Part shown: positions 1 to 64,000 of the stretch, in pieces
How the letters are laid out: each line of letters starts with the position of its first letter
How positions within the stretch are numbered: position 1 is the stretch's first letter
Source of the DNA: Streptomyces katrae
GTDB lineage: Bacteria > Actinomycetota > Actinomycetes > Streptomycetales > Streptomycetaceae
Direction of reading: 5' to 3'
Assembly: GCF_002028425.1 (NCBI RefSeq)
Contig: NZ_CP020042.1
Coordinates: forward strand, 2,852,001-2,916,000
DNA length: 64,000 nucleotides
Position numbers and translations under genes: made by a program
Notes under the pieces: generated by a model
Databases searched by the model: none
Told to the model about the DNA's origin: nothing
The model's input: only the letters and a program-made list of their open reading frames with translations

Positions 1-112
1 CGGGCCCGTCCCCGGTCCCGCCCCCTGCGTCCCCCGTGGTCACGTCGGGTACTCCTCCCACTCGCACTCGTCCTCCCTTTCGCCTCGGACCTCGCACCCT
101 AAGGTGGCCGTC

Positions 113-1027
113 ATGACCTCCTCCCCGCCCGCGTTGACCCGTATCCGTGTCGGTTCGGCTCCGGACTCCTGGGGTGTCTGGTTCCCGGAGGACCCCCTCC
201 AGGTTCCCTGGGACCGGTTCCTCGACGAGGTGTCCGACGCCGGGTACGAGTGGATCGAGCTGGGCCCCTACGGCTACCTGCCCACCGATCCGGCCCGGCT
301 CGCCGAGGAGACCGCCAGGCGGGGCCTGCGGGTGTCCGCCGGCACGGTCTTCACCGGACTCCATCACGGCCGCGCCGTCTGGGAGGAGACCTGGGCGCAC
401 GTGTCGCGGATCGCCGCGCTCACCCGGGACATGGGCGCGCAGCACCTCGTGGTGATCCCCTCGTTCTGGCGCGACGACAAGACCGGCGGGATGCTGGAGG
501 ATCCGGTGCTGACGCCTGCTCAATGGCGTGAACTGACCTCCCAGACCGAGCGCCTGGGCCGGGAGGTGCGGGAGCGGTACGGGCTGCGGATCGTGGTCCA
601 CCCGCATGCGGACACCCATGTGGACACCCCGGAGAACGTGGCGCGGTTCCTGGACGCGACCGATCCGGAGCTGGTGTCCCTGTGCCTGGACACCGGGCAC
701 TACGCGTACTGCGGCGGGGACAGCGTCCAGGCGATCGAGGCCTTCGGCGAGCGGATCGGCTACCTCCACCTCAAGCAGGTGGACCCCCGCATCCTGGCCG
801 AAGTGGTGGCGGACGGGGTCCCGTTCGGGCCGGCGGTGGAGCGCGGGGTGATGTGCGAGCCGCCGTCGGGGGTGCCCGCGCTGGAGCCCGTGCTGGCGGC
901 GGCGCAGCGGCTCGGGGTGGAGCTCTTCGCGATCGTGGAGCAGGACATGTACCCGTGCCCGCCGGACCGCCCGCTGCCGATCGCCCGGCGCACCCGCGCC
1001 TACCTGCGCTCCTGCGGCGCCCGCTGA
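113..1027 (+). CDS. sugar phosphate isomerase/epimerase (IolE-like TIM barrel)
   Basis: A protein of about 304 aa of the xylose-isomerase-like TIM-barrel family. Family members isomerise, epimerise or dehydrate sugars and inositols using a divalent metal. Seen: barrel-strand motifs [13 protein letters not shown] near residue 45, [13 protein letters not shown] near 195, YLHLKQVD near 220, and a C-terminal IVEQDMY carrying a Glu expected to bind metal. A GTG at 104 would extend the protein by three residues, but AAGGTGG at 101-107 sits as a ribosome binding site for the ATG at 113, so I prefer ATG. An oxidoreductase follows 19 nt downstream with its own RBS, so the two are probably one operon. 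Inference: inositol or related sugar catabolism; the exact substrate is unknown. Confidence 0.85.
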
Positions 1028-1046
1028 CCCTGGAGGAAGAGGAACG

Positions 1047-2057
1047 ATGGACACGCTCGGCATCGCCGTCATTGGCACCGGGAGGATGGGCTCCGACCAC
1101 GTCCGGCGGATCGGCGACACGGTCGGCGGGGCGCGGGTGGTGGCCGTCGCCGATCCGGACGGGGAACGGGTCAAGGCGGTCGCGGCACGGGCGGGGGGCG
1201 CGGCGGCGTTCACGGATCCGGCGGCGGCGATCGCGGCCCCCGGGGTGGACGCCGTGCTGATCGCCTCGCCCGGACCCGCCCACGAGGAAGCGATTCTGCA
1301 CGCCCTGGAGCGGGAGTTGCCGGTGCTCTGCGAGAAGCCGCTGACCCCGGATCCGCAGGGGGCGCTGCGGGTGCTGGAGGCGGAGCGGCGCCTGGGCCGG
1401 CGGCTGGTGCAGGTGGGGTTCATGCGGCGGTTCGACGCCGAGTACGAGCGGCTCAAGGAGCTTCTGGACGCGGGCGGGATCGGGCGGCCGATCTTCCTGC
1501 ACTGCCGGCACCGCAACGCCTCCTCCCCGTCTTCCTTCACCAGCGACATGCTGATCAGCGACTCCGTGGTGCACGAGGTGGACGCGGCCCGCTGGCTGCT
1601 GGGCCAGGAGGTCACGGCCGTGACCGTGCTGTCGCCGGGGCCGTCCTCGGCCGCGCCCGAGGGGCTGCGCGACCCGCGCCTGGTGCTGCTGGAGACCTCG
1701 GGCGGGGCGATCGTGGACGTGGAGATCTTCGTCAACTGCGGGTTCGGCTACCAGGTGCGGTGCGAGGCGGTCGGGGAGTCCGGCAGCGCGTCCATCGGCG
1801 ACGGCCACGCGATGGTGGTCCAGTCGGGCGGCCGGTGGGGCGGGGAGATCGCCCAGGACTACACCGTCCGGTTCGCCGACGCCTACGACCGCCAGGTGCG
1901 GCGGTGGGTGGCCGCGGCGGCGCGGGGGCGGGTGGACGGCCCGGACGCCTGGGACGGGTACGCGGCCGCGGCCGTCTCGGAGGCGGGGCTGGCTGCCGCG
2001 CGCAGCGGCGTACGGACCGAGGTGCGGCTGGTGGAGCGGCCGGAGCTCTACCGCTGA
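1047..2057 (+). CDS. Gfo/Idh/MocA family oxidoreductase (inositol 2-dehydrogenase-like)
   Basis: NAD(P)-dependent sugar or inositol dehydrogenase of 336 aa, the usual length for the family. Seen: an N-terminal Rossmann glycine motif GTGRMG at about residues 10-15, the family signature CEKPLT near residue 94 carrying the catalytic Lys, and [11 protein letters not shown] near 175, which fits the second conserved substrate-site motif. GGAGGAAGAGGA precedes the ATG. It lies directly behind the isomerase-like gene, and that pairing is typical of inositol-type catabolic operons in actinobacteria. Substrate specificity (myo-inositol, scyllo-inositol or another polyol) cannot be assigned from sequence. 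Confidence 0.88.
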
Positions 2058-2087
2058 GCCACGGCCGGCGCCCCGGATTCACCGGGT

Positions 2088-2117
2088 GACTCCTGTGCCG
2101 CGTCGGTCACAGGAGTC
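2088..2117. terminator. hairpin after the oxidoreductase gene
   Basis: A perfect 10-bp inverted repeat, GACTCCTGTG at 2088-2097 and CACAGGAGTC at 2108-2117, lies 31 nt after the stop codon. There is no T-tract, so this is either an intrinsic terminator without a U tail, common in high-GC actinobacteria, or a protein-binding dyad for the region ahead of the HTH gene. Confidence 0.5.
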
Positions 2118-2299
2118 GCGCCCGTGTCACACATATCCGGATTACGCGGGTTTTCCGTCACAGCCGGCCCACAGCCCCTCCCCCGCCCTCACCGGGCGTC
2201 GTTCTCCGGGCACAAAGCGAGTGATCGTCAGTGTCCACGCGCCGGCTCCCCCGACGGCCTCCCGGCCGGCCCCGGGGCGTGGACGAGGAGGTGTCGTCG

Positions 2300-2500
2300 A
2301 TGAGCGACCGGCAGCTGTGGTCCTACAAGGAGATCGCCGCCCATATCCGGGTGCAGCCCGACACCGTGCGCTCCTACCGGAAGCACGGCCTGCTCCCCAC
2401 CCCCGACCACGTGGAGGGCGGCAAGCCGTACTGGTACGCCGACACGATCCGGGCCTGGGTGGCCCGCCGCCCCGGCAGCCGGGGACGGCGCGAGGAGTGA
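2300..2500 (+). CDS. small helix-turn-helix (MerR/excisionase-like) protein
   Basis: A 66-aa protein made almost entirely of one winged helix-turn-helix: WSYKEIAAHIRVQPDTV followed by RSYRKHGLLPTPD and a PYWYADTIRAWV tail that fits the wing and last helix. This is the DNA-binding part of MerR- or excisionase-type proteins, without an effector domain. The reading frame is open from a GTG at 2231, but GAGGAGGTG at 2285-2293 points to the ATG at 2300. It stands alone, about 240 nt after the sugar genes and 77 nt before the copper operator. Its target is unknown and nothing in the sequence links it to copper. Confidence 0.75.
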   Translation: MSDRQLWSYKEIAAHIRVQPDTVRSYRKHGLLPTPDHVEGGKPYWYADTIRAWVARRPGSRGRREE

Positions 2501-2577
2501 TGCCGCCGGCGGCATCCGTCCGCCGTCACAACGCCACCCGTCCGGCACACACTGGAGAGGTGCCGGATGATGAGTCA

Positions 2578-2594
2578 ATACCCCCTAGGGGTAT
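2578..2594. promoter_or_regulatory. CsoR-type copper operator
   Basis: A perfect dyad ATACCCC-CTA-GGGGTAT occupies 2578-2594, 42 bp before the copZ start. It matches the TACCCC/GGGGTA half-sites known for CsoR copper-sensing repressors in Streptomyces. Inference: CsoR, whose gene is not in this window, represses copZ-copA until Cu(I) binds. Confidence 0.88.
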
Positions 2595-2635
2595 AGTCTC
2601 TGATAGAGAGAGACACCCCCTGATAGGAGAACGAC

Positions 2636-2857
2636 ATGACCGCCGTGACGGAAACCGTGTACAAGGTCGCCGGGATGACCTGCGGGCACTGCGAGGGCGC
2701 CGTGACCGCCGAGCTGACCGCCCTGCCGGGCGTCACCTCCGTCAAGGCCGTCGCCGCCACCGGTGAGGTCACCGTGGTGTCCGCCGCCCCGCTCGCCGAG
2801 GCCGACGTGCGCGCCGCCGTGGACGAGGCCGGTTACGAGCTCGCCGGCCAGGTCTGA
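2636..2857 (+). CDS. copZ: CopZ copper chaperone
   Basis: A single heavy-metal-associated domain of 73 aa. The Cu(I)-binding motif GMTCGHC lies at about residues 13-19, and the rest fits the ferredoxin-like HMA fold. It carries cytosolic Cu(I) to the P-type ATPase encoded 102 nt downstream. AGGAG at 2625-2629 is a good RBS for the ATG. The CsoR-type dyad just upstream indicates copper induction. Length and motif are exactly those of the family. Confidence 0.93.
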   Translation: MTAVTETVYKVAGMTCGHCEGAVTAELTALPGVTSVKAVAATGEVTVVSAAPLAEADVRAAVDEAGYELAGQV

Positions 2858-2959
2858 GGCCCGACCCTCAGCCCCCTTCCTTCCGCAGTACCCCGCCGGG
2901 CCGCACCCGCCGGCGTCCGACCGGACCGTGCGGCCCCGGCCCTTCCCCCGGAGCGGGAC

Positions 2960-5242
2960 ATGAGCAGCAGCACAGTGCACGAGGGGCCCATAGCCGAGGT
3001 CGAACTGACCATCGGCGGAATGACCTGCGCCTCCTGCGCGGCCCGCATCGAGAAGAAGCTGAACCGGATGGACGGCGTCAGCGCCACGGTGAACTACGCC
3101 ACCGAGAAGGCGCGCGTCTCCTACGGCGGGGGCGTGCGGGTGGCCGACCTGATCCAGACGGTGGTCAGGACCGGGTACACGGCCGAGGAACCCCCGCCGC
3201 CGGAGCCCGCCCGCGAGGAGTCGGGGCCGCAGGGACACGGGCCCGGGCCGGAGGCGGGCTCCGATCCCGTGCTCGACGCGCTGCGGCAGCGGCTGCTCGT
3301 GTCCGCCGCCCTGGCCCTGCCCGTCGTCCTGCTCTCGATGGTGCCCGCCCTGCAGTTCGACAACTGGCAGTGGCTCTGCCTGACGCTGGCCTCCCCCGTC
3401 GCGGTCTGGGGCGCCCTGCCCTTCCACCGGGCCGCCTGGGCCAACGCCCGCCACGGCGCCGCGACCATGGACACCCTGGTGTCGGTCGGCACGCTGGCCG
3501 CCTACGCCTGGTCCCTGTGGGCCCTGTTCTTCGGGCACGCCGGCATGACCGGCATGCGGCACGGCTTCGACCTGACCGCCGGCCGCGCCGACGGCTCCTC
3601 GGCGCTCTACCTGGAGGTCGCGGCGGGCGTCGTCACCTTCATCCTGCTCGGCCGCTACCTGGAGGCCCGTTCCAAGCGGAAGGCGGGCGCGGCCCTGCGG
3701 GCCATGCTGGAGCTGGGCGCCAAGGACGTGACCGTGCTGCGGGGCGGCCGGGAGGTCCGGATCCCGGTGGACTCCCTCGTCACCGGCGACCGGTTCGTCG
3801 TGCGGCCCGGGGAGAAGATCGCCACCGACGGCAGGGTGGTCGAGGGATCCTCCGCCGTGGACGCCTCGATGCTGACCGGCGAGTCCCTGCCGGTGGACGT
3901 CACCGCCGGGGATCCCGTCACCGGCGCCACCGTCAACGCCTCCGGCCGGCTCGTCGTGGAGGCCACCCGGGTCGGGGCCGACACCCAGCTCGCCCGGATG
4001 GCCGCCATGGTGGAGGAGGCGCAGAACGGCAAGGCCGAGGTGCAGCGGCTCGCCGACCGGATCTCCGGGGTCTTCGTGCCCGTCGTGCTGCTCCTCGCGC
4101 TCGGCACCTGGGTGGCCTGGCTGCTGATCACCGACGACGCCACCGCCGCCTTCACCGCCGCCGTGGCCGTCCTGATCATCGCCTGCCCCTGCGCCCTGGG
4201 CCTGGCCACCCCGACCGCCCTGATGGTCGGCACCGGCCGGGGCGCCCAGCTCGGCATCCTGATCAAGGGCCCGGAGGTGCTGGAGTCCACCCGCAGGGTC
4301 GACACCGTCGTCCTCGACAAGACCGGCACGGTGACCACGGGGCGGATGGCCCTCTCCGGGGTGCACCCCGCGGACGGGGTGGACGAGAAGGAGCTGTTGC
4401 GGCTCGCCGGAGCCCTGGAACACGCCTCCGAGCACCCCATCGCCCGGGCCGTCGCCGCCGCGGCCGCCGAGGCGGCCGGCGCGGCGGGCGCTCTGCCGGT
4501 CCCCGAGTCCTTCGAGAACCTGGCCGGGCTGGGCGTCCGGGGCGTGGTCGAGGGCCGCTCCGTCCTGGTGGGGCGCGAACGGCTGCTGGCCGAACGGGGC
4601 ATCGCCCTGCCCGCCGGCCTCGCCGGGGCGGCGGCGGCCGCCGAGGCCCGCGGCAGCACCGCGGTGCTGGTCGCCTGGGACGGCGGGGCCCGCGGGCTGC
4701 TGACCGTCGCCGACGCCGTGAAGCCGACCAGCGCCGAGGCCGTGGCCCGGCTGCGGGCGCTCGGCCTGACCCCGGTCCTGCTGACCGGGGACAACCGGGC
4801 GGTGGCCGAGACGGTGGCCCGCGAGGTGGGCATCGACGAGGTGATCGCCGAGGTCATGCCGCAGGACAAGGTGGACGTGGTGCGCCGGCTCCAGGCCGAG
4901 GGCCGCACCGTCGCCATGGTCGGCGACGGCGTCAACGACGCCGCCGCCCTCGCCCGGGCCGACCTGGGCCTGGCCATGGGCACCGGCACCGACGCCGCCA
5001 TCGAGGCCGGCGACCTGACCCTGGCCCGGGGCGACCTGCGGGTGGCGGCCGACGCCATCCGGCTCTCGCGCCGGACGCTGGCCACCATCAAGGGCAACCT
5101 GTTCTGGGCCTTCGGCTACAACGTGGCGGCGCTGCCGCTGGCGGCGGCGGGCCTGCTCAACCCGATGATCGCAGGGGCCGCGATGGCCTTCTCCTCGGTC
5201 TTCGTGGTGACCAACAGCCTGCGGCTGCGCTCGTTCCGCTAG
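2960..5242 (+). CDS. copA: copper-translocating P1B-type ATPase CopA
   Basis: Inner-membrane Cu(I) exporter of 760 aa. Domains in order: N-terminal HMA domain with GMTCASC at about residues 19-25; a linker rich in Pro and Glu; paired membrane helices; actuator domain with TGES near 306; the transport motif CPC near 408; phosphorylation site DKTGT near 452; the SEHP nucleotide-site motif near 490; and the hinge GDGVND near 654. All P1B-1 catalytic residues are present. It follows copZ by 102 nt without a visible terminator, so the two are likely co-transcribed from the CsoR-controlled promoter. GGAG at 2950-2953 is the RBS. Confidence 0.95.
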
Positions 5243-5253
5243 GAGCCCGCGGA

Positions 5254-5301
5254 AAGACCTCCGGGAGGACCTCCGGGAAGACCTCCGGAAGGATCTCCTC
5301 C
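5254..5301. repeat. four tandem 12-bp units after copA
   Basis: Units at 5254-5265 (AAGACCTCCGGG), 5266-5277 (AGGACCTCCGGG), 5278-5289 (AAGACCTCCGGA) and a diverged 5290-5301. They lie just after the copA stop codon. Probably slippage-generated; no function is evident. Confidence 0.75.
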
Positions 5302-5360
5302 CCTCGGCCTCCACACATCCTTCACTGGAGACGCAGATCACAGTGATGGCAACGTAACCA

Positions 5361-5618
5361 TCCGGGGTCGTCCCGGGTCTAATGGGGCGATGCCAGAAAC
5401 ATCTTGGGGGATGTTTCACGGAGGTCTTGGGGGACGTCCGCGGCATTCGCCGGCCGGGACGCGTGCCCTCGGGAAGCTTTGAGCGGCCCTCCCGACCCGA
5501 ACGGGTCCCGGCAACACACCGACGCCCCGGCGCGGGTCCCGTGGGGGGAATCCGCTGCCGGGGAAAGGGAAGCGCCCCGTCCGTCGACCCGTGGGGGGAT
5601 CGACGGCGGGGCGCTTTT
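5361..5618 (+). ncRNA. candidate short transcript: G-loop hairpin array with terminator
   Basis: The stretch between copA and citrate synthase (5243-5646) has no ordinary gene but is highly structured. Seen: GTAAC at about 5355 and GTCTAA at about 5377, resembling an ECF-type promoter; a perfect hairpin GAAACATC/GATGTTTC at 5396-5417 with loop TTGGGG; a second TCTTGGGGGA copy at about 5426; CCCGTGGGGGGA twice (about 5540 and 5588); and a long terminator-like stem at 5571-5618. An ATG at 5390 opens a 30-codon ORF ending at 5482 (MPETSWGMFHGG...) that would be leaderless if transcription starts there. Inference: an sRNA or microprotein transcript on the + strand. On the - strand the same loops present C5-C6 runs in the citrate synthase 3' region. 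Confidence 0.35.
5571..5618. terminator. intrinsic terminator between copA and citrate synthase
   Basis: The left arm 5571-5587 and right arm 5600-5615 pair over 16 bp with one bulged base, and TTTT follows on the + strand. It lies 29 nt past the citrate synthase stop codon (gene on -), so it may work in both directions: for citrate synthase and for a + strand transcript. Confidence 0.75.
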
Positions 5619-5646
5619 CGCGTACTCGGGCCCTGGGGGCTCAGGT

Positions 5647-6936
5647 TCAGCGGGCCTCGACCGGGACGAAGTCGCGCAGGACCTCGCCGGTGTAGATCTG
5701 GCGCGGGCGGCCGATGCGGGAGCCGGGCTCCTTGATCATCTCGTGCCACTGGGCGATCCAGCCGGGCAGGCGGCCGAGGGCGAACAGCACGGTGAACATC
5801 TCGGTCGGGAAGCCCATGGCCCGGTAGATCAGACCGGTGTAGAAGTCCACGTTCGGGTAGAGGTTGCGCGAGACGAAGTACTCGTCGGCGAGCGCGTGCT
5901 CCTCCAGCTTGAGCGCGATGTCCAGCAGCTCGTCGCTCTTGCCGAGCGCCGAGAGGACGTCGTGCGCCGCGGCCTTGATGATCTTCGCCCGGGGGTCGAA
6001 GCTCTTGTAGACGCGGTGCCCGAAGCCCATCAGGCGGACGCCGTCCTCCTTGTTCTTCACCTTGCGGATGAAGGCGTCGACGTCGCCGCCGTCCTTCTTG
6101 ATGCCTTCCAGCATCTCCAGGACGGACTGGTTGGCGCCGCCGTGCAGCGGACCCCACAGGGCCGAGATGCCGGCGGAGATCGAGGCGAACATGTTCGCCT
6201 GCGAGGAGCCGACCAGGCGCACGGTGGAGGTCGAGCAGTTCTGCTCGTGGTCCGCGTGCAGGATCAGGAGCTTGTCGAGCGCGGAGACCACGACCGGGTC
6301 GAGCTCGTACTCCTGGGCCGGCACGGAGAAGGTCATGCGCAGGAAGTTCTCGACGTAACCGAGGTCGTTACGCGGGTAGACCACCGGGTGGCCGACCGAC
6401 TTCTTGTACGCGTAGGCCGCGATCGTCGGGAGCTTGGCCAGCAGGCGGATCGTCGAGAGGTGGCGCTGCTTCTCGTCGAAGGGGTTGTGGCTGTCCTGGT
6501 AGAAGGTGGACAGCGCGCTGACGACCGAGGACAGCATGGCCATCGGGTGGGCGTCGCGCGGGAAGCCGTCGTAGAACCGCTTGACGTCCTCGTGCAGCAG
6601 GGTGTGCTGGGTGATCTCGTTGCGGAACGACGCGAGCTGGTCGACGGTCGGCAGCTCACCGTTGATCAGAAGGTAGGCGACCTCGATGAAGGTCGAGCGC
6701 TCCGCCAGCTGCTCGATCGGGTAACCGCGGTAGCGCAGGATGCCCTGCTCACCGTCGAGATAGGTAATCGCGGACTTGTAGGCGGCGGTGTTGCCGTAGC
6801 CGCTGTCCAGAGTGACGAGCCCGGTCTGGGCCCTCAGCTTCGCGATGTCGAAGCCCTGGTCACCGACGGTGCTCTCGATCACCGGGTAGGTGTATTCGCC
6901 GTCCGCGTACCGGAGTACTACAGAGTTGTCGCTCAC
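5647..6936 (-). CDS. citA: citrate synthase
   Basis: Condenses acetyl-CoA and oxaloacetate at the entry to the TCA cycle. 429 aa, the usual length of the hexameric bacterial type. Catalytic residues are in place: His in PLHGGANQ near residue 265, His in GFGHRVYK near 307 and Asp in VDFYTG near 367. The reading frame is open further upstream, but similarity to family N-termini (SDNSVVLRYADGEY) and a GAGGGA RBS place the start at the GTG at 6934-6936. Divergently unrelated neighbours lie downstream. recD2 is upstream on the same strand, 182 nt away, with a perfect dyad in the gap. Confidence 0.95.
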   Translation of the reverse strand: MSDNSVVLRYADGEYTYPVIESTVGDQGFDIAKLRAQTGLVTLDSGYGNTAAYKSAITYLDGEQGILRYRGYPIEQLAERSTFIEVAYLLINGELPTVDQLASFRNEITQHTLLHEDVKRFYDGFPRDAHPMAMLSSVVSALSTFYQDSHNPFDEKQRHLSTIRLLAKLPTIAAYAYKKSVGHPVVYPRNDLGYVENFLRMTFSVPAQEYELDPVVVSALDKLLILHADHEQNCSTSTVRLVGSSQANMFASISAGISALWGPLHGGANQSVLEMLEGIKKDGGDVDAFIRKVKNKEDGVRLMGFGHRVYKSFDPRAKIIKAAAHDVLSALGKSDELLDIALKLEEHALADEYFVSRNLYPNVDFYTGLIYRAMGFPTEMFTVLFALGRLPGWIAQWHEMIKEPGSRIGRPRQIYTGEVLRDFVPVEAR

Positions 6937-7041
6937 GTCATCCCTCACCGACGTAGTGCCTCTTCTTCGAGGTGCCCTGACTGCCTCTACCTTCCCCCAT
7001 TTGGCGCAGGAGAGTGCACTCGGGGTCGGCCTTTGGTCTTT

Positions 7042-7064
7042 TTGACGGCACTGAGTGCCGTCAA
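7042..7064. promoter_or_regulatory. perfect 10-3-10 dyad upstream of citrate synthase
   Basis: TTGACGGCAC at 7042-7051 and GTGCCGTCAA at 7055-7064 are exact reverse complements around TGA, about 105 nt before the citrate synthase start. In the - direction the stem is followed by A residues, not T, so it looks more like an operator than a terminator for recD2, though a tail-less terminator is possible. A second perfect 12-bp palindrome, ATGATCGATCAT, lies at 7107-7118 next to the recD2 stop codon. Confidence 0.5.
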
Positions 7065-7118
7065 CCTGCTCATCCTGCCCTGCCCGCGGGGCCTGTGGGA
7101 ACCCAAATGATCGATCAT

Positions 7119-9365
7119 CTAGGTGATGTTTCCCACCGGTATACGTCCGGCGAGCCTGGCGGCGACCGCCGTGAACCTCCTGCCTGCGGAAACCGTACGG
7201 ACCGCCTGCCCGAGGGCCTTGCGGGACCCGACGAGGACGACGAGTTTCTTCGCCCTGGTCACGGCCGTGTAGAGCAGGTTCCGCTGGAGCATCATCCAAG
7301 CCCCGGTCGTGACCGGGATCACGACCGCCGGATATTCACTCCCCTGGGAGCGGTGGATGGTGACGGCGTAGGCGTGCGCCAGCTCGTCCAGCTCGGCGAA
7401 CTCGTAGCCCACCTCCTCGTCCTCCTCCGTACGGACCGTCAAGCGCTGCTCGTCCAGGTCGATAGCGGTGACCACACCGACGGTGCCGTTGAAGACGCCA
7501 TTGGCACCCTTCTCATAGTTGTTCCTGATTTGGGTGACTTTGTCACCAACCCGGAAAACCCGGCCGCCGAACCGCTTCTCGGGCAGGTTCGGCCGGGCCG
7601 GGGTGATGGCCTGCTGGAGCAGCCCGTTGAGGTGGCCCGCACCGGCCGGGCCGCGGTGCATGGGCGCCAGCACCTGGACGTCGCGGCGCGGGTCGAGCCC
7701 GAACCGGGCGGGGATCCGGCGGGCCGCGACGTCCACCGCGAGGACCCCGGCCGCCTCGGTGTCCTCCTCCGGGAAGAGGAAGAAGTCCGGCAGGCCGTCG
7801 GTGATGGGCGCCGCCCCCGTGTTGATGCGGTGGGCGTTGGTGACCACGCCCGACTGCTGGGCCTGCCGGAAGATCCGGGTGAGCCGGACGGCGGGCACCG
7901 GCCCGCCCTCGGCGAGGAGGTCCCGCAGCACCTCTCCCGCCCCGACCGAGGGCAGCTGGTCCACGTCGCCGACCAGCAGCAGGTGCGCCCCCGGGGCCAC
8001 CGCCTTGACCAGCTTGTTGGCGAGCAGCAGGTCCAGCATCGAGGCCTCGTCGACCACGACCAGGTCCGCGTCCAGCGGCCGGTCGCGGTCGTACGCGGCG
8101 TCCCCGCCGGGTTTGAGTTCGAGCAGCCGGTGCACGGTGGAGGCCTCGGCCCCCGTGAGCTCGGACAGCCGCTTCGCCGCCCGGCCCGTGGGGGCGGCGA
8201 GGACCACCTTGGCCTTCTTGGCCCGGGCCAGCTCCACGATGGAGCGCACGGTGAAGGACTTCCCGCAGCCCGGCCCGCCGGTGAGGACGGCGACCCGGCG
8301 GGTCAGCGCCAGCCGCACCGCGTCCCGCTGCTCGGGGGCGAGGGCGGCTCCGGTCCGCCCGGCGAGCCAGCCCAGGGCCTTCTCCCAGTCCACGTCCTGG
8401 AAGCCGGGCATCCGGTCCTCCTCGGCGCTCAGCAGCCGGCGGACCTGGCCCGCCAGCGAGAGTTCGGCCCGGTGGAAGGGGACGAGGTACACGGCGGTGA
8501 GGGGGTCGGGGCCGCCCTGGGGATCGGGCACGGCCTCCCGGACCACCCCTTCCGGATCGGCGGCGAGCTCGGCCAGGCACTCGATGACCAGCCCCGTGTC
8601 CACCTGGAGCAGCTTCACCCCGTCGGAGATGAGCCGTTCCTGGGGGAGGAAGCAGTGGCCCTGGTCGGCGGACTGGGACAGCGCGTACTGGAGGCCGGCC
8701 TTGACCCGCTCGGGGCTGTCGTGCGGGATGCCGACGGCCTGGGCGATGCGGTCGGCGGTCAGGAAGCCGATGCCCCAGACGTCGGCGGCGAGCCGGTAGG
8801 GGTGGTTCTTCACCACCGAGATGGAGGCGTCCCCGTACTTCTTGTAGATGCGCACGGCGATGGAGGTGGAGACCCCGACGCCCTGGAGGAAGACCATGAC
8901 CTCCTTGATGGCCTTCTGCTCCTCCCAGGCGGCTCCGATCAGCTTCGTCCGCTTGGGGCCCAGGCCCGGCACCTCGATCAGCCGCTTCGGCTCCGCCTCG
9001 ATGACGTCGAGGGTGTCCAGCCCGAAGTGCTCCACGATCCGGTCGGCGATCCGCGGCCCGATGCCTTTGATCAGGCCGGAGCCCAGGTAGCGCCGGATGC
9101 CCTGGATGGTGGCGGGCAGGATCGTCGAGTAGTTCTCGACGCTGAACTGTCTGCCGTACTGCGGGTGCGAGCCCCAGCGGCCCTCCATCCGCAGGGACTC
9201 GCCGGGCTGCGCGCCCAGCAGCGAGCCGACGACGGTCAGCAGGTCGCCCGCGCCCCGGCCCGTGTCCACCCGGGCGACCGTGTAGCCGCTCTCCTCGTTG
9301 GCGTAGGTGATGCGCTCCAGCACCCCCTCGACCACCGCCAGTTGCACCACCCCGTTGTTCTGCAT
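7119..9365 (-). CDS. recD2: RecD2-type ATP-dependent DNA helicase
   Basis: Superfamily 1B 5'-3' DNA helicase of 748 aa. The RecD2 subtype carries an N-terminal OB/HhH part and works without RecBC. Seen: N-terminal domain with GYTVARV near residue 26; helix-hairpin-helix region (YLGSGLIKGIGPRIADRI) near 95-115; Walker A GGPGCGKS near 366; Walker B VVVDEASMLD near 439; LLVGDVDQLPS near 460; and the C-terminal IHRSQGSEYP motif near 675. The ATG at 9365 has family-like residues right after it. A terminator-like hairpin lies about 55 nt upstream in the leader. Role: DNA repair or replication-fork processing. Confidence 0.92.
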   Translation of the reverse strand: MQNNGVVQLAVVEGVLERITYANEESGYTVARVDTGRGAGDLLTVVGSLLGAQPGESLRMEGRWGSHPQYGRQFSVENYSTILPATIQGIRRYLGSGLIKGIGPRIADRIVEHFGLDTLDVIEAEPKRLIEVPGLGPKRTKLIGAAWEEQKAIKEVMVFLQGVGVSTSIAVRIYKKYGDASISVVKNHPYRLAADVWGIGFLTADRIAQAVGIPHDSPERVKAGLQYALSQSADQGHCFLPQERLISDGVKLLQVDTGLVIECLAELAADPEGVVREAVPDPQGGPDPLTAVYLVPFHRAELSLAGQVRRLLSAEEDRMPGFQDVDWEKALGWLAGRTGAALAPEQRDAVRLALTRRVAVLTGGPGCGKSFTVRSIVELARAKKAKVVLAAPTGRAAKRLSELTGAEASTVHRLLELKPGGDAAYDRDRPLDADLVVVDEASMLDLLLANKLVKAVAPGAHLLLVGDVDQLPSVGAGEVLRDLLAEGGPVPAVRLTRIFRQAQQSGVVTNAHRINTGAAPITDGLPDFFLFPEEDTEAAGVLAVDVAARRIPARFGLDPRRDVQVLAPMHRGPAGAGHLNGLLQQAITPARPNLPEKRFGGRVFRVGDKVTQIRNNYEKGANGVFNGTVGVVTAIDLDEQRLTVRTEEDEEVGYEFAELDELAHAYAVTIHRSQGSEYPAVVIPVTTGAWMMLQRNLLYTAVTRAKKLVVLVGSRKALGQAVRTVSAGRRFTAVAARLAGRIPVGNIT

Positions 9366-9418
9366 GGCACGAAGCTACCGTCCCGCGCCGACAGCCGGCC
9401 CGGCCTGTGGACGAACGA

Positions 9419-9448
9419 AAGGGGGTCCGGCCTCACGGCCGGACCCCC
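9419..9448 (-). terminator. terminator-like hairpin in the recD2 leader
   Basis: GGGGGTCCGGCC at 9421-9432 and GGCCGGACCCCC at 9437-9448 form a perfect 12-bp stem with loop TCAC. Read on the - strand it is followed by TTTCGTT, so it points toward recD2, whose start codon is only about 55 nt further. A second, longer imperfect stem lies just upstream (about 9468-9514, arms GTCGGACTTCC and GGAAGTCCCGAC). Either a short sRNA ends here or recD2 is attenuated. Confidence 0.55.
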
Positions 9449-9640
9449 TCACGGTTACCCCTCCCTCGTCGGACTTCCCGCTCCCCCGGATCCCCTCCCG
9501 GAAGTCCCGACGCACCATACGACCCGCGCCCGGCCCGAAGGGTTGCATGCGGAATCACAGCTTTACCTTTCCGTTACAGACGGTGCCTTCCGGGTCGCTC
9601 TGAGATGCCGATAAATCCCCTCACACGTAGCGTTCCAGGC

Positions 9641-10165
9641 ATGAGCGAATCTTCCATCCAGGACGACGTGATCCACGAACTCGGCGACGACGGACTCCAG
9701 GAGATCGCCGGTCTGCTCGGCACCGACACCACCGGCGCCCGCGAGACCGTCGCGCACACCGTCGGAGCGATGACCGGCGGCCTCCAGGAGAAGGCCGAAG
9801 GCGGGGACGACGAGGTCCGCCAGGCGTTCGCCGAGGTGGTCCAGCCGCCCCTCCAGGGCGTGGCCACCCTCGGCGGCGGCCTCGGCGGCCTGCTGGGCGG
9901 CGGGATGATGGCCGGGGTGCTGAGCAAGGTGAGCAGGCCGGTCGCCGAGGCGGTGTCGAAGAAGACGGGTGTCCCCGCCACGACCGTCTCCCGGGTCATC
10001 GAGCTGCTCATCCCCGTCCTGCTGGCCGTCTTCGCCAAGCGCGCCGCCGCGAACAAGGGCGCGGGCGCGCCGACCGCCGGAGCGCCCGCCCCGGGCGCCG
10101 CCCCCGCGGAGGGCGGAGGCCTCGGCGACCTGCTGGGCCAGATCCTCGGCGGCGGCAAGAAGTAG
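9641..10165 (+). CDS. DUF937 family protein
   Basis: A 174-aa protein of the DUF937 family, of unknown function. Seen: an N-terminal helical part with HELGDDGLQEIAGLLG, a Gly-rich segment LGGGLGGLLGGGMMAG near 85, a hydrophobic helix IELLIPVLLAVFAKRAA near 125, an Ala/Pro/Gly-rich linker, and a closing GGGLGDLLGQILGGGKK. The last motif, a Gly-rich LGxLLGxxLGG tail, is typical of the family. ATG 9641 matches the family start; the frame is open upstream and ATG 9605 is an alternative. Neither has a strong RBS. It stands alone, convergent with the EamA gene. Confidence 0.8.
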   Translation: MSESSIQDDVIHELGDDGLQEIAGLLGTDTTGARETVAHTVGAMTGGLQEKAEGGDDEVRQAFAEVVQPPLQGVATLGGGLGGLLGGGMMAGVLSKVSRPVAEAVSKKTGVPATTVSRVIELLIPVLLAVFAKRAAANKGAGAPTAGAPAPGAAPAEGGGLGDLLGQILGGGKK

Positions 10166-10173
10166 CGACCGGC

Positions 10174-10202
10174 GGCGGCCCGTGGCGTACTAGCGGGCCG
10201 CC
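10174..10202. terminator. bidirectional hairpin between convergent genes
   Basis: GGCGGCCCG at 10174-10182 and CGGGCCGCC at 10194-10202 form a perfect 9-bp stem between the DUF937 stop and the EamA stop (10190-10192 lies in the loop). There is no T-tract. It is a likely shared terminator for the two converging genes. Confidence 0.5.
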
Positions 10203-11107
10203 CCCACCGCGGGGGCGGAAGCACCCTCGGCCGCCGCCGCGCGCCGCTTCCCGCGCGCCGGGGCCAGCGAGGTCAGCCCCACGCCGCCGACCAGCAGCAC
10301 CGCCGCCAGCCAGCGCGGCCCCGAGACCGGCTCCCCCAGCACCAGCGCGGCCGAGGACATCCCGAACACCGGTACCAGCAGCGAGAACGGCGCCACGGCG
10401 GAGGCCGGGTAGCGGCGCAGCAGGTAGCCCCAGGCGCCGAAGCCGAACACCGTGGACACCCAGGCGACGTAACCGATCACGGCCACCCCGGACCAGTCCA
10501 GGGAGCGCAGCGCGGCCAGGTCCCGGCCGGGCCCCTCCAGCAGCAGCGACAGCCCCAGCAACGGCAGCACGGGGACGGTACACACCCACACCATGAAGTT
10601 CAGCGCGTCGGGCGGGGCGGCCTTGCGGGTGAGCACGTTGGACACGCCCCAGCAGGCGGCGGCCGCCACGACCAGCGTGAACCCGGTCGCCGGGCCGGAC
10701 AGGCCGGTGTCCACGGCGGCGACGGCGATCCCGGCCAGCGCCACGGCCATGCCCAGCAGCCGCACCCGCCCGGGCCGCTCGCGCAGCACGGCGGCGGCGA
10801 GGACGGCGGTGAACACGGCCTGGATCTGGAGCACCAGCGAGGACAGCCCGGCCGGCATCCCGGCGGCCATGCCCGTGAACAGCAGCCCGAACTTGGCGAT
10901 GCCCAGGGCCACGCCCACCCCCACGATCCACTTCCAGGCGACCTTGGGCCGCCCCACGAAGAACACGGCGGGCAGCGCGGCGACGAGGAAGCGCAGCGCG
11001 GACAGCAGCAGCGGAGGGAAGTGGCCGAGACCGATCTGGATGACGACGAAGTTGAACCCCCAGACGGCGGCGACGAGTACGGCGAGAGCGGTGTGTACGG
11101 GACGCAT
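10190..11107 (-). CDS. EamA/DMT family transporter
   Basis: Drug/metabolite transporter superfamily membrane protein of 305 aa with about ten hydrophobic helices in two EamA repeats: VHTALAVLVAAVWGFNFVVIQ opens the first and ATGFTLVVAAAACWGVSNVL the second. RhaT/YdcZ-like exporters of this class export amino acids or small metabolites. The frame is open to 11197, but family starts and the hydrophobic onset favour the ATG at 11105-11107. It is divergent from a LysR-type regulator 106 nt away, which probably controls it. Substrate unknown. Confidence 0.85.
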   Translation of the reverse strand: MRPVHTALAVLVAAVWGFNFVVIQIGLGHFPPLLLSALRFLVAALPAVFFVGRPKVAWKWIVGVGVALGIAKFGLLFTGMAAGMPAGLSSLVLQIQAVFTAVLAAAVLRERPGRVRLLGMAVALAGIAVAAVDTGLSGPATGFTLVVAAAACWGVSNVLTRKAAPPDALNFMVWVCTVPVLPLLGLSLLLEGPGRDLAALRSLDWSGVAVIGYVAWVSTVFGFGAWGYLLRRYPASAVAPFSLLVPVFGMSSAALVLGEPVSGPRWLAAVLLVGGVGLTSLAPARGKRRAAAAEGASAPAVGAAR

Positions 11108-11151
11108 GACCCGAGCATCCGCCGCCCCCACCATGTAGCACCAGCGCGCAT

Positions 11152-11173
11152 TCCTTCCGGGATGGATGAAGGA
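11152..11173. promoter_or_regulatory. candidate LysR-type operator
   Basis: TCCTTC at 11152-11157 and GAAGGA at 11168-11173 form a dyad with a 10-nt spacer in the divergent promoter between the EamA exporter and the LysR gene. GGATTCCTTACG follows as a possible third half-site. Position and spacing fit a LysR-family binding site. Confidence 0.45.
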
Positions 11174-11213
11174 TTCCTTACGATTGCCCGCCCACACCCC
11201 CTACGATGGCCGG

Positions 11214-12173
11214 ATGCTCGACCTGCCCCGGCTGCGCGCCCTGCACGCCGTCTCCGTCCACGGCTCCGTGGCTGCCGCGGCCGCCGCCCTGGGCTACACC
11301 CCCTCCGCCGTCTCCCAGCAGATCGGCAAACTCGAACGGGAGACCCGCACCACCCTCCTGGAGCGGCGCGGACGCGGGGTCGCCCTCACCGAGGAGGCCC
11401 GCCACCTGGCCGAGACCGCCCAGGAGTTGCTGGCGATCGTCGAGCGGGCCGAGACCACCCTGGAGGAACGGCGCGGCCGCCCCAGCGGGCTGCTGACGGT
11501 GGCCGCCTTCGCCTCCGCGGCGCGCGGACTGCTCCCGGGCGTCCTGGCGGACCTGGCCGGCCGCCATCCGGCGCTGGACGTACGCCTGACGGAGGTGGAC
11601 CCCCACCTCTCGGTGGACCTGGTGGCCCGGGGCGTCACCGATCTGGCGGTGGCCCACGACTGGGACATCGCCCCGCTGCCCGCCCCCGAGGGCGTGGAGC
11701 AGGCACTGATCGGCGACGACCGCTGCGACCTGGTGGTGCCGGCCGGGCACCCCTTCACCGCCCGGCGGCTGGTCCGGCGGGCGGACCTCGGCGGGCAGCG
11801 GTGGGTGTGCCAGCCGCCCGGCCGGGTCTGCCACGACTGGCTGGTGCGGACCCTGCGCACGGCCGGGTTCGAGCCGGACGTCGCGCACATGGCCGAGGAG
11901 AACCACACCATCGTCGCCCTGGTCGCCGCCGGGCTCGGGATCGCCGTGGTGCCCCGGCTGGGCACCGGGCCGCTGCCGCCGGGCGCGGTGGCCGTCCCCC
12001 TGGAGCCGGTCCCGGTGCGCCGGCTGTACGCCCTGTGGCGGACGGGCGCGTCCCGCCGGCCGGCGATCACCGAGACCGTCCGCACCCTCCAGGAGCACTG
12101 GCCGGCCGTGTCCGGCCTGCTTCCGGGGGACGCCGAGGGTGTCCCGGGGACGCGGGGCGCGGACCGGGAGTAG
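11214..12173 (+). CDS. LysR family transcriptional regulator
   Basis: A 319-aa LysR regulator. The N-terminal winged HTH is clear: LPRLRALHAVSVHGSVAAAA with ALGYTPSAVSQQIGKLE at about residues 25-40, then the linker helix. A type 2 periplasmic-binding-like effector domain fills residues 90-290. ATG 11214 is chosen because LDLPRLRALHAV is the standard LysR start; the frame is open from 11166. It is divergent from the EamA exporter, the usual arrangement for a regulator of a small-molecule exporter. The inducer is unknown. Confidence 0.88.
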   Translation: MLDLPRLRALHAVSVHGSVAAAAAALGYTPSAVSQQIGKLERETRTTLLERRGRGVALTEEARHLAETAQELLAIVERAETTLEERRGRPSGLLTVAAFASAARGLLPGVLADLAGRHPALDVRLTEVDPHLSVDLVARGVTDLAVAHDWDIAPLPAPEGVEQALIGDDRCDLVVPAGHPFTARRLVRRADLGGQRWVCQPPGRVCHDWLVRTLRTAGFEPDVAHMAEENHTIVALVAAGLGIAVVPRLGTGPLPPGAVAVPLEPVPVRRLYALWRTGASRRPAITETVRTLQEHWPAVSGLLPGDAEGVPGTRGADRE

Positions 12174-12183
12174 GGTCCCGGGG

Positions 12184-13992
12184 GTGCCGTACCACGCCTC
12201 CCGCCGGGCCCTGCTCGCCGCCGCGGCCATGGCCGCCGCCACGGCCACCGGCGGCGCCTCCTCCACCGTGGGCCCCCGCCGCACGCCTGACGACCCACGT
12301 CCCCCCGGGGCTCCGCCGGGCCGCCGCCCGGACCCGGAGCGGCTGCGCGCCCTGACGGCCTCCATGGAGCTGCCCGAGCTGGTGGGCCAGCTGTTCGTGT
12401 CCCGTGCGTACGGGCACTCGGCGACCGACCCCGACCCGGCCGACGCGGACCTGAACCGGGCCCAGTTCGGGGTGCGCAGCGCCGCCGAACTGGTGGCCCG
12501 CTACCACCTCGGCGGGATCGTCTACTTCGCCTGGGCGCACAACACCCGCTCCCCGCAGCAGATCGCCGCCCTCTCCAACGGCCTCCAGCGGGCCGCGGCC
12601 GGCTCCGGCGCCGGGATCCCGCTGCTGCTCTCCGTCGACCAGGAGCACGGGGCCGTCGCCCGGATCGGCCGGCCGGCGACCCTGCTGCCGGGCGCGATGG
12701 CGCTCGGCGCGGGCGGCTCCCCCGCCGACGCCCGCCGGGCGGCCCGGCTGGCGGGGACGGAGCTGGCCGCGCTGGGCATCCGGCAGGACTACGCCCCGGT
12801 GGCCGACGTGAACGTGAACCCGGCCAACCCGGTGATCGGCGTCCGCTCCTTCGGCTCCGACCCGGAAGCGGTGGCGGAGCTGACGGCCGCCCAGGTGCGC
12901 GGGTACCAGGCGGCGGGGGTGGCCGCGACGGCGAAGCACTTCCCGGGCCACGGGGACACCGAGACCGACAGCCACGTCGGGCTGCCGGTGATGCGGCACA
13001 GCCGCGCCCAGTGGGAGGAGCTGGACGAACCCCCCTTCCGGGCGGCGGTGGAGGCGGGCGCGGACGTGGTGATGACGGCGCACATCGTCTTCCCCGCGCT
13101 CGATCCCTCGGGGGACCCGGCGACCCTCTCGCGGCCGATCGTGACCGGCATCCTGCGCGAACGCCTGGGGTTCCGCGGGGTGGTGGTGACCGACGCGCTC
13201 GACATGGCCGGGGTCCGCCAGAAGTACGGGGACGACCGGGTGCCGGTGCTGGCCCTCAAGGCGGGCTGCGACCAGCTGCTGAACGCGCCCGACCTGGGGC
13301 TGGCGTACCGCAGCGTGCTGGCGGCGGTCGGGTCGGGCGAGCTGACCCGGGCGCGGATCGAGGAGTCGGTGCTGCGGATCCTGGAGGTCAAGGCGCGCCG
13401 GGGGCTGTTCGAGGACCCGTACGCCGACGAGGGCCGGGTGGACGCGGTGGTGGGCACCGGGGAGCACCTGGAGGCGGCCGACGCGATCGCCGCCGGTACG
13501 ACCACCCTGCTGGCCAATCCGCGCGGGCTGCTCCCCCTGGACGCGGCGTCCGGACCCCGGCTGCTGGTGACGGGCGCCGACCCGGCCTCCCCCACGGGTA
13601 CGACGGGACCCCCCACCGAGGTCCTGGCGCGGGAGCTGACGGCCCTGGGCTGCCGGGCGCAGTCCCTGCCCGCGGAGCGGGCGGTGGCGGCCGCGCCGGG
13701 CCACGCGGCGGTGGTGGTGTGCACGTACAACGTCCCGGAGGGGGAGAGTCCGCAACGGACGCTGGTGGCGGACCTGGTCGCGACGGGCGTCCCGGTGGTG
13801 CTGGTGGCGGTCCGCAATCCGTACGACCCGGCCCGGCTGCCCGCGTGCGCGGCCGAGGTGGCCACCTACACGTGGACGGACGTGGAGATGCGGGCGGCGG
13901 CCCGGGTGCTGACGGGGGCGCGGCGGCCGGCCGGCCGCCTGCCCGTCCCGGTTCCGGGCCGCTATCCGCTGGGCCACGGGCTGGGGTACTGA
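12184..13992 (+). CDS. secreted GH3 beta-N-acetylhexosaminidase (NagZ-like)
   Basis: Family 3 glycoside hydrolase of about 602 aa releasing N-acetylglucosamine from muropeptides or chitin fragments. Seen: N-terminal SRRALLAAAAMAAA, a Tat-like signal; the NagZ signature KHFPGHGDTETDSHVGLP near residue 250 with the catalytic His/Asp dyad of this subfamily; VVVTDALDMAGV near 335 with the nucleophile Asp; and a C-terminal (alpha/beta) sandwich domain from about 430. GTG 12184 places the twin arginine close to the N-terminus; an ATG at 12139 overlaps the LysR gene. It lies only 10 nt behind the LysR stop codon. A GH20 hexosaminidase lies at 47.8 kb. Confidence 0.88.
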   Translation: MPYHASRRALLAAAAMAAATATGGASSTVGPRRTPDDPRPPGAPPGRRPDPERLRALTASMELPELVGQLFVSRAYGHSATDPDPADADLNRAQFGVRSAAELVARYHLGGIVYFAWAHNTRSPQQIAALSNGLQRAAAGSGAGIPLLLSVDQEHGAVARIGRPATLLPGAMALGAGGSPADARRAARLAGTELAALGIRQDYAPVADVNVNPANPVIGVRSFGSDPEAVAELTAAQVRGYQAAGVAATAKHFPGHGDTETDSHVGLPVMRHSRAQWEELDEPPFRAAVEAGADVVMTAHIVFPALDPSGDPATLSRPIVTGILRERLGFRGVVVTDALDMAGVRQKYGDDRVPVLALKAGCDQLLNAPDLGLAYRSVLAAVGSGELTRARIEESVLRILEVKARRGLFEDPYADEGRVDAVVGTGEHLEAADAIAAGTTTLLANPRGLLPLDAASGPRLLVTGADPASPTGTTGPPTEVLARELTALGCRAQSLPAERAVAAAPGHAAVVVCTYNVPEGESPQRTLVADLVATGVPVVLVAVRNPYDPARLPACAAEVATYTWTDVEMRAAARVLTGARRPAGRLPVPVPGRYPLGHGLGY

Positions 13993-14027
13993 GGCACCCC
14001 GGCCCGCGGCCCGGTGGGAGCGCCGCG

Positions 14028-15506
14028 CTACGGCCGCAGCGAGTCGTGGCGCAGGTCGGTCCGGTCGAGCTCCGGGTCCGGGGCGGCCAGGGGGGCCGCC
14101 TGCGCGGCGGCCTTGGCCGTGGCCGTGCCGGAGGCGCCCGCGGCGGGGGCCACTCCGGCCCACTGCTGGATCCGTGCGGTGGCCAGGGCCCTCTCGCCGT
14201 CCTGGAGCTTGGCGACGTTGGCCCCGTGGTTGGCGCCCGGTGCGATCATCACGTAGCTGTCGGTGGCCCCGTAGCCGATGTGGAAGGGCTCGGCTCCCCA
14301 CGGGTCGTTCTGCCCGTACACGAACAGCATCTGGTGGGCGTTGTTCTTCACCCAGTTGTCCACGTCCGCCATGGCCCCCGGCCGGAAGGTCATGGGGATG
14401 TCGCGCGGGACGAAGTCGCGCGGCGGCTGGTAGCCGTAGCGGCTCAGGTTCCCCAGCCAGGGCTGCTTGATGTCGGGCGAGCCGAGCTGGGTGCCGGCCT
14501 GGTAGTAGTACGGGGTGAACGTCTCCAGGCCCTGGTCGGTGTAGGCCGAGAAGCCCGAGATGGTGTCGACGCTGTCCCAGATCTGCTGGTCCGTCGCGGT
14601 CTTGGCGTCGGGGACGGTCCCGCAGTCGGAGAGCAGGCTGTACTGCCAGAAGGCCCAGGTGTAGTCGAGGACGACGGCCTCGAAGGCCTTGTCCAGGCTG
14701 CCGACGGTGTTGAAGGTCCAGCCGCTCGCCGCGGCGGCCTCCTTGTACTTGGCCTCCAGCGGCTCCCGGCGGACCAGGGCCTCGCGCTGGACGGCGGCCA
14801 GCTTGTCGCGGCACTCCTTGGTGCCGACCTTGGTGAAGAACCGGTCGTAGGCCGAGTCCTCCTTGTTGACGACGTCGTTCGGCGCGACGTAGGCGACCAC
14901 GCCGTCCATGTCGCGCGGGTAGAACCGCTCGAAGTACGTCGCCGTCATCCCGCCCTTGCTGGCGCCGGTGGCGAGCCAGTTCTTGGAGTAGATCTTCTTC
15001 AGGGCGGTGTAGATGCGGTGCTGGTCGCTGGCGGCCTGCCAGATGTCGAGCTTCGACCAGTCCGCCGGGTCGGGGCGGGACGGGTTGAAGAATCGATACT
15101 CCATGGACACCTGGTTGCCGTCGACTATGGTCGTCGGCTCGGCCCGGCGCGGGTTGGTGTTGACGTTGTAGCCGGAGGTGTAGAACACGGTCGGCCGTGA
15201 CTCGTCCTTGTGCAGCAGGGTGATCCGCTGCTTGAAGGTGCCCTTCCACGGCTGCCGGTGGTCGATCGGCTGCTCGTAGTTCAGCACGAAGAACCGGTAG
15301 CCGGGGTACGGCTTCTCCTCGATCAGGCTCATGCCCGGGATGGCGAGGATCCGGTCCTTGATGTCCGCGGTGGCGCCCTGCCCTGCGGTGGTCGGCGCGG
15401 CGGCGGCCGGCTCGGCGGCGGTGGCCGCCTGAGCCGTCAGGCCGGCCGAGCCGAAGGTGCCGATGAGCACCGCGAGCGGCAGCAGCCGGCCAAGCGTCTT
15501 GCGCAT
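14028..15506 (-). CDS. secreted S37 family peptidase (tri/tetrapeptidyl aminopeptidase type)
   Basis: Extracellular serine peptidase of 492 aa of the Streptomyces S37 (PS-10) family, which removes tri- or tetrapeptides from protein N-termini. Seen: Sec signal peptide MRKTLGRLLPLAVLIGTFGSAG ending near AQAATAA; the nucleophile elbow GASKGGM near residue 182; the C-terminal Asp in VYGQNDPWGAE near 415; and His in APGANHGAN near 440, which completes the triad. Length fits the family. It is convergent with the GH3 gene. It probably feeds the cell from protein in the soil, or processes extracellular enzymes. Confidence 0.85.
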   Translation of the reverse strand: MRKTLGRLLPLAVLIGTFGSAGLTAQAATAAEPAAAAPTTAGQGATADIKDRILAIPGMSLIEEKPYPGYRFFVLNYEQPIDHRQPWKGTFKQRITLLHKDESRPTVFYTSGYNVNTNPRRAEPTTIVDGNQVSMEYRFFNPSRPDPADWSKLDIWQAASDQHRIYTALKKIYSKNWLATGASKGGMTATYFERFYPRDMDGVVAYVAPNDVVNKEDSAYDRFFTKVGTKECRDKLAAVQREALVRREPLEAKYKEAAAASGWTFNTVGSLDKAFEAVVLDYTWAFWQYSLLSDCGTVPDAKTATDQQIWDSVDTISGFSAYTDQGLETFTPYYYQAGTQLGSPDIKQPWLGNLSRYGYQPPRDFVPRDIPMTFRPGAMADVDNWVKNNAHQMLFVYGQNDPWGAEPFHIGYGATDSYVMIAPGANHGANVAKLQDGERALATARIQQWAGVAPAAGASGTATAKAAAQAAPLAAPDPELDRTDLRHDSLRP

Positions 15507-15592
15507 GCACTCTCCCCATTCGGTCCACTGGTGGTCGCCGTGAACCTAGCGGGGTCAACACGCCCGTGAACAGTACCGGTTGGGCCGCTGCT

Positions 15593-16003
15593 TCAGCACA
15601 GGATCCAGCCGGACTCCACGGATCCGGCCGCGACACCGCCCTTTACGTACACACACCGGTTGATCGCGGCGACGGTGACGGGGCCCGCGTAGCGGGTGAA
15701 TTGCCCCGCATCGCCCACGGGAACCCCACCGCGCGGCTGAACGCTGACCGCGAGGTGGCGGCGTGCCCCGGGGTGCAGGGCGACGTTGACCGCGCAGACC
15801 TGCGTCCGGCTCTTGTACACGCGCACCTCGGCGTCCGGCAGCGGCAGCGTCCGGACCAGTTCGCCCGGGCAGCCGCCGGTGGCGGCCGCCGCCTGCGGCG
15901 CGGCGGCGAACACCCCGCCCGCGGCCAGCCACAGTGCGGCCCCGACCACCCCGAGGGAGACCCCCCGCCGCCGCGCCTTCCGCGCTGTCCACCCCTGAGA
16001 CAC
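15593..16003 (-). CDS. small secreted protein, four cysteines
   Basis: An unrecognised 136-aa exported protein. Seen: a basic start (ARKARRR), a hydrophobic segment VSLGVVGAALWLAAGGVFAAA and an AxA-type cleavage site near residue 40, then a mature part of about 95 aa with four Cys (TGGCPGEL, TQVCAVN, NRCVYV, and the last residue WILC) that could form two disulfides. GTG 16001-16003 is chosen from GGGGGTCAGG upstream; the frame is open to 16180. A GTAC-rich dyad lies 17-49 nt upstream. Function unknown. Confidence 0.65.
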   Translation of the reverse strand: MSQGWTARKARRRGVSLGVVGAALWLAAGGVFAAAPQAAAATGGCPGELVRTLPLPDAEVRVYKSRTQVCAVNVALHPGARRHLAVSVQPRGGVPVGDAGQFTRYAGPVTVAAINRCVYVKGGVAAGSVESGWILC

Positions 16004-16019
16004 CCTGACCCCCCGATCG

Positions 16020-16052
16020 GTCGTACGTAACACGTACTGACGTACGTACGAC
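16020..16052. promoter_or_regulatory. GTAC-repeat dyad at a divergent promoter
   Basis: GTCGTACGT at 16020-16028 and ACGTACGAC at 16044-16052 are exact reverse complements, and CGTAC occurs five times between 16021 and 16051. It lies just upstream of the small secreted protein gene (-) and 80 nt before the EF-hand gene (+). Likely a repressor operator; the protein is unknown. Confidence 0.5.
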
Positions 16053-16129
16053 GCGCCGGACCACCGGAAGGTTGCACTACCCTGGGCGATCGACCGCATG
16101 CTCACCGTAGTCACGAAAGGCGTCCTCCC

Positions 16130-16687
16130 ATGACGACCACCGACCTGCTCGACCGGAAGCTGGAGCGTGCGTTCGCGCACCTGGACGCGGACGACAACGG
16201 CGTGATCGACGAGAAGGACATGATCGCCCTCGGCTCCCGGCTGCTGACGGCGCTGGCCGAGCCCGCCGACTCACCCAAGGCGGCCGAGGTGTTCCGCGGG
16301 CTCACCGACTTCTGGGTGGACCTCTTCAACGAGCTGGGCGTGGGCCAGGACCAGAAGCTGACGCCGCAGCAGTACCGGGACGGGATGACCCGCCTCTACA
16401 AGGACGGCGGCCCGGCCTACGAGAAGTCCTTCCGGCCGATGATGAAGGCGATGCTCACGGTCGTCGACACCAACGGGGACGGGCACATCAGCCCGGAGGA
16501 GTTCCACAAGGCGCAGCTGGCCTTCGACACCAGGCTGGAGCCCGCCGCCGCGGACGCCCTCTTCGAGCGGATCGACAAGAACCACGACGGCTACCTGTCG
16601 GTGGACGAACTCCTCGACGCGGTACGCGAGTACTACACCGGTGAGGACGAGGACGCCCCGGGCAACCTGCTCTTCGGCGAGCTCTGA
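16130..16687 (+). CDS. EF-hand calcium-binding protein
   Basis: A 185-aa cytosolic EF-hand protein (calerythrin/CabB-like). Three canonical 12-residue Ca2+ loops are visible: DADDNGVIDEKD near residue 20, DTNGDGHISPEE near 113 and DKNHDGYLSVDE near 147. A degenerate second hand (GVGQDQKLTPQQ near 70) has lost the standard ligands. Four hands with the second one silent is common in actinobacterial members. Role: Ca2+ buffering or signalling. It is single, and convergent with the ABC transporter gene. Confidence 0.9.
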   Translation: MTTTDLLDRKLERAFAHLDADDNGVIDEKDMIALGSRLLTALAEPADSPKAAEVFRGLTDFWVDLFNELGVGQDQKLTPQQYRDGMTRLYKDGGPAYEKSFRPMMKAMLTVVDTNGDGHISPEEFHKAQLAFDTRLEPAAADALFERIDKNHDGYLSVDELLDAVREYYTGEDEDAPGNLLFGEL

Positions 16688-16715
16688 CACCCGGGGCGGC
16701 CTCCTGACGGGTCCG

Positions 16716-19700
16716 CTACGCGGCGGCGGCCGGCTCGTCCTCCCCGGCGAAGGTCCGCCACAGCACGGCGTAGCGGCCGCCCCGGGCGAGCAGTTCGGCG
16801 TGGCTGCCGTCCTCGACGACCCGGCCGCGCTCCATGACCACCACCCGGTCGGCCCGGGCCGCGGTGGTCAGCCGGTGGGCCACCACCAGGGTGGTGCGCT
16901 TGCCCGCCAGCCGGTCGGTGGCCTGGTTGACCTGGGCCTCGGTGGCCAGGTCCAGGGCCGCCGTGGCCTCGTCGAGCAGCAGCACGTCCGGGTCGACCAG
17001 TTCGGCACGGGCCAGGGCGATCAGCTGGCGCTGGCCCGCGGAGAGATTGCGGCCGCGCTCGCTGACGATGTGCAGGTAGCCGCCGTCGAGGGTGGCGATC
17101 ATGTCGTGGGCGCCGACCGCGCGGGCGGCCGCCTCCACCTCGGCGTCGGACGCCTCCGGCCGCCCGTAGGCGATGGCGTCGCGGACCGTCCCCGGGAAGA
17201 GGTACGACTCCTGGGGGACGACCCCCAGCCTCTGGCGGTACCCCGTCAGGTCCAGCTCCCGCAGGTCGGTGCCGTCGGCGGTGACCCGGCCGGAGGTCGG
17301 GTCGTAGAACCGGGCCACCATCTTGACCAGCGTGGACTTCCCGGCGCCGGTCTCGCCGACGAAGGCGACGGTCTGCCCGGCGGGTATCCGCAGGGTGATG
17401 CCGCCCAGCGCCTCGCCCTGCTCGCCGCGCTCCTCGGCGGTGGCGTACGCGAAGCGCACGTCCTCGAAGGCGATCTCGCCGCTCAGGGAGGCGACCTCGC
17501 GGGGGGCCGCCGGGGGCGGGGTGGTGGTGGGCTCGCGCAGCAGGTCCTGGATGCGGCCGAGGGAGACGGTGGCCTGCTGGTAGCCGTCGAAGACCTGGGA
17601 GAGCTGCTGGACCGGGGCGAAGAACAGGTCGATGTACAGCAGGTACGCCACCAGCGCGCCGGTGGTGAGGGTGGCCGCCTCCACCCGCCCCGCGCCGACG
17701 ATCAGCACGGCCGCCGCCGCGCCCGAGGACAGCAGCTGGACGAAGGGGAAGTAGACGGATATCAGCCACTGGCCGCGCACCCGCGCCTGGCGGTAGGAGT
17801 CGCTGCGCTCGGCGAAGCGGGTGGCGCCGGAGTGCTGGCGGCGGAAGGCCTGGACCAGGCGCAGCCCGGCGACGGACTCCTGGAGGTCGGCGTTGACCAG
17901 GCTGACCCGGTCGCGGGCGAGCTCGTACGCGGCGACCGACTTGCGGCGGAAGACGACCGTGGCGAGGACCAGTACGGGCAGGGTCGCGAAGACGATCAGC
18001 GCGAGTTCGAGGTCGAGGACGAGCAGGGCGATCAGGATGCCGAAGAAGGTCAGGACGGAGACGACGGCGGTGACCAGGCCGGTCTGCAGGAAGCTGGAGA
18101 GGGAGTCCACGTCGGTGGTCATCCGGGTCATGATCTTGCCGGTGAGCTCGCGCTCGTAGTAGTCCAGGCCGAGGCGCTGGAGCTGGGCGAAGATCTTGAC
18201 GCGCAGGGCGTAGAGCACGCGCTCGCCGGTGCGCCCGGTCATCCGGGTCTCGGCGAACTGCGCGGCCCACTGGGCGATCACGACGGCCAGGGCGAGGCCA
18301 GCGGCCGCCCAGACCGCTCCGAGGGCGGCCTTCTCCACGCCCTGGTCGATGCCGTGCCGGATCAGCACCGGCAGCAGGAGTCCGGCCCCGGCGTCGAGGG
18401 CGACCAGGCCGAGGCTGATGGCGAGGGGGGCCCAGAAGCCGTGCAGCAGCCGGCGCAGGCCGTAGCTGTCCTCGGCGGCCGCGGCCCGTTCCTCGTCCAC
18501 CTCGGGCCGGTCGTCGGCCGGCGGGAGGGCGGCGACCTGCGCGAGCAGTTCGGGGGTGGCGCCCGGCGCGGGCTCTTCGGCCTTGTCCTGGCGCCGCCAC
18601 AGCTCGGGGGTGACCCCGTCGGCCACGCGCCGCTTGGCGTTGACCGGCTCGGAGTCGATCTCGGCCTCCAGCTCGATGTCCCGCTCCAGGTCGCGCTCGA
18701 ACTCGGTCATGGAGAGCGCGTCGGGGGTGCGCGGGGAGCCGGCGCCCAGGGCCTCGGGGTCGGTCAGCAGGCGGCGGTAGAGGGCGCAGCGGCGTTCCAG
18801 TTCCTCGTGCGTGCCGATGTCGGCGAGCCGGCCGGCGTCCAGGACGGCGATCCGGTCGGCGAGGGCGAGGGTGGAGCGGCGGTGGGCGATCAGGAGGGTG
18901 GTGCGGCCGGCCATGACGGCGCGCAGGGCCTCGTGGATCTCGTGCTCGACGCGGGCGTCGACGGCGGAGGTGGCGTCGTCGAGGAGGAGGAGCCGGGGGT
19001 CGGTGAGGAGGGCGCGGGCGAGCGCGATCCGCTGGCGCTGGCCGCCGGAGAGGGTCAGGCCCTGTTCGCCGACCTTGGTGTCGTAGCCCGCGGGGAGGGC
19101 TTGAATGAACGATTCCGCTTGGGCCGCGCGGGCGGCGGCGCGGATCTCCTCGTCGGTGGCCTCGGGGCGGCCGTAGGCGAGGTTGGCGCGGATGGTGTCG
19201 GAGAAGAGGAACGAGTCCTCGGGCACCAGGCCGATGGCGGCGCGCAGCGAGTCGTACGTCAGCTCGCGCACGTCGTGGCCGCCGACGCGCACGGTGCCGT
19301 GGTCGGCGTCGTAGAAGCGCGGCAGGAGCAAGGAGACGGTGGACTTGCCGGAGCCCGAGGCGCCGACCACGGCGACGGTCTCGCCCTCGGCGACGGTGAG
19401 CGAGAACCCGTCGAGCACGGGCCGCCCGGGGTCGTAGCCGAAGCGGACGTCCTCGAACGCGACGGTGGCGGGCGCGTCGGCCGGCAGCTCCCGCGTCCCC
19501 TCCTCGATCACCGGCTCGGTGTCGATGAGCTCGAAGACCCGCTCGACGCCCGCCCGGGCCTGCTGGCCGACGGTCAGCACCATGGCGAGCATGCGGACGG
19601 GGCCCACCAGCTGGGCGAGGTAGGTGGAGAAGGCGACGAAGGTACCGAGGGTGATGTGCCCCCGGGTGGCCAGCCAGCCGCCGAGGGCCAGCATGGCGAC

Positions 19701-20480
19701 CTGGCCGAGCGCGGGAACGGCCTGGAGGGCGGGGGTGTAGCGGGAGTTCATCCGGATGGCACGCATCCGCCCGCCGAACAGCCTGCGGCCGGCCTCGCGG
19801 AGCTTGCCGGTCTCCTGCTCCTCCTGCCCGAAGCCCTTGACCACGCGGACCCCGGTCACGGCCCCGTCGACGACGGTGGCGACGGCGGCGGCCTGGCTCT
19901 GCGCGTACCAGGTGGCGGGGAAGAGCTTCTTGCGGCTGCGCTTGGCGATGAACCACAGAGCGGGGGCCATCAGCAGCGCGACCACGGTCAGCAGCGGCGA
20001 CAGCCAGACCATCACGGCCAGGGATATCCCGAAGAGCAGGAAGTTGCCGATGGTCATGGGCAGCATGAAGAGCAGGCCCTGGATCAGCTGGAGGTCGCTG
20101 GTGGCCCGCCCGACGACCTGGCCGGTCGAGAGCTCGTCCTGGCGCCGCCCGTCGAGGCGGGCGATGGTCCGGTACATGTCGGTGCGCAGGTCGTGCTGCA
20201 CGTCGAGGGCGAGGCGGCCGCCGTAGTACCGGCGTATGTAGGTCAGCACGTAGACGAGCAGGGCGGCGCCGACGAGCAGGCCCGCCCAGGGGGCCATCGC
20301 CTTGGTCTCGTCCCCGATGACGTCGTCGATGATGACCCGGGTGACGAGCGGCACGAGCGCCATGACGGCCATACCGGCCAGCGAGGAGCCGAGCGCGAGC
20401 AGCACGTTGAGCTTGTACCGCCAGGTGTAGGCGGCGAGCCGCCTGCCCCAGCCCTGTTTCTCGCCAGCCGCCGCCGTCAC
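16716..20480 (-). CDS. fused double ABC exporter (TMD-NBD-TMD-NBD)
   Basis: One 1254-aa polypeptide holds two complete MsbA/lipid-drug-type half-exporters, which are normally separate genes. Seen: first transmembrane domain, Walker A GASGSGKST near residue 378, signature LSGGQRQRIALARAL and LLLLDDATSAVD; a charged linker of about 100 aa (ERDLERDIELEAEI); second transmembrane domain, Walker A GETGAGKST near 1043, signature LSAGQRQLIALARAE and LLLDEATAALD. Both nucleotide sites look competent, although the second signature reads LSAGQ. GTG 20478-20480 has GGGGAGG upstream. Probably a multidrug or lipid exporter; substrate unknown. Confidence 0.93.
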   Translation of the reverse strand: MTAAAGEKQGWGRRLAAYTWRYKLNVLLALGSSLAGMAVMALVPLVTRVIIDDVIGDETKAMAPWAGLLVGAALLVYVLTYIRRYYGGRLALDVQHDLRTDMYRTIARLDGRRQDELSTGQVVGRATSDLQLIQGLLFMLPMTIGNFLLFGISLAVMVWLSPLLTVVALLMAPALWFIAKRSRKKLFPATWYAQSQAAAVATVVDGAVTGVRVVKGFGQEEQETGKLREAGRRLFGGRMRAIRMNSRYTPALQAVPALGQVAMLALGGWLATRGHITLGTFVAFSTYLAQLVGPVRMLAMVLTVGQQARAGVERVFELIDTEPVIEEGTRELPADAPATVAFEDVRFGYDPGRPVLDGFSLTVAEGETVAVVGASGSGKSTVSLLLPRFYDADHGTVRVGGHDVRELTYDSLRAAIGLVPEDSFLFSDTIRANLAYGRPEATDEEIRAAARAAQAESFIQALPAGYDTKVGEQGLTLSGGQRQRIALARALLTDPRLLLLDDATSAVDARVEHEIHEALRAVMAGRTTLLIAHRRSTLALADRIAVLDAGRLADIGTHEELERRCALYRRLLTDPEALGAGSPRTPDALSMTEFERDLERDIELEAEIDSEPVNAKRRVADGVTPELWRRQDKAEEPAPGATPELLAQVAALPPADDRPEVDEERAAAAEDSYGLRRLLHGFWAPLAISLGLVALDAGAGLLLPVLIRHGIDQGVEKAALGAVWAAAGLALAVVIAQWAAQFAETRMTGRTGERVLYALRVKIFAQLQRLGLDYYERELTGKIMTRMTTDVDSLSSFLQTGLVTAVVSVLTFFGILIALLVLDLELALIVFATLPVLVLATVVFRRKSVAAYELARDRVSLVNADLQESVAGLRLVQAFRRQHSGATRFAERSDSYRQARVRGQWLISVYFPFVQLLSSGAAAAVLIVGAGRVEAATLTTGALVAYLLYIDLFFAPVQQLSQVFDGYQQATVSLGRIQDLLREPTTTPPPAAPREVASLSGEIAFEDVRFAYATAEERGEQGEALGGITLRIPAGQTVAFVGETGAGKSTLVKMVARFYDPTSGRVTADGTDLRELDLTGYRQRLGVVPQESYLFPGTVRDAIAYGRPEASDAEVEAAARAVGAHDMIATLDGGYLHIVSERGRNLSAGQRQLIALARAELVDPDVLLLDEATAALDLATEAQVNQATDRLAGKRTTLVVAHRLTTAARADRVVVMERGRVVEDGSHAELLARGGRYAVLWRTFAGEDEPAAAA

Positions 20481-20610
20481 GTGGGTGCCTCCCCGTAGGT
20501 CCTGTCCTGCCGAGACCCCCAACGCTGCGACCGGCGGATTTCATCCCGCCGCAACAATTCGAACATCCGCGTACGGCGCCTCCGGCGCACTCCGGAAGCG
20601 CCCGGACGGG

Positions 20611-21042
20611 CTAGGTGGTGCCGGGTGCTCCCGGGCGCCCCACCCAGACCACCGGCTGGCCCGTGACGCGGGCGATCGTCTCGAAGTCCTTGTCGTGGTG
20701 GAGCAGGGTCAGACCGGCCAGCTCGGCGGTGGCCGCCACCATGAGGTCGACGGGCCCCGCACTGCGGTGCTCGCCCCGGTCGGTGAGCATCCGCTGTACG
20801 GCACGGGCGCGCTGGTACACGCCGTCGGGGACGGGGACCCAGTTGAACAGCTCCGTCAGCAGGTCTTCCTTGTCCAGCCGGTCGGCCAGGGAGCGCGCCG
20901 AGTAGAGGATCTCCAGCTCGGTGACCTCACAGATGCCGATCACCCCTTCGACGAGGTGGCGGCTGAGGGGCTTGCGGACGGCCGGGTCGGTCAGGATCCG
21001 GGCCACGGCCGACGTGTCGATGAGATGGGTGACCGGGCTCAC
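20611..21042 (-). CDS. vapC: PIN-domain ribonuclease, VapC-like toxin
   Basis: A 143-aa PIN-domain protein. The four acidic metal ligands can be placed: D9 (HLIDTSA), E42/E44 (EVTELE), D99 (AGPVDLM) and D117 (LLHHDKDF). VapC toxins cleave tRNA or rRNA. The GTG start overlaps the stop codon of the antitoxin-like gene by 4 nt (GTGA), the standard toxin-antitoxin coupling. All catalytic residues are present, so it is probably active. Confidence 0.88.
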   Translation of the reverse strand: MSPVTHLIDTSAVARILTDPAVRKPLSRHLVEGVIGICEVTELEILYSARSLADRLDKEDLLTELFNWVPVPDGVYQRARAVQRMLTDRGEHRSAGPVDLMVAATAELAGLTLLHHDKDFETIARVTGQPVVWVGRPGAPGTT

Positions 21043-21248
21043 CGCCGGTAGTTCTCCTTGTCCAGGAGGAGGTCGAAGTCCCCGCGTTCACCCATCTGGG
21101 CGAGCCGTTCCAGAGCCCGCAGACGGCGGTGCCTCTTGGCGACTTCGAGCAGCGCCGCGTTGACCGTGTCCTTCTTCGTCTTGGTGCCCAGTATCGACGC
21201 GGCCTCGGCCAGGGCTTCGTCGTCGACGTCGACGTAGAGGTTCGACAT
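21039..21248 (-). CDS. vapB: VapB-like antitoxin
   Basis: A 69-aa protein beginning MSNLYVDVDDEALAEAA, with ILGTKTKKDTVNAALLEVA as a ribbon-helix-helix type DNA-binding region of the VapB (DUF2191) class, and an acidic/charged tail that would wrap the toxin. AGGAGG lies just before ATG 21246-21248. Overlap with vapC is 4 nt. A perfect 7-3-7 dyad sits 20-36 nt upstream, which fits autoregulation by the complex. Confidence 0.86.
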   Translation of the reverse strand: MSNLYVDVDDEALAEAASILGTKTKKDTVNAALLEVAKRHRRLRALERLAQMGERGDFDLLLDKENYRR

Positions 21249-21268
21249 ATATGCCTCCTGGGTTCGGC

Positions 21269-21285
21269 GCATATGAAGCATATGC
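21269..21285. promoter_or_regulatory. vapBC operator dyad
   Basis: GCATATG-AAG-CATATGC at 21269-21285 is a perfect 7-3-7 inverted repeat in an AT-rich island of the promoter upstream of vapB. A further ATATATG lies at the start codon. It is the probable binding site for the VapBC complex and overlaps where the -10 region would be. Confidence 0.65.
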
Positions 21286-21309
21286 CGCCTCGCCCGGAGC
21301 GGGCCACCG

Positions 21310-22998
21310 CTAGCCCAGGTGGGTCGGGGCGAACATCCTCAGGGTGGCCGGGAGGACCAGGACCGAGGGGCCGGGGGTGGCGAGGGCTTCGGCCAGGTCC
21401 TTGCGGAGGGTCGCCGGGGTGGTGGTGGCCGCCGGGATGCCGAAGGAGCCGGCCAGGGCGGTGAAGTCGGGGCGGGTGAGTTCGGTGGCGGTGGTGCGGC
21501 CGTCGAAGGCGTCCGTCATGTACTCGCGCAGGATGCCGTAGCCGCCGTCGTCCACGATCAGCCAGGTGACGTCGAGGTCGTACTGCTTCGCGGTGGCGAG
21601 GTCGGCGACGGAGTACATCGCGCCGCCGTCGCCGGAGACCGCGAGGACCGGGGTGCCCGGCTCCGCGACCGCCGCGCCGAGGGCCGCCGGGAAGGCGTAG
21701 CCGAGGCCGCCGGCGCCCTGGGCGGAGTGCATGGTGTTGGGGTGCCTGGCGTCGAAGGCCGACCAGGCCCAGTAGGACAGGATCGTCATGTCCCAGAAGG
21801 AGGGGGAGCGGGCCGGGAGGGCGGACCGGATCGAGGTCAGCAGCTCCTGCTCCAGGGTGAGGTCCTGGGCGGCGAGGCGGGCAGCGATGTCGGCCAGGAC
21901 CGCACGGACCCGGGCGGGGGCGCCGGCGTCCTCGCGGGGTTCGACCGTCTCCAGGAGGGCCTGGAGGGCCAGGCGGGCGTCCGCGTGGATGCCCAGGGCC
22001 GGGTGGTTGGACTCCAGCTTGCCGAGGTCGGCCTCGATCTGGACGACCCGGCCGGTGGGGAAGAACGTGTGGTAGTTGGAGCTGAGTTCGCCCAGGCCCG
22101 AGCCGACGACGAGGAGGACGTCGGCGTCCTCCAGGAAGTCCGTCATGTGGCGGTCCTCCAGCCAGGACTGGAGGGAGAGCGGGTGCGTCCAGGGGAAGGC
22201 GCCCTTGCCGCCGAAGGTGGTGACCACGGGCGCGTTCAGGCGCTCCGCGAGCTGCCTGAGCTTGCCGGCGGCGTCGGCGCGGACCACGCCGCCGCCCGCG
22301 ATGATCACCGGGCGGGAGGCCCGGGACAGCCAGTGCGCCGCCAGCGCGGTCAGCTCCGGGCGCGGGGCCAGTTCACGCGGGGTCGCGTCCATGCCGGTGA
22401 CCTGCGGGATCACCGTCTCCGCGCGGAGCACGTCCTCGGGGATCTCCACCCAGACGGGGCCGTGCGGGGCGGTCAGGGCCGACTCCCAGGCCTCGGCGAC
22501 GACGGAGGGGATCTGGGAGGGGGTACGGGCGATGTGCACGGACTTGACCACGTCACGGAAGGACGCGGACTGCTCGCGCAGCTCGTGCAGGTGGCCCCGC
22601 CGGCCCCCGCCCAGGCCCGGGGACGGGACCTGGGAGGAGAGGGCGAGGACGGGCGCGGAGGCGGCCGCCGCCTCCGCGAGGGCCGGCAGGGACATCAGCG
22701 CCCCCGGGCCGGTGGAGAGCAGGAGCGGGACCGCCTCGCCCGTGAGGCGGCCGTAGGCGTCGGCGGCGAAGCCGGCGTTGTTCTCCGTGCGCAGACCGAC
22801 CAGGCGCAGGTCGGAGCGGCCGACGGCGTCGAAGAGGGCGAGCGCGTGCTGCCCCGGCAGACCGAAGACGGTGGTCGCGCCGAGGCCGCGCAGCGTCTCC
22901 ACGACCAGGTCCCCGCCCGTGCGGCCCGGCGGCGGGGCCAGGGCGGCCGCCGTCTGGGCCTCGGTGGGGCGGAGAACCAGGTCGTGGTCGTGCGTCAC
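21310..22998 (-). CDS. thiamine diphosphate-dependent enzyme (acetolactate synthase-like)
   Basis: A 562-aa ThDP enzyme of the acetolactate synthase/benzoylformate decarboxylase superfamily. Seen: FGLPGQHAL near 45, the ThDP-activating Glu in RTENNAGFAADAYGR at about E72, a central domain with IIAGGGVVRADA, and the ThDP/Mg2+ motif starting GDGGAMYS near residue 455. The ureohydrolase gene lies 68 nt upstream on the same strand. In Pseudomonas arginine transamination a similar enzyme, AruI, decarboxylates 2-ketoarginine, and a guanidinobutyrase acts two steps later. That pairing makes a keto-acid decarboxylase in guanidino-compound catabolism plausible, but it is inference. Confidence 0.85.
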   Translation of the reverse strand: MTHDHDLVLRPTEAQTAAALAPPPGRTGGDLVVETLRGLGATTVFGLPGQHALALFDAVGRSDLRLVGLRTENNAGFAADAYGRLTGEAVPLLLSTGPGALMSLPALAEAAAASAPVLALSSQVPSPGLGGGRRGHLHELREQSASFRDVVKSVHIARTPSQIPSVVAEAWESALTAPHGPVWVEIPEDVLRAETVIPQVTGMDATPRELAPRPELTALAAHWLSRASRPVIIAGGGVVRADAAGKLRQLAERLNAPVVTTFGGKGAFPWTHPLSLQSWLEDRHMTDFLEDADVLLVVGSGLGELSSNYHTFFPTGRVVQIEADLGKLESNHPALGIHADARLALQALLETVEPREDAGAPARVRAVLADIAARLAAQDLTLEQELLTSIRSALPARSPSFWDMTILSYWAWSAFDARHPNTMHSAQGAGGLGYAFPAALGAAVAEPGTPVLAVSGDGGAMYSVADLATAKQYDLDVTWLIVDDGGYGILREYMTDAFDGRTTATELTRPDFTALAGSFGIPAATTTPATLRKDLAEALATPGPSVLVLPATLRMFAPTHLG

Positions 22999-23066
22999 GT
23001 GCTTGCGTGCCCTTCGTGCCGGTGCGCCGCCGCGCTGTGCTGCCGGGCCGCCGTGCCCGCCGGGTG

Positions 23067-24035
23067 CTACTTGGCCTTCGAGGCGGCGATCTGGCGGCTC
23101 ATGATCGTGGTGAGCTCGTACGCGGTGTGCGAGGCCGCGACCGAGGTGATCTCGGCGTGATCGTACGCCGGGGCGACCTCGACCACGTCGGCGGAAACGA
23201 GGTTGCAGGAGGACAGGCCCCGGATGATCTCCAGCAGCTCGCGGGAGGTCATGCCGCCCGCCTCCGGCGTGCCGGTGCCGGGCGCGTGGGCCGGGTCCAG
23301 GACGTCGATGTCGATGGAGATGTACAGCGGGCGGTCGCCGATGCGCTGGCGCAGCTGGTCGGCGATCTCGTCGGCGCCGCGGCGGTAGACGTCCGCCGAG
23401 GTCACGATGCCGAAGCCCATCTTGGCGTCGTCGTCCAGGTCCTGCTTGCCGTACAGCGGGCCGCGGGTACCGACGTGGGACAGCGCCTCGGTGTCGAGGA
23501 TGCCCTCCTCGACGGCGCGGCGGAACGGGGTGCCGTGGGTGTACTCGGCGCCGAAGTAGGTGTCCCAGGTGTCCAGGTGGGCGTCGAAGTGCAGCAGGGC
23601 GACCGGGCCGTGCTTCTTCGCGACCGAGCGCAGGAGGGGGAGGGCGATGGTGTGGTCGCCGCCGAGGGTCATCAGACGGGAGCCGGAGGACAGGAGCTCG
23701 TCCGCGGCGGCCTCGACCGTCTCGACGGCCTCGTTGATGTTGAAGGGGTTCACCGCGATGTCGCCGGCGTCCGCGACCTGCGCCAGGGCGAACGGGGAGG
23801 CGTCCTGCGCCGGGTTGTAGGGGCGCAGGAGGCGGGAGGCCTCGCGGATGGCGTTGCCGCCGAAGCGGGCGCCGGGGCGGTAGGAGACACCGGAGTCGAA
23901 GGGCACGCCGACCACGGCGACGTCGGCGGAGCCGACCTCGTCCAGGCGGGGCAGGCGGGCGAAGGTGGCCGGACCGGCGTAGCGCGGGATGCGGGAGGAG
24001 TCGACGGGGCCGCGCGGCGTCTGCTCGGTGCTCAT
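23067..24035 (-). CDS. speB: agmatinase/guanidinobutyrase family ureohydrolase
   Basis: A 322-aa Mn2+-dependent ureohydrolase that releases urea from agmatine or 4-guanidinobutyrate. Metal ligands are intact: GGDHT near 126, HFDAHLDTW near 153 and [19 protein letters not shown] near 245. The frame is open upstream to 24428, but ATG 24033-24035 has GAAGGG upstream and a family-like start ([14 protein letters not shown]). It lies with the ThDP enzyme on one strand and is divergent from a PucR-type regulator 117 nt away. Whether agmatine or guanidinobutyrate is the substrate cannot be read from the motifs. Confidence 0.9.
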
Positions 24036-24151
24036 GGGGGGTGCCCTTCTGGTGGTCCTGCTGGTGCGGTCTTTCGAGCGTAAGCGTGCCGCGCGGGGGT
24101 GGGGAGGGTACGTTTCATCCATCTGGCCGCGCCGAAATGTACGGAGTATCC

Positions 24152-25930
24152 ATGGCCGACCTCCCGGTCCCCCCGCATCCCGGCACCGGGCCCCGGGCGG
24201 CGTCGTCCGCCCCCGCCGGGGAACCGATGACGCCGCCCGTGGGGCTGGCGGGGCTGCTCGGGGAGCGGGGGCTCGGGCTGCGGCACCTCGCCGGGCCGGC
24301 GGTGGCGGAGGTGCACGGGGTGCACGCCTCCGAGATGGCGGACCCGTCCCCGTACCTGCTGGGCGGCGAGTTGCTGCTGACGGCCGGGGCCGGGCTGGGG
24401 GACGCGGATGCCGGGGCGTACGTCGCACGGCTGGTGCGGGCCGGGGTGGCGGGGCTGGGCTTCGGCGTGACGCCGGTCCACGAGACGGTCCCGGCCGGTC
24501 TGGCGGAGGCGTGCGCGGAGTACGGGCTGCCGCTGGTGGAGGTGCCGCCGGGGACCCCCTTCACGGCGGTCGCCCGCACGGTCTGGCGGCTGATGGCGGA
24601 GGCCCGCACGCGGGAGCTCCGCCGCGTCACCGAAGCCCAGCAGTCCCTGGCGGCGGCCGCCGCCCGCCCGGACCCGGTCCCGTCGGTCCTCTCCCGCCTG
24701 GCGGCGGCCCTGGGGGGCTGGGCGGCGCTGTGGGAGCCGGACGCGGCGGGCGCCGCCGAAGGGGAGCGACCCGGCCCGGCGGGCCCGGGCTCCGGCCCTG
24801 CGGGTGCTGCCGTCGGCACGGCCCCTGCCCCCGGGCCAGCGGATCGGCGCCGGGGTACCGGAGCAGGGCCGGGGGCCGGTGCGAGCACGGCCGCCGGGGC
24901 CGGTGCCGCCAGTGGGGCGGGCGTCGGGCCCGAGCCGGCGGGCCGGCGAGCCGGGGCGGGCACGGGCGCGGCCGCCGGGGCGGGTGCTGCCGGTGGGGCG
25001 GGCGTCGGGCCGGGCTCCACTGCCGACGGTGGCGCGCCGGCCACCGCGTTCCGTCCGGCCAGGGCGGCGGCCGGGCCCGAGCCCGGGGAGGAGGTGCGTG
25101 CCGCCCTGGCGGCGCTGGCGCGGCGGGTGGTGCCGGGGAGTGCCGCGACCGCGACCGACAGCCTGGGAGGTACCCAGCTGGCCGCCTACGCGGTCGGTGG
25201 CGGCCGGGTGCTGGCCCTGGCCACCCCCGGCCGGGCGGCGGGCGACCACACCATCGCCTCGGTCGGCGCCGTGCTGCTGACCCTGCTCACGGCGAGCGGC
25301 CCGGCCGGCGCGGAAGCGGCCGCGCTGGCCCGTCTCCTGCTGGACGGCGACCCGGCCGCCGCCCTCACCCCGGGCCCCTGGTACGCCGTCCACGCCCGGG
25401 GCGGCGGGGACCCGCGGGCCCTCGCGGCGGCGCTGGGCACCGTGCTGCTGGACCCGCGCGGGGACGGCGTGCGCCTGATCACCGACCGGGAGCCCGGCCC
25501 GCAGCCGGGGTGGCGGCTCGGGGTCAGCGCCCCTGCCGCACCGGCGGAGCTGCGCACGGCCGACGCCCAGGCCCGCCGCGCTCTGGCCCGCGCCGAGGCC
25601 TCCCGCACCCCGCTGGCCCGCCACACCGACCCCGGCGTCACGGGCCTGGTCGGCGCAGCGGAAGCCCGCGGCCACGCCGAAGCGCTGCTGCGGCCCCTCT
25701 CCCCCGCCCTCAGGGAGACCCTGCGCGCCTGGCTGTCCCACCACGGCAGCTGGGACCGCACGGCGGCGGCACTGGGGATCCACCGGAACACCGTCCGCCA
25801 GCGGATCGCCCGGTGCACGGCCCTGCTGGGCGACGCCGACCTGGACGACACGGACACCCGGATGGAGCTGTGGTTCGCCCTGCGGTGGCTCGGTCCGGCA
25901 CCGGACCGGCCCTCCGGGCCCCCCGGCTGA
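24152..25930 (+). CDS. PucR family transcriptional regulator
   Basis: A regulator of about 592 aa with an N-terminal purine-catabolism-regulator domain (residues 20-150; [23 protein letters not shown]) and a C-terminal PucR-type HTH ([16 protein letters not shown] near 545, preceded by [20 protein letters not shown]). Between them lies an unusually long Ala/Gly/Pro low-complexity stretch (residues about 205-300) with a 27-residue imperfect duplication. ATG 24152 is used; ATG 24137 is possible. It is divergent from the ureohydrolase/ThDP pair, which it probably controls in response to nitrogen compounds. Confidence 0.85.
24878..25035 (+). repeat. 81-bp imperfect tandem duplication inside the PucR gene
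   Basis: Two GC-rich copies, offset by 81 nt (27 codons), encode [19 protein letters not shown] and [19 protein letters not shown]. The shared 10-mer CCGCCGGGGC falls at 24891 and 24972. It forms most of the flexible linker between the sensor and HTH halves. Confidence 0.7.
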
Positions 25931-25999
25931 CGGCGACCCGGTGCACGTACCGCGGCGACTCGGCCGACCCCGCCCCCCGGGCGGCCTCCGCGGACGCGC

Positions 26000-26269
26000 T
26001 CAAGCAGGGGTGATCCGGCACCGCCCGTCCTCGCAGGAGCGCCGCAGCCGGCCCCTGGAGAGGGTCTGCACCAGGCCGACCGTCCAGCACATCGGGCAGC
26101 CGCGCAGCGCGAGCAGCCCGGCCGGCAGGAGGGCCAGGCTCACCGGCCAGGCGTACGGCAGGAGTGCGACGGCGCCGGCCAGCGAGCCGAAGCCCAGCGC
26201 GCCGCGCGCCAGGTGCCGGGGCAGGGACGCACTGGCGAAGTCGGGGCCGTCAGCCTTCGGTGCGGGCAT
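26000..26269 (-). CDS. small membrane protein with CPMC motif
   Basis: An 89-aa protein with two hydrophobic segments (LARGALGFGSLAGAVALLPY and VSLALLPAGLLALRG) followed by GCPMCWTVGLVQTL and a basic, Cys-containing tail (RRSCEDGRCRITPA). It resembles the DUF2892 (YgaP membrane segment) type of protein. Its ATG lies inside the end of the ECF sigma gene (20-nt overlap) with AGGAGGAAACG as a strong RBS, so translation is coupled. The CxxC could be a redox or metal site; an anti-sigma or sensing role for the sigma factor is conceivable but not shown. Confidence 0.75.
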   Translation of the reverse strand: MPAPKADGPDFASASLPRHLARGALGFGSLAGAVALLPYAWPVSLALLPAGLLALRGCPMCWTVGLVQTLSRGRLRRSCEDGRCRITPA

Positions 26270-26831
26270 CGTTTCCTCCTGGGGCGGTGTCGAGGAGCGT
26301 CTGCCGGACCGTCGCGCGGGCCCGGTGGAGGCGGGACTTCATCGCCGGTGTGCTGAGGCCCAGCGCGTCGGCGACCATGCGGCCGCTGTGGCCCTGGACG
26401 TCGCGCATGATCAGCACCCGCCGCTGGTCGGGCGGCAGGGCCGCGACCGCCGCCGCCACCCGGCCCGCCTCCAGGCGGCGCAGCGCCTCGTCCTCCGCCG
26501 AGTCCACGGCGGTGCCGGGGGCCGCGTCGGGGGCCGCGGGGTGCTCCCGGTCGCGGACGACGGCACGGGCGCGCCGCAGGCATTCGTTGCGGACGATGCG
26601 GAACATCCACGAGGCCAGGGCGCCGGAGGCGCGCAGCATGCCGATCTTGCGGTAGAGGATGATCAGGGCCTCCTGGGCCGCGTCCTCGGCGTCCTCCGGG
26701 GTCGCGCACAGGGAGCGGGCGAAGCGCCGTACGTTCGGGTGCGAGCCCGAGACCAGGGCGGTGAGCGAGTCGAGGTCACCGCCCTGGGCCGCGGTGATCA
26801 GCCGTTCGCCGGGCCAGGACGGGTCAGCCAC
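26250..26831 (-). CDS. ECF (RpoE-like) sigma factor
   Basis: A 193-aa ECF sigma factor. Region 2: FARSLCATPEDAEDAAQEALIILYRKI with WMFRIVRNECLRRAR as region 2.4. Region 4: LPPDQRRVLIMRDVQGHSGRMVADALGLSTPAMKSRLHRAR. GTG 26829-26831 is the start; the frame TGA of the 29-aa ORF upstream ends only 4 nt inside it. There is no classical zinc-containing anti-sigma gene next to it. The overlapping flanking membrane proteins are the only candidates in the window. Confidence 0.9.
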   Translation of the reverse strand: MADPSWPGERLITAAQGGDLDSLTALVSGSHPNVRRFARSLCATPEDAEDAAQEALIILYRKIGMLRASGALASWMFRIVRNECLRRARAVVRDREHPAAPDAAPGTAVDSAEDEALRRLEAGRVAAAVAALPPDQRRVLIMRDVQGHSGRMVADALGLSTPAMKSRLHRARATVRQTLLDTAPGGNDARTEG

Positions 26832-26913
26832 GTGCGCCGCGCCCCCGCTTCAGGACGAACACGCACGTGCAGAGCAGCACCGCGCCCACGGCGATGGCGA
26901 TACCGATGATCAT
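26824..26913 (-). CDS. 29-aa hydrophobic microprotein overlapping the ECF sigma gene
   Basis: ATG 26911-26913 opens a 29-codon frame: MIIGIAIAVGAVLLCTCVF then VLKRGRGARG and TGA. It has one transmembrane helix containing CTC and a basic tail, the pattern of a type III single-span membrane peptide. TGGAGG lies 5 nt before the ATG, one of the best RBSs in the window. The stop codon lies within the first codons of the sigma gene, so the sigma start is coupled to it. Too short for ordinary gene calling. Function unknown; possible leader or modulator of the sigma factor. Confidence 0.55.
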   Translation of the reverse strand: MIIGIAIAVGAVLLCTCVFVLKRGRGARG

Positions 26914-27040
26914 GGCGACCTCCAGGTCCGTTCCGTACCCGCGTCCGTCGCGGTACGGGGATAAGAGGCACGGGCCACCGGAAAGGATTCAGCACCGGAC
27001 GGCCGAGTCTGGACAGGATCCACAACCCGCCGGTAACTTA

Positions 27041-27060
27041 GCTATGAGCAAGCGCTTAGA
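27041..27060. promoter_or_regulatory. candidate TetR-type operator before acyl-CoA dehydrogenase
   Basis: GAGCAAGCGCTTAGAC around an 8-bp palindrome AAGCGCTT (27050-27057), 41 nt before the dehydrogenase start. It resembles the AGCAAGCGCTTG-type sites of actinobacterial TetR regulators of fatty-acid or sterol genes. The regulator gene is not adjacent. Confidence 0.45.
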
Positions 27061-27097
27061 CATAAGCGGCGGACCGCCGCGACGAAGGGAGCCGGCC

Positions 27098-28255
27098 GTG
27101 CGCCGTACGGTGTTCAACGAGGACCACGAGGCGTTCCGCGAGACCCTCCGCGCCTTCATCGAGGCCGAGGTCGTCCCGGTCTACGACGAGTGGTTCCAGG
27201 CCGGCCAGGCGCCGCGCGACTTCTACTACAAGCTCGGCGAGCTGGGCGTCTTCGGCATCAACGTCCCCGAGGAGTTCGGCGGCGCGGGCCTGGACACCCA
27301 CAAGTTCGAGGCCGTCCTGTACGAGGAGACCTCCCGCGCGGGCGTCAACTTCGGCGGCTCCGGCGTGCACGTGCTGCTCGCCCTGCCCTACATCAAGATG
27401 CTCGCCACCGACGAGCAGAAGAAGCGCTTCCTGCCGAAGTTCGTCTCCGGTGAGGAGATGTGGGCGCTCGCGATGACCGAGCCGGGCACCGGCTCCGACG
27501 TCGCCGGCATGAAGACCACCGCCAAGCTCTCCGAGGACGGCACGCACTACGTCCTCAACGGCTCCAAGACCTTCATCACCGGCGGCGTGCACGCCGACCG
27601 CGTGATCGTCTGCGCCCGTACCTCCGCCCCGAGCGAGGACGACCGCCGCTTCGGCATCTCCCTGTTCGCCGTGGACACCAAGTCCGAGGGCTACTCGATC
27701 GGCCGCAAGCTCGACAAGCTGGGCCTGAAGACCTCCGACACCGCCGAGCTGGCCTTCGTCGACGTCAAGGTCCCGGTCGAGGACCTGCTCGGCGAGGAGG
27801 GCAAGGGGTTCTACTACCTGGGCCACAACCTGGCCTCCGAGCGCTGGGGCATCGCCTTCGGCGCCTACGCCCAGGCCGCCGCGGCCGTCCGGTTCGCCCA
27901 GCAGTACGTCACGGACCGCACGGTCTTCGGCAAGCCGGTCGCGCACTTCCAGAACACCAAGTTCGAGCTGGCCGCCTGCCAGGCCGAGGTGGACGCCGCC
28001 CAGGCCGTCGCCGACCGCGCGCTGGAGGCCCTGGACGCGGGCGAGCTGACGCCGGCCGAGGCCGCCTCCGCGAAGCTCTTCTGCACCGAGGTCGCGCACC
28101 GCGTCATCGACCGCTGCCTCCAGCTGCACGGCGGCTACGGCTACATGAACGAGTACCCGATCGCCCGCCTGTACGCGGACAACCGCGTCAACCGCATCTA
28201 CGGCGGCACCAGCGAGATCATGAAGTCGATCATCGCCAAGTCGATGGGTCTGTAA
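27098..28255 (+). CDS. acyl-CoA dehydrogenase (isovaleryl-CoA dehydrogenase-type catalytic base)
   Basis: FAD-dependent acyl-CoA dehydrogenase of 385 aa. Seen: MTEPGTGSDVAGM near 128 and LQLHGGYGYMNEYPIARLYAD near 345. The position that carries the catalytic Glu in medium-chain enzymes reads IYGGTSEI, with Gly. A Glu is present instead in LASERWGIAFGA at about E247, the position used by isovaleryl-CoA and long-chain dehydrogenases. GTG 27098 follows GAAGGGAG; the frame is open to 26867. The TesB gene starts 6 nt after its stop codon. Substrate: branched or longer acyl-CoA. Confidence 0.9.
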   Translation: MRRTVFNEDHEAFRETLRAFIEAEVVPVYDEWFQAGQAPRDFYYKLGELGVFGINVPEEFGGAGLDTHKFEAVLYEETSRAGVNFGGSGVHVLLALPYIKMLATDEQKKRFLPKFVSGEEMWALAMTEPGTGSDVAGMKTTAKLSEDGTHYVLNGSKTFITGGVHADRVIVCARTSAPSEDDRRFGISLFAVDTKSEGYSIGRKLDKLGLKTSDTAELAFVDVKVPVEDLLGEEGKGFYYLGHNLASERWGIAFGAYAQAAAAVRFAQQYVTDRTVFGKPVAHFQNTKFELAACQAEVDAAQAVADRALEALDAGELTPAEAASAKLFCTEVAHRVIDRCLQLHGGYGYMNEYPIARLYADNRVNRIYGGTSEIMKSIIAKSMGL

Positions 28256-28261
28256 GTCCCC

Positions 28262-29140
28262 TTGAACGAAGCGCTCTCCGGTCTCCTCGATCTGCTCGAC
28301 CTGGAGCAGATCGAGGAGAACATCTTCCGCGGGACCAGCCGCCCGTCGCTGATCCCGCGCGTCTTCGGCGGACAGGTCGCGGCCCAGGCGCTGGTCGCGG
28401 CCGGCCGCACCGTGCCCGGGGACCGTACGGCTCACTCGCTGCATTCGTACTTCCTGCGCACCGGTGACCCCGGCGCGCCCATCGTGTACACCGTCGACCG
28501 GATCCGCGACGGGCGCTCCTTCACCACGCGGCGGGTCGTCGCGGTGCAGCACGGGCAGCCGATCTTCCACCTGTCGGCCTCCTTCCAGGTGGACGAGGAG
28601 GGGCTGGACCACCAGATCCGCATGCCCGACGCGCCCGACCCGGAGACCCTGCCGACGGCCGCCGAGGCCCTGCCCGCCTACCGGGACCTGTTCCGGGACC
28701 CGGGCACGGTGGAGCGGCTGCTGGAGGCGCGCGGCGCCGTGGACCTGCGGTACGCGACGACGCCGCCGTGGGGGTCGATCGGCGAGCCGGTGGAGCCGCG
28801 CTCGCAGGTGTGGTTCCGCACGGCCGGCAAGCTGGACAGCGCCGACCCGCTGCTGCACACGTGCCTGGCCACGTACGTCTCGGACATGACCCTGCTGGAC
28901 TCGGTGCTGCTGGCGCACGGGCGCGGCGGCTGGGCGGTGGGCGACGTGGTCGGGGCCTCGCTGGACCACGCGATGTGGTTCCACCGGCCGCTGCGGGCGG
29001 ACGAGTGGCTGCTGTACGACCAGGACTCGCCGACCTCGCACGGCGGACGGGGCCTGGGACAGGCCCGGATCTGGACCCAGGACGGCCGGCTGGCCGTCAC
29101 CGTGATCCAGGAGGGCGTGGTCCGCGTACCGCGAGGGTGA
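28262..29140 (+). CDS. tesB: acyl-CoA thioesterase II (TesB)
   Basis: Double-hotdog thioesterase of 292 aa that hydrolyses acyl-CoA to free acid and CoA. Seen: GGQVAAQALVAAGRT near 38 opening the first hotdog, HSLHSYFLRTGDP near 58, and the second hotdog with ASLDHAMWFHRPLRADEWLLYDQ near 235, including the Asp and Gln/Thr active-site region. It starts with TTG 6 nt after the acyl-CoA dehydrogenase stop and lacks an RBS of its own, so translation is coupled. It probably adjusts acyl-CoA pools together with the dehydrogenase. Confidence 0.9.
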   Translation: MNEALSGLLDLLDLEQIEENIFRGTSRPSLIPRVFGGQVAAQALVAAGRTVPGDRTAHSLHSYFLRTGDPGAPIVYTVDRIRDGRSFTTRRVVAVQHGQPIFHLSASFQVDEEGLDHQIRMPDAPDPETLPTAAEALPAYRDLFRDPGTVERLLEARGAVDLRYATTPPWGSIGEPVEPRSQVWFRTAGKLDSADPLLHTCLATYVSDMTLLDSVLLAHGRGGWAVGDVVGASLDHAMWFHRPLRADEWLLYDQDSPTSHGGRGLGQARIWTQDGRLAVTVIQEGVVRVPRG

Positions 29141-29486
29141 CGGCCGCCGCCACGGCCGCGAGGGTCGCGGCGGAGAGCACGGCCAGGCCGGGGTTCACAT
29201 AGCCGGGGACCATGTCGTGGTGGGCGTTGCAGGTGCTCGACAGCGGCAGGAGCGATTCCCTGGCCTCCCCCGGCACGTAGACGGCTCCCTCGAAGAACTC
29301 GCAGGTCTTGTCCATGCGCAGGCCTCCTCCCAGGGCGTGGAAGAGGCCCCAGGCGTAGAGGGTGCAGGTGGCGAGGAAGAGGGTGACGGCCGCCCGCGCC
29401 CAGCGGGTCACGCCCGTCGCTCGCAGCACGGAGCGGATCCGCACGGTGAAGACGACCAGCAGGATCAGGCCGACGATGATGATCAT
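29097..29486 (-). CDS. hypothetical membrane protein
   Basis: A 129-aa protein with three hydrophobic segments: MIIIVGLILLVVFTV at the N-terminus, AAVTLFLATCTLYAWGLFHAL near 38, and LAVLSAATLAAVAAAVTLAV at the C-terminus. Between the last two is an extracytoplasmic loop with two Cys (DKTCEFFEGA, SSTCNAHHDM) that could form a disulfide. ATG 29484-29486 begins right at the first helix. Its last 44 nt overlap the end of the convergent tesB gene. The loop pattern occurs in uncharacterised actinobacterial membrane proteins. Function unknown. Confidence 0.65.
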   Translation of the reverse strand: MIIIVGLILLVVFTVRIRSVLRATGVTRWARAAVTLFLATCTLYAWGLFHALGGGLRMDKTCEFFEGAVYVPGEARESLLPLSSTCNAHHDMVPGYVNPGLAVLSAATLAAVAAAVTLAVRGPRPPGSR

Positions 29487-29524
29487 GTGATCACCGTACG
29501 GCTGCTGCCGCACGCGCCTCCCCG

Positions 29525-29986
29525 CTACCCCTTGGGGCGGGCCTTCAGCTTGGCCCAGACCGCCTCCAGGGCGGCGATGTCGGCGTCGTCCAGCAGGTCG
29601 TCGAAAACCTCGGCGAGGGCCTCGCGGCGGGTGGCGTCGGCCTCGGCGTAGGTGCGGCGGCCGGCTTCGGTGAGGGCGATGCCGACCGAGCGGGCGTCGG
29701 TCGGGGAGGGTATCCGCTCGATGAGCCCGCGGGCCTGGAGCGAGTCGGCGACGCGCGAGACCTGGCTGCGGCTGAGCAGGGTCCTGGCGCCCAGCTCCGA
29801 GGGGGCCACCGGCTCCTGCTGCACGCTCAGCCACAGCATCACCTCGAACCACGACAACGGCAGGTCGTGGCGGCGCGTGAGCGCCTGGTCGACCCGGGCG
29901 GTGAGGGTGGTGCCGGCCCAGACCAGACCGTAGAAGGCGTGGTCACGGGGGGTGAGGCCGTCCAGGTTGAGGTTCGCGTGCGCCAT
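29525..29986 (-). CDS. MarR family transcriptional regulator
   Basis: A 153-aa MarR regulator with a winged HTH: LSWFEVMLWLSVQQEPVAPSE then LLSRSQVSRVADSLQARGLIER near 75-95, and the wing SPTDARSVGIALTEAGR near 100-115. ATG 29984-29986 is used; an upstream ATG at 30017-30019 would extend it into the operator region. Divergent from a short-chain dehydrogenase 78 nt away, with an extended dyad between them. Likely represses that gene and itself. Confidence 0.86.
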   Translation of the reverse strand: MAHANLNLDGLTPRDHAFYGLVWAGTTLTARVDQALTRRHDLPLSWFEVMLWLSVQQEPVAPSELGARTLLSRSQVSRVADSLQARGLIERIPSPTDARSVGIALTEAGRRTYAEADATRREALAEVFDDLLDDADIAALEAVWAKLKARPKG

Positions 29987-30003
29987 GGGGAAAGGGTACC
30001 GGG

Positions 30004-30048
30004 TTGCGTGCACGTGCACACATCGTTAATGTGTGTGTGCACGCACAA
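30004..30048. promoter_or_regulatory. MarR operator region, nested GTGCAC dyads
   Basis: The MarR/SDR intergenic region holds GTGCACGTGCAC (30008-30019, a perfect 12-bp palindrome) and a mirrored TGTGTGTGCACGCAC on the other side of TTAA. TTGCGTGCAC and its near-complement GTGCACGCACAA form the outer arms. The arrangement fits two MarR dimers or one extended site. Confidence 0.6.
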
Positions 30049-30064
30049 ATCTAGGGAGCCTTCC

Positions 30065-30922
30065 ATGACCAGCACGTCCGCAAAGACCGTCCTCATCACC
30101 GGCACCTCATCCGGCATCGGACTCGCCGCCGCGGTGGCGGCGGCACGGGCCGGCTGGCACACCGTCGCCACCATGCGCGACACCTCCCGCTCCGACGCCC
30201 TGGTCAAGGCCGCCGCCGAAGCCGGCGTCACCGGTCTCGTCCAGGTCAAGCGGCTCGACGTGACCGACGCGGACTCCGTCGCCGCCTGCGTGGCCGAGGT
30301 CGTCGCCGAACACGGCCACCTCGACGCCGTGGTGAACAACGCGGGCGCCGGCTTCGTCGGCACCGTCGAGCAGCACGGCATGGCGGAGGTGCGCTCCGTG
30401 ATGGAGGTCAACTTCTTTGGCGTCGTCGAGCTCACCCGGGCCGCCCTCCCCCACCTGCGCGCCTCGGGCGGCCGGGTCATCACCGTCACCAGCGTCGGCG
30501 GCGTGGTCGGCCAGCCGTTCAACGAGTCCTACTGCGCGGCCAAGTTCGCCGTCGAGGGCTTCATGGAATCCCTCGCACCGGTCGCCGCGGCCGCGGGGGT
30601 CCAGGTCTCCGTCGTGGAACCGGGCGCCGTCTCCAGCGAGTTCGTCAACAACGTCGGCCTCGACATCCCGGCCCTGCTCGCCCAGGCGGGCCCGTACGCC
30701 CCGCAGCTCCAGGGCTACATCGACCACGCCATGCGGTCCTTCGGCAGCGACACCGCGCAGACCCCGGAGCAGGCGGCGGCGCCGGTCGTCGAGGCCCTGA
30801 CCGCCGAGAACATGCCGTTCCGGATCCAGACCTCCGACTGGGCGCGCACCTTCGTGGGCAGGAAGCTCGCCGACCTCGACGGCTCCGCCGTCCAGACCGA
30901 GATGGGCTCCTGGCTCGGCTAG
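30065..30922 (+). CDS. short-chain dehydrogenase/reductase
   Basis: Classical SDR of 285 aa. Seen: cofactor motif TGTSSGIG at residues 12-19, NNAGAG near 91, catalytic Ser in ITVTSVGG near 142, and YCAAK (Tyr and Lys of the YxxxK motif) near 157-161. The pattern TSSGIG with MRD after the second strand suggests NADP(H). ATG 30065 has AGGGAG at 30053-30058. Divergent from the MarR gene, so probably induced by a small aromatic or oxidant. Substrate unknown. Confidence 0.88.
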   Translation: MTSTSAKTVLITGTSSGIGLAAAVAAARAGWHTVATMRDTSRSDALVKAAAEAGVTGLVQVKRLDVTDADSVAACVAEVVAEHGHLDAVVNNAGAGFVGTVEQHGMAEVRSVMEVNFFGVVELTRAALPHLRASGGRVITVTSVGGVVGQPFNESYCAAKFAVEGFMESLAPVAAAAGVQVSVVEPGAVSSEFVNNVGLDIPALLAQAGPYAPQLQGYIDHAMRSFGSDTAQTPEQAAAPVVEALTAENMPFRIQTSDWARTFVGRKLADLDGSAVQTEMGSWLG

Positions 30923-30931
30923 CCGGACGCG

Positions 30932-31732
30932 CTACAGCAGGCCCGCCGCCGACAGCAGGTACGCCACCACCGGGTCGTAGAAACGCGGATCGCGCACGTG
31001 GTCGTCCAGGGGGACCGCCACCTGGAGGGTGCCCTCCGCCTCCCCGAGGAACAGCGCGGGGTCGTTGGAGTCGGCGTAGCCCACGGCGTCCAGCCCCCGC
31101 TGCGCCGCGCACCCCGCCCAGCCGTGGTCGGCGACGACCAGGTCCGGCAGGGGGCGGCCCTCGGCCGCCAGGCCGTCCAGGACGGCCGCCATCGGGGCCG
31201 GGGAGTGGGTGTGCCACAGGGTCGCGCCCCGCTCCAGGACCGCCACGTCCGCGAACTGCCACACCGAGCCCTCGTCGGCGACGAGCCCCGCCGGGATGCG
31301 GACGATCTCGCAGCCCGCGGCGCGCAGCGCGCCGGCCGTGGCGCGGTGGACGTCCAGGAGGCCGCCCGGGTGGCCGGTGGCGAAGAGCACGCTCTGCCGG
31401 TCCAGCGCCGCCTTGCGCAGGCGGGCCGCCATCCGGTCGAGGCCCGCGACCGTCAGCTCCGGGTCGATGGTGTCCTGCCCGGCCCGGTGCGCCGGGTCGT
31501 CGACGACGCCGACGCGCTCCGCCATCACCGCCAGCACGTCCTGCTCGTCCGCCCAGCGGTCGCCGAGTTCCAGGCCCAGCCAGTAGTGCCGGTCGCCGTT
31601 GGCGAGCTTGCGGTAGTGGGAGAGGTTGTTCTCGCGCGGGGTGGCCACCTGTCCCGCGATGCGCGTACGCACCAGGTGGTCGATGAGCTGCGCGCGGCTG
31701 GGGGTCTCTATGGGCTCTGTCGGCTTCGGCAT
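30932..31732 (-). CDS. phosphatase-like protein (actinobacterial)
   Basis: A 266-aa protein resembling the actinobacterial family annotated as 'phosphatase' in Pfam. Seen: ENNLSHYRKLANGDRHYWLGLELGD near 35-58, FATGHPGGLLDVH near 117, LWHTHSPAPM near 180 and LVVADHGWAGCAAQRG near 205. These His/Asp motifs look like metal or phosphate ligands, but the enzyme activity has not been shown to my knowledge. ATG 31732 is used; ATG 31741 (MDRMPKP) is equally open. It ends 9 nt from the convergent SDR gene. The TetR gene lies upstream on the same strand. Confidence 0.7.
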   Translation of the reverse strand: MPKPTEPIETPSRAQLIDHLVRTRIAGQVATPRENNLSHYRKLANGDRHYWLGLELGDRWADEQDVLAVMAERVGVVDDPAHRAGQDTIDPELTVAGLDRMAARLRKAALDRQSVLFATGHPGGLLDVHRATAGALRAAGCEIVRIPAGLVADEGSVWQFADVAVLERGATLWHTHSPAPMAAVLDGLAAEGRPLPDLVVADHGWAGCAAQRGLDAVGYADSNDPALFLGEAEGTLQVAVPLDDHVRDPRFYDPVVAYLLSAAGLL

Positions 31733-31803
31733 GCGGTCCATTCTGCCGCCGCCCGGCCGGATCCGTCCGCCGCGCCAAGCCGCCTTCAAGCCGGGAAGCC
31801 CCT

Positions 31804-32382
31804 TCACCCCGACAACGCCCCGAAGGCCCCGTGCGCGAGCCGGCGCAGCAGCGACTCCGTCGCCTCGCGGCTCGGCGCGCCCAGGTGCGGGGTGGAGTTC
31901 AGCAGGCCGAACACGGCGTGCACGGCGACCCGTACCTCCGCCTCCCCGACCTCGGGGTGCAGTTCGCGCACGACGGCCACCCACAACTCGACGTACTGGC
32001 GCTGGAGCTGCCGCACGAGCTTGCGGTCCTCGTCCTTGAGCCGGTCGAGCTCCCGGTCGTGCAGGGTGATCAGCGCCCGGTCGTCCAGCGCGAAGTCGAT
32101 GTGCCCCTCGACCAGGGAGGCGAGCAGCGCCCGCGGGTCGGCCGCGGCCTCCTCGACCCGGCGCCGGCCGCCGGTCAGCAGCCGCTCGCTGATCCCGACC
32201 AGCAGCTCGGCGAGCATCGCGTCCTTGCCGGCGAAGTGCCGGTAGAGGCCCGGGCCGCTGATGCCGACCGCGGCCCCTATCTCGTCCACGCCCACGCCAT
32301 GGAAGCCGCGCTCCGCGAAAAGCCGAGCGGCCTCGCGCAGGATCTGCTCGCGGCGGGTCGGGGTGGCAGCTCTGGTGCTCAT
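31804..32382 (-). CDS. TetR family regulator of the leucine/isovalerate operon
   Basis: A 192-aa TetR regulator. HTH at residues 12-55: REQILREAARLFAERGFHGVGVDEIG then AVGISGPGLYRHFAGKDAML. The C-terminal ligand domain is helical. Divergent from the acyl-CoA carboxylase-led operon, with two matching 16-bp dyads between the genes. Inference: it represses that operon and itself, and an acyl-CoA or intermediate of leucine breakdown is the likely ligand. Confidence 0.88.
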   Translation of the reverse strand: MSTRAATPTRREQILREAARLFAERGFHGVGVDEIGAAVGISGPGLYRHFAGKDAMLAELLVGISERLLTGGRRRVEEAAADPRALLASLVEGHIDFALDDRALITLHDRELDRLKDEDRKLVRQLQRQYVELWVAVVRELHPEVGEAEVRVAVHAVFGLLNSTPHLGAPSREATESLLRRLAHGAFGALSG

Positions 32383-32405
32383 GGGAATCCATTCTAGACA
32401 GGGCG

Positions 32406-32421
32406 GTTAGCGCTCGTTAAC
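32406..32421. promoter_or_regulatory. TetR operator 1
   Basis: GTTAGCG-CT-CGTTAAC, a 7-2-7 dyad with one mismatch, 24 nt upstream of the TetR start codon. It repeats 31 bp further on as operator 2. Confidence 0.68.
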
Positions 32422-32436
32422 CTGTGACCCACACGC

Positions 32437-32452
32437 GTTAACGGTCATTAAC
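32437..32452. promoter_or_regulatory. TetR operator 2
   Basis: GTTAACG-GT-CATTAAC, a 7-2-7 dyad with one mismatch, sharing the GTTA(A/G)CG half-site with operator 1. The two sites start exactly 31 bp apart, about three helical turns, so two dimers would lie on the same face of the DNA. It is 31 nt before the carboxylase beta-subunit start. Confidence 0.68.
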
Positions 32453-32483
32453 ACAGCAGGTACCGAGCAAGGGAGCTCGACCG

Positions 32484-34100
32484 ATGCAGCAGGCACCAGT
32501 GCTGACGAGCGCCGCGGACCCGGCGTCCGAGGCCTGGCGGACCAATGAGGCCGCCCACCGCGAGCTCGCCGAGGGCCTGCGCGCCCGGCTGGACGCGGCC
32601 CGTCTCGGCGGCGGCGAGAGGGCCCGCGCCCGGCACACCGCGCGCGGCAAGCTCCTGCCCCGCGACCGCGTGGACACCCTCCTCGACCCCGGTTCCCCCT
32701 TCCTGGAGCTGGCCCCGCTGGCCGCCGAGGGGATGTACGGGGGGGCGGCCCCGGCGGCCGGCGTGATCGCGGGTATCGGCCGGGTCAGCGGCCGCGAGTG
32801 CGTGATCGTCGCCAACGACGCCACCGTCAAGGGCGGCACGTACTACCCGATGACGGTCAAGAAGCACCTGCGGGCGCAGGAGGTGGCGCTGGAGAACCGG
32901 CTGCCCTGCCTGTACCTGGTCGACTCGGGCGGCGCCTTCCTGCCCATGCAGGACGAGGTCTTCCCCGACCGGGAGCACTTCGGCCGGATCTTCTACAACC
33001 AGGCCCGCATGTCCGGCGCCGGCATCCCGCAGATCGCGGCCGTCCTCGGCTCCTGCACGGCGGGCGGCGCGTACGTCCCGGCGATGAGCGACGAGGCCGT
33101 CATCGTGCGCGGCCAGGGCACGATCTTCCTCGGCGGCCCGCCGCTGGTGAAGGCCGCCACCGGCGAGGTGGTCACGGCCGAGGAGCTCGGCGGCGGCGAG
33201 GTGCACTCGCGCACCTCCGGCGTGACCGACCACCTCGCGGAGGACGACGCGCACGCGCTGCGGATCGTCCGGAACATCGTGGCGACCCTGCCCGAGCGGG
33301 GGGCCCTGCCCTGGTCGGTCGAGCCGGCCGAGGAGCCGAAGGTGGACCCGTACGGGCTCTACGGCGCGGTCCCCGTCGACTCCCGCACCCCCTACGACGC
33401 CCGCGAGATCATCGCCCGCGTCGTGGACGGCTCCCGCTTCCAGGAGTTCAAGGCCGAGTTCGGTCAGACCCTGGTCACCGGCTTTGCCCGGATCCACGGC
33501 CACCCGGTCGGCATCATCGCCAACAACGGCATCCTCTTCTCCGAGTCCGCGCAGAAGGGCGCCCACTTCATCGAGCTGTGCGACCAGCGCGGCATCCCGC
33601 TGCTCTTCCTCCAGAACATCTCCGGCTTCATGGTCGGCCGCGACTACGAGGCGGGCGGCATCGCCAAGCACGGCGCGAAGATGGTCACCGCCGTGGCCTG
33701 CGCCCGGGTCCCGAAGCTGACCGTGGTGGTCGGCGGCTCGTACGGGGCGGGCAACTACTCGATGTGCGGCCGGGCGTACTCGCCGCGCTTCCTGTGGATG
33801 TGGCCCAACGCCAAGATCTCCGTGATGGGCGGCGAGCAGGCCGCCTCCGTCCTGGCCACCGTCAAGCGCGACCAGATCGAGGGCGCGGGCCAGGAGTGGC
33901 CCGCCGAGGACGAGGAGGCCTTCAAGGCCCCGGTCCGCGCGCAGTACGAGGAGCAGGGCAACGCCTACTACGCCACCGCCCGGCTGTGGGACGACGGGGT
34001 CATCGACCCCCTGGAGACCCGGCAGGTGCTGGGACTGGCCCTGACCGCGTGCGCGAACGCCCCGCTCGGCGAGCGCGGCTACGGCATCTTCCGCATGTGA
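32484..34100 (+). CDS. acyl-CoA (methylcrotonyl-CoA type) carboxylase beta subunit
   Basis: Carboxyltransferase subunit of 538 aa. Seen: [21 protein letters not shown] near 55, [19 protein letters not shown] near 120, [15 protein letters not shown] near 150, [32 protein letters not shown] near 190, and a C-terminal [22 protein letters not shown] near 418. These motifs are of the methylcrotonyl-CoA carboxylase branch, not the acetyl/propionyl-CoA branch. It is the first gene of a four-gene operon with biotin carboxylase, HMG-CoA lyase and an acyl-CoA dehydrogenase, which supports leucine/isovalerate catabolism. The promoter carries two TetR operators. Confidence 0.9.
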
Positions 34101-34137
34101 CCCGTGACTTGTGACTTGTGACGTGAGGACCTCACAG

Positions 34138-36330
34138 ATGTTCAGCACTGTTCTGGTGGCGAACCGGGGCGAGATCGCCGTACGGGTCATCCGCACCCTG
34201 CGGGAGCTCGGGATCCGGTCCGTGGCCGTCTTCAGCGACGCCGACGCGGACGCCCGGCACGTACGGGAAGCCGACACGGCCGTCCGGATCGGCCCCGCTG
34301 CGGCCGCCGAGAGCTACCTGTCGGTCGAGAAGCTGCTCGACGCGGCCCGGCGCACGGGGGCCGAGGCCGTCCACCCCGGGTACGGGTTCCTCGCGGAGAA
34401 CGCGGCCTTCGCACAGGCCTGCGCCGAGGCGGGGCTGGCCTTCATCGGGCCGCCCGCCTCGGCGATCTCCCTGATGGGCGACAAGATCCGGGCCAAGGAG
34501 ACGGTGAAGGCCGCCGGGGTGCCGGTCGTGCCCGGGTCGTCCGGGAGCGGGCTGTCGGACGCCGAACTCGTCAAGGCCGCCGAGAAGATCGGCATGCCGG
34601 TGCTGCTGAAGCCCTCGGCGGGCGGCGGCGGCAAGGGCATGCGCCTGGTCCGGGACGCGGGGCTGCTCGCGGAGGAGATCGCGGCGGCCCGGCGCGAGGC
34701 GCGCTCCTCCTTCGGTGACGACACCCTGCTGGTGGAGCGGTGGGTGGACCGGCCGCGGCACATCGAGATCCAGGTCCTGGCCGACGCCCACGGCAACGTG
34801 GTGCACCTCGGCGAGCGCGAGTGCTCGCTCCAGCGGCGCCACCAGAAGGTCATCGAGGAGGCCCCCTCGGTCCTGCTGACCCCGCAGATCCGGGCGGCGA
34901 TGGGCGCGGCGGCGGTGGAGGCGGCCCGCTCCTGCGGGTACGTCGGCGCGGGCACGGTGGAGTTCATCGTGCCGGGCGGCGACCCGTCCTCGTACTACTT
35001 CATGGAGATGAACACCCGCCTCCAGGTGGAGCACCCGGTCACGGAGCTGATCACCGGGCTGGACCTGGTGGAGCAGCAACTGCGGGTGGCCGCGGGGGCT
35101 CCGCTGGCCTTCGGCCAGGAGGACGTCCGGCTGAACGGGCACGCGATCGAGGCCCGGGTCTGCGCGGAGGACCCGGCGCGCGGGTTCCTGCCGTCCGGCG
35201 GCACGGTGCTGGCGCTGTCCGAGCCCTCGGGCGGCGCGGTGCGCACGGACTCCGGGCTGCTGGCCGGGGTGGACACGGGGTCGACGTACGACCCGATGCT
35301 GTCGAAGGTGATCGTCCACGGCCCCGACCGGGAGACGGCCCTGCGGATGCTGCGGGGGGCCCTCGCGGACACGGTGATCCTGGGCGTCCAGACGAACGCC
35401 GGCTTCCTGCGCAGGCTCCTGGCCCACCCGGACGTGGTGTCCGGGAACCTGGACACGGGGCTGGTGGAGCGGGACCTGCCGTCCCTCCTGCCGGAGGGGG
35501 TCCCCGCCGAGGTGTACGCCGCCGCCGCGCTGCTGGCCCAGGCCTCTCTCCCCCACCCCGCCCCTTCCCGAAACCAGGGGCTCCGCCCCCGGACCCCCGC
35601 GCCTCAAACGCCGACGGGGGGTAGCGCGGGCGCGTGGGCGGACCCGTTCTCCGCCGCCAACGGCTGGCGCCTGGGCGGCACCCCGGCCTGGACGGTCCAC
35701 CACTTCCGCCTCCCGGGCCAGGACCCGGTGACGGTCCGCACCCGCCAGCGGGGCACGGAGCAGGAGATCCTGCTGGGCACGGACACGCAGTCGCCTGCAC
35801 AATCCGCAGCCGACAACCGAGCCGCACCAAATCCAGCCTCGCCTGGGGGTACCCCCGGACGGAGTCTGGGGGAGATTGAGGCGCGGGGTCTGGGGCAGAG
35901 CCCCAGGACGCCGGCCCGCGGCCGCATCATCAGCCTCACCCCCGACCGCCTCACCGTGGAGCTCGACGGCGTCACGCACCACTTCGCCCACGCCACCTCC
36001 CCGGAGGGGACCTGGCTCGGCCGCGACGCCGACTCCTGGCACGTCCAGCGCCACGACCCCGTCACTGCGAAGGGCGCGGCCGGCGCAAACGCCGACACCC
36101 TCGCCGCCCCCATGCCCGGCACGGTCACCGTCGTCAAGGTGGCCGTCGGGGACAAGGTGGCGGCCGGGCAGAGCCTGCTGGTCGTGGAGGCGATGAAGAT
36201 GGAGCACGTCATCTCCGCCCCGCACGCCGGCACCGTCACCGAACTCGACGTCACCCCCGGCACCACGGTGGCCATGGACCAGGTCCTGGCCGTGATCACC
36301 CCCGACGAGGAAGCCGAGGCGAGCGAGTGA
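34138..36330 (+). CDS. biotin-dependent acyl-CoA carboxylase alpha subunit, with repeat-derived insertions
   Basis: Biotin carboxylase plus biotin carrier protein, 730 aa. Seen: [15 protein letters not shown] at residue 5, ATP-grasp loop GGGGKGM near 162, [14 protein letters not shown] near 291, and the biotinylation site EAMKMEHV with K687 near the C-terminus. Together with the beta subunit it should carboxylate methylcrotonyl-CoA. Odd: the region between the two catalytic parts (residues about 470-592) contains two Pro/Gly/Arg-rich inserts encoded by palindromic repeats that look like Streptomyces intergenic repeats, kept in frame. The protein is therefore longer than the usual 640-680 aa. 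ATG 34138 is the start. Confidence 0.9.
35547..35626 (+). repeat. palindromic dispersed repeat, copy A, inside the carboxylase alpha gene
   Basis: Begins CTCCCCCACCCCGCCCC, continues with CCAGGGGCTCCGCCCCCGG and GCGCCTCAAACGCC (35601-35614). The core 35574-35608 is the reverse complement of copy B 35875-35908 with few differences. It encodes [19 protein letters not shown] in frame. Confidence 0.8.
35790..35916 (-). repeat. palindromic dispersed repeat, copy B (opposite orientation), inside the carboxylase alpha gene
   Basis: Core ATTGAGGCGCGGGGTCTGG with GCAGAGCCCCAGG at 35875-35908 matches copy A inverted. It carries an extra palindromic segment, CTGGGGGTACCCCCGGACG (35843-35861) with AGTCTGGGGGAG. 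It encodes [19 protein letters not shown] in frame. Confidence 0.8.
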
Positions 36331-37262
36331 ACGGGCTCCCCATGACCGTCCCGTCGCCCGCCGGGCTCCCCCCGCGGGTGCGGATCCACGAAGTCGGCGC
36401 CCGCGACGGGCTCCAGAACGAGAAGACGGCCGTCCCCACCGAGGTGAAGGCCGAGTTCATCCACCGGCTGGCCGCCGCCGGCCTGACCACCGTCGAGGCC
36501 ACCAGCTTCGTCCACCCCAAGTGGGTGCCCCAGCTGGCCGACGCCGAGCAGCTGTTCCCGCTGCTCTCCGACGTCCCCGCGGACCTCCCCGTCCTGGTGC
36601 CCAACGAGCGCGGCCTCGACCGCGCCCTGGCCCTCGGGGCCACCCGCATCGCGGTGTTCGGCTCGGCCACCGAGACCTTCGCCGCGCGGAACCTGAACCG
36701 TACGGTCGCCGAGTCCCTGGCCATGTTCGAGCCCGTCGTGGCCCGCGCCAAGGAGGCCGGGGCGCACGTGCGCGGCTATCTGTCGATGTGCTTCGGCGAC
36801 CCCTGGGAGGGTGCGGTCCCGGTCCCCCAGGTGGTCCGCACCGCCAAGGCCCTGCTGGACCTGGGCTGCGACGAGCTGAGCCTCGGCGACACCATCGGCG
36901 TCGCCACCCCCGGCCACGTCCAGGCGCTGCTCGGCGAGCTGAACACGGCGGGCGTGGTCACCGGCCGGATCGGCGTGCACTTCCACGACACCTACGGCCA
37001 GGCCCTCTCCAACACCCTCGCCGCGCTCCAGCACGGCGTGACCACGGTCGACGCCTCCGCCGGCGGCCTCGGCGGCTGCCCGTACGCGAAGAGCGCCACC
37101 GGCAACCTGGCCACCGAGGACCTGGTGTGGATGCTCGACGGCCTCGGCATCGAGACCGGGGTCGACCTGGCCGCCCTCACCGCCACGAGCGTGTGGATGG
37201 CCGAACGGCTGGGCCGTCCCAGCCCCTCCCGTACCGTCCGCGCCCTCTCCCACAAGGAGTAA
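36327..37262 (+). CDS. mvaB: hydroxymethylglutaryl-CoA lyase
   Basis: Splits HMG-CoA into acetoacetate and acetyl-CoA, the last step of leucine catabolism. 311 aa, TIM barrel. Seen: catalytic Arg/Asp in [12 protein letters not shown] near residue 25, [11 protein letters not shown] near 193, metal-binding His pair in [14 protein letters not shown] near 220, and the flexible loop [15 protein letters not shown] near 247 with the essential Cys. The GTG start overlaps the carboxylase stop by 4 nt, so translation is coupled. Confidence 0.93.
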
Positions 37263-37269
37263 CGAAGCC

Positions 37270-38430
37270 ATGCCCCTCGACCACCGGCTCACCCCCGAGC
37301 ACGAGGAACTCCGCCGCACCGTCGAGGCGTTCGCGCACGACGTGGTGGCACCCAAGATCGGCGACCTGTACGAGCGCCACGAGTTCCCGTACGAGATCGT
37401 CCGCGAGATGGGCCGCATGGGCCTGTTCGGCCTGCCCTTCCCGGAGGAGTACGGCGGCATGGGCGGCGACTACCTCGCCCTCGGCATCGCCCTGGAGGAG
37501 CTGGCCCGCGTCGACTCCTCGGTCGCCATCACCCTGGAGGCGGGCGTCTCCCTGGGCGCCATGCCCCTCTACCTGTTCGGCACCGAGGAGCAGAAGCGGG
37601 AGTGGCTGCCGAAGCTGTGCTCGGGCGAGGTGCTCGGCGCGTTCGGCCTGACCGAGCCCGGCGCCGGCAGTGACGCGGGCGGCACCCGCACCACGGCCGT
37701 CCGCGACGGCGACGAATGGGTCATCAACGGCTCCAAGTGCTTCATCACCAACTCCGGTACGGACATCACCGGTCTGGTCACGGTCACCGCGGTCACCGGC
37801 CGCAAGGCGGACGGCCGGCCGGAGATCTCCTCGATCATCGTCCCGTCCGGCACCCCGGGCTTCACGGTGGCGGCCCCGTACTCCAAGGTCGGCTGGAACT
37901 CCTCGGACACCCGTGAGCTGTCCTTCGACGAGGTCCGGGTGCCGGTCGCCAACCTGGTCGGCCAGGAGGGCCGCGGCTACGCCCAGTTCCTGCGGATCCT
38001 CGACGAGGGCCGGATCGCCATCGCGGCGCTGGCCACCGGTCTGGCGCAGGGCTGTGTGGACGAGTCGGTGAAGTACGCCAAGGAGCGTCAGGCCTTCGGG
38101 AAGGCGATCGGCGACAACCAGGCCATCCAGTTCAAGCTGGCCGACATGGAGACGCGCGCCCACATGGCCCGTCTGGGCTGGCGGGACGCGGCCTCGCGGC
38201 TGGTGGCGGGCGAGCCGTTCAAGAAGGAGGCGGCGATCGCGAAGCTGTACTCCTCCACGGTCGCCGTCGACAACGCGCGGGACGCCACGCAGATCCACGG
38301 CGGCTACGGGTTCATGAACGAGTACCCGGTGGCCCGGATGTGGCGGGACTCGAAGATCCTGGAGATCGGCGAGGGCACGAGCGAGGTCCAGCGCATGCTC
38401 ATCGCCCGCGAACTGGGCTTCGCAGGCTGA
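37270..38430 (+). CDS. acdH: branched/short-chain acyl-CoA dehydrogenase AcdH
   Basis: FAD-dependent acyl-CoA dehydrogenase of 386 aa. Seen: LTEPGAGSDAGGTRT near 128, CFITNSGTDIT near 157 and IHGGYGFMNEYPVARMWRDSKI near 340. The catalytic Glu is E368 in EIGEGTSEVQ, the medium/short-chain position. That differs from the dehydrogenase at 27.1 kb, which uses the isovaleryl-type position. It is the last gene of the carboxylase/lyase operon, 7 nt after the lyase. Streptomyces AcdH is known to act on branched-chain acyl-CoAs and feeds polyketide starter pools. Confidence 0.9.
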   Translation: MPLDHRLTPEHEELRRTVEAFAHDVVAPKIGDLYERHEFPYEIVREMGRMGLFGLPFPEEYGGMGGDYLALGIALEELARVDSSVAITLEAGVSLGAMPLYLFGTEEQKREWLPKLCSGEVLGAFGLTEPGAGSDAGGTRTTAVRDGDEWVINGSKCFITNSGTDITGLVTVTAVTGRKADGRPEISSIIVPSGTPGFTVAAPYSKVGWNSSDTRELSFDEVRVPVANLVGQEGRGYAQFLRILDEGRIAIAALATGLAQGCVDESVKYAKERQAFGKAIGDNQAIQFKLADMETRAHMARLGWRDAASRLVAGEPFKKEAAIAKLYSSTVAVDNARDATQIHGGYGFMNEYPVARMWRDSKILEIGEGTSEVQRMLIARELGFAG

Positions 38431-38576
38431 TCCCGCACCGGTCCTCGTACCGGTCCCCCGGCCGCCCCTCACGACGGCCCGCCCGCACGACGGCCCGCGC
38501 CCCCGGCGCGGGCCGTTGCGCGTTCGTGCGCCGGTGCGCCCCGAAAGAAGTTAGGTCCCCCTTACCGCTTTCGGCA

Positions 38577-38593
38577 AAGGTTAGGCTAACCTT
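38577..38593. promoter_or_regulatory. DmdR iron box upstream of desE
   Basis: AAGGTTAG-G-CTAACCTT, a perfect 8-1-8 palindrome 56 nt before desE, matches the TTAGGTTAGGCTAACCTAA consensus bound by the iron repressor DmdR1/IdeR. A weaker TTAGGTCCCCCTTACC lies 26 nt further upstream. Confidence 0.9.
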
Positions 38594-38649
38594 CCCACCG
38601 AACGGCCTACCCTCGCAGCCGCCCTGCACGTACGAAAGCGGACACCGCC

Positions 38650-39690
38650 ATGCCCAAGCCCAGCTCCACCTTCCTCTCCCGCCGCGGTCTCATCGCGGCC
38701 GGAGGCGCCCTCGGCCTCGTCGCGGCGCTCACCGCGTGCGGCGGCAGCGACAAGGCGAAGGACGGGGCGGGCGACCAGGGCGCTGCCGCATCGGGAGCCT
38801 GGAGCTTCAAGGACGACCTGGGCAAGACGGTCTCCGCCAAGTCCACGCCGAAGAACGTCGTGGCCTACACCGGCACCGCCGCCGCGCTCTACGACTACGG
38901 CGTGCAGGTCAAGGGCGTCTTCGGCCCGACGAAGCTGGCGGACGGCAAGCCCGACCCGATGGCCGGCACGATGGACATCTCCAAGGTCGAGATCCTCGGC
39001 AACGTCTACGACGAGTTCAACGTCGAGAAGTACGCGGCCCTCAAGCCGGACCTCCTCGCCACCAACACCTGGGACGGCTCGTACTGGTACGTCCCCGAGG
39101 CCTCCAAGGACAAGATCCTGAAGCTAGCCCCGGCCGCCGCCGTCGGCGTGGGCGACAAGGTGTCCATGGACAAGGCCCTGGAGCGCACCGCGGACCTCGC
39201 CAAGTCCCTCGGCGCCGACCTCAACACCAAGAAGAGCGCCGACGCGAAGGCCCGCTTCGACGCCGCCTCCGCCAAGGTCCGCGAGGCCGTCAAGGCCAAC
39301 CCGGGCGTCAAGGTCCTCGTCGGCTCCGGCTCCGACCAGATGTTCTACGTCTCCACCCCGAAGACCTCCGCGGACCTGAAGTACTTCGAGTCCCTCGGCG
39401 TCGAGTTCGTCAGCCCGGAGCAGGACAAGCTCGACCCGCAGGGCTTCTACGAGAGCCTCAGCTGGGAGAACGCCGGCAAGTACAAGGCCGACGTCATCCT
39501 GCTCGACAACCGCACCCAGGCCCTCCAGCCCGAGGCCCTGAAGGCCAAGCCGACCTGGAACGAGCTCCCGGCGGTCAAGGCCGGCCAGGTCGCCCCGCGC
39601 GTGACCGAGCCGATCTACTCGTACGAGAAGTGCGCGCAGATCCTCGAGGACCTCGCGAAGACCATCCAGAACGCCAAGAAGCTCGGCTGA
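38650..39690 (+). CDS. desE: ferrioxamine-binding lipoprotein DesE
   Basis: Siderophore-binding lipoprotein of 346 aa that delivers ferrioxamine to an ABC importer. Seen: a Tat-like start LSRRGLIAAGGALGLV, lipobox LTAC with Cys near residue 31, then a periplasmic-binding-protein type III (FhuD/FepB) fold with VVAYTGTAAALYDYG near 80 and IYSYEKCAQILEDLAKTIQ at the end. The iron box upstream makes it iron-repressed. desF follows 26 nt later. No permease or ATPase gene is adjacent, so these must lie elsewhere. Confidence 0.9.
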   Translation: MPKPSSTFLSRRGLIAAGGALGLVAALTACGGSDKAKDGAGDQGAAASGAWSFKDDLGKTVSAKSTPKNVVAYTGTAAALYDYGVQVKGVFGPTKLADGKPDPMAGTMDISKVEILGNVYDEFNVEKYAALKPDLLATNTWDGSYWYVPEASKDKILKLAPAAAVGVGDKVSMDKALERTADLAKSLGADLNTKKSADAKARFDAASAKVREAVKANPGVKVLVGSGSDQMFYVSTPKTSADLKYFESLGVEFVSPEQDKLDPQGFYESLSWENAGKYKADVILLDNRTQALQPEALKAKPTWNELPAVKAGQVAPRVTEPIYSYEKCAQILEDLAKTIQNAKKLG

Positions 39691-39716
39691 CCCGGTAACC
39701 CAGGGGGGACCTCCGC

Positions 39717-40655
39717 ATGACCGCCACCGCTTCCGACGCCGCCACCGCCGCCGACACCGGCGCCGACGCGGCCGCGGCCGCCGCGCACTTCCGGTTCTTC
39801 ACGCTCGAAGTCCTGCGCACGCGCCGCCTCGGCCACTCGTTCCTGCGCGTGACCTTCGGCGGGGAGTCCCTTGCGGCGTTCCGCTCGGGGGGCTACGACC
39901 AGAGCCTGTCGCTCTTCCTCCCCGTGGGGGACCAGGAGCACACCGAACTCCCCTCCACCGACGAGGACGCCTGGTTCGGCGCCTGGCGGTCGATGCCGGA
40001 CGAGGTCCGGCCGGTGATGCGCTCGTACACCGTGCGCGAGCAGCGGCGGACGGAGGCGGGGGCGGACGAGGTGGACATCGACTTCGTCCTCCACGGGGAC
40101 GCGTCCCCGGCCTCCCGCTGGGCGGGCCGGGCCGTGACCGGCCGCCGGATCATGGCGATCGGCCCGGCCGTGGCGGAGAACAAGTCGGTCCGCTTCCAGC
40201 GGCCGGACGACGCGGACACGGTGCTGATGTACGCGGACGAGACCGCCCTGCCGGCCGCCGCGGCGATCCTGGACCGGCTGCCCGCCGGGACGAAGGTGAA
40301 GGCCTGGTTCGAGGTCCCGCACCCGGACGACCGGCTCAGCCTGCACACCCTCGCGGACCAGGACGTCACCTGGATCGTGCGCGAGAAGGGCGAGGGCGCG
40401 GCGGCGCGCACCGAACGGGTGCTGTCCGAGCTGCGTGCGGCGCAGCTCCCCGCCGCGCAGTCCCCGTACGCCTGGCTCGCGGGCGAGGCCGGGACGATCA
40501 GGGCAGTACGCCGCCACCTCGTGCAGGAACGTTCCGTCGACCGGCGCGCGGTGCGGTTCACCGGCTACTGGAGGCTCGGCGCGAGCGAGGAGCAGCTGCT
40601 CGCCGAGGCGTACGCGGGCAAGGCCCCGAGCGAGGACCCGGCGGCCGAGCTGTAG
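39717..40655 (+). CDS. desF: siderophore-interacting protein / ferri-siderophore reductase DesF
   Basis: A 312-aa member of the SIP/ViuB family. NAD(P)H- and FAD-dependent enzymes of this family reduce Fe(III)-siderophore to release iron. Seen: RRLGHSFLRVTFGGE near 40, the flavin-binding MRSYTVRE near 100, the HGDASPASRWAGRA signature near 128 for FAD/phosphate contact, DETALPAAAAILDRL near 178, and AWLAGEAGTIRAVRRHL near 255. It follows desE in the same iron-regulated transcript. A strong terminator lies 26 nt downstream. Confidence 0.9.
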   Translation: MTATASDAATAADTGADAAAAAAHFRFFTLEVLRTRRLGHSFLRVTFGGESLAAFRSGGYDQSLSLFLPVGDQEHTELPSTDEDAWFGAWRSMPDEVRPVMRSYTVREQRRTEAGADEVDIDFVLHGDASPASRWAGRAVTGRRIMAIGPAVAENKSVRFQRPDDADTVLMYADETALPAAAAILDRLPAGTKVKAWFEVPHPDDRLSLHTLADQDVTWIVREKGEGAAARTERVLSELRAAQLPAAQSPYAWLAGEAGTIRAVRRHLVQERSVDRRAVRFTGYWRLGASEEQLLAEAYAGKAPSEDPAAEL

Positions 40656-40681
40656 TCAACTCCCCATATTCGCAAGGTATT

Positions 40682-40722
40682 TGAGGAAGGGCCCCGGCGC
40701 CAGCCGGGGCCCTTCCTCATTT
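40682..40722 (+). terminator. intrinsic terminator after desF
   Basis: A perfect 17-bp stem, TGAGGAAGGGCCCCGGC at 40682-40698 and its complement at 40703-40719, with a 4-nt loop, followed by TTTG. It separates desEF from desABCD. Confidence 0.88.
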
Positions 40723-40732
40723 GTGATCTAAC

Positions 40733-40751
40733 TTAGGTTAGGCTAACCTAA
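40733..40751. promoter_or_regulatory. DmdR iron box upstream of desABCD
   Basis: TTAGGTTAGGCTAACCTAA, a perfect 9-1-9 palindrome identical to the Streptomyces iron-box consensus, 43 nt before desA. It implies DmdR1-Fe(II) repression of ferrioxamine biosynthesis. Confidence 0.95.
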
Positions 40752-40794
40752 ATCCCGCACCCACCCCCCGCTCTCCCCGCCCGGAGGAAAGTTG

Positions 40795-42306
40795 ATGCGC
40801 TCGCATCTGCTGAACGAGACGACCGCGGACGAATACCGGCGCACCGTCACCGAGGGCGTCGAACGCGTCGCCGCCAAACTCGCGGCCACGCAGCGCCCCC
40901 ACACCGGTATCTCCGTGGACGAACTCGCTCCGGTCATCGGCGGCATCGACCTCGACCGCCCCCTGGGCAACGCCGCCGCCGCCCTCGACGAGCTCGAGGA
41001 CGTCTACCTGCGCGACGCCGTCTACTTCCACCACCCGCGCTACCTGGGCCACCTCAACTGCCCAGTCGTCATCCCCGCGGTGGTCGGCGAAGCCGTCCTG
41101 TCGGCCGTCAACTCCTCCCTCGACACCTGGGACCAGTCCATCGGCGGCACGCTCATCGAGCGCCGCCTCATCGACTGGACCGCCCGCCGCATCGGCCTCG
41201 GCGAAGGCGCCGACGGCATCTTCACCTCCGGCGGCAGCCAGTCGAACTTCCACGCACTGCTCCTCGCCCGCGACGAGGCCTGCCGAATCGTCATGAAGCG
41301 CGCCCTGGACGCCGGGACCGAGCTCACCAAGGCCGAACTCCTGCCCAAGCTGCGCATCTTCACCTCCGAGGCCAGCCACTTCAGCGTGCAGAAGTCGGCC
41401 GCCATGCTCGGCCTCGGCTACGAAGCCGTCATCGCGGTCCCCGTCGACCGGGCCCGCCGCATGGACACCTCCGTGCTCGCCCTGGAACTGGAGAACTGCG
41501 CCGCCGAGGGCCACTTCCCCATGGCCGTCGTCGCCACCGCCGGCACCACCGACTTCGGGTCCATCGACCCGCTCCCCGAGATCGCCCGCCTGGCCTCCGA
41601 GCACTCCGCGTGGATGCACGTGGACGCCGCCTACGGCTGCGGACTGCTGGTCTCCCCCACCCGCCGCCACCTCCTCGACGGCATAGAGCACGCCGACTCG
41701 GTGACCGTGGACTACCACAAGTCCTTCTTCCAGCCCGTGAGTTCCAGCGCGATGCTGGTCCGCGACCGCGACACCCTCGCGCACGCCACGTACCACGCGG
41801 ACTACCTCAACCCACGCCAGATGACCGAGGAGCGGATCCCCAACCAGGTCGACAAGTCCATCCAGACCACGCGCCGCTTCGACGCCCTGAAACTCTGGAT
41901 GACCCTGCGCATCATGGGCGCCGACGCCGTCGGCTCCCTCTTCGACGAGGTCGTCGGCCTCGCCGCGGCCGGCTGGGAGATCCTTGACGCCGACCCCCGC
42001 TTCGAGGTGGTCGTGAGGCCGCAGCTCTCCACCCTGGTCTTCCGCTACGTCCCCGCCGCCGATGCCGGCGAAGCCGGCGCCGGCCCGCGCCCCGAACTGC
42101 TCGACGAGGCCCAGCTGCACGCCCGCAAGGCCCTGTTCGCCTCCGGCGAGGCCGTCGTGGCCGGCACCAAGGTGGACGGGAAGCAGTACCTGAAGTTCAC
42201 CCTCCTCAACCCGCAGACCACGACGGCCGACATCACCGCCGTCCTCGACCTCATCGCCGCACATGCCGAGCAGTTCCTGGGAGAGTCCCTTGCCGTCCAC
42301 CGCTAA
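40795..42306 (+). CDS. desA: PLP-dependent lysine decarboxylase DesA
   Basis: First step of ferrioxamine synthesis: L-lysine to cadaverine. 503 aa, group II PLP decarboxylase. Seen: [18 protein letters not shown] near 142, [11 protein letters not shown] near 275 with the PLP-binding Asp, and the PLP Lys in [10 protein letters not shown] (K309). GGAGGAA at 40782-40788 fits ATG 40795. First gene of a translationally coupled operon: desB begins inside its 3' end, and desC and desD follow by ATGA overlaps. Confidence 0.95.
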
Positions 42307-43591
42307 GCCCTACGACTTCATCGGCATCGGCCTGGGCCCCTTCAACCTGGGACTGGCCTGCCTGACCGCGCCCATCGACGAGCTGGACGGCCTGTTCATC
42401 GAGTCGAAGCCGCACTTCGAGTGGCACGCCGGCATGTTCCTCGACGGCGCCCACCTCCAGACGCCGTTCATGTCGGACCTGGTCACCCTCGCCGACCCCA
42501 CCTCGCCCTTCTCCTTCCTGAACTACCTGAAGGACAAGGACCGGCTGTACTCCTTCTACATCCGCGAGAACTTCTACCCGCTGCGCGCCGAGTACAACGA
42601 CTACTGCCGCTGGGCCGCCGACCGGCTCGACAACGTCCGGTACTCCACCTCCGTCACCGAGGTCGCGTACGACGAGGAAGCCGGGCTCTACGAGGTGCGC
42701 ACCGACCGCGGCGAGACGTTCCTCGCCCGCCGCCTGGTCCTCGGCACCGGCACCCCGCCGCACGTCCCCGCGTCCTGCGAGAACCTGGGCGGCGACTTCC
42801 TCCACAACTCCACCTACATGGAGCACAAGGAAGTCCTCCGGAAGAAGAAGTCGATCACCCTGATCGGCTCCGGCCAGAGCGCGGCCGAGATCTACTACGA
42901 CCTCCTCGCCGAGATCGACGTCCACGGCTACCAGCTCAACTGGGTGACCCGCTCCCCGCGCTTCTTCCCGCTCGAATACACCAAGCTCACCCTGGAGATG
43001 ACCTCCCCGGAGTACGTGGACTACTTCCACGCCCTCCCCGAGGAGACCCGCTACCGCCTCGAAACCCAGCAGAAGAACCTGTTCAAGGGCATCGACGGCG
43101 ACCTGGTCAACGCCATCTTCGACCTGCTCTACCAAAAGCGCGTCGAGATGCCGGGCCAGGTCCCCACGACCCTGCTCACCAACACCTCCCTGAACAGCAC
43201 GGCGTACGACACCACCACCGGCACGTACACCCTCGGGCTGCGCCAGGAGGAGCAGGAGCGGGACTTCTCCCTCACCACCGAGGGCCTGGTCCTCGCCACC
43301 GGCTACAAGTACCGCATCCCGGAGTTCCTGGCCCCCGTCCGCGACCGCCTCAACTTCGACGGCCACGGCCGCCTCGACGCCGCCCGCAACTACGCGGTCG
43401 ACATCACCGGCCGCGGGATCTACCTCCAGAACGGCACCACCCACAACCACTCCCTCACCTCGCCCGACCTGGGCATGGCCGCGTACCGCAACGCGTACAT
43501 CGTTTCCGAACTCCTCGGCCACGAGCACTACAAGGTCGAGAAGTCCATCGCGTTCCAGCAGTTCGCCGCCCCGGAAGGCACGCACGCATGA
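42263..43591 (+). CDS. desB: cadaverine N-monooxygenase DesB
   Basis: FAD/NADPH-dependent N-hydroxylating monooxygenase of 442 aa (433 if started at TTG 42290). It converts cadaverine to N-hydroxycadaverine. Seen: FAD site [16 protein letters not shown] near 20, [19 protein letters not shown] near 70, NADPH site [16 protein letters not shown] near 200, and the C-terminal LATGYKY and [20 protein letters not shown] 42263 overlaps desA by 44 nt and lacks an RBS; TTG 42290 has GGGAGAG upstream and may be the true start. Confidence 0.93.
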
Positions 43592-44175
43592 GCACCACCG
43601 AAACCCTCTTCACCCGCACCGACCCGGCCCTGGGCACCTTCGCGATCCGCCCCCTGGACCCCTTCGCGGACGCGGAACTCCTCCACGCCTGGGTCACCCA
43701 CCCGAAGGCCGCGTTCTGGATGATGCAGGACGCCACCCTCACCGACGTCGAGCGCGAATACGTCCGCATCACCGCGCACGAGCACCACCAGGCCTTCCTC
43801 GGCCTCCACGAGGGCCGCCCGGCCTTCCTGATGGAGCGCTACGACCCGGCCCGCCTGGAGCTCGTCGGCCTCTACCACGCGCAGCCGGGTGACGTGGGCA
43901 TGCACTTCCTGGTCGCCCCGACCGACACCCCGCTCCCCGGCTTCACCCGCGCCGTGATCACCACCGTCATGGCGGCCCTCTTCGCCGACCCGGCCACCGA
44001 GCGCGTCGTCGTCGAACCGGACGTCCGCAACACCGCCGTCCACGTTCTCAACGAGGCCGTCGGCTTCGTCCCCGAAGGCCCCGTCACCAAGCCGGAGAAG
44101 GAAGCCCTCCTCAGCTTCTGCACCCGGGCCCAGTTCGAGGCGGCCACCGCCCTCACCACCGGGGTCTCGATATGA
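43588..44175 (+). CDS. desC: N-hydroxycadaverine acyltransferase DesC
   Basis: A 195-aa GNAT-family acyltransferase (IucB/RhbD-type) that adds acetyl or succinyl to N-hydroxycadaverine. Seen: [17 protein letters not shown] near 37, [19 protein letters not shown] near 93 and [21 protein letters not shown] near 140 with the family's acyl-CoA site. The ATG overlaps the desB stop (ATGA). Confidence 0.93.
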
Positions 44176-45998
44176 ACCTCTCCGCCGACATCGCCCACCT
44201 CACCCCGGAGCTGTGGGCCCGCGCCAACCGCGCCCTGGTCCGCAAGGCCCTGGCGGAGTTCTCCCACGAGCGCCTGCTGACCCCGAAGCCCCTGGGCGAG
44301 GACCTGTACGCCGTCCTCAGCGACGACGGCACGGTCGAGTACCGCTTCCGCGCGGTCCTGCACGCCCTGGACCACTGGGCGGTGGACGAGCGGTCCATCA
44401 CCCGCCACCGCGACGGCACCGAGCTCGCCCTCGACGCCCTGGACTTCCACATAGAGTTCCGGGACGCCCTCGGCCTGAGCGCGGAGGTCCTGCCCGTCTA
44501 CCTGGAGGAGATCTCCTCCACCCTGGCCGGCACCGGCTACAAGTACACCAAGCCGCACACCCCCTCCGCGGTCCTCGCGAAGTCCTCGTTCCAGGACATC
44601 GAGACGGGCATGACCGAGGGCCACCCCTGCTTCGTCGCCAACAACGGCCGCCTGGGCTTCGGCGTGCACGAGTACCGCGCGTACGCCCCCGAGACCGCGA
44701 ACCCGGTCCACCTGGTCTGGGCCGCCGCCCACAAGGACGTCTCCACCTTCACGGCGGGCGCGGGCCTGGACCACGACACGTTCATCCGCGAGGAACTGGG
44801 CGAGGCGGCCGTCTCCGGCTTCGCGGCGAAGCTCACCGCCCTCGGCCTGGACCCGTCGGACTACCACTACTTCCCCATCCACCCCTGGCAGTGGTGGAAC
44901 AAGACGACGGTCACCTTCGCCGCCGAGATCGCCCATCGCCGTCTGGTCCTCCTGGGCGAGGGCGAGGACGCCTACCTCCCCCAGCAGTCGATCCGCACCT
45001 TCTTCAACACGACGACCCCCACCAAGCACTACGTCAAGACGGCCATCTCGGTCCTCAACATGGGCTTCATGCGGGGCCTGTCGGCGGCCTACATGGAGGC
45101 CACCCCGGCCATCAACGACTGGCTCCACCAGCTCATCCAATCGGACGAGACGCTCCGCTCCGTCAACTTCTCGATCATCCGCGAGCGCGCGGCGATCGGC
45201 TACCACCACCGCCAGTACGAACGCGCGACGGACCGCTACTCCCCGTACCGCAAGATGCTGGCCGCCCTGTGGCGCGAGTCGCCGGTGAACTCCCTGCGCG
45301 AGGGTGAGCGCCTGGCCACGATGGCCTCCCTCCTCCACGTGGACGAGGACGGCAAGTCCTTCGTCGGCGCCCTCATCGAGGAATCGGGCCTCACCCCCGC
45401 CGAGTGGCTCCGCCCCTACCTCCGCGCCTACCTGCTCCCCCTCCTGCACTGCTTCTACCAGTACGACCTCGCCTACATGCCGCACGGCGAGAACACGATC
45501 CTGGTGATCAAGGACGGGGTGGTCCAGCGGGCGGTCTTCAAGGACATCGCCGAGGAAATCGTGGTCATGGACCCCGACGCGGTCCTCCCGCCGGCGGTCG
45601 AGCGCATCCGGGCCGACATCCCGGAGGACATGAAGCTGCTGTCCATCTTCACGGACGTCTTCGACTGCTTCTTCCGCTTCCTGAACTCCATCCTGGTGAC
45701 GGAAGGCATCTGCACCGAATCGACGTTCTGGCAGGCGGTGGCGGACTGCGCCCACGACTACCAGCAGTCCCTCCCCGCCCTGGCGGACCGCTTCGCCCGC
45801 TACGACCTCTTCACGCCGGAGTTCCAGCTCTCCTGCCTCAACCGCCTCCAGCTGCGCAACAACAAGCAGATGGTCGACCTGTCCGACCCCTCGGCAGCCC
45901 TCCAACTGATCGGCACCCTCAAAAACCCCCTCACCCCCTTCACCCGCCCCGGCAGCCGTTCCAGCGGCCCACGGTTGCGAACGGCCGTTGTCAGTTGA
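44172..45998 (+). CDS. desD: NIS synthetase DesD (ferrioxamine assembly)
   Basis: ATP-dependent IucA/IucC synthetase of 608 aa that joins and cyclises N-hydroxy-N-succinylcadaverine units to desferrioxamine E or B. Seen: GHPCFVANNGRLGFGV near 155, HPWQWWNK near 238, the ATP region SIRTFFNTTTPTKHYVKTAI near 275, and the C-terminal FhuF-like part with YMPHGENTILVIKDG near 435. ATGA overlap with desC. The last 8 nt overlap the small secreted protein gene on the other strand. Confidence 0.95.
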   Translation: MNLSADIAHLTPELWARANRALVRKALAEFSHERLLTPKPLGEDLYAVLSDDGTVEYRFRAVLHALDHWAVDERSITRHRDGTELALDALDFHIEFRDALGLSAEVLPVYLEEISSTLAGTGYKYTKPHTPSAVLAKSSFQDIETGMTEGHPCFVANNGRLGFGVHEYRAYAPETANPVHLVWAAAHKDVSTFTAGAGLDHDTFIREELGEAAVSGFAAKLTALGLDPSDYHYFPIHPWQWWNKTTVTFAAEIAHRRLVLLGEGEDAYLPQQSIRTFFNTTTPTKHYVKTAISVLNMGFMRGLSAAYMEATPAINDWLHQLIQSDETLRSVNFSIIRERAAIGYHHRQYERATDRYSPYRKMLAALWRESPVNSLREGERLATMASLLHVDEDGKSFVGALIEESGLTPAEWLRPYLRAYLLPLLHCFYQYDLAYMPHGENTILVIKDGVVQRAVFKDIAEEIVVMDPDAVLPPAVERIRADIPEDMKLLSIFTDVFDCFFRFLNSILVTEGICTESTFWQAVADCAHDYQQSLPALADRFARYDLFTPEFQLSCLNRLQLRNNKQMVDLSDPSAALQLIGTLKNPLTPFTRPGSRSSGPRLRTAVVS

Positions 45999-46188
45999 TG
46001 GATTCGCCGTCGTAACTGCCCCCCGCGCAGATCCACCGGCCGGAACCGGGGTCGTACTGCACCGTTCCACCGCCGGCCTTGCAGCCCGGCTCGTCGATAC
46101 CCGGTGCGGCGGCCTGCACGGCGGGCGCCAGGGCGCCGAGAGCGGCCAGGATCACGGCGGCGATGAATGTGAGAAGTCGAGTACGCAT
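45991..46188 (-). CDS. small secreted peptide, two cysteines
   Basis: A 65-aa protein starting MRTRLLTFIAAVILAALGA with a Sec signal peptide cleaved after AQA near residue 26. The mature part of about 38 aa contains CKAGGGTVQYD and WICAGGSYDG, two Cys that could form one disulfide. AGGAG lies 6 nt before the ATG. It overlaps the desD stop by 8 nt, convergent. Unrecognised; similar short secreted peptides are frequent in Streptomyces. Confidence 0.65.
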   Translation of the reverse strand: MRTRLLTFIAAVILAALGALAPAVQAAAPGIDEPGCKAGGGTVQYDPGSGRWICAGGSYDGESIN

Positions 46189-46339
46189 GGGAGCTCCTGT
46201 AAGGACGAGCGACACCACCACGTCATGACCAGCTTCACCCAGGACCGTCTCATGCGCACCAGATGCGTGGAGCCCAGCTGGGGCGGGGCGCGCACCTGCT
46301 CCAGAGGCGCCTTCCCCGAACAGGCGGCAGGCTGGTGCT

Positions 46340-47770
46340 ATGGCGAACCTGCCCGAGGTAACCGTAGGGCCGCCTGATGACCTTGGCTGGCGAAAAGTCT
46401 CGACGAAAGGCAAGTGCGCAGGCAAGGTGCGGTCTCCCGGGGAACTCCGAAGATTTCTGCAACGTGCCGGGCTGAAACCCGAACACCCCGTCCACTGGCT
46501 CGGTGGAGACAGCCTTGTCTGGCCGGACAGAACGGCACAGCGGCGCATAGTGGGCAGCCTCATGTGCATCGGCTTCCTGTTGACCGCCGTACTGCTCCTG
46601 AGAATCGGCTGGATGGACAGCCAGCGCGCCCTGACGTTCGGCGAGCGACTCGCCGGATACTCCGTACTGGCTGCGGGTCTGGTGGAGCTGATCGCCGCAC
46701 TGGCCACTCTCGATTACTGGCACCAGCGGAAGCGGGCCTACTCGGGGCCGCTCCTCATGGCCGGAGTCGGAATCGTCTTCCTCTGCAGCTCCTCGCTCCT
46801 TTTCCTGCAGATCGGCGAGCGTTTCACCGGCTGGTCGGTGATCGGGATCTCCTTCCTCACCGGATCCATTCTGGCCGGGGTCGAGCTCGTCAAGCTCCGG
46901 GCATGGAAGGGGCTTCGCTATCCCGGGCGCATAGCGATCGGCGCGATCGTGCCCGCCCTGCTCGCCGGTATCAACCTGGCGTATACGCAGCTCTACGTAC
47001 CCACCGTGACGGCTCCGCTGATCATGAGTGGCGCCGAATTCAAGGAGGCGAGCCTGGACAGCGCCAGATCGGTACTGCACGTGACGGTCCATGCCTACGT
47101 GAGGAACAACGGCAGCGTTCCCGTCTACATCCTCGGCAGCATCTACTGGGTCCATGGCGGACCGGCCAACGATATCCACCAGACCACGGATCCCAGCTCC
47201 AGCTTTAAATTGATCTACGATGGCGAATTCGTCACCCCGGCAGGGCGTGAACTGGACCCGGGGGAAGAGATATCACAGGACGCGGTCATCGACATCAAGG
47301 ATCCCGACAAACTCAAACTCGACTACGAGATACTCAGGACCCAGACCGAGATATATGCGATCAGGCGGGACAGGATGACACTGCCTCCCGAGTACGGGCA
47401 GTCCCGAAGCTCCATCGAGGCACTCAAGAGGGACAGGAAATGGAGCGCCGGGGAACCCGGGAACGCAATATACAGGGATGAATCCAACATCTCGAACAGC
47501 AGCGAGATCCTCAACATCGCCCGAGGTCGGCAGTCCATTCGCGCGTGGAAGCTGTCCTTCCCGAACTGGTCGCGCATAGAATTGGCCATAACGCCGCCGG
47601 GCGGCAGAATCACCTTCGACCCCCACGACCCCCACTACCGGAAACAGCTCATCGACCGGTACGGCCTCTCGCTGGCACGCGGGTCCATGGACCAGACGCC
47701 CTTCAAGATGCTCCTGGAGAAGGCCCGCGCCGCCGAGAAGCACCCGGCCCCGGAGCAGTCCGGGCAGTGA
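46340..47770 (+). CDS. hypothetical membrane protein, low GC for the region
   Basis: An unrecognised 476-aa protein. Seen: N-terminal region with SPGELRRFLQRAGLKPEHPVHW, then four hydrophobic segments (about residues 70-88, 105-121, 131-149, 155-172) and a fifth near 195 (IAIGAIVPALLAGINLAY). A large C-terminal domain of about 270 aa follows, probably extracytoplasmic, without known motifs. Base composition is clearly below its neighbours: two 60-nt blocks I counted gave 52 and 63% GC, against about 70% around it. ATG 46340 has no strong RBS. Likely acquired by transfer, or under relaxed constraint. Confidence 0.6.
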   Translation: MANLPEVTVGPPDDLGWRKVSTKGKCAGKVRSPGELRRFLQRAGLKPEHPVHWLGGDSLVWPDRTAQRRIVGSLMCIGFLLTAVLLLRIGWMDSQRALTFGERLAGYSVLAAGLVELIAALATLDYWHQRKRAYSGPLLMAGVGIVFLCSSSLLFLQIGERFTGWSVIGISFLTGSILAGVELVKLRAWKGLRYPGRIAIGAIVPALLAGINLAYTQLYVPTVTAPLIMSGAEFKEASLDSARSVLHVTVHAYVRNNGSVPVYILGSIYWVHGGPANDIHQTTDPSSSFKLIYDGEFVTPAGRELDPGEEISQDAVIDIKDPDKLKLDYEILRTQTEIYAIRRDRMTLPPEYGQSRSSIEALKRDRKWSAGEPGNAIYRDESNISNSSEILNIARGRQSIRAWKLSFPNWSRIELAITPPGGRITFDPHDPHYRKQLIDRYGLSLARGSMDQTPFKMLLEKARAAEKHPAPEQSGQ

Positions 47771-47815
47771 CGTGCCGTCAAGCCGGTGGGCACTGGGCCC
47801 GCGAAGGGGCGAGGG

Positions 47816-49444
47816 CTACGGCCACGGCACCTCCGGGGCGCGGTAGTAGGTGATGTCCTGGGCGTCCAGGCGGGGGCCCTGGGACGCCAGGCGCTGGCGG
47901 TGGGTGGTCCAGTTCAGGGCGGCGGGCGGGGACCAGGCGAGTTCCGCGAGGCTGAGGAGGCGGGGGAAGGCCATCAGTTCCCAGTCGGCGCGGGTGGAGA
48001 TGGTCTCCGTCCAGAGGGGGGCCTCCACGCCCAGGACCGCGGATTCGGGGACGTCGGGGAGGTAGGAGCCCGGGTTCCAGGCGTAGGCGCGCTGGGCGGG
48101 GACGTACCCGGCCCACGCCAGGCCCGGGCGGGTCTGCTGGTCGTACTTCATGTCCAGGTAGGCGTGGTCCGCCGGGGAGAGGACCACCCGGTGGCCCGCC
48201 TTGGCGGCCGCGGCCACCGCCGCCTTCTCCGCGGCGGGGGTGCGGTCGTGGCCCCAGTACTGGAGGACCGCGCCCGGTGCCGGGCGGGCCGAGGCGAGCT
48301 GGTGCCAGGCCATCACCGTCTTGCCGTGCCGGGCCACCACCGCCTGGGCGCGGTCCATGAACCTGGCGTAGTCCGCCGCCGGGGTGGAGTGGGCCTCGTC
48401 GCCGCCGATGTGGAGGTAGGGGCCGGGGGTGAGGGCGGCGAGTTCACCGAGGACGTCGTCGATGAACTCGTACGTGCGCTCCTTGCCCACGCACAGCGAG
48501 CTGAAGCCGACCTTGACGCCGGTGTAGCGCGCGGGCGCCTTGCCGTCGCAGGTCAGCTCGCCGTAGGCGGCCTGGGCGGCGTTGACGTGGCCCGGCATGT
48601 CGATCTCCGGGACGAGGGTGACGTAGCGGTCCGCCGCGTAGGCGACCAGTTCGCGGTAGTCGTCCTTGGACCAGGAGCCGCCGGGCCCGCCGCCCACCTC
48701 GCTCGCGCCGCCGTACTCGGCGAGCCGGGGCCAGGAGTCGACGGCGATCCGCCAGCCCTGGTCGTCGGTGAGGTGCACGTGCAGGGTGTTGATCTTGTAC
48801 TGGGCGAGCTGGTCGACGTACCGCTCCACCTGCTCGACCGGGAAGTGGTGCCGGGCGACGTCGATCATGGCACCGCGGTAGGCGAAGCGCGGGGTGTCCG
48901 TCACCGTCCCGCCCGGGACCGTCCCCGCGCCCCGTGCCGGCAGCAGCTGCCGCAGCGTCTGGCCCGCGTGGAAGAGACCGGCCGGGGTGCGGGCGGTGAG
49001 GGTGACGCCCGTGGCGGTGGTCCGGAGCCGGTAGCCCTCCTCGCCCAGGTCCGCCGCGCCGCCGTCCAGCCGCAGCCTCACCCCGTCGCCGCCACCGTCC
49101 TCACCGCCCGACCCGCCCGACCCGCCCGGCCCGCCCGGCCCGTCCACCACCGGCAGCGGCAGCCCGGTCGGCCCGCGCAGCTGCTCCGCGAGGAGCTCGC
49201 CGATCCGCCGGACCTCCTCAGGGGCGCCCGGCCCTCCCGTACGGATGACCGTGCCCGCCCCGAAGGCGTAGCCGGGCCCCTCGGCGCGCACGGCCGCCGG
49301 CGCCGGCAGGAGCCGCTGGTACGGGGTGAGAACGGCGGCGGCGGCCGGCTTGGCGTCGTCCCCGTGGGCGGCGGTGCAGGCGGCGGAGGGCCAGACGGCG
49401 GCCAGGGCCACGAGGGTGCCGAGCGTGCGGCGCAGGACTCTCAT
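47816..49444 (-). CDS. GH20 beta-N-acetylhexosaminidase (lipoprotein)
   Basis: A 542-aa glycoside hydrolase family 20 enzyme that removes terminal GlcNAc from chitooligosaccharides. Seen: lipobox PSAAC near residue 24; the N-terminal GH20b domain; a Gly/Ser linker (PGGPGGSGGSGGEDGG near 110); RFAYRGAMIDVARHHF near 190; and the catalytic Asp-Glu pair HIGGDEAH near 345 (substrate-assisted mechanism). ATG 49442-49444 starts the signal peptide; the frame is open to 49585. It is 64 nt from the divergent DUF4429-like gene. Lipid anchoring would keep the enzyme on the cell surface. Confidence 0.9.
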   Translation of the reverse strand: MRVLRRTLGTLVALAAVWPSAACTAAHGDDAKPAAAAVLTPYQRLLPAPAAVRAEGPGYAFGAGTVIRTGGPGAPEEVRRIGELLAEQLRGPTGLPLPVVDGPGGPGGSGGSGGEDGGGDGVRLRLDGGAADLGEEGYRLRTTATGVTLTARTPAGLFHAGQTLRQLLPARGAGTVPGGTVTDTPRFAYRGAMIDVARHHFPVEQVERYVDQLAQYKINTLHVHLTDDQGWRIAVDSWPRLAEYGGASEVGGGPGGSWSKDDYRELVAYAADRYVTLVPEIDMPGHVNAAQAAYGELTCDGKAPARYTGVKVGFSSLCVGKERTYEFIDDVLGELAALTPGPYLHIGGDEAHSTPAADYARFMDRAQAVVARHGKTVMAWHQLASARPAPGAVLQYWGHDRTPAAEKAAVAAAAKAGHRVVLSPADHAYLDMKYDQQTRPGLAWAGYVPAQRAYAWNPGSYLPDVPESAVLGVEAPLWTETISTRADWELMAFPRLLSLAELAWSPPAALNWTTHRQRLASQGPRLDAQDITYYRAPEVPWP

Positions 49445-49508
49445 GCGCCCAGGTATAGGCCAAACGGCCTCCAGCCGGACCCCGTGGACCCGATGGGAGA
49501 ATCCCCGG

Positions 49509-50399
49509 ATGGCGGAAATCATCCAGAAGGACGGTACTTGGACCTTCGACGGGGACACGGTGCGCATCGTGCCGGGCCGCGACAAGGGGGTGGGGCTGCT
49601 GCGGCAGCAGCTCGGTGAGGTGGTCGTGCCGCTGCGCGCGATCGGGGGGATCAGTTACGAGCCGGGCCGCAAGTCGGGGCGGCTGCGGCTGCGCCTGCGG
49701 GACGGCGCGGACCCGCTGCTCCAGGTGACCGGCGGACGGCTGCCGGAGTCCTCGGACCCGTACCGGCTGGGCGTGGAGCCGGACCGGACCGGGGTGGCGG
49801 AGTACTTCGTCGACGAGGTGCGCAGCGCCCTGCTGCTGGAGCAGGTGGATCCCGGCCCGTCGGACGCCTATCTGCTGCCGGGCCCGGCGGTGCCGATCTC
49901 GGTCGGCGCGGGCGACGGGACGGCCTCCTTCGACGGCGACCGGGTGGTGCTGGACTGGAACTGGACCACCGAGGAGGCGAAGGCCTCGGGCGGTCCGCGC
50001 GAGTTCCGGGTCGCGGACGTGCGGACGGTGGAATGGACCCCCTCGAAGGGGCTGGAGAACGGCTGGCTTCGGTTCACTCTCACGGGTGCCCCGCCGGCCC
50101 CCGCGCCCAAGTACGACCCGCACACGGTGGAGCTCTTCGGCTTCAAGAAGGACCCGCTGATGGCCCTGGTCGCGGCGGCGGTGGCGGTACGGATGCCGCA
50201 CCCGGCGGCCCCGGCTCCGCAGGTCCCCGCCCCCGCCCCCGTCCCCCTGGCGGAGGCGGCCCCGGCCCTGGCGGGCGAGCCGGCGGACCACGACACCCTG
50301 CTGCGGCGTCTGCGCGAGCTGGGGGAGCTGCACCAGAGCGGGGTCCTCACCGCGGACGAGTTCACGGCGGCGAAGGCCGCCATTCTGGGCGGTTTCTAA
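49509..50399 (+). CDS. DUF4429 domain-containing protein with SHOCT tail
   Basis: A 296-aa protein with two related beta-rich repeats (WTFDGDTVRIVPGRD near 11 and ASFDGDRVVLDWNW near 140), the pattern of DUF4429. A Pro/Ala linker and a short SHOCT-like C-terminal helix pair follow (LLRRLRELGELHQSGVLTADEFTAAKAAIL). SHOCT tails are usually involved in oligomerisation. ATG 49509 is used. Function unknown. Divergent from the hexosaminidase. Confidence 0.8.
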   Translation: MAEIIQKDGTWTFDGDTVRIVPGRDKGVGLLRQQLGEVVVPLRAIGGISYEPGRKSGRLRLRLRDGADPLLQVTGGRLPESSDPYRLGVEPDRTGVAEYFVDEVRSALLLEQVDPGPSDAYLLPGPAVPISVGAGDGTASFDGDRVVLDWNWTTEEAKASGGPREFRVADVRTVEWTPSKGLENGWLRFTLTGAPPAPAPKYDPHTVELFGFKKDPLMALVAAAVAVRMPHPAAPAPQVPAPAPVPLAEAAPALAGEPADHDTLLRRLRELGELHQSGVLTADEFTAAKAAILGGF

Positions 50400-50443
50400 C
50401 CAAACGAGACCGGAATCACCTATTCCTTGGTCCAGACCAGCAT

Positions 50444-50473
50444 GATCCTGCCCGATTCCGGGCAGGATCTTTG
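50444..50473 (+). terminator. intrinsic terminator after the DUF4429 gene
   Basis: An 11-bp perfect stem, GATCCTGCCCG at 50444-50454 and CGGGCAGGATC at 50459-50469, loop ATTC, followed by TTTGCGTTT. Confidence 0.85.
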
Positions 50474-50505
50474 CGTTTCTGCCCCTAGGCCGTCAATATC
50501 TACTG

Positions 50506-50781
50506 GTGCTCGACCGCCGACCGTCCCATGACGAACTCGTCGACCACCTGGTACGCACCACCGCGCTGCAGCGCGGCGAGGCCGCCCGGGTGGTGCTCGA
50601 CGTACTCGCGTACTTCGACGAGACGACCGAGGAGTTCGTCCGTCGCCGCCACCGCGAGCTGCAGTCCGGCGGAGCGGTCAACGCGGAGATCTTCGAGCGG
50701 ATCGCGGCGGAACTGCCGCACCGCGCCGTGGCGCCCCCGGAGCTCTCGCTCCGGCAGCTGCGCCGCATCGTCTACGGCTGA
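50506..50781 (+). CDS. conserved hypothetical protein upstream of glmS
   Basis: A 91-aa protein, mostly helical and charged: SHDELVDHLVRTTALQRGEAARVVLDVLAYFDETTEEFVRRRHREL, then PELSLRQLRRIVYG. No motif I can name. GTG 50506 starts just after the terminator of the preceding gene, so this is probably the first gene of the glmS transcript, 92 nt before glmS. The high share of Arg/Glu and the helix pattern suggest a small nucleic-acid or protein-binding factor. Function unknown. Confidence 0.7.
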   Translation: MLDRRPSHDELVDHLVRTTALQRGEAARVVLDVLAYFDETTEEFVRRRHRELQSGGAVNAEIFERIAAELPHRAVAPPELSLRQLRRIVYG

Positions 50782-50873
50782 GACGCCGCATCGTCTCCAG
50801 CCGGGGGCGGGCCCCGCACGGGGCCGGTACGCGTCCGGGCACGGACACCGAACTTCAGGAGGGGCAACACCGT

Positions 50874-52691
50874 ATGTGCGGAATCGTCGGTTACATCGGC
50901 AAGCGTGACGTGGCACCACTGCTGCTGGAAGGCCTCCAGCGGCTCGAATACCGCGGCTACGACTCGGCGGGCATCGTCGTCAACAGCCCGAAGTCGGCAG
51001 CCCTGAAGGTCGTCAAGGCCAAGGGCCGGGTCCGCGACCTGGAGTCCCGCGTCCCCAAGCGCTTCGCCGGCACCACCGGCATCGCCCACACCCGCTGGGC
51101 CACCCACGGCGCGCCGAGCGACATCAACTCGCACCCGCACCTGGACGCCGAGAACAAGGTCGCGGTCGTCCACAACGGCATCGTCGACAACGCCGCCGAG
51201 CTCCGCGCCAAGCTGGAGGCCGACGGTGTGGTCTTCGTCTCCGAGACCGACACCGAGGTGCTCGTCCACCTGATCGCCCGCTCCCAGGCCGTCACCCTGG
51301 AGGAGAAGGTCCGCGAGGCGCTCAAGGTCGTCGAGGGCACCTACGGCATCGCCGTCATGCACGCCGACTTCGCCGACCGCATCGTCGTCGCCCGCAACGG
51401 CTCCCCGGTCGTCCTCGGCATCGGCGAGAAGGAGATGTTCGTCGCCTCGGACGTCGCCGCGCTCGTCGCCCACACCCGCCAGGTCGTCACCCTCGACGAC
51501 GGCGAGATGGCCACCCTCAAGGCCGACGACTTCCGCACGTACACCACCAGCGGCACGACGACCACCGCCACGCCCGAGACCGTGGAGTGGGAGGCCGCCT
51601 CCTACGACATGGGCGGCCACGACACGTACATGCACAAGGAGATCTCCGAGCAGCCCGACGCGGTCGACCGCGTGCTGCGCGGCCGGATCGACGACCGCTT
51701 CTCCACCGTCCACCTGGGCGGCCTGAACCTGGACCCGCGCGAGGCCCGCGGCATCCGCCGGGTCAAGATCCTCGGCTGCGGCACCTCGTACCACGCGGGC
51801 ATGATCGGCGCCGGCCTCATCGAGAGCCTGGCCCGCATCCCCGCCGACGCCGAGCCGGCCTCCGAGTTCCGCTACCGCAACCCGGTCGTGGACCCCGACA
51901 CCCTCTACATCGCCGTCTCCCAGTCCGGTGAGACCTACGACGTGCTCGCGGCGGTGCAGGAGCTCAAGCGCAAGGGCGCCCGCGTCCTCGGCGTGGTCAA
52001 CGTGGTCGGCTCGGCCATCGCCCGCGAGGCCGACGGCGGCGTGTACGTGCACGCCGGCCCCGAGGTCTGCGTCGTGTCCACCAAGTGCTTCACGAACACC
52101 GTCACCGCCTTCGCCCTGCTCGCCCTGCACCTGGGCCGCATCCGCGACCTGTCCGTCGCCGACGGCAAGCGGATCATCGAGGGCCTGCGCAAGCTCCCCG
52201 GCCAGATCCAGGAGATCCTGGAGGGCGAGGAGGACATCAAGAAGCTGGCGGCCGAGTACGCCGAGGCCAAGTCGATGATGTTCATCGGCCGGGTGCGCGG
52301 CTACCCGGTGGCCCTGGAGGCCTCCCTGAAGCTGAAGGAGATCTCCTACATCCACGCCGAGGCCTACCCGGCCTCCGAGCTCAAGCACGGCCCGCTCGCG
52401 CTCATCGAGCCGGCGATGCCGACGGTCGCGATCGTCCCGGACGACGACCTGCTGGAGAAGAACCGCGCGGCGCTGGAGGAGATCAAGGCCCGCAGCGGCC
52501 GGATCCTGGCGGTCGCCCACCGGGTGCAGGAGAAGGCCGACCACACGATCCTCGTCCCGAAGAACGAGGACGAGCTGGACCCGATCCTGATGGGCATCCC
52601 GCTCCAGCTGCTGGCGTACCACACCGCCCTGGCCCTGGGCCGGGACATCGACAAGCCGCGCAACCTGGCGAAGTCGGTCACGGTCGAGTAG
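50874..52691 (+). CDS. glmS: glutamine--fructose-6-phosphate aminotransferase (isomerising)
   Basis: Makes glucosamine-6-phosphate for peptidoglycan. 605 aa. N-terminal Ntn-type glutaminase with the nucleophile Cys right after Met (MCGIVGYIGKRD), RLEYRGYDSAGI near 24 and THTRWATHG near 72. Two SIS sugar-binding domains follow (GCGTSYHAGMIGAGL near 303, SQSGETYDVL near 350), and the C-terminal KSVTVE closes the active site, as in the family. An AGGAGGGG RBS precedes the ATG. No glmS ribozyme-like leader is visible. Some Streptomyces carry a second glmS elsewhere. Confidence 0.96.
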   Translation: MCGIVGYIGKRDVAPLLLEGLQRLEYRGYDSAGIVVNSPKSAALKVVKAKGRVRDLESRVPKRFAGTTGIAHTRWATHGAPSDINSHPHLDAENKVAVVHNGIVDNAAELRAKLEADGVVFVSETDTEVLVHLIARSQAVTLEEKVREALKVVEGTYGIAVMHADFADRIVVARNGSPVVLGIGEKEMFVASDVAALVAHTRQVVTLDDGEMATLKADDFRTYTTSGTTTTATPETVEWEAASYDMGGHDTYMHKEISEQPDAVDRVLRGRIDDRFSTVHLGGLNLDPREARGIRRVKILGCGTSYHAGMIGAGLIESLARIPADAEPASEFRYRNPVVDPDTLYIAVSQSGETYDVLAAVQELKRKGARVLGVVNVVGSAIAREADGGVYVHAGPEVCVVSTKCFTNTVTAFALLALHLGRIRDLSVADGKRIIEGLRKLPGQIQEILEGEEDIKKLAAEYAEAKSMMFIGRVRGYPVALEASLKLKEISYIHAEAYPASELKHGPLALIEPAMPTVAIVPDDDLLEKNRAALEEIKARSGRILAVAHRVQEKADHTILVPKNEDELDPILMGIPLQLLAYHTALALGRDIDKPRNLAKSVTVE

Positions 52692-52722
52692 GACCCGCCA
52701 CAGCACCGCCCGCGGTACGCGA

Positions 52723-52757
52723 CAGGGGCGCCACCGGTAACTCCGGTGGCGCCCCTG
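52723..52757 (+). terminator. intrinsic terminator after glmS
   Basis: A perfect 15-bp stem, CAGGGGCGCCACCGG at 52723-52737 and CCGGTGGCGCCCCTG at 52743-52757, loop TAACT. There is no T-tract. It lies between glmS and the convergent SatP-like gene. Confidence 0.8.
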
Positions 52758-52785
52758 CCCGTTGCGCCCGCGGTGCGGGCCGGGT

Positions 52786-53355
52786 TCAGCCCGCCGCGAC
52801 CGCTCCCCTTCCGGCCGACTTGCCGAGGGCCATCGGCCAGTGCGCCAGCGTCGCCGTGGCCCCGTACCAGGCCAGCAGGCCGGACACGGCCGCGACCCAG
52901 CCGCCGGCCTTGGCCAGGCCCGCGCTGTCCGCGAAGGCGCCTATGGCCAGCAGGATCAGGGCGAGGGTGAGCAGTCCGTAGACGCCCTGGCCGAACAGAC
53001 CGCTCGCGGCGGCGAGCGTGAGGGTCAGCGCGAGCATCGCGAAGAGGACCAGAAACGTTCCGGCCGCCTCGTCGGACACCGTGGCCCCCGCGCCCTTGGC
53101 CCAGGTGAACCAGAAGATGCCCAGGCCCGCGAACGCGGTGCCGTTGAACCCGTTGCCGCCCCGGTATTCCAGGAGACCGAGGAGGAAGAGGGCCGCGCCG
53201 CCGACGTACATCGCGAGCGACACGGAGTTGGCAGCGGTGACACCGGACAGGACGCCGGTGTGGCCGATACCGAACGCGAGAAGGGTGAGACCCAGGGCGA
53301 TGTTCCCCAGGGTCGAAGTCGAGGCCGTGCTTCCCGCAGAGACACCATTGTCCAC
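52786..53355 (-). CDS. acetate/succinate transporter (GPR1/FUN34/YaaH, SatP family)
   Basis: A 189-aa membrane protein with six hydrophobic segments and the family features NIALGLTLLAFGIGHTGVL near 18, SVSLAMYVGGAALFLLGLLEYRGGNGFNGTAFAGLGIFWFTWA near 45-85 (the G-N-x-F-x-G-T/x-A-F signature), and LLTLALILLAIGAFADS near 130. Family members exchange acetate or succinate with protons. GTG 53353-53355. Single gene. Confidence 0.85.
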   Translation of the reverse strand: MDNGVSAGSTASTSTLGNIALGLTLLAFGIGHTGVLSGVTAANSVSLAMYVGGAALFLLGLLEYRGGNGFNGTAFAGLGIFWFTWAKGAGATVSDEAAGTFLVLFAMLALTLTLAAASGLFGQGVYGLLTLALILLAIGAFADSAGLAKAGGWVAAVSGLLAWYGATATLAHWPMALGKSAGRGAVAAG

Positions 53356-53452
53356 GGCGGGCTCCCTTCGATCTGCAGTTGTTTGCTGCGTCCCAGCAGC
53401 ACTTATCTACCCTTTACGCGGGTTCACAACCGCACAACCGGAATACAGAGGG

Positions 53453-53986
53453 TCACGGAATGACAACGACGGGTCGCTGCGCCCGCTTGGCCAGACGCCC
53501 CGCGACCGAGCCGAAGATGCGGCCGACCAGACCGTGAGTGGAACCGACCACGATGGCGTCCGCCGAGTACTCCCGGCCGACCTCCTCCAGCTCGTGGCAG
53601 ATGTCCCCGCCCCGCTCCACCAGGATCCACGGCACCTCGGAGAGGTAGTCCGCGCAGGCGAGCTCCAGGCCCAGCACCTCGGTGCGGTGGTCCGGCACGT
53701 CCACGAAGACCGGGGGCTCGCAGCCGGCCCACACCGTCGTGGGGAGCCGGTTCGCCACGTGCACGATGATCAGGCCGGAGCCGGAGCGCCGGGCCATGCC
53801 GATCGCGTAGGCGAGGGCGCGCTCACTGGACGTGGAGCCGTCGAAGCCCACCACCACCCCGTGCCGGAAGGCAGGGTCGCAGGGCAGGCGTGTCTGTTCC
53901 ACCGCGCGCAGGTCGCTCGATGCGGAATCGGCGAATTGGTGCTTGCGCTTGCGGTCCGCGGGTTCGAAGAATTCGTGACCGGCCAT
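53453..53986 (-). CDS. universal stress protein family
   Basis: A 177-aa UspA-fold protein with one domain. Seen: VVVGFDGSTSSERALAYAI near 45, VVGSTHGLVGRIFGSVAGRL near 145 (ATP-binding G-2X-G-9X-G(S/T) motif) and a closing RPVVVIP. An N-terminal extension of about 40 aa (FFEPADRKRKHQFADSASSD) is unusual. ATG 53984-53986 is used; the frame is open further upstream. It would bind ATP and act in stress or stationary phase. Confidence 0.82.
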   Translation of the reverse strand: MAGHEFFEPADRKRKHQFADSASSDLRAVEQTRLPCDPAFRHGVVVGFDGSTSSERALAYAIGMARRSGSGLIIVHVANRLPTTVWAGCEPPVFVDVPDHRTEVLGLELACADYLSEVPWILVERGGDICHELEEVGREYSADAIVVGSTHGLVGRIFGSVAGRLAKRAQRPVVVIP

Positions 53987-54344
53987 GGATGTCTCGGCGA
54001 AAAGTCCTCGGGGGAAGCGACAGGGGCGGTTTCGGCGACTCGGGCTTTCTGACGACGAGGCGGGCGTTTTGGCGACGCTGCGTGACGGAGTTCTGTCCTG
54101 GAAGCATCTTTCCAAGCCCTTACCCACCAGGGTACGGCGACACTCCCGTCCTGCACAGGGCATGCCGCCCTTGGAGAGCGTCCAAGGGAGCATGCCGGAG
54201 CGGAGCCCCCTTGGCAATGGCCGCTGTCCCCTACAGCCAGTGACGGAAGACCCTCGCGCCACCCGTGCGCGCAGTGACCGGGACCTGTGCGCGAGCGTTG
54301 GACAGGAGTCCGACCGTCCAGGAAGAGCCCGCAGGGAGTACGCC
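53987..54344. other. 358-nt intergenic region with nested hairpin
   Basis: No gene is supported here. It holds a hairpin: GCATGC (54160-54165), CCCTTGG (54168-54174) paired with CCAAGGG (54182-54188) and GCATGC (54190-54195). It separates the universal stress gene (-) and a membrane-protein gene (+), so it must contain both promoters. Confidence 0.5.
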
Positions 54345-54758
54345 GTGCCCGGCCATCCGGTTCACCCCGTCCAGCCCGTCCAGCCCGCTCCGCCGACATC
54401 CTCCGCTCCCTCCGGGCACCCCTACCCGCGTCACCCGTCCGTGCGGTCCGCCTCGGGCCGGCCGCATGACGACCCCGGGGGTGACGTGGTGCGCTGGGCC
54501 GCCTTCAGCTGCCTGCTCGTGCCGGTGGTCCTGGTGGTCTACGGGACTTCGTACGGCGGGGCCGCCGTGGCCACCCTGGGTCTGGCCGCCGTCACCGCCG
54601 CCTGCCGGGTGCTGCTGCGGCACTCCGAGAAGGCGGGACGGGCCGCGGCCCGGGTGGCGGGGCGGGAGCCGCACGGGCACCGCGGCCGGCACTCCCGCAG
54701 CGGGTCCGGCGCCCACCGCGGCTGCCACGGCCCCATGGGCCCCTCCCCTCACGACTGA
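54345..54758 (+). CDS. hypothetical membrane protein upstream of adpA
   Basis: A 137-aa protein: Pro/His-rich N-terminal 50 residues (GHPVHPVQPVQPAPPTSSAP), two adjacent hydrophobic segments (VVRWAAFSCLLVPVVLVVYG and GAAVATLGLAAVTAACRVLL), then a basic His/Arg/Ser-rich tail. AGGGAG 6 nt before GTG 54345 supports this start. Its position before adpA seems conserved in Streptomyces, from memory. Function unknown. Confidence 0.65.
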   Translation: MPGHPVHPVQPVQPAPPTSSAPSGHPYPRHPSVRSASGRPHDDPGGDVVRWAAFSCLLVPVVLVVYGTSYGGAAVATLGLAAVTAACRVLLRHSEKAGRAAARVAGREPHGHRGRHSRSGSGAHRGCHGPMGPSPHD

Positions 54759-55134
54759 CCGATTCGCACGTACACACCCGGTTGTTTTCAGCCAACTTCC
54801 GGACCGAACGCTTCCCTTGCCGGAATGTCCCCCCAACCCCCCTACCACCAGCGACGACAGAGCGAAGGGGGCGAAAACACCCCATGGGTACTGGCCACGA
54901 CCGGATCGTGAGGTTCCCGTGCGGGTAGCGGAGTGGAACGCTTCCTGATCGAATGCTTTTCGCCAAGTTGCCAAGTCGACATAGCGCTGCGTGCTGAACT
55001 TGTCACGCCGACACCACGGGACGCAGTAGATTCGATCATGTATTTACGGCGGGGGATCCACGTGCAAGGCCGAGGGGAAACGTGCAGGTGCGACCAGACC
55101 AAGGAGTCGCGACACCCAAGGGGGGCTTAGCGCC
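54759..55134 (+). promoter_or_regulatory. long adpA upstream region
   Basis: A 376-nt noncoding stretch with unusually low GC for the region between 54770 and 55010. GCCAAGTTGCCAAG (54963-54976) is a direct repeat of GCCAAG. adpA promoters in S. griseus and S. coelicolor are known to be several hundred nt long and bound by AdpA itself and by gamma-butyrolactone receptors. Exact binding sites cannot be assigned by eye. Confidence 0.55.
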
Positions 55135-56307
55135 ATGAGCCAGGATTCCACCGCAGTCATCGCCGACGCGGGCAGGAAGCTCGCGGGGCGTCGCCGCAGA
55201 GAGATCGTCGCCGTGCTGCTGTTCAGCGGCGGGCCGATCTTCGAGAGTTCCATTCCGCTGTCCGTGTTCGGCATCGACCGCCAGGACGCCGGAGTGCCGC
55301 GCTACCGGCTGCTCGTGTGCGCCGGGGAGGACGGTCCGCTGCGGACCACCGGCGGACTCGAACTGACCGCGCCGTACGGGCTGGAGGCCATCGCCCGCGC
55401 GGGCACGGTCGTCGTCCCGGCCTGGCGCTCCATCACCTCCCCCCCGCCGCCGGAGGCGCTCGACGCCCTGCGGCTGGCGCACGAGGAGGGCGCCCGGATC
55501 GTCGGCCTGTGCACGGGTGCGTTCGTGCTCGCCGCCGCCGGACTGCTGGACGGCCGGCCCGCGACGACGCACTGGATGTACGCGCCGACGCTGGCCAAGC
55601 GCTACCCGTCCGTCCACGTCGACCCGCGCGAGCTGTTCGTCGACGACGGCGACGTGCTGACCTCCGCCGGTACCGCGGCCGGAATCGACCTGTGCCTGCA
55701 CATCGTGCGCACGGACCACGGCAGCGAGGCGGCCGGGGCGCTGGCCCGCCGGCTCGTCGTCCCGCCGCGCCGCACCGGCGGCCAGGAGCGCTACCTCGAC
55801 CGGTCGCTGCCCGAGGAGATCGGCGCCGACCCGCTCGCCGAGGTCGTGGCCTGGGCGCTGGAGCACCTGCACGAGCAGTTCGACGTGGAGACGCTGGCCG
55901 CCCGCGCCTACATGAGCCGGCGCACCTTCGACCGCCGGTTCCGCTCGCTGACCGGCAGCGCGCCGCTCCAGTGGCTGATCACCCAGCGGGTGCTCCAGGC
56001 ACAGCGGCTGCTGGAGACCTCCGACTACTCGGTCGACGAGGTCGCCGGACGCTGCGGCTTCCGCTCGCCGGTCGCCCTGCGCGGCCACTTCCGCCGGCAG
56101 CTGGGGTCCTCCCCGGCCGCCTACCGCTCCGCCTACCGGGCGCGCCGGCCGCAGGCCGACGTGTCCCCCGTGTCGGAGATCTCCGGGACCGCGCTGCCGC
56201 ACCAGCGGACCCCGCAGCCCCAGCGGGCCGCGGCGGCCCTGGCCGCGTCCGGTCCGAGCGTGACGGAGCTCTACGCCCCGGGCCGGGTGCTGCGCGAACA
56301 CGCGTAG
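55135..56307 (+). CDS. adpA: AdpA, AraC-family global regulator of development
   Basis: Global activator/repressor of morphological differentiation and secondary metabolism. 390 aa: an N-terminal DJ-1/PfpI-like dimerisation domain (VAVLLFSGGPIFESSIPLS near 25; GLCTGAFVLAAAGLLDG near 122) and a C-terminal AraC HTH pair (HEQFDVETLAARAYMSRRTF near 245; YSVDEVAGRCGF near 298). Identity to known AdpA proteins is obvious over the core. Odd: I read the gene codon by codon for TTA and found none, whereas adpA of S. coelicolor and S. griseus has one TTA that makes translation depend on the bldA tRNA. The tail after residue 335 is variable. Confidence 0.96.
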   Translation: MSQDSTAVIADAGRKLAGRRRREIVAVLLFSGGPIFESSIPLSVFGIDRQDAGVPRYRLLVCAGEDGPLRTTGGLELTAPYGLEAIARAGTVVVPAWRSITSPPPPEALDALRLAHEEGARIVGLCTGAFVLAAAGLLDGRPATTHWMYAPTLAKRYPSVHVDPRELFVDDGDVLTSAGTAAGIDLCLHIVRTDHGSEAAGALARRLVVPPRRTGGQERYLDRSLPEEIGADPLAEVVAWALEHLHEQFDVETLAARAYMSRRTFDRRFRSLTGSAPLQWLITQRVLQAQRLLETSDYSVDEVAGRCGFRSPVALRGHFRRQLGSSPAAYRSAYRARRPQADVSPVSEISGTALPHQRTPQPQRAAAALAASGPSVTELYAPGRVLREHA

Positions 56308-56341
56308 CCGCCGCCCGGACGACCCGGAAGACGCATGACGA

Positions 56342-56382
56342 AAGGCCCCCCGCATCGGCCGGACACCACCGCGGGGGGCCTT
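56342..56382 (+). terminator. terminator between adpA and orn
   Basis: AAGGCCCCCCGC at 56342-56353 pairs with GCGGGGGGCCTT at 56371-56382 (12 bp, perfect), 34 nt after the adpA stop. The orn start is 18 nt further on. Confidence 0.8.
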
Positions 56383-56400
56383 CGGCATAAGGTGGGGCGC

Positions 56401-57003
56401 ATGAACGATCGCATGGTGTGGATCGACTGCGAGATGACCGGGCTCTCGTTGACGGACGACGCACTTATCGAGGTGGCCGCGCTGGTCACCGACTCGGAGC
56501 TCAACGTGCTCGGCGAAGGCGTGGACATCGTGATCCGCCCGCCGGACGCGGCCCTGGAGAACATGCCGGACGTGGTGCGCGAGATGCACACCGCCTCCGG
56601 CCTGCTCGACGAGCTGGCCGGCGGCACGACCCTGGCCGACGCGGAGGCACAGGTCCTGGCGTACGTGCGTGAGCACGTCAAGGAGCCGCGCAAGGCACCG
56701 CTGTGCGGGAACTCCGTCGGCACCGACCGCGGCTTCCTGTCGCGCGACATGCCGGCCCTGGAGGCCCACCTGCACTACCGGATCGTCGACGTGTCCTCGG
56801 TCAAGGAGCTGGCGCGCCGCTGGTACCCGCGGGCGTACTTCAACAGTCCGCCGAAGAACGGCAACCACCGGGCGCTCGCGGACATCAAGGAGTCCATCGC
56901 CGAGCTGCGGTACTACCGCGAGGCGGTCTTCGTCCCGCAGCCCGGACCGGACTCGGACACGGCGAAGGCCATCGCCGCCAAGCACGTGGTCGCCGACGAG
57001 TAG
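56401..57003 (+). CDS. orn: oligoribonuclease
   Basis: 3'-5' exoribonuclease of 200 aa that degrades 2-5-mer RNA and pGpG, so it also ends c-di-GMP breakdown. DEDDh residues: D9 and E11 in WIDCEMTG, Asp in [12 protein letters not shown] near 111, and His and Asp in [12 protein letters not shown] near 155-160. AAGGTGG at 56390-56396 sets the ATG at 56401; the frame is open to 56335. Its position behind adpA is conserved in Streptomyces. Confidence 0.95.
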
Positions 57004-57107
57004 GACCGCCCGCGGCGCCGCCGCAAGGGGTACGGGGAAAGGGGGGAGCGAGCACCCTCCCGGACCCTGTACCCTTTTCTTCGGCCGGTCGTTCCACGAC
57101 CGGACAT

Positions 57108-57181
57108 GGTGGGTGTAGCTCAGTTGGTAGAGCACCTGGTTGTGGTCCAGGTGGCCGCGGGTTCGAGTCCCGTCACTCACC
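57108..57181 (+). tRNA. tRNA-His (GTG anticodon)
   Basis: Cloverleaf: acceptor GTGGGTG (57109-57115) with CACTCAC (57174-57180), including one G-T pair; D arm GCTCAGTTGGTAGAGC; anticodon stem CCTGG/CCAGG with loop TTGTGGT and anticodon GTG at 57142-57144; T arm GCGGGTTCGAGTCCCGT. G57108 pairs with the discriminator C57181, the extra G-1:C73 pair specific to tRNA-His. CCA is not encoded. Confidence 0.97.
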
Positions 57182-57186
57182 CTGTG

Positions 57187-57232
57187 GGAAGGCCCCGGTC
57201 CGCGAAAGCGGACCGGGGCCTTCCGCGTTTTT
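57187..57232 (+). terminator. intrinsic terminator after tRNA-His
   Basis: A perfect 17-bp stem, GGAAGGCCCCGGTCCGC at 57187-57203 and its complement at 57208-57224, with a GAAA tetraloop, followed by GCG and TTTTT. Confidence 0.95.
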
Positions 57233-57355
57233 CGGCTACGGCCCGGGTCCGGCGGGGGTTCCCGGACCCGGGCCGGCCGGGCTAACGTCCACGGCAACGG
57301 GCAACGGTGCGCGCCGGAGACACGGGAGGGTCGGCGTGCGGCTGGAGGTTGCCCC

Positions 57356-58600
57356 ATGTCCGCACCGGAGACGTCCCGGACGTCGCAGACGTCCGATCCA
57401 GGGTCCGCGCCCGGGCCCGTGAAGGCCGGATTCCGCGGGGTGTTCGCACTCGGCGGCACGACCCTGCCCCTGTACGCGTTCCTCGCCCGGCTCCCCGCCG
57501 CGCTCTGCCCCATCGGAACGCTGCTGCTCATCAACGACCGCGACGGGATCGGCGACGCCGGGACCGTGGCCGCCGCCCTCTGGCTGGGCCAGACCCTGGG
57601 CGGCCCGGTGATCGGCCGGCTCGCCGACCGGCGCGGCCACCGCCCGGTCCTGCTGGCCGCCTGCGCCGCGAACGGCCTGGTCCTGGCCCTGCTGGTCTGC
57701 GCCGTCCTGGGCGGGCTGCCGCTGGCCGCCCGGATCGGGCTCGCCGTCGCGGCCGGGCTGACCGTTCCGCAGGTGGGGCCGCTGGCGCGGGCCCGCTGGG
57801 CGCGGCTGGCCGGCCCCGACCGGGCGCTGCTGGGGTCGGCGCTGTCCTTCGACACCACCCTCGACGAGGCCTCCTTCATGGTGGGGCCCGCGCTGGCCGG
57901 GATCCTGGCGGTGACCGTGCACCCGGCCTCGGCGCTGATGCTGGCCGCCGTCCTGATCCTGGTGTTCGGGACCCTGTTCGCCCTGCACCCCAGCGCGCCC
58001 GGGCCGGCGACGGGGCGGGGCGGGCGGGCCGGCGTACGGCTGTGGTCGCCGGGGCTGGCCCTGCTGTTCGCGCTGGCCGTGCTCCAGGGGGCCGCGTGGA
58101 GCGGGGCCAACACGGGGGTCAACGCCCTCGCGAAGTCCCTGGGCCAGGGCGGTACGGCCGGGCTGGTGTGGGCGGCGATGGCGGTGACCAGTTCGGCCGC
58201 CGGTTTCGTCACGGTGGCCCGGCCCGGGTCGGCGGACCTGGTGACGCGGCTGCGGTGGACGATCGGGCTCCAGGCGGTGCTCACACTGCCGCTGCTCGCG
58301 GTGACCGGGCCCTGGGGGGCGGCCGCGGCCGTCGCCGGGATCGGGCTCGCGGTGGCCCCGCACCTGATCGCCCTGTTCGGGCTGGTGGAGCGGACCGGAC
58401 CGGAACTGCGGATGGGCGAGGCGATGACGGTGGTGGGCAGCGGCCTGATCGTCGGCCAGGCCCTGGCCGCGGCGGCGTCCGGCCCCCTGGCCGCCGCGTA
58501 CGGCCACCGGGCGGCGTTCGCCGTGTCCTGCGCGGCGGTGACCGCCTCGGCGATACTGGCCCTCACGGCGGGCGGCAGGCTCCGGCCGGCCAGGCTCTAG
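57356..58600 (+). CDS. MFS transporter
   Basis: Major facilitator superfamily membrane protein of 414 aa with about 11-12 hydrophobic helices. The loop 2-3 signature is readable as GRLADRRGHRPVLL near 83. Long Ala/Leu/Gly-rich helices extend to the end. GGAGG at 57344-57348 fits ATG 57356. It belongs to the drug or sugar-efflux-like actinobacterial type; substrate unknown. The last nucleotides overlap the convergent small ORF (58597). Confidence 0.85.
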   Translation: MSAPETSRTSQTSDPGSAPGPVKAGFRGVFALGGTTLPLYAFLARLPAALCPIGTLLLINDRDGIGDAGTVAAALWLGQTLGGPVIGRLADRRGHRPVLLAACAANGLVLALLVCAVLGGLPLAARIGLAVAAGLTVPQVGPLARARWARLAGPDRALLGSALSFDTTLDEASFMVGPALAGILAVTVHPASALMLAAVLILVFGTLFALHPSAPGPATGRGGRAGVRLWSPGLALLFALAVLQGAAWSGANTGVNALAKSLGQGGTAGLVWAAMAVTSSAAGFVTVARPGSADLVTRLRWTIGLQAVLTLPLLAVTGPWGAAAAVAGIGLAVAPHLIALFGLVERTGPELRMGEAMTVVGSGLIVGQALAAAASGPLAAAYGHRAAFAVSCAAVTASAILALTAGGRLRPARL

Positions 58601-58761
58601 GCGAGGGTGCGGACCGAGCGCACGCCCTCGTGGAGGCCGAAACAGGCGGCCTCCGGCCGGACCCTCTCCAGGAACTTCCGCATCGCCTGGACCAGGGCCC
58701 CGGTCTTGATGTCCTCGTTGCCGGCGGCCGTGTCCAGGTGGGCCCTGAGCATCACCCTCAT
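58597..58761 (-). CDS. short ORF, truncated relative to a DUF3303-like family
   Basis: ATG 58759-58761 opens 54 codons: MRVMLRAHLDTAAGNEDIK, then TGALVQAMRKFLERVRPEA, ending in FGLHEGVRSVRTLA. GGAGGG lies 8 nt before the start. The N-terminal half looks like a conserved actinobacterial family of about 90-100 aa, whose pattern is MRVMLxAxxDTxAxN...KPEAAYFG. The C-terminal half is missing: the stop codon lies at the junction with the convergent MFS gene. Either a real short protein or a decayed gene. The family link is from memory. Confidence 0.55.
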   Translation of the reverse strand: MRVMLRAHLDTAAGNEDIKTGALVQAMRKFLERVRPEAACFGLHEGVRSVRTLA

Positions 58762-58851
58762 GTGCGGTTCCCTCCGTCACCCCCCACCCTCCGCACGGGC
58801 CGGGGGCGCGGCAACATCTGCGCCCCCGTCCGGGCAGCTCAGGGGGCAGGC

Positions 58852-58866
58852 GTCAGGAGGAAGGGG

Positions 58867-58879
<13 letters not shown>
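58852..58879. repeat. perfect 14-bp tandem duplication at a stop codon
   Basis: GTCAGGAGGAAGGG occurs twice head to tail (58852-58865 and 58866-58879). On the - strand the duplication contains the stop codon and the last Ser residues of the F420-type oxidoreductase, so the gene end was copied without changing the protein. Confidence 0.85.
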
Positions 58880-59541
<662 letters not shown>

Positions 59542-59675
59542 GCGGATGTCCTTTTCCGAAGGGTGTGACACGAGCCGTGCGCGGGATGCGGCCGAACGCG
59601 ACGGCCCCTGCGTGCCGGCCGCCAACCGGCCCGGACCGTACGGTATTGCACCCGCCCGGCACCGGAGGCGCGCCT

Positions 59676-61076
59676 TCACCCCGTCGGGCCGGTCCGCTCG
59701 CCCCTGCGCCTGCCGCGCGCGCGGCGGTCGCGGCGGCCGCCCGGGCCGCGGCGCCGGGCGCGGTCGTCCAGGGCGAGCCACACCCGCACCTCCGTCCCCC
59801 CGAGCACGGAGCGCCCCAGCCGTACGTCGCCGCCCGTGGACTCCGCGACGCGGCGCACGATGTCCAGGCCGAGCCCCGTGGAGCCGTCGCGGCCCCCGTC
59901 GTTGCCGCGCCGCAGGGCCGCCTCCGGGTCGGCGATGCCGGGGCCCGCGTCGGAGACCAGGACGATCACGGCGTCCCCCGCGTCGTGGACGTCGACCGCG
60001 AACGGGGTGGCCTCGGGGGTGTGCCGGAAGACGTTGCCGAGCAGGGCGTCGAGGGCGGCCGCCAGCTCGGGCCGGGCCACCGGCACCCGTACGGTGCGGT
60101 CCACGCCCGCGAGCCGCACCTCGCGCCCCTCGTCCTCCGCGAGCGCGGACCAGAAGGCCATCCGGTCGCGGATCACCTCGGACGCATCGCAGCCGGCCGT
60201 GGCCGCCGCGGCGGCGGGGGGCCGCTGTTCGCGGGCGGTGCGGATGATGGTGTCGACCTCGCGCTCCAGCTGCTCCACCGCCGCCCGGGTGTGTTCGGCG
60301 GCCGGGCCGTCGCCCAGGGAGGCCGCGTTGAGCCGCAGCACGGTCAGCGGGGTGCGCAGCCGGTGGGAGAGGTCGGCGGCGAGTTCCCGCTCGTTGGCGA
60401 GGAGTTCGACGACCTGGTCGGCCATCGAGTTGAACGCGACGGCCGCCGAACGCAGTTCCTTGGGCCCCTCCTCGGGCACCCGGGCCCCGAGCCGCCCCTC
60501 GCCCAGCTGGTGCGCGGCGTCCGCGAGCCGTTCGGCCGGGCGGACGAGGCGGGCGCCGAGCCGGTCGGCGACCGCCACCGAGCCGACGACCAGGGCGAGG
60601 CCGACGCCGGCGAGGATCAGCCAGGCGGTGGCGACCCCGTTGCTGACCTCGCTCTCCGGTACGTAGATCTCGATGACGGCGATGTCCCCGGAGCCGAGGG
60701 CGATGGGCTGGAGCAGCGCGGAGCCCCCGCCGGCGGCCCCGGCGGTGGTGGCCCGGCCCATGGAGCGGGTCTCGGCCACCGCGTGCGCGCCCGCCCAGCC
60801 GTCGCCGATGTCCACGGGGGCGGCGCCGCCGATGGCGGGGACGTGGACGGCCATCCGCCGGGCGGCGCCCATCTCGGTGGACTCGACGGCCTTGCGCAGC
60901 TGGACCGGGTCGGTGGTGATGGACAGGGTCGGCCCCATGGTGGCGGCCTGCCGCTCGGCATTGGAGAAGGCCCGGTCGCTGGCCATCTCCTGCACCACGA
61001 GCCCCAGGGGCACCGCGAAGGCCACGGCCACCATGGTGGTGACGGCCAGACAGACCTTGACCAGCGCCCATCTCAC
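59676..61076 (-). CDS. sensor histidine kinase
   Basis: A membrane histidine kinase of 466 aa. Seen: TM1 (LVKVCLAVTTMVAVAFAVPLGLV), an extracytoplasmic loop of about 130 aa, TM2 (ATAWLILAGVGLALVVGSVAVA near 175), HAMP, phosphoacceptor His in ELAADLSHRLRTPLTVL (about H237), and the ATPase with VSDAGPGIAD near 379 and GSTGLGLDIV near 400. The C-terminal 30 residues are almost all Arg/Gly. The GTG start overlaps the stop of the response regulator by 4 nt. Unnamed system; the signal is unknown. Confidence 0.9.
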   Translation of the reverse strand: MRWALVKVCLAVTTMVAVAFAVPLGLVVQEMASDRAFSNAERQAATMGPTLSITTDPVQLRKAVESTEMGAARRMAVHVPAIGGAAPVDIGDGWAGAHAVAETRSMGRATTAGAAGGGSALLQPIALGSGDIAVIEIYVPESEVSNGVATAWLILAGVGLALVVGSVAVADRLGARLVRPAERLADAAHQLGEGRLGARVPEEGPKELRSAAVAFNSMADQVVELLANERELAADLSHRLRTPLTVLRLNAASLGDGPAAEHTRAAVEQLEREVDTIIRTAREQRPPAAAAATAGCDASEVIRDRMAFWSALAEDEGREVRLAGVDRTVRVPVARPELAAALDALLGNVFRHTPEATPFAVDVHDAGDAVIVLVSDAGPGIADPEAALRRGNDGGRDGSTGLGLDIVRRVAESTGGDVRLGRSVLGGTEVRVWLALDDRARRRGPGGRRDRRARGRRRGERTGPTG

Positions 61077-61759
61077 AGCGGCGGTTCCAGCTTCACGCCC
61101 ACGCCCCTCAGCGTGTGCAGGTACCGCGGCCGGGCGGCGGTCTCGCCGAGTTTGCGGCGGAGCCATGACAGATGGACGTCGATGGTCTGGTCGTCCCCGT
61201 ACGACTGCTGCCAGACCTCGGCGAGCAGCTCGCGCCGGGCGACGACCACCCCGGGCCGCCCGGCGAGGAACGCCAGCAGGTCGAACTCCCGCCGGGTCAG
61301 GTCGAGTACGGCCCCGTCCAGCTCGGCCTGGCGGCGCAGCGGGTCGATGGCGAGCCCGCCGACGCGCAGCACGCGCGGGGGCGGTTCGGCCGCGGCGGCC
61401 TGGGAGCGGCGCAGGACGGCGGCCATCCGGGCGGAGAGGTGCTCGACGGAGAACGGCTTGGTGAGGTAGTCGTCCGCGCCGTCGTTGAGGAGCCGGACGA
61501 TCTCGGCCTCGTCGTCGCGGGCCGTGGCGATGATGACCGGCACGTCGGTGATGCCCCGCAGCATCTTCAGCGCCTCGGAGCCGTCGAGGTCGGGCAGGCC
61601 GAGGTCGAGGATGACCACGTCGAAGCGGTGGTGGGCGACCTCCCGCAGGGCCTCCAGCGCCGTGCCGACGCTCCGTACGGTGTGGGAGGCCTCGGTCAGG
61701 TGCCGGATCAGGGCGGAACGTACGAACTGGTCGTCCTCGACCACGAGCACACTAGCCAT
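61073..61759 (-). CDS. OmpR/PhoB-family response regulator
   Basis: A 228-aa response regulator. Receiver: VLVVEDDQFVRSALIRHL, phosphoacceptor Asp in VVILDLGLPD (about D51), IIATARDDEAE, and the switch Lys in YLTKPFS near 104. The C-terminal winged helix is of the OmpR type (LDLTRREFDLLAFLAGRPG, DDQTIDVHLSWLRRKLGE). ATG 61757-61759 is used; an upstream ATG at 61775-61777 would add six residues. First gene of the two-component pair, divergent from the secreted-protein gene at 61838. Confidence 0.92.
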   Translation of the reverse strand: MASVLVVEDDQFVRSALIRHLTEASHTVRSVGTALEALREVAHHRFDVVILDLGLPDLDGSEALKMLRGITDVPVIIATARDDEAEIVRLLNDGADDYLTKPFSVEHLSARMAAVLRRSQAAAAEPPPRVLRVGGLAIDPLRRQAELDGAVLDLTRREFDLLAFLAGRPGVVVARRELLAEVWQQSYGDDQTIDVHLSWLRRKLGETAARPRYLHTLRGVGVKLEPPL

Positions 61760-61837
61760 GGGCGCACGGTAGTCCATTCGGGCGACCCCGGGAGGTGCCG
61801 GGACGGGTCTGTGACGTGTGGTGCACTATGTGCCCTG

Positions 61838-62398
61838 ATGCGACGAGGACTTGTACATGCCATGGCCTGGGTGGTGGCGACCGCGGCCGCCGTGACCCTG
61901 TCGTGGTGGGGTGTGCGCACCGTCATGTCCGGGACGGCCTACGATCCTCCGCTCGCGGTTCCGCTGACGACCCGGCCGCTGTCCTCCTCGACGCGGGGGC
62001 CGGAACCGGTGCCGTCGCCGCCGGCCGGGTCCGTGCCGCCCTCGGCCCCGCCCTCGCCGTCCGCACCGGGTTCCTCGTCACCGCCGGTCTCCCCCTCCGC
62101 GCCCGCGCGGTCGAAGTCCGCCCCGCCGGCCGGGCAGCAGCGCCCGGTCCAGGAGGCCGGCGGGCAGGGCGGGTCCGGGAACGTGAAGGGGTACTCGGTC
62201 TCGGGCGGCCGGGTGGTCTTCGACCTCGGCACCTCCTCCGCCGCCCTGGTCTCGGCGACCCCGGAGGCGGGGTGGCGGGTGCAGGTGTGGAAGCAGGACT
62301 TCTGGATCCGGGTCACGTTCACCCGTGACGGCCGCGAGGTGTCGGTGTTCTGCACCTGGCACGACCACCCGCCGACGGTGGAGACCGTCGACCCGTAG
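61838..62398 (+). CDS. hypothetical secreted or membrane-anchored protein, Pro-rich
   Basis: A 186-aa protein: one N-terminal hydrophobic helix (AMAWVVATAAAVTLSWWGV), a Pro/Ser-rich low-complexity stretch (residues 45-105), then a compact C-terminal domain of about 70 aa with GRVVFDLGTSSAALVSATPE and WRVQVWKQDFWIRVTFTRD, ending VFCTWHDHPPTVE. The C-terminal pattern is beta-rich with several Trp. ATG 61838. It is divergent from the response regulator (78 nt away), so it may be under its control. Function unknown. Confidence 0.65.
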   Translation: MRRGLVHAMAWVVATAAAVTLSWWGVRTVMSGTAYDPPLAVPLTTRPLSSSTRGPEPVPSPPAGSVPPSAPPSPSAPGSSSPPVSPSAPARSKSAPPAGQQRPVQEAGGQGGSGNVKGYSVSGGRVVFDLGTSSAALVSATPEAGWRVQVWKQDFWIRVTFTRDGREVSVFCTWHDHPPTVETVDP

Positions 62399-62424
62399 CC
62401 CCGCCCGGCCCGGCCTGACCTGGC

Positions 62425-63321
62425 CTAGCGGAACACCGAGGCCGGCGGCTGCGGCGAGGCGGTCGCCGAGGCGTCGGAGACGGGGGGCGCTCCGCCGGTG
62501 AAGTCCGTCAGGGCCCGGCCGTGTTCCACCCGGCCCGGGTGCGGGTCGCTCGCCACGCGGCGGGTGAACTCCGCGACCGGCAGCTCCCGGTCGGAGGCCA
62601 CGAGCACCGCATTGCCGAAACGTTTCCCCCGCCAGACGACGGGATCCGCGGCCAACGCCAGCCGCTCGAAGCGGGAGGCGGCGGTGGCCACCTGGCCCCG
62701 CAGGTGCGCCAGTGGGGGCCCGTCGGCGAGGTTGGCCACGTACCACCCGGTGGGCGACAGCGCCCGGCGCACGTCGTCCAGGAACTCGGCGCTGGTCAGG
62801 TGCGCCGGGGTGCGGGCCCCGCTGAACACGTCCGCTATGACCAGGTCCGCCCAGCCGTCCGGGACCTTCGCCAGCCCCGCCCGGGCGTCGACCGCCCGGA
62901 CCCGGACCCGCGCCTGCGGGTCGAGCGGCAGGTGTTCCCGTACGAAGGCCACCAGGGCGGCGTCGACCTCCACGACCTGCTGCGCGGAGCGGGGGCGCGC
63001 GGCGGCCGTGTAGCGGGCCAGGGTGAAGGCGCCGCCGCCCAGGTGCACCACGTTCAGGGGCTGCCGGGCGGGGGCGATGAGGTCGATCAGGTGGCCGATG
63101 CGGCGCTGGTAGGCGAAGTCCAGGTGCCCGGGGTCGTCCAGGTCGACGTGGGACTGCGGGGCCCCGTCGATCAGCAGGGTCCAGGCGCGGGCGCGCTCGC
63201 GGTCCGGGGACAGCTCGGCCAGACCGCCGCCCACCTGCCCGGTGACCGGCTCGGCGGCACCCCGCCGGGCCGCCGCGTCGCGGTTCCTGCCCTTGTCCCT
63301 GCCCGTACCCTTGCCTGCCAC
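62425..63321 (-). CDS. spermidine synthase-like methyltransferase-fold protein
   Basis: A 298-aa protein of the spermine/spermidine synthase fold. Seen: VVHLGGGAFTLARY near 90 (SAM-type glycine loop), VVEVDAALVAFVREHL near 117, VRAVDARAGLAKV near 140 and LVIADVFSGARTPAHLTSAEF near 160. The Asp pair needed for polyamine binding in true SpeE is not clearly present (ADVFSG in place of the usual DSSDP). It is therefore probably a relative with another function, as with many actinobacterial 'fused MFS/spermidine synthase' proteins. GTG 63319-63321. Confidence 0.75.
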   Translation of the reverse strand: MAGKGTGRDKGRNRDAAARRGAAEPVTGQVGGGLAELSPDRERARAWTLLIDGAPQSHVDLDDPGHLDFAYQRRIGHLIDLIAPARQPLNVVHLGGGAFTLARYTAAARPRSAQQVVEVDAALVAFVREHLPLDPQARVRVRAVDARAGLAKVPDGWADLVIADVFSGARTPAHLTSAEFLDDVRRALSPTGWYVANLADGPPLAHLRGQVATAASRFERLALAADPVVWRGKRFGNAVLVASDRELPVAEFTRRVASDPHPGRVEHGRALTDFTGGAPPVSDASATASPQPPASVFR

Positions 63322-63346
63322 GCCCCCATTATCGCTGGCCAGAGCT

Positions 63347-63802
63347 TCACCGGCAGTTGTCGGCCGCCTCGATCAGCCGGGCCGCCTCGCCGAGCGCCGC
63401 CCGCAGCACCTCCGGATCGGTGACCGGCCCCACCGCCTCCGGCGGCAGCAGCCAGCCCGTACCGCCCGCGGGGGGCGCGGCGGCCAGGTCGCCGAAGCGC
63501 ATCCCGCGCCCGTTGGTCTGCGTACAGGCACTGCCCGGCAGGTCCCAGGCATCGGCGGTGCCGGGCGGGACGAGGAAGCCGAGGGTGTCGCCGGAGCAGT
63601 CGTGCAGGACCGGACCGACCGCGGGCACGGCCTGCCCGGCGCCCCGGCGGATGATGTCCACGGCCTCCAGCCCCTGCCGGACCGAGACCGTCACCAGGTC
63701 CGGCGCCGGGAAGGGGACCGGGACCGGGGCCGGCGCCGGGGCCGGGGCGGTAAGGGGGGTCGCGCCGGCCTCGGGCGCGGTGTTCATACCAATGCTGTCC
63801 AT
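63347..63802 (-). CDS. conserved hypothetical protein
   Basis: A 151-aa protein without a motif I can name. It has an N-terminal Ala/Pro-rich part (TAPAPAPAPVPVPFPAPD), then VTVSVRQGLEAVDIIRRG, CSGDTLGFLVPPGTADAWDLPGS, and a C-terminal MRFGDLAAAPPAGGTGWLLPPE with EAARLIEAADNCR. It has no signal peptide and no membrane segment, so is likely cytoplasmic. ATG 63800-63802 has GTGGAGG upstream; ATG 63785-63787 and the longer frame to 63886 are alternatives. It ends 25 nt before the spermidine synthase-like gene on the same strand, so the two may be co-transcribed. Confidence 0.6.
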   Translation of the reverse strand: MDSIGMNTAPEAGATPLTAPAPAPAPVPVPFPAPDLVTVSVRQGLEAVDIIRRGAGQAVPAVGPVLHDCSGDTLGFLVPPGTADAWDLPGSACTQTNGRGMRFGDLAAAPPAGGTGWLLPPEAVGPVTDPEVLRAALGEAARLIEAADNCR

Positions 63803-64000
63803 GCCGGCCTCCACCAAGGGGAACCCCTCCTCGATCCGTATCCGCATGGGTTCAACGCCGCGAAGCGTCAACAGGTGCGGCGGCAAGACGCCGCAAAGGA
63901 TGGCAGTTCATGGCGGATCGCGGGTGAGATATCCGTTTTGTAGCCAAACACCGCATGAGGCCCCCCTCGCTGGCGGTACGTTCATGCGCGCCGGAGCACC

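Follow-up and report, generated by a model that had tools for sequence, protein, structure and literature searches.

We identified, in the alpha-subunit gene of a carboxylase of Streptomyces katrae, two in-frame inserts that are very probably copies of a dispersed, structured palindromic Streptomyces repeat placed into two loops of a protein that most likely tolerates them. The gene lies in the window analysed here, a stretch of 64,000 nucleotides of contig NZ_CP020042.1. The best reading of the material as a whole is a REP-like Streptomyces palindrome, analogous to the Rickettsia palindromic elements (RPE) and tolerated in disordered loops.

The gene product matches the Pfam profiles PF00289, PF02786, PF02785, PF21139 (BT_MCC_alpha) and PF00364, and a fold search returned 9yx0, the 3-methylcrotonyl-CoA carboxylase of M. 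smegmatis, as its top structural match. The gene and its neighbours are arranged as follows.

32484..34100, + strand: carboxyltransferase (beta) subunit, the upstream partner gene (PF01039)
34138..36330, + strand: coding sequence of the MCC-type alpha subunit, 730 aa, with biotin carboxylase, BT domain and biotin carrier; ATG at 34138
36327..37262, + strand: hydroxymethylglutaryl-CoA lyase, the downstream gene (NF004283, above cut-off)
37270..38430, + strand: acyl-CoA dehydrogenase, the next gene downstream (PF00441, PF02770, PF02771)

This order of beta subunit, alpha subunit, HMG-CoA lyase and acyl-CoA dehydrogenase would fit a role in leucine breakdown. Inside the alpha subunit, the following elements were recognised.

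35545..35622, + strand: copy A, a whole type A unit, 26 residues in frame (aa 470-495), with at least 46 genome matches including itself
35550..35569, - strand: C-rich module of copy A, whose minus strand reads GGGAAGGGGCGGGGTGGGGG, a G-quadruplex-type motif by inspection
35577..35590, + strand: first hairpin core of copy A, GGGGCTCCGCCCCC, a pattern match with compensatory changes over 64 distinct rows
35595..35622, + strand: second hairpin and tail of copy A, starting CCCCGCGCCTCAAACGCCGACGGGG, with covariation at columns 32-61 and 36-60
35839..35874, + strand: type 2 palindrome GGGGGTACCCCCGGACGGAGTCTGGGGGAG, 12 residues (aa 568-579); 14 further genome places match this part alone
35875..35908, - strand: copy B, a 3' half unit in inverse orientation, 10 residues (aa 580-589), supported by the repeat finder, genome matches and alignment to copy A

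A preliminary description of this DNA had proposed that two inverted repeats lie inside the alpha subunit and that both keep the frame open, and each point was confirmed. Positions 35574-35607 aligned with the reverse complement of 35876-35907 over 34 columns (29 identities, 3 mismatches, 2 one-base gaps), and the local score of 39 for 35540-35625 against 35860-35915 lay above the maximum of 27 reached in 300 codon shuffles of the gene. The repeat finder returned the pair 35595-35612 / 35871-35888 at 89%, and both copies share the one open frame that runs from the ATG at 34138 to the stop at 36330. The account of two copies holds for the inverted pair and is refined in its composition, A being the whole unit and B its 3' half with another palindrome before it. 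Site A falls inside the matched part of the BT profile PF21139 (aa 456-557); copy B lies just past this stretch, and the predicted model places it in a loop of that region. An Rfam search over 35400-36050 gave a single chance-level match only (mir-9230, E 2.2).

The type 2 palindrome directly precedes copy B, and the composite of both was matched at two genome places. Among close relatives the two are joined in only part of the clade, the type 2 protein pattern occurring in 15 of 120 clade proteins. This second family (GGGGGTACCCCC...GTCTGGGGGAG) has dispersed copies of its own and also stands beside the first family at G000:C1:2219250 and 1956820, G000 being the present genome.

The unit consists of the C-rich module and two hairpins, with a G+C content of roughly 80% and about 66, 69 or 72 nt between landmarks chosen on the consensus, the true unit ends not being fixed. 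Over 64 distinct rows, 85.4% of hairpin cells were paired versus 76.7% in shuffles, in an alignment of 69 of the 100 listed copies chosen for equal arm lengths, a choice that favours the first hairpin and not the second. Two-sided changes occupied 59 cells versus 19.1 in shuffles, and sliding the partners by 1-3 columns left at most 55.0% paired. The two hairpins are thus maintained by compensatory changes.

The left arm, the right arm and the next run were all equal in length in 98 of 152 copies, with 33.9 expected (sd 4.0) by a statistic that ignores the shared ancestry of subfamilies. Within this genome alone, all-equal triples numbered 29 of 53 against 11.4 expected, the two window copies being counted with the other genomes, and the third run was uncorrelated with the left arm (rho 0.04, p 0.8). 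The unit varies in steps of three because these runs tend to gain or lose bases together. Such steps also appear among intergenic type A copies from other genomes, whose lengths cluster at 65, 68 and 71 between a second set of landmarks (9 of 15); coding selection is therefore not needed to produce them. Five of the six frames of the unit are open, which is likely at this G+C content.

A bolder proposal, which we put forward as a tentative possibility, is that of a "frame-safe" mobile palindrome. Its three runs would change by one base each together, so that the hairpin would evolve in exact three-nucleotide steps, with the frame restored and the middle of the peptide changed; such an element might time and again create disordered loops in core proteins of the genus and seed minisatellites, as in Smc, without a REP-type transposase in this genome.

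A genome search with copy A (35547-35620) yielded at least 45 other matches, four of them in one tandem array; this is probably a lower bound, because 40 of 177 candidates were scored. Placement was determined by fetching about 2 kb on each side and calling genes with our own codon-usage script: 36 matches fall between genes, 8 fall within five genes and 1 is partial, at loci chosen for holding copies, in which 84% of the fetched DNA was called coding. Two of the copies counted as intergenic are doubtful on inspection by hand, namely L141 (a permease/ATPase gene junction with several open frames) and L150 (a small ORF). The preliminary impression of a common Streptomyces intergenic repeat, with matching copies between the genes of this genome, is borne out by these placements and by a match to copy A in 82 of the 101 Streptomyces genomes, a set that includes this one.

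Some loci show further structure. At L141, an array of about twelve 12-bp repeats (~1780-1990) stands beside the type A copy at the ABC permease/ATPase junction, where several frames are open. By inspection, the intergenic copies at L146, L151, L157, L164 and L172 end in a long inverted repeat of the second hairpin (GCCTCAAACGCCGGCGGGGCT...AGCCCCGCCGGCGTTTGAGGC), and these ends resemble a paired element or a two-way terminator.

It is also conceivable, if unlikely, that the repeat acts on DNA or mRNA (as a transcription end, in RNA stability, or as a nucleoid or replication site) and is kept in the gene for that function and not for its peptide. Of the gaps of at least 60 bp, those that contain the hairpin core are divergent in 2 of 32 cases and the others in 27 of 93 (p = 0.007), as expected of a 3'-end element, and the compensatory changes that keep the hairpins, together with a strand that is G-rich by inspection, point the same way. 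However, a terminator inside the gene cluster would be expected to cut off the downstream genes, and in part of the clade site A holds a truncated copy or none.

The C-rich module exists in two forms, type A (CCCCACCCCGCCCCTTCCCGAAAC) and type B. Allowing at most 1 mismatch, the type A 24-mer has 7 sites in this genome and is present in 40 of the 101 Streptomyces genomes, with the highest count (79) in genome G096; the reversed-pattern control gave 0 matches in the same 101 genomes. At this threshold, a class-wide draw returned the 24-mer in 10 of 40 Streptomyces genomes versus 0 of 354 of other genera (reversed control 0); Streptomyces alone represented its family in this draw, and the apparent restriction to the genus thus holds relative to genera of other families. 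Type B, at no more than 2 mismatches, was present in 10 of the 101, and 33 copies lie in this genome.

The two forms differ in placement here, genes holding 5 of the 7 type A copies and 1 of the 33 of type B (p = 0.00018). Elsewhere, 10 of the 75 type A copies examined were intragenic, 62 were intergenic and 3 were partial, and none of the 25 type B copies was intragenic (p = 0.06), in a count that omits copies less than 600 bases from a stretch end and samples copy-rich genomes (20 stretches of G096). With just 10 of 75 copies intragenic in other genomes, type A therefore has no general preference for genes; in the present genome, older type A copies likely persist in genes and newer type B copies fill intergenic gaps. 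We considered whether type B is barred from genes by a length that is not a multiple of three and rejected this, as type B mostly shares the length phase of type A between the same landmarks (8 of 9 copies in other genomes, 5 of 7 here). Lengths that include the 5' hairpin were mixed among type B copies.

In-frame insertion recurs in unrelated proteins. The further hosts in this genome are Smc (TIGR02168), HrpB (TIGR01970), IolB (TIGR04378), HemA (NF000744), which carries a degenerate unit, and a helicase with PcrA/UvrD matches below the family cut-offs. In other genomes, the 10 intragenic type A copies lie in nine genes, encoding sarcosine oxidase alpha, a CobB/CobQ-type amidotransferase, a PfkB kinase, MCC alpha, HrpB, Smc (beside the hinge domain), two double ABC ATPases and a BPD_transp_2-ABC fusion with two copies. 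Some of these may represent one event shared by descent, as for Smc and HrpB in G000/G054 and the ABC ATPases in G054/G004. The peptides read from the host genes show that four of the five open frames of the unit are in use.

Two of the hosts have features of their own. The smc gene of this genome (L142:1999-2380) holds a whole unit followed by six tandem half units of the LDVRGSAPGPAPQTPAG type, an array that looks like a coding minisatellite grown from the insert, apparently in the hinge region. At G000:C1:2850880 (L156), 1.1 kb before the window, an inversely oriented type A unit lies in frame close to the start of iolB.

To trace the history of the two sites, we aligned the nearest 120 proteins to the product of this gene. 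Among the rows listed, site A in this clade is occupied by the full unit, occupied by short forms, or empty. Text patterns detected no trace at site A in 32 of the 120 (one further protein was unparsed), and at least one of these 32, P0002, holds a remnant. The relative P0001 (729 aa, 99% identical) reads the middle of site A in another frame, with 13 residues versus 14 here, which is the peptide expected from run lengths of 4/4/4 versus 5/5/5 (P0001 is known as a protein only). In the present gene, the first G of the left arm has changed to A.

Outside the clade, most orthologues lack the inserts, among the matches listed. The exceptions were read by eye, since the pattern-based tree labels were partly wrong (L069 falsely B; L029 and L129 missed for B); the tree left out one of 139 rows for its length, and the rows read by eye exclude L140. 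L131 is filled at site A, and its sister row L029 is empty at A and has a unit at site B; L129 is filled at both sites and L057 at neither; L136 is filled at A and L008 is empty there; L013 is filled at both. Site B alone is occupied in L004, L047, L083 (a short remnant) and L208. A few lineages outside the clade thus seem to have gained inserts separately; the number of independent gains is a reading and not a count, because the quick tree leaves 59 of 128 inner branches open. We also considered whether gains at the two sites are connected, for which the lineages are too few.

These rows qualify what had been expected of the orthologues. Both inserts are absent from most of them outside the clade, and close relatives carry the same residues by descent; more distant orthologues with the same residues in the same place do occur in a few lineages, though their sister rows lack the inserts.

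The copy-B loop shows other variation as well. In L047 and L208 (MCC alpha of other Streptomyces), it carries a reverse unit of 13 residues, preceded in L047 by many GAGAEPRR-type repeats. In L105 (MCC alpha of G002), the loop is swollen by a different, Thr/Gly/Asp-rich low-complexity run of more than 100 residues. In G012 (L087, L132), the MCC alpha gene runs into nonsense sequence whose peptide we take to be typical of translated Illumina adapter; this is probably an assembly fault at this gene, and G012 was set aside.

The AlphaFold2 model of the protein, whose residue numbers count from 34147 and so fall three residues short of the ATG at 34138, has a mean pLDDT of 83.8. In this numbering, pLDDT falls below 50 at 476-507, 547-585, 643-648 and the last five residues; insert A occupies 467-492, and the type 2 palindrome with insert B occupies 565-586, the overlaps with low pLDDT being 476-492 for A and 565-585 for the B inserts. 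The loop of A follows the helix 454-466, and that of B lies between the strands 538-545 and 590-597. According to the model, the inserts would thus sit in two low-confidence loops.

Conservation differs between the inserts. Across the 120 proteins, identity to this gene is 0.94 in the biotin carboxylase part, 0.92 in the helix before site A and 0.97 in the carrier, versus 0.61 with 30% gaps in insert A. The half unit of insert B reaches 0.83 (8% gaps) and the type 2 palindrome 0.84 (67% gaps); the stretch between the sites stands at 0.83 and the stretch after insert B at 0.77. Insert A thus drifts in sequence, length and reading frame among close relatives, and insert B drifts no more than its flanks, so a constraint on B or a role for it is possible.

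Recruitment of the inserts as linkers that tune the BT domain, subunit coupling or the reach of the biotin carrier, close to the preliminary suggestion that they may change biotin-carrier swing or beta-subunit interaction, appears quite unlikely. Hits at two sites of one enzyme occur across several lineages, and the flank-like conservation of insert B in the clade would agree with such a role. Against it, insert A is lost, truncated or frame-changed in close relatives, its middle is read in another frame by a relative that is 99% identical, and most orthologues outside the clade, among the matches listed, do without both inserts. That the protein merely tolerates the inserts is most likely.

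Two further explanations have next to no probability. Convergent Pro/Gly-rich low complexity arising from G+C-rich codons without a mobile repeat would draw on the open frames that high G+C favours (1463 of 2000 shuffled units keep 5 or 6 of them open), but it is contradicted by identity at the DNA level, with the same DNA in four frames across genes and also between genes, and by the empty reversed-pattern control. An assembly artefact, for which the nonsense sequence in G012 might speak, is contradicted by inserts that recur in many of the 120 proteins from many records and at the DNA level in other genomes.

Under the preferred reading of a dispersed palindrome tolerated by the enzyme, a copying agent would duplicate the unit and a copy would insert into the carboxylase gene. 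Genic copies would survive where the frame is kept, no stop arises and the site is an exposed disordered loop, and would then decay through in-frame deletions and matched run-length changes. A profile search for the REP-type helper, the Y1 transposase (PF01797), gave 0 matches in this genome. Of the 15 element-bearing genomes searched, among them the present one, 4 contain it, and G096, with its 79 type A copies, has none; a Y1/RAYT helper is therefore not required. Insertion junctions and target duplications could not be read, as filled and empty rows are too diverged at the site. Mobility accordingly rests on copy number and on presence and absence, because no junction or duplication was established and no helper transposase was found in this genome.

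In-frame palindromic repeats in proteins are described chiefly for Rickettsia and some REP-rich genomes in the literature consulted; they now appear in a free-living, G+C-rich, industrially used genus and in core proteins (Smc, HemA, carboxylase). Neither PMC3733652 nor PMC12306157 mentions "Streptomyces" anywhere in its main text. Among the listed titles of open-licence papers, none concerned this repeat or in-frame palindromes in the genus, which is no proof that none is published, and four 13-14-base strings of the repeat, searched against open-licence full texts, returned one unrelated virus paper. The system offers a case of how "junk" repeats can become protein linkers, which the protein most likely just tolerates. 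Because many filled and empty relatives exist, the fate of a new coding insert becomes testable in terms of gain rate, decay and effect on the enzyme, and the matched run lengths pose a precise question on palindrome evolution.

Among known systems, MITEs are characterised as non-autonomous, repeated and structured (PMC10969869, in excerpt). The present repeat is likewise repeated and structured, with evident internal hairpins; a terminal inverted repeat pair and a target duplication are not established for it, its unit ends not being fixed. ERIC and RU of enterobacteria are intergenic repeats of 103, 127 and 168 bp that are also found joined in frame to genes, with more than one frame used, according to the excerpted text of PMC2759123. 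Compared by description, they share with our repeat the combination of intergenic and in-frame genic copies and differ from it in length and hosts.

REP sequences of the GTAG and CGTC families are described, in the part of PMC3733652 consulted, as short palindromes near gene ends, mainly between unidirectional or convergent genes; sometimes they are intragenic, many of these in genes of DNA synthesis and repair, among them recBCD and UvrD/Rep helicase (PMC3733652, same part). The present repeat is similarly palindromic, hairpin-forming, multicopy, mostly extragenic and seldom placed between divergent genes, and it occurs in Smc, HrpB and a PcrA-like helicase. It differs in that this genome has no Y1 transposase, and inspection revealed no GTAG or CGTC tag at the ends of copies, as far as these can be read in a unit whose ends are not fixed.

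RPE are palindromic repeats of ~150 bp that lie in frame inside unrelated genes and are predicted to be compatible with the fold (PMC10969869 and PMC3733652, both in excerpt). The Streptomyces unit differs in being ~66-72 nt long and G+C-rich, in its three-step variation, in being mostly intergenic outside this genome, and in having been seen only in the window's genus within the class-wide draw. Compared by description, it shares with RPE that it is palindromic, dispersed and in frame in unrelated conserved genes. The parallel drawn in the preliminary description is a fair one, because in-frame insertion recurs in other proteins.
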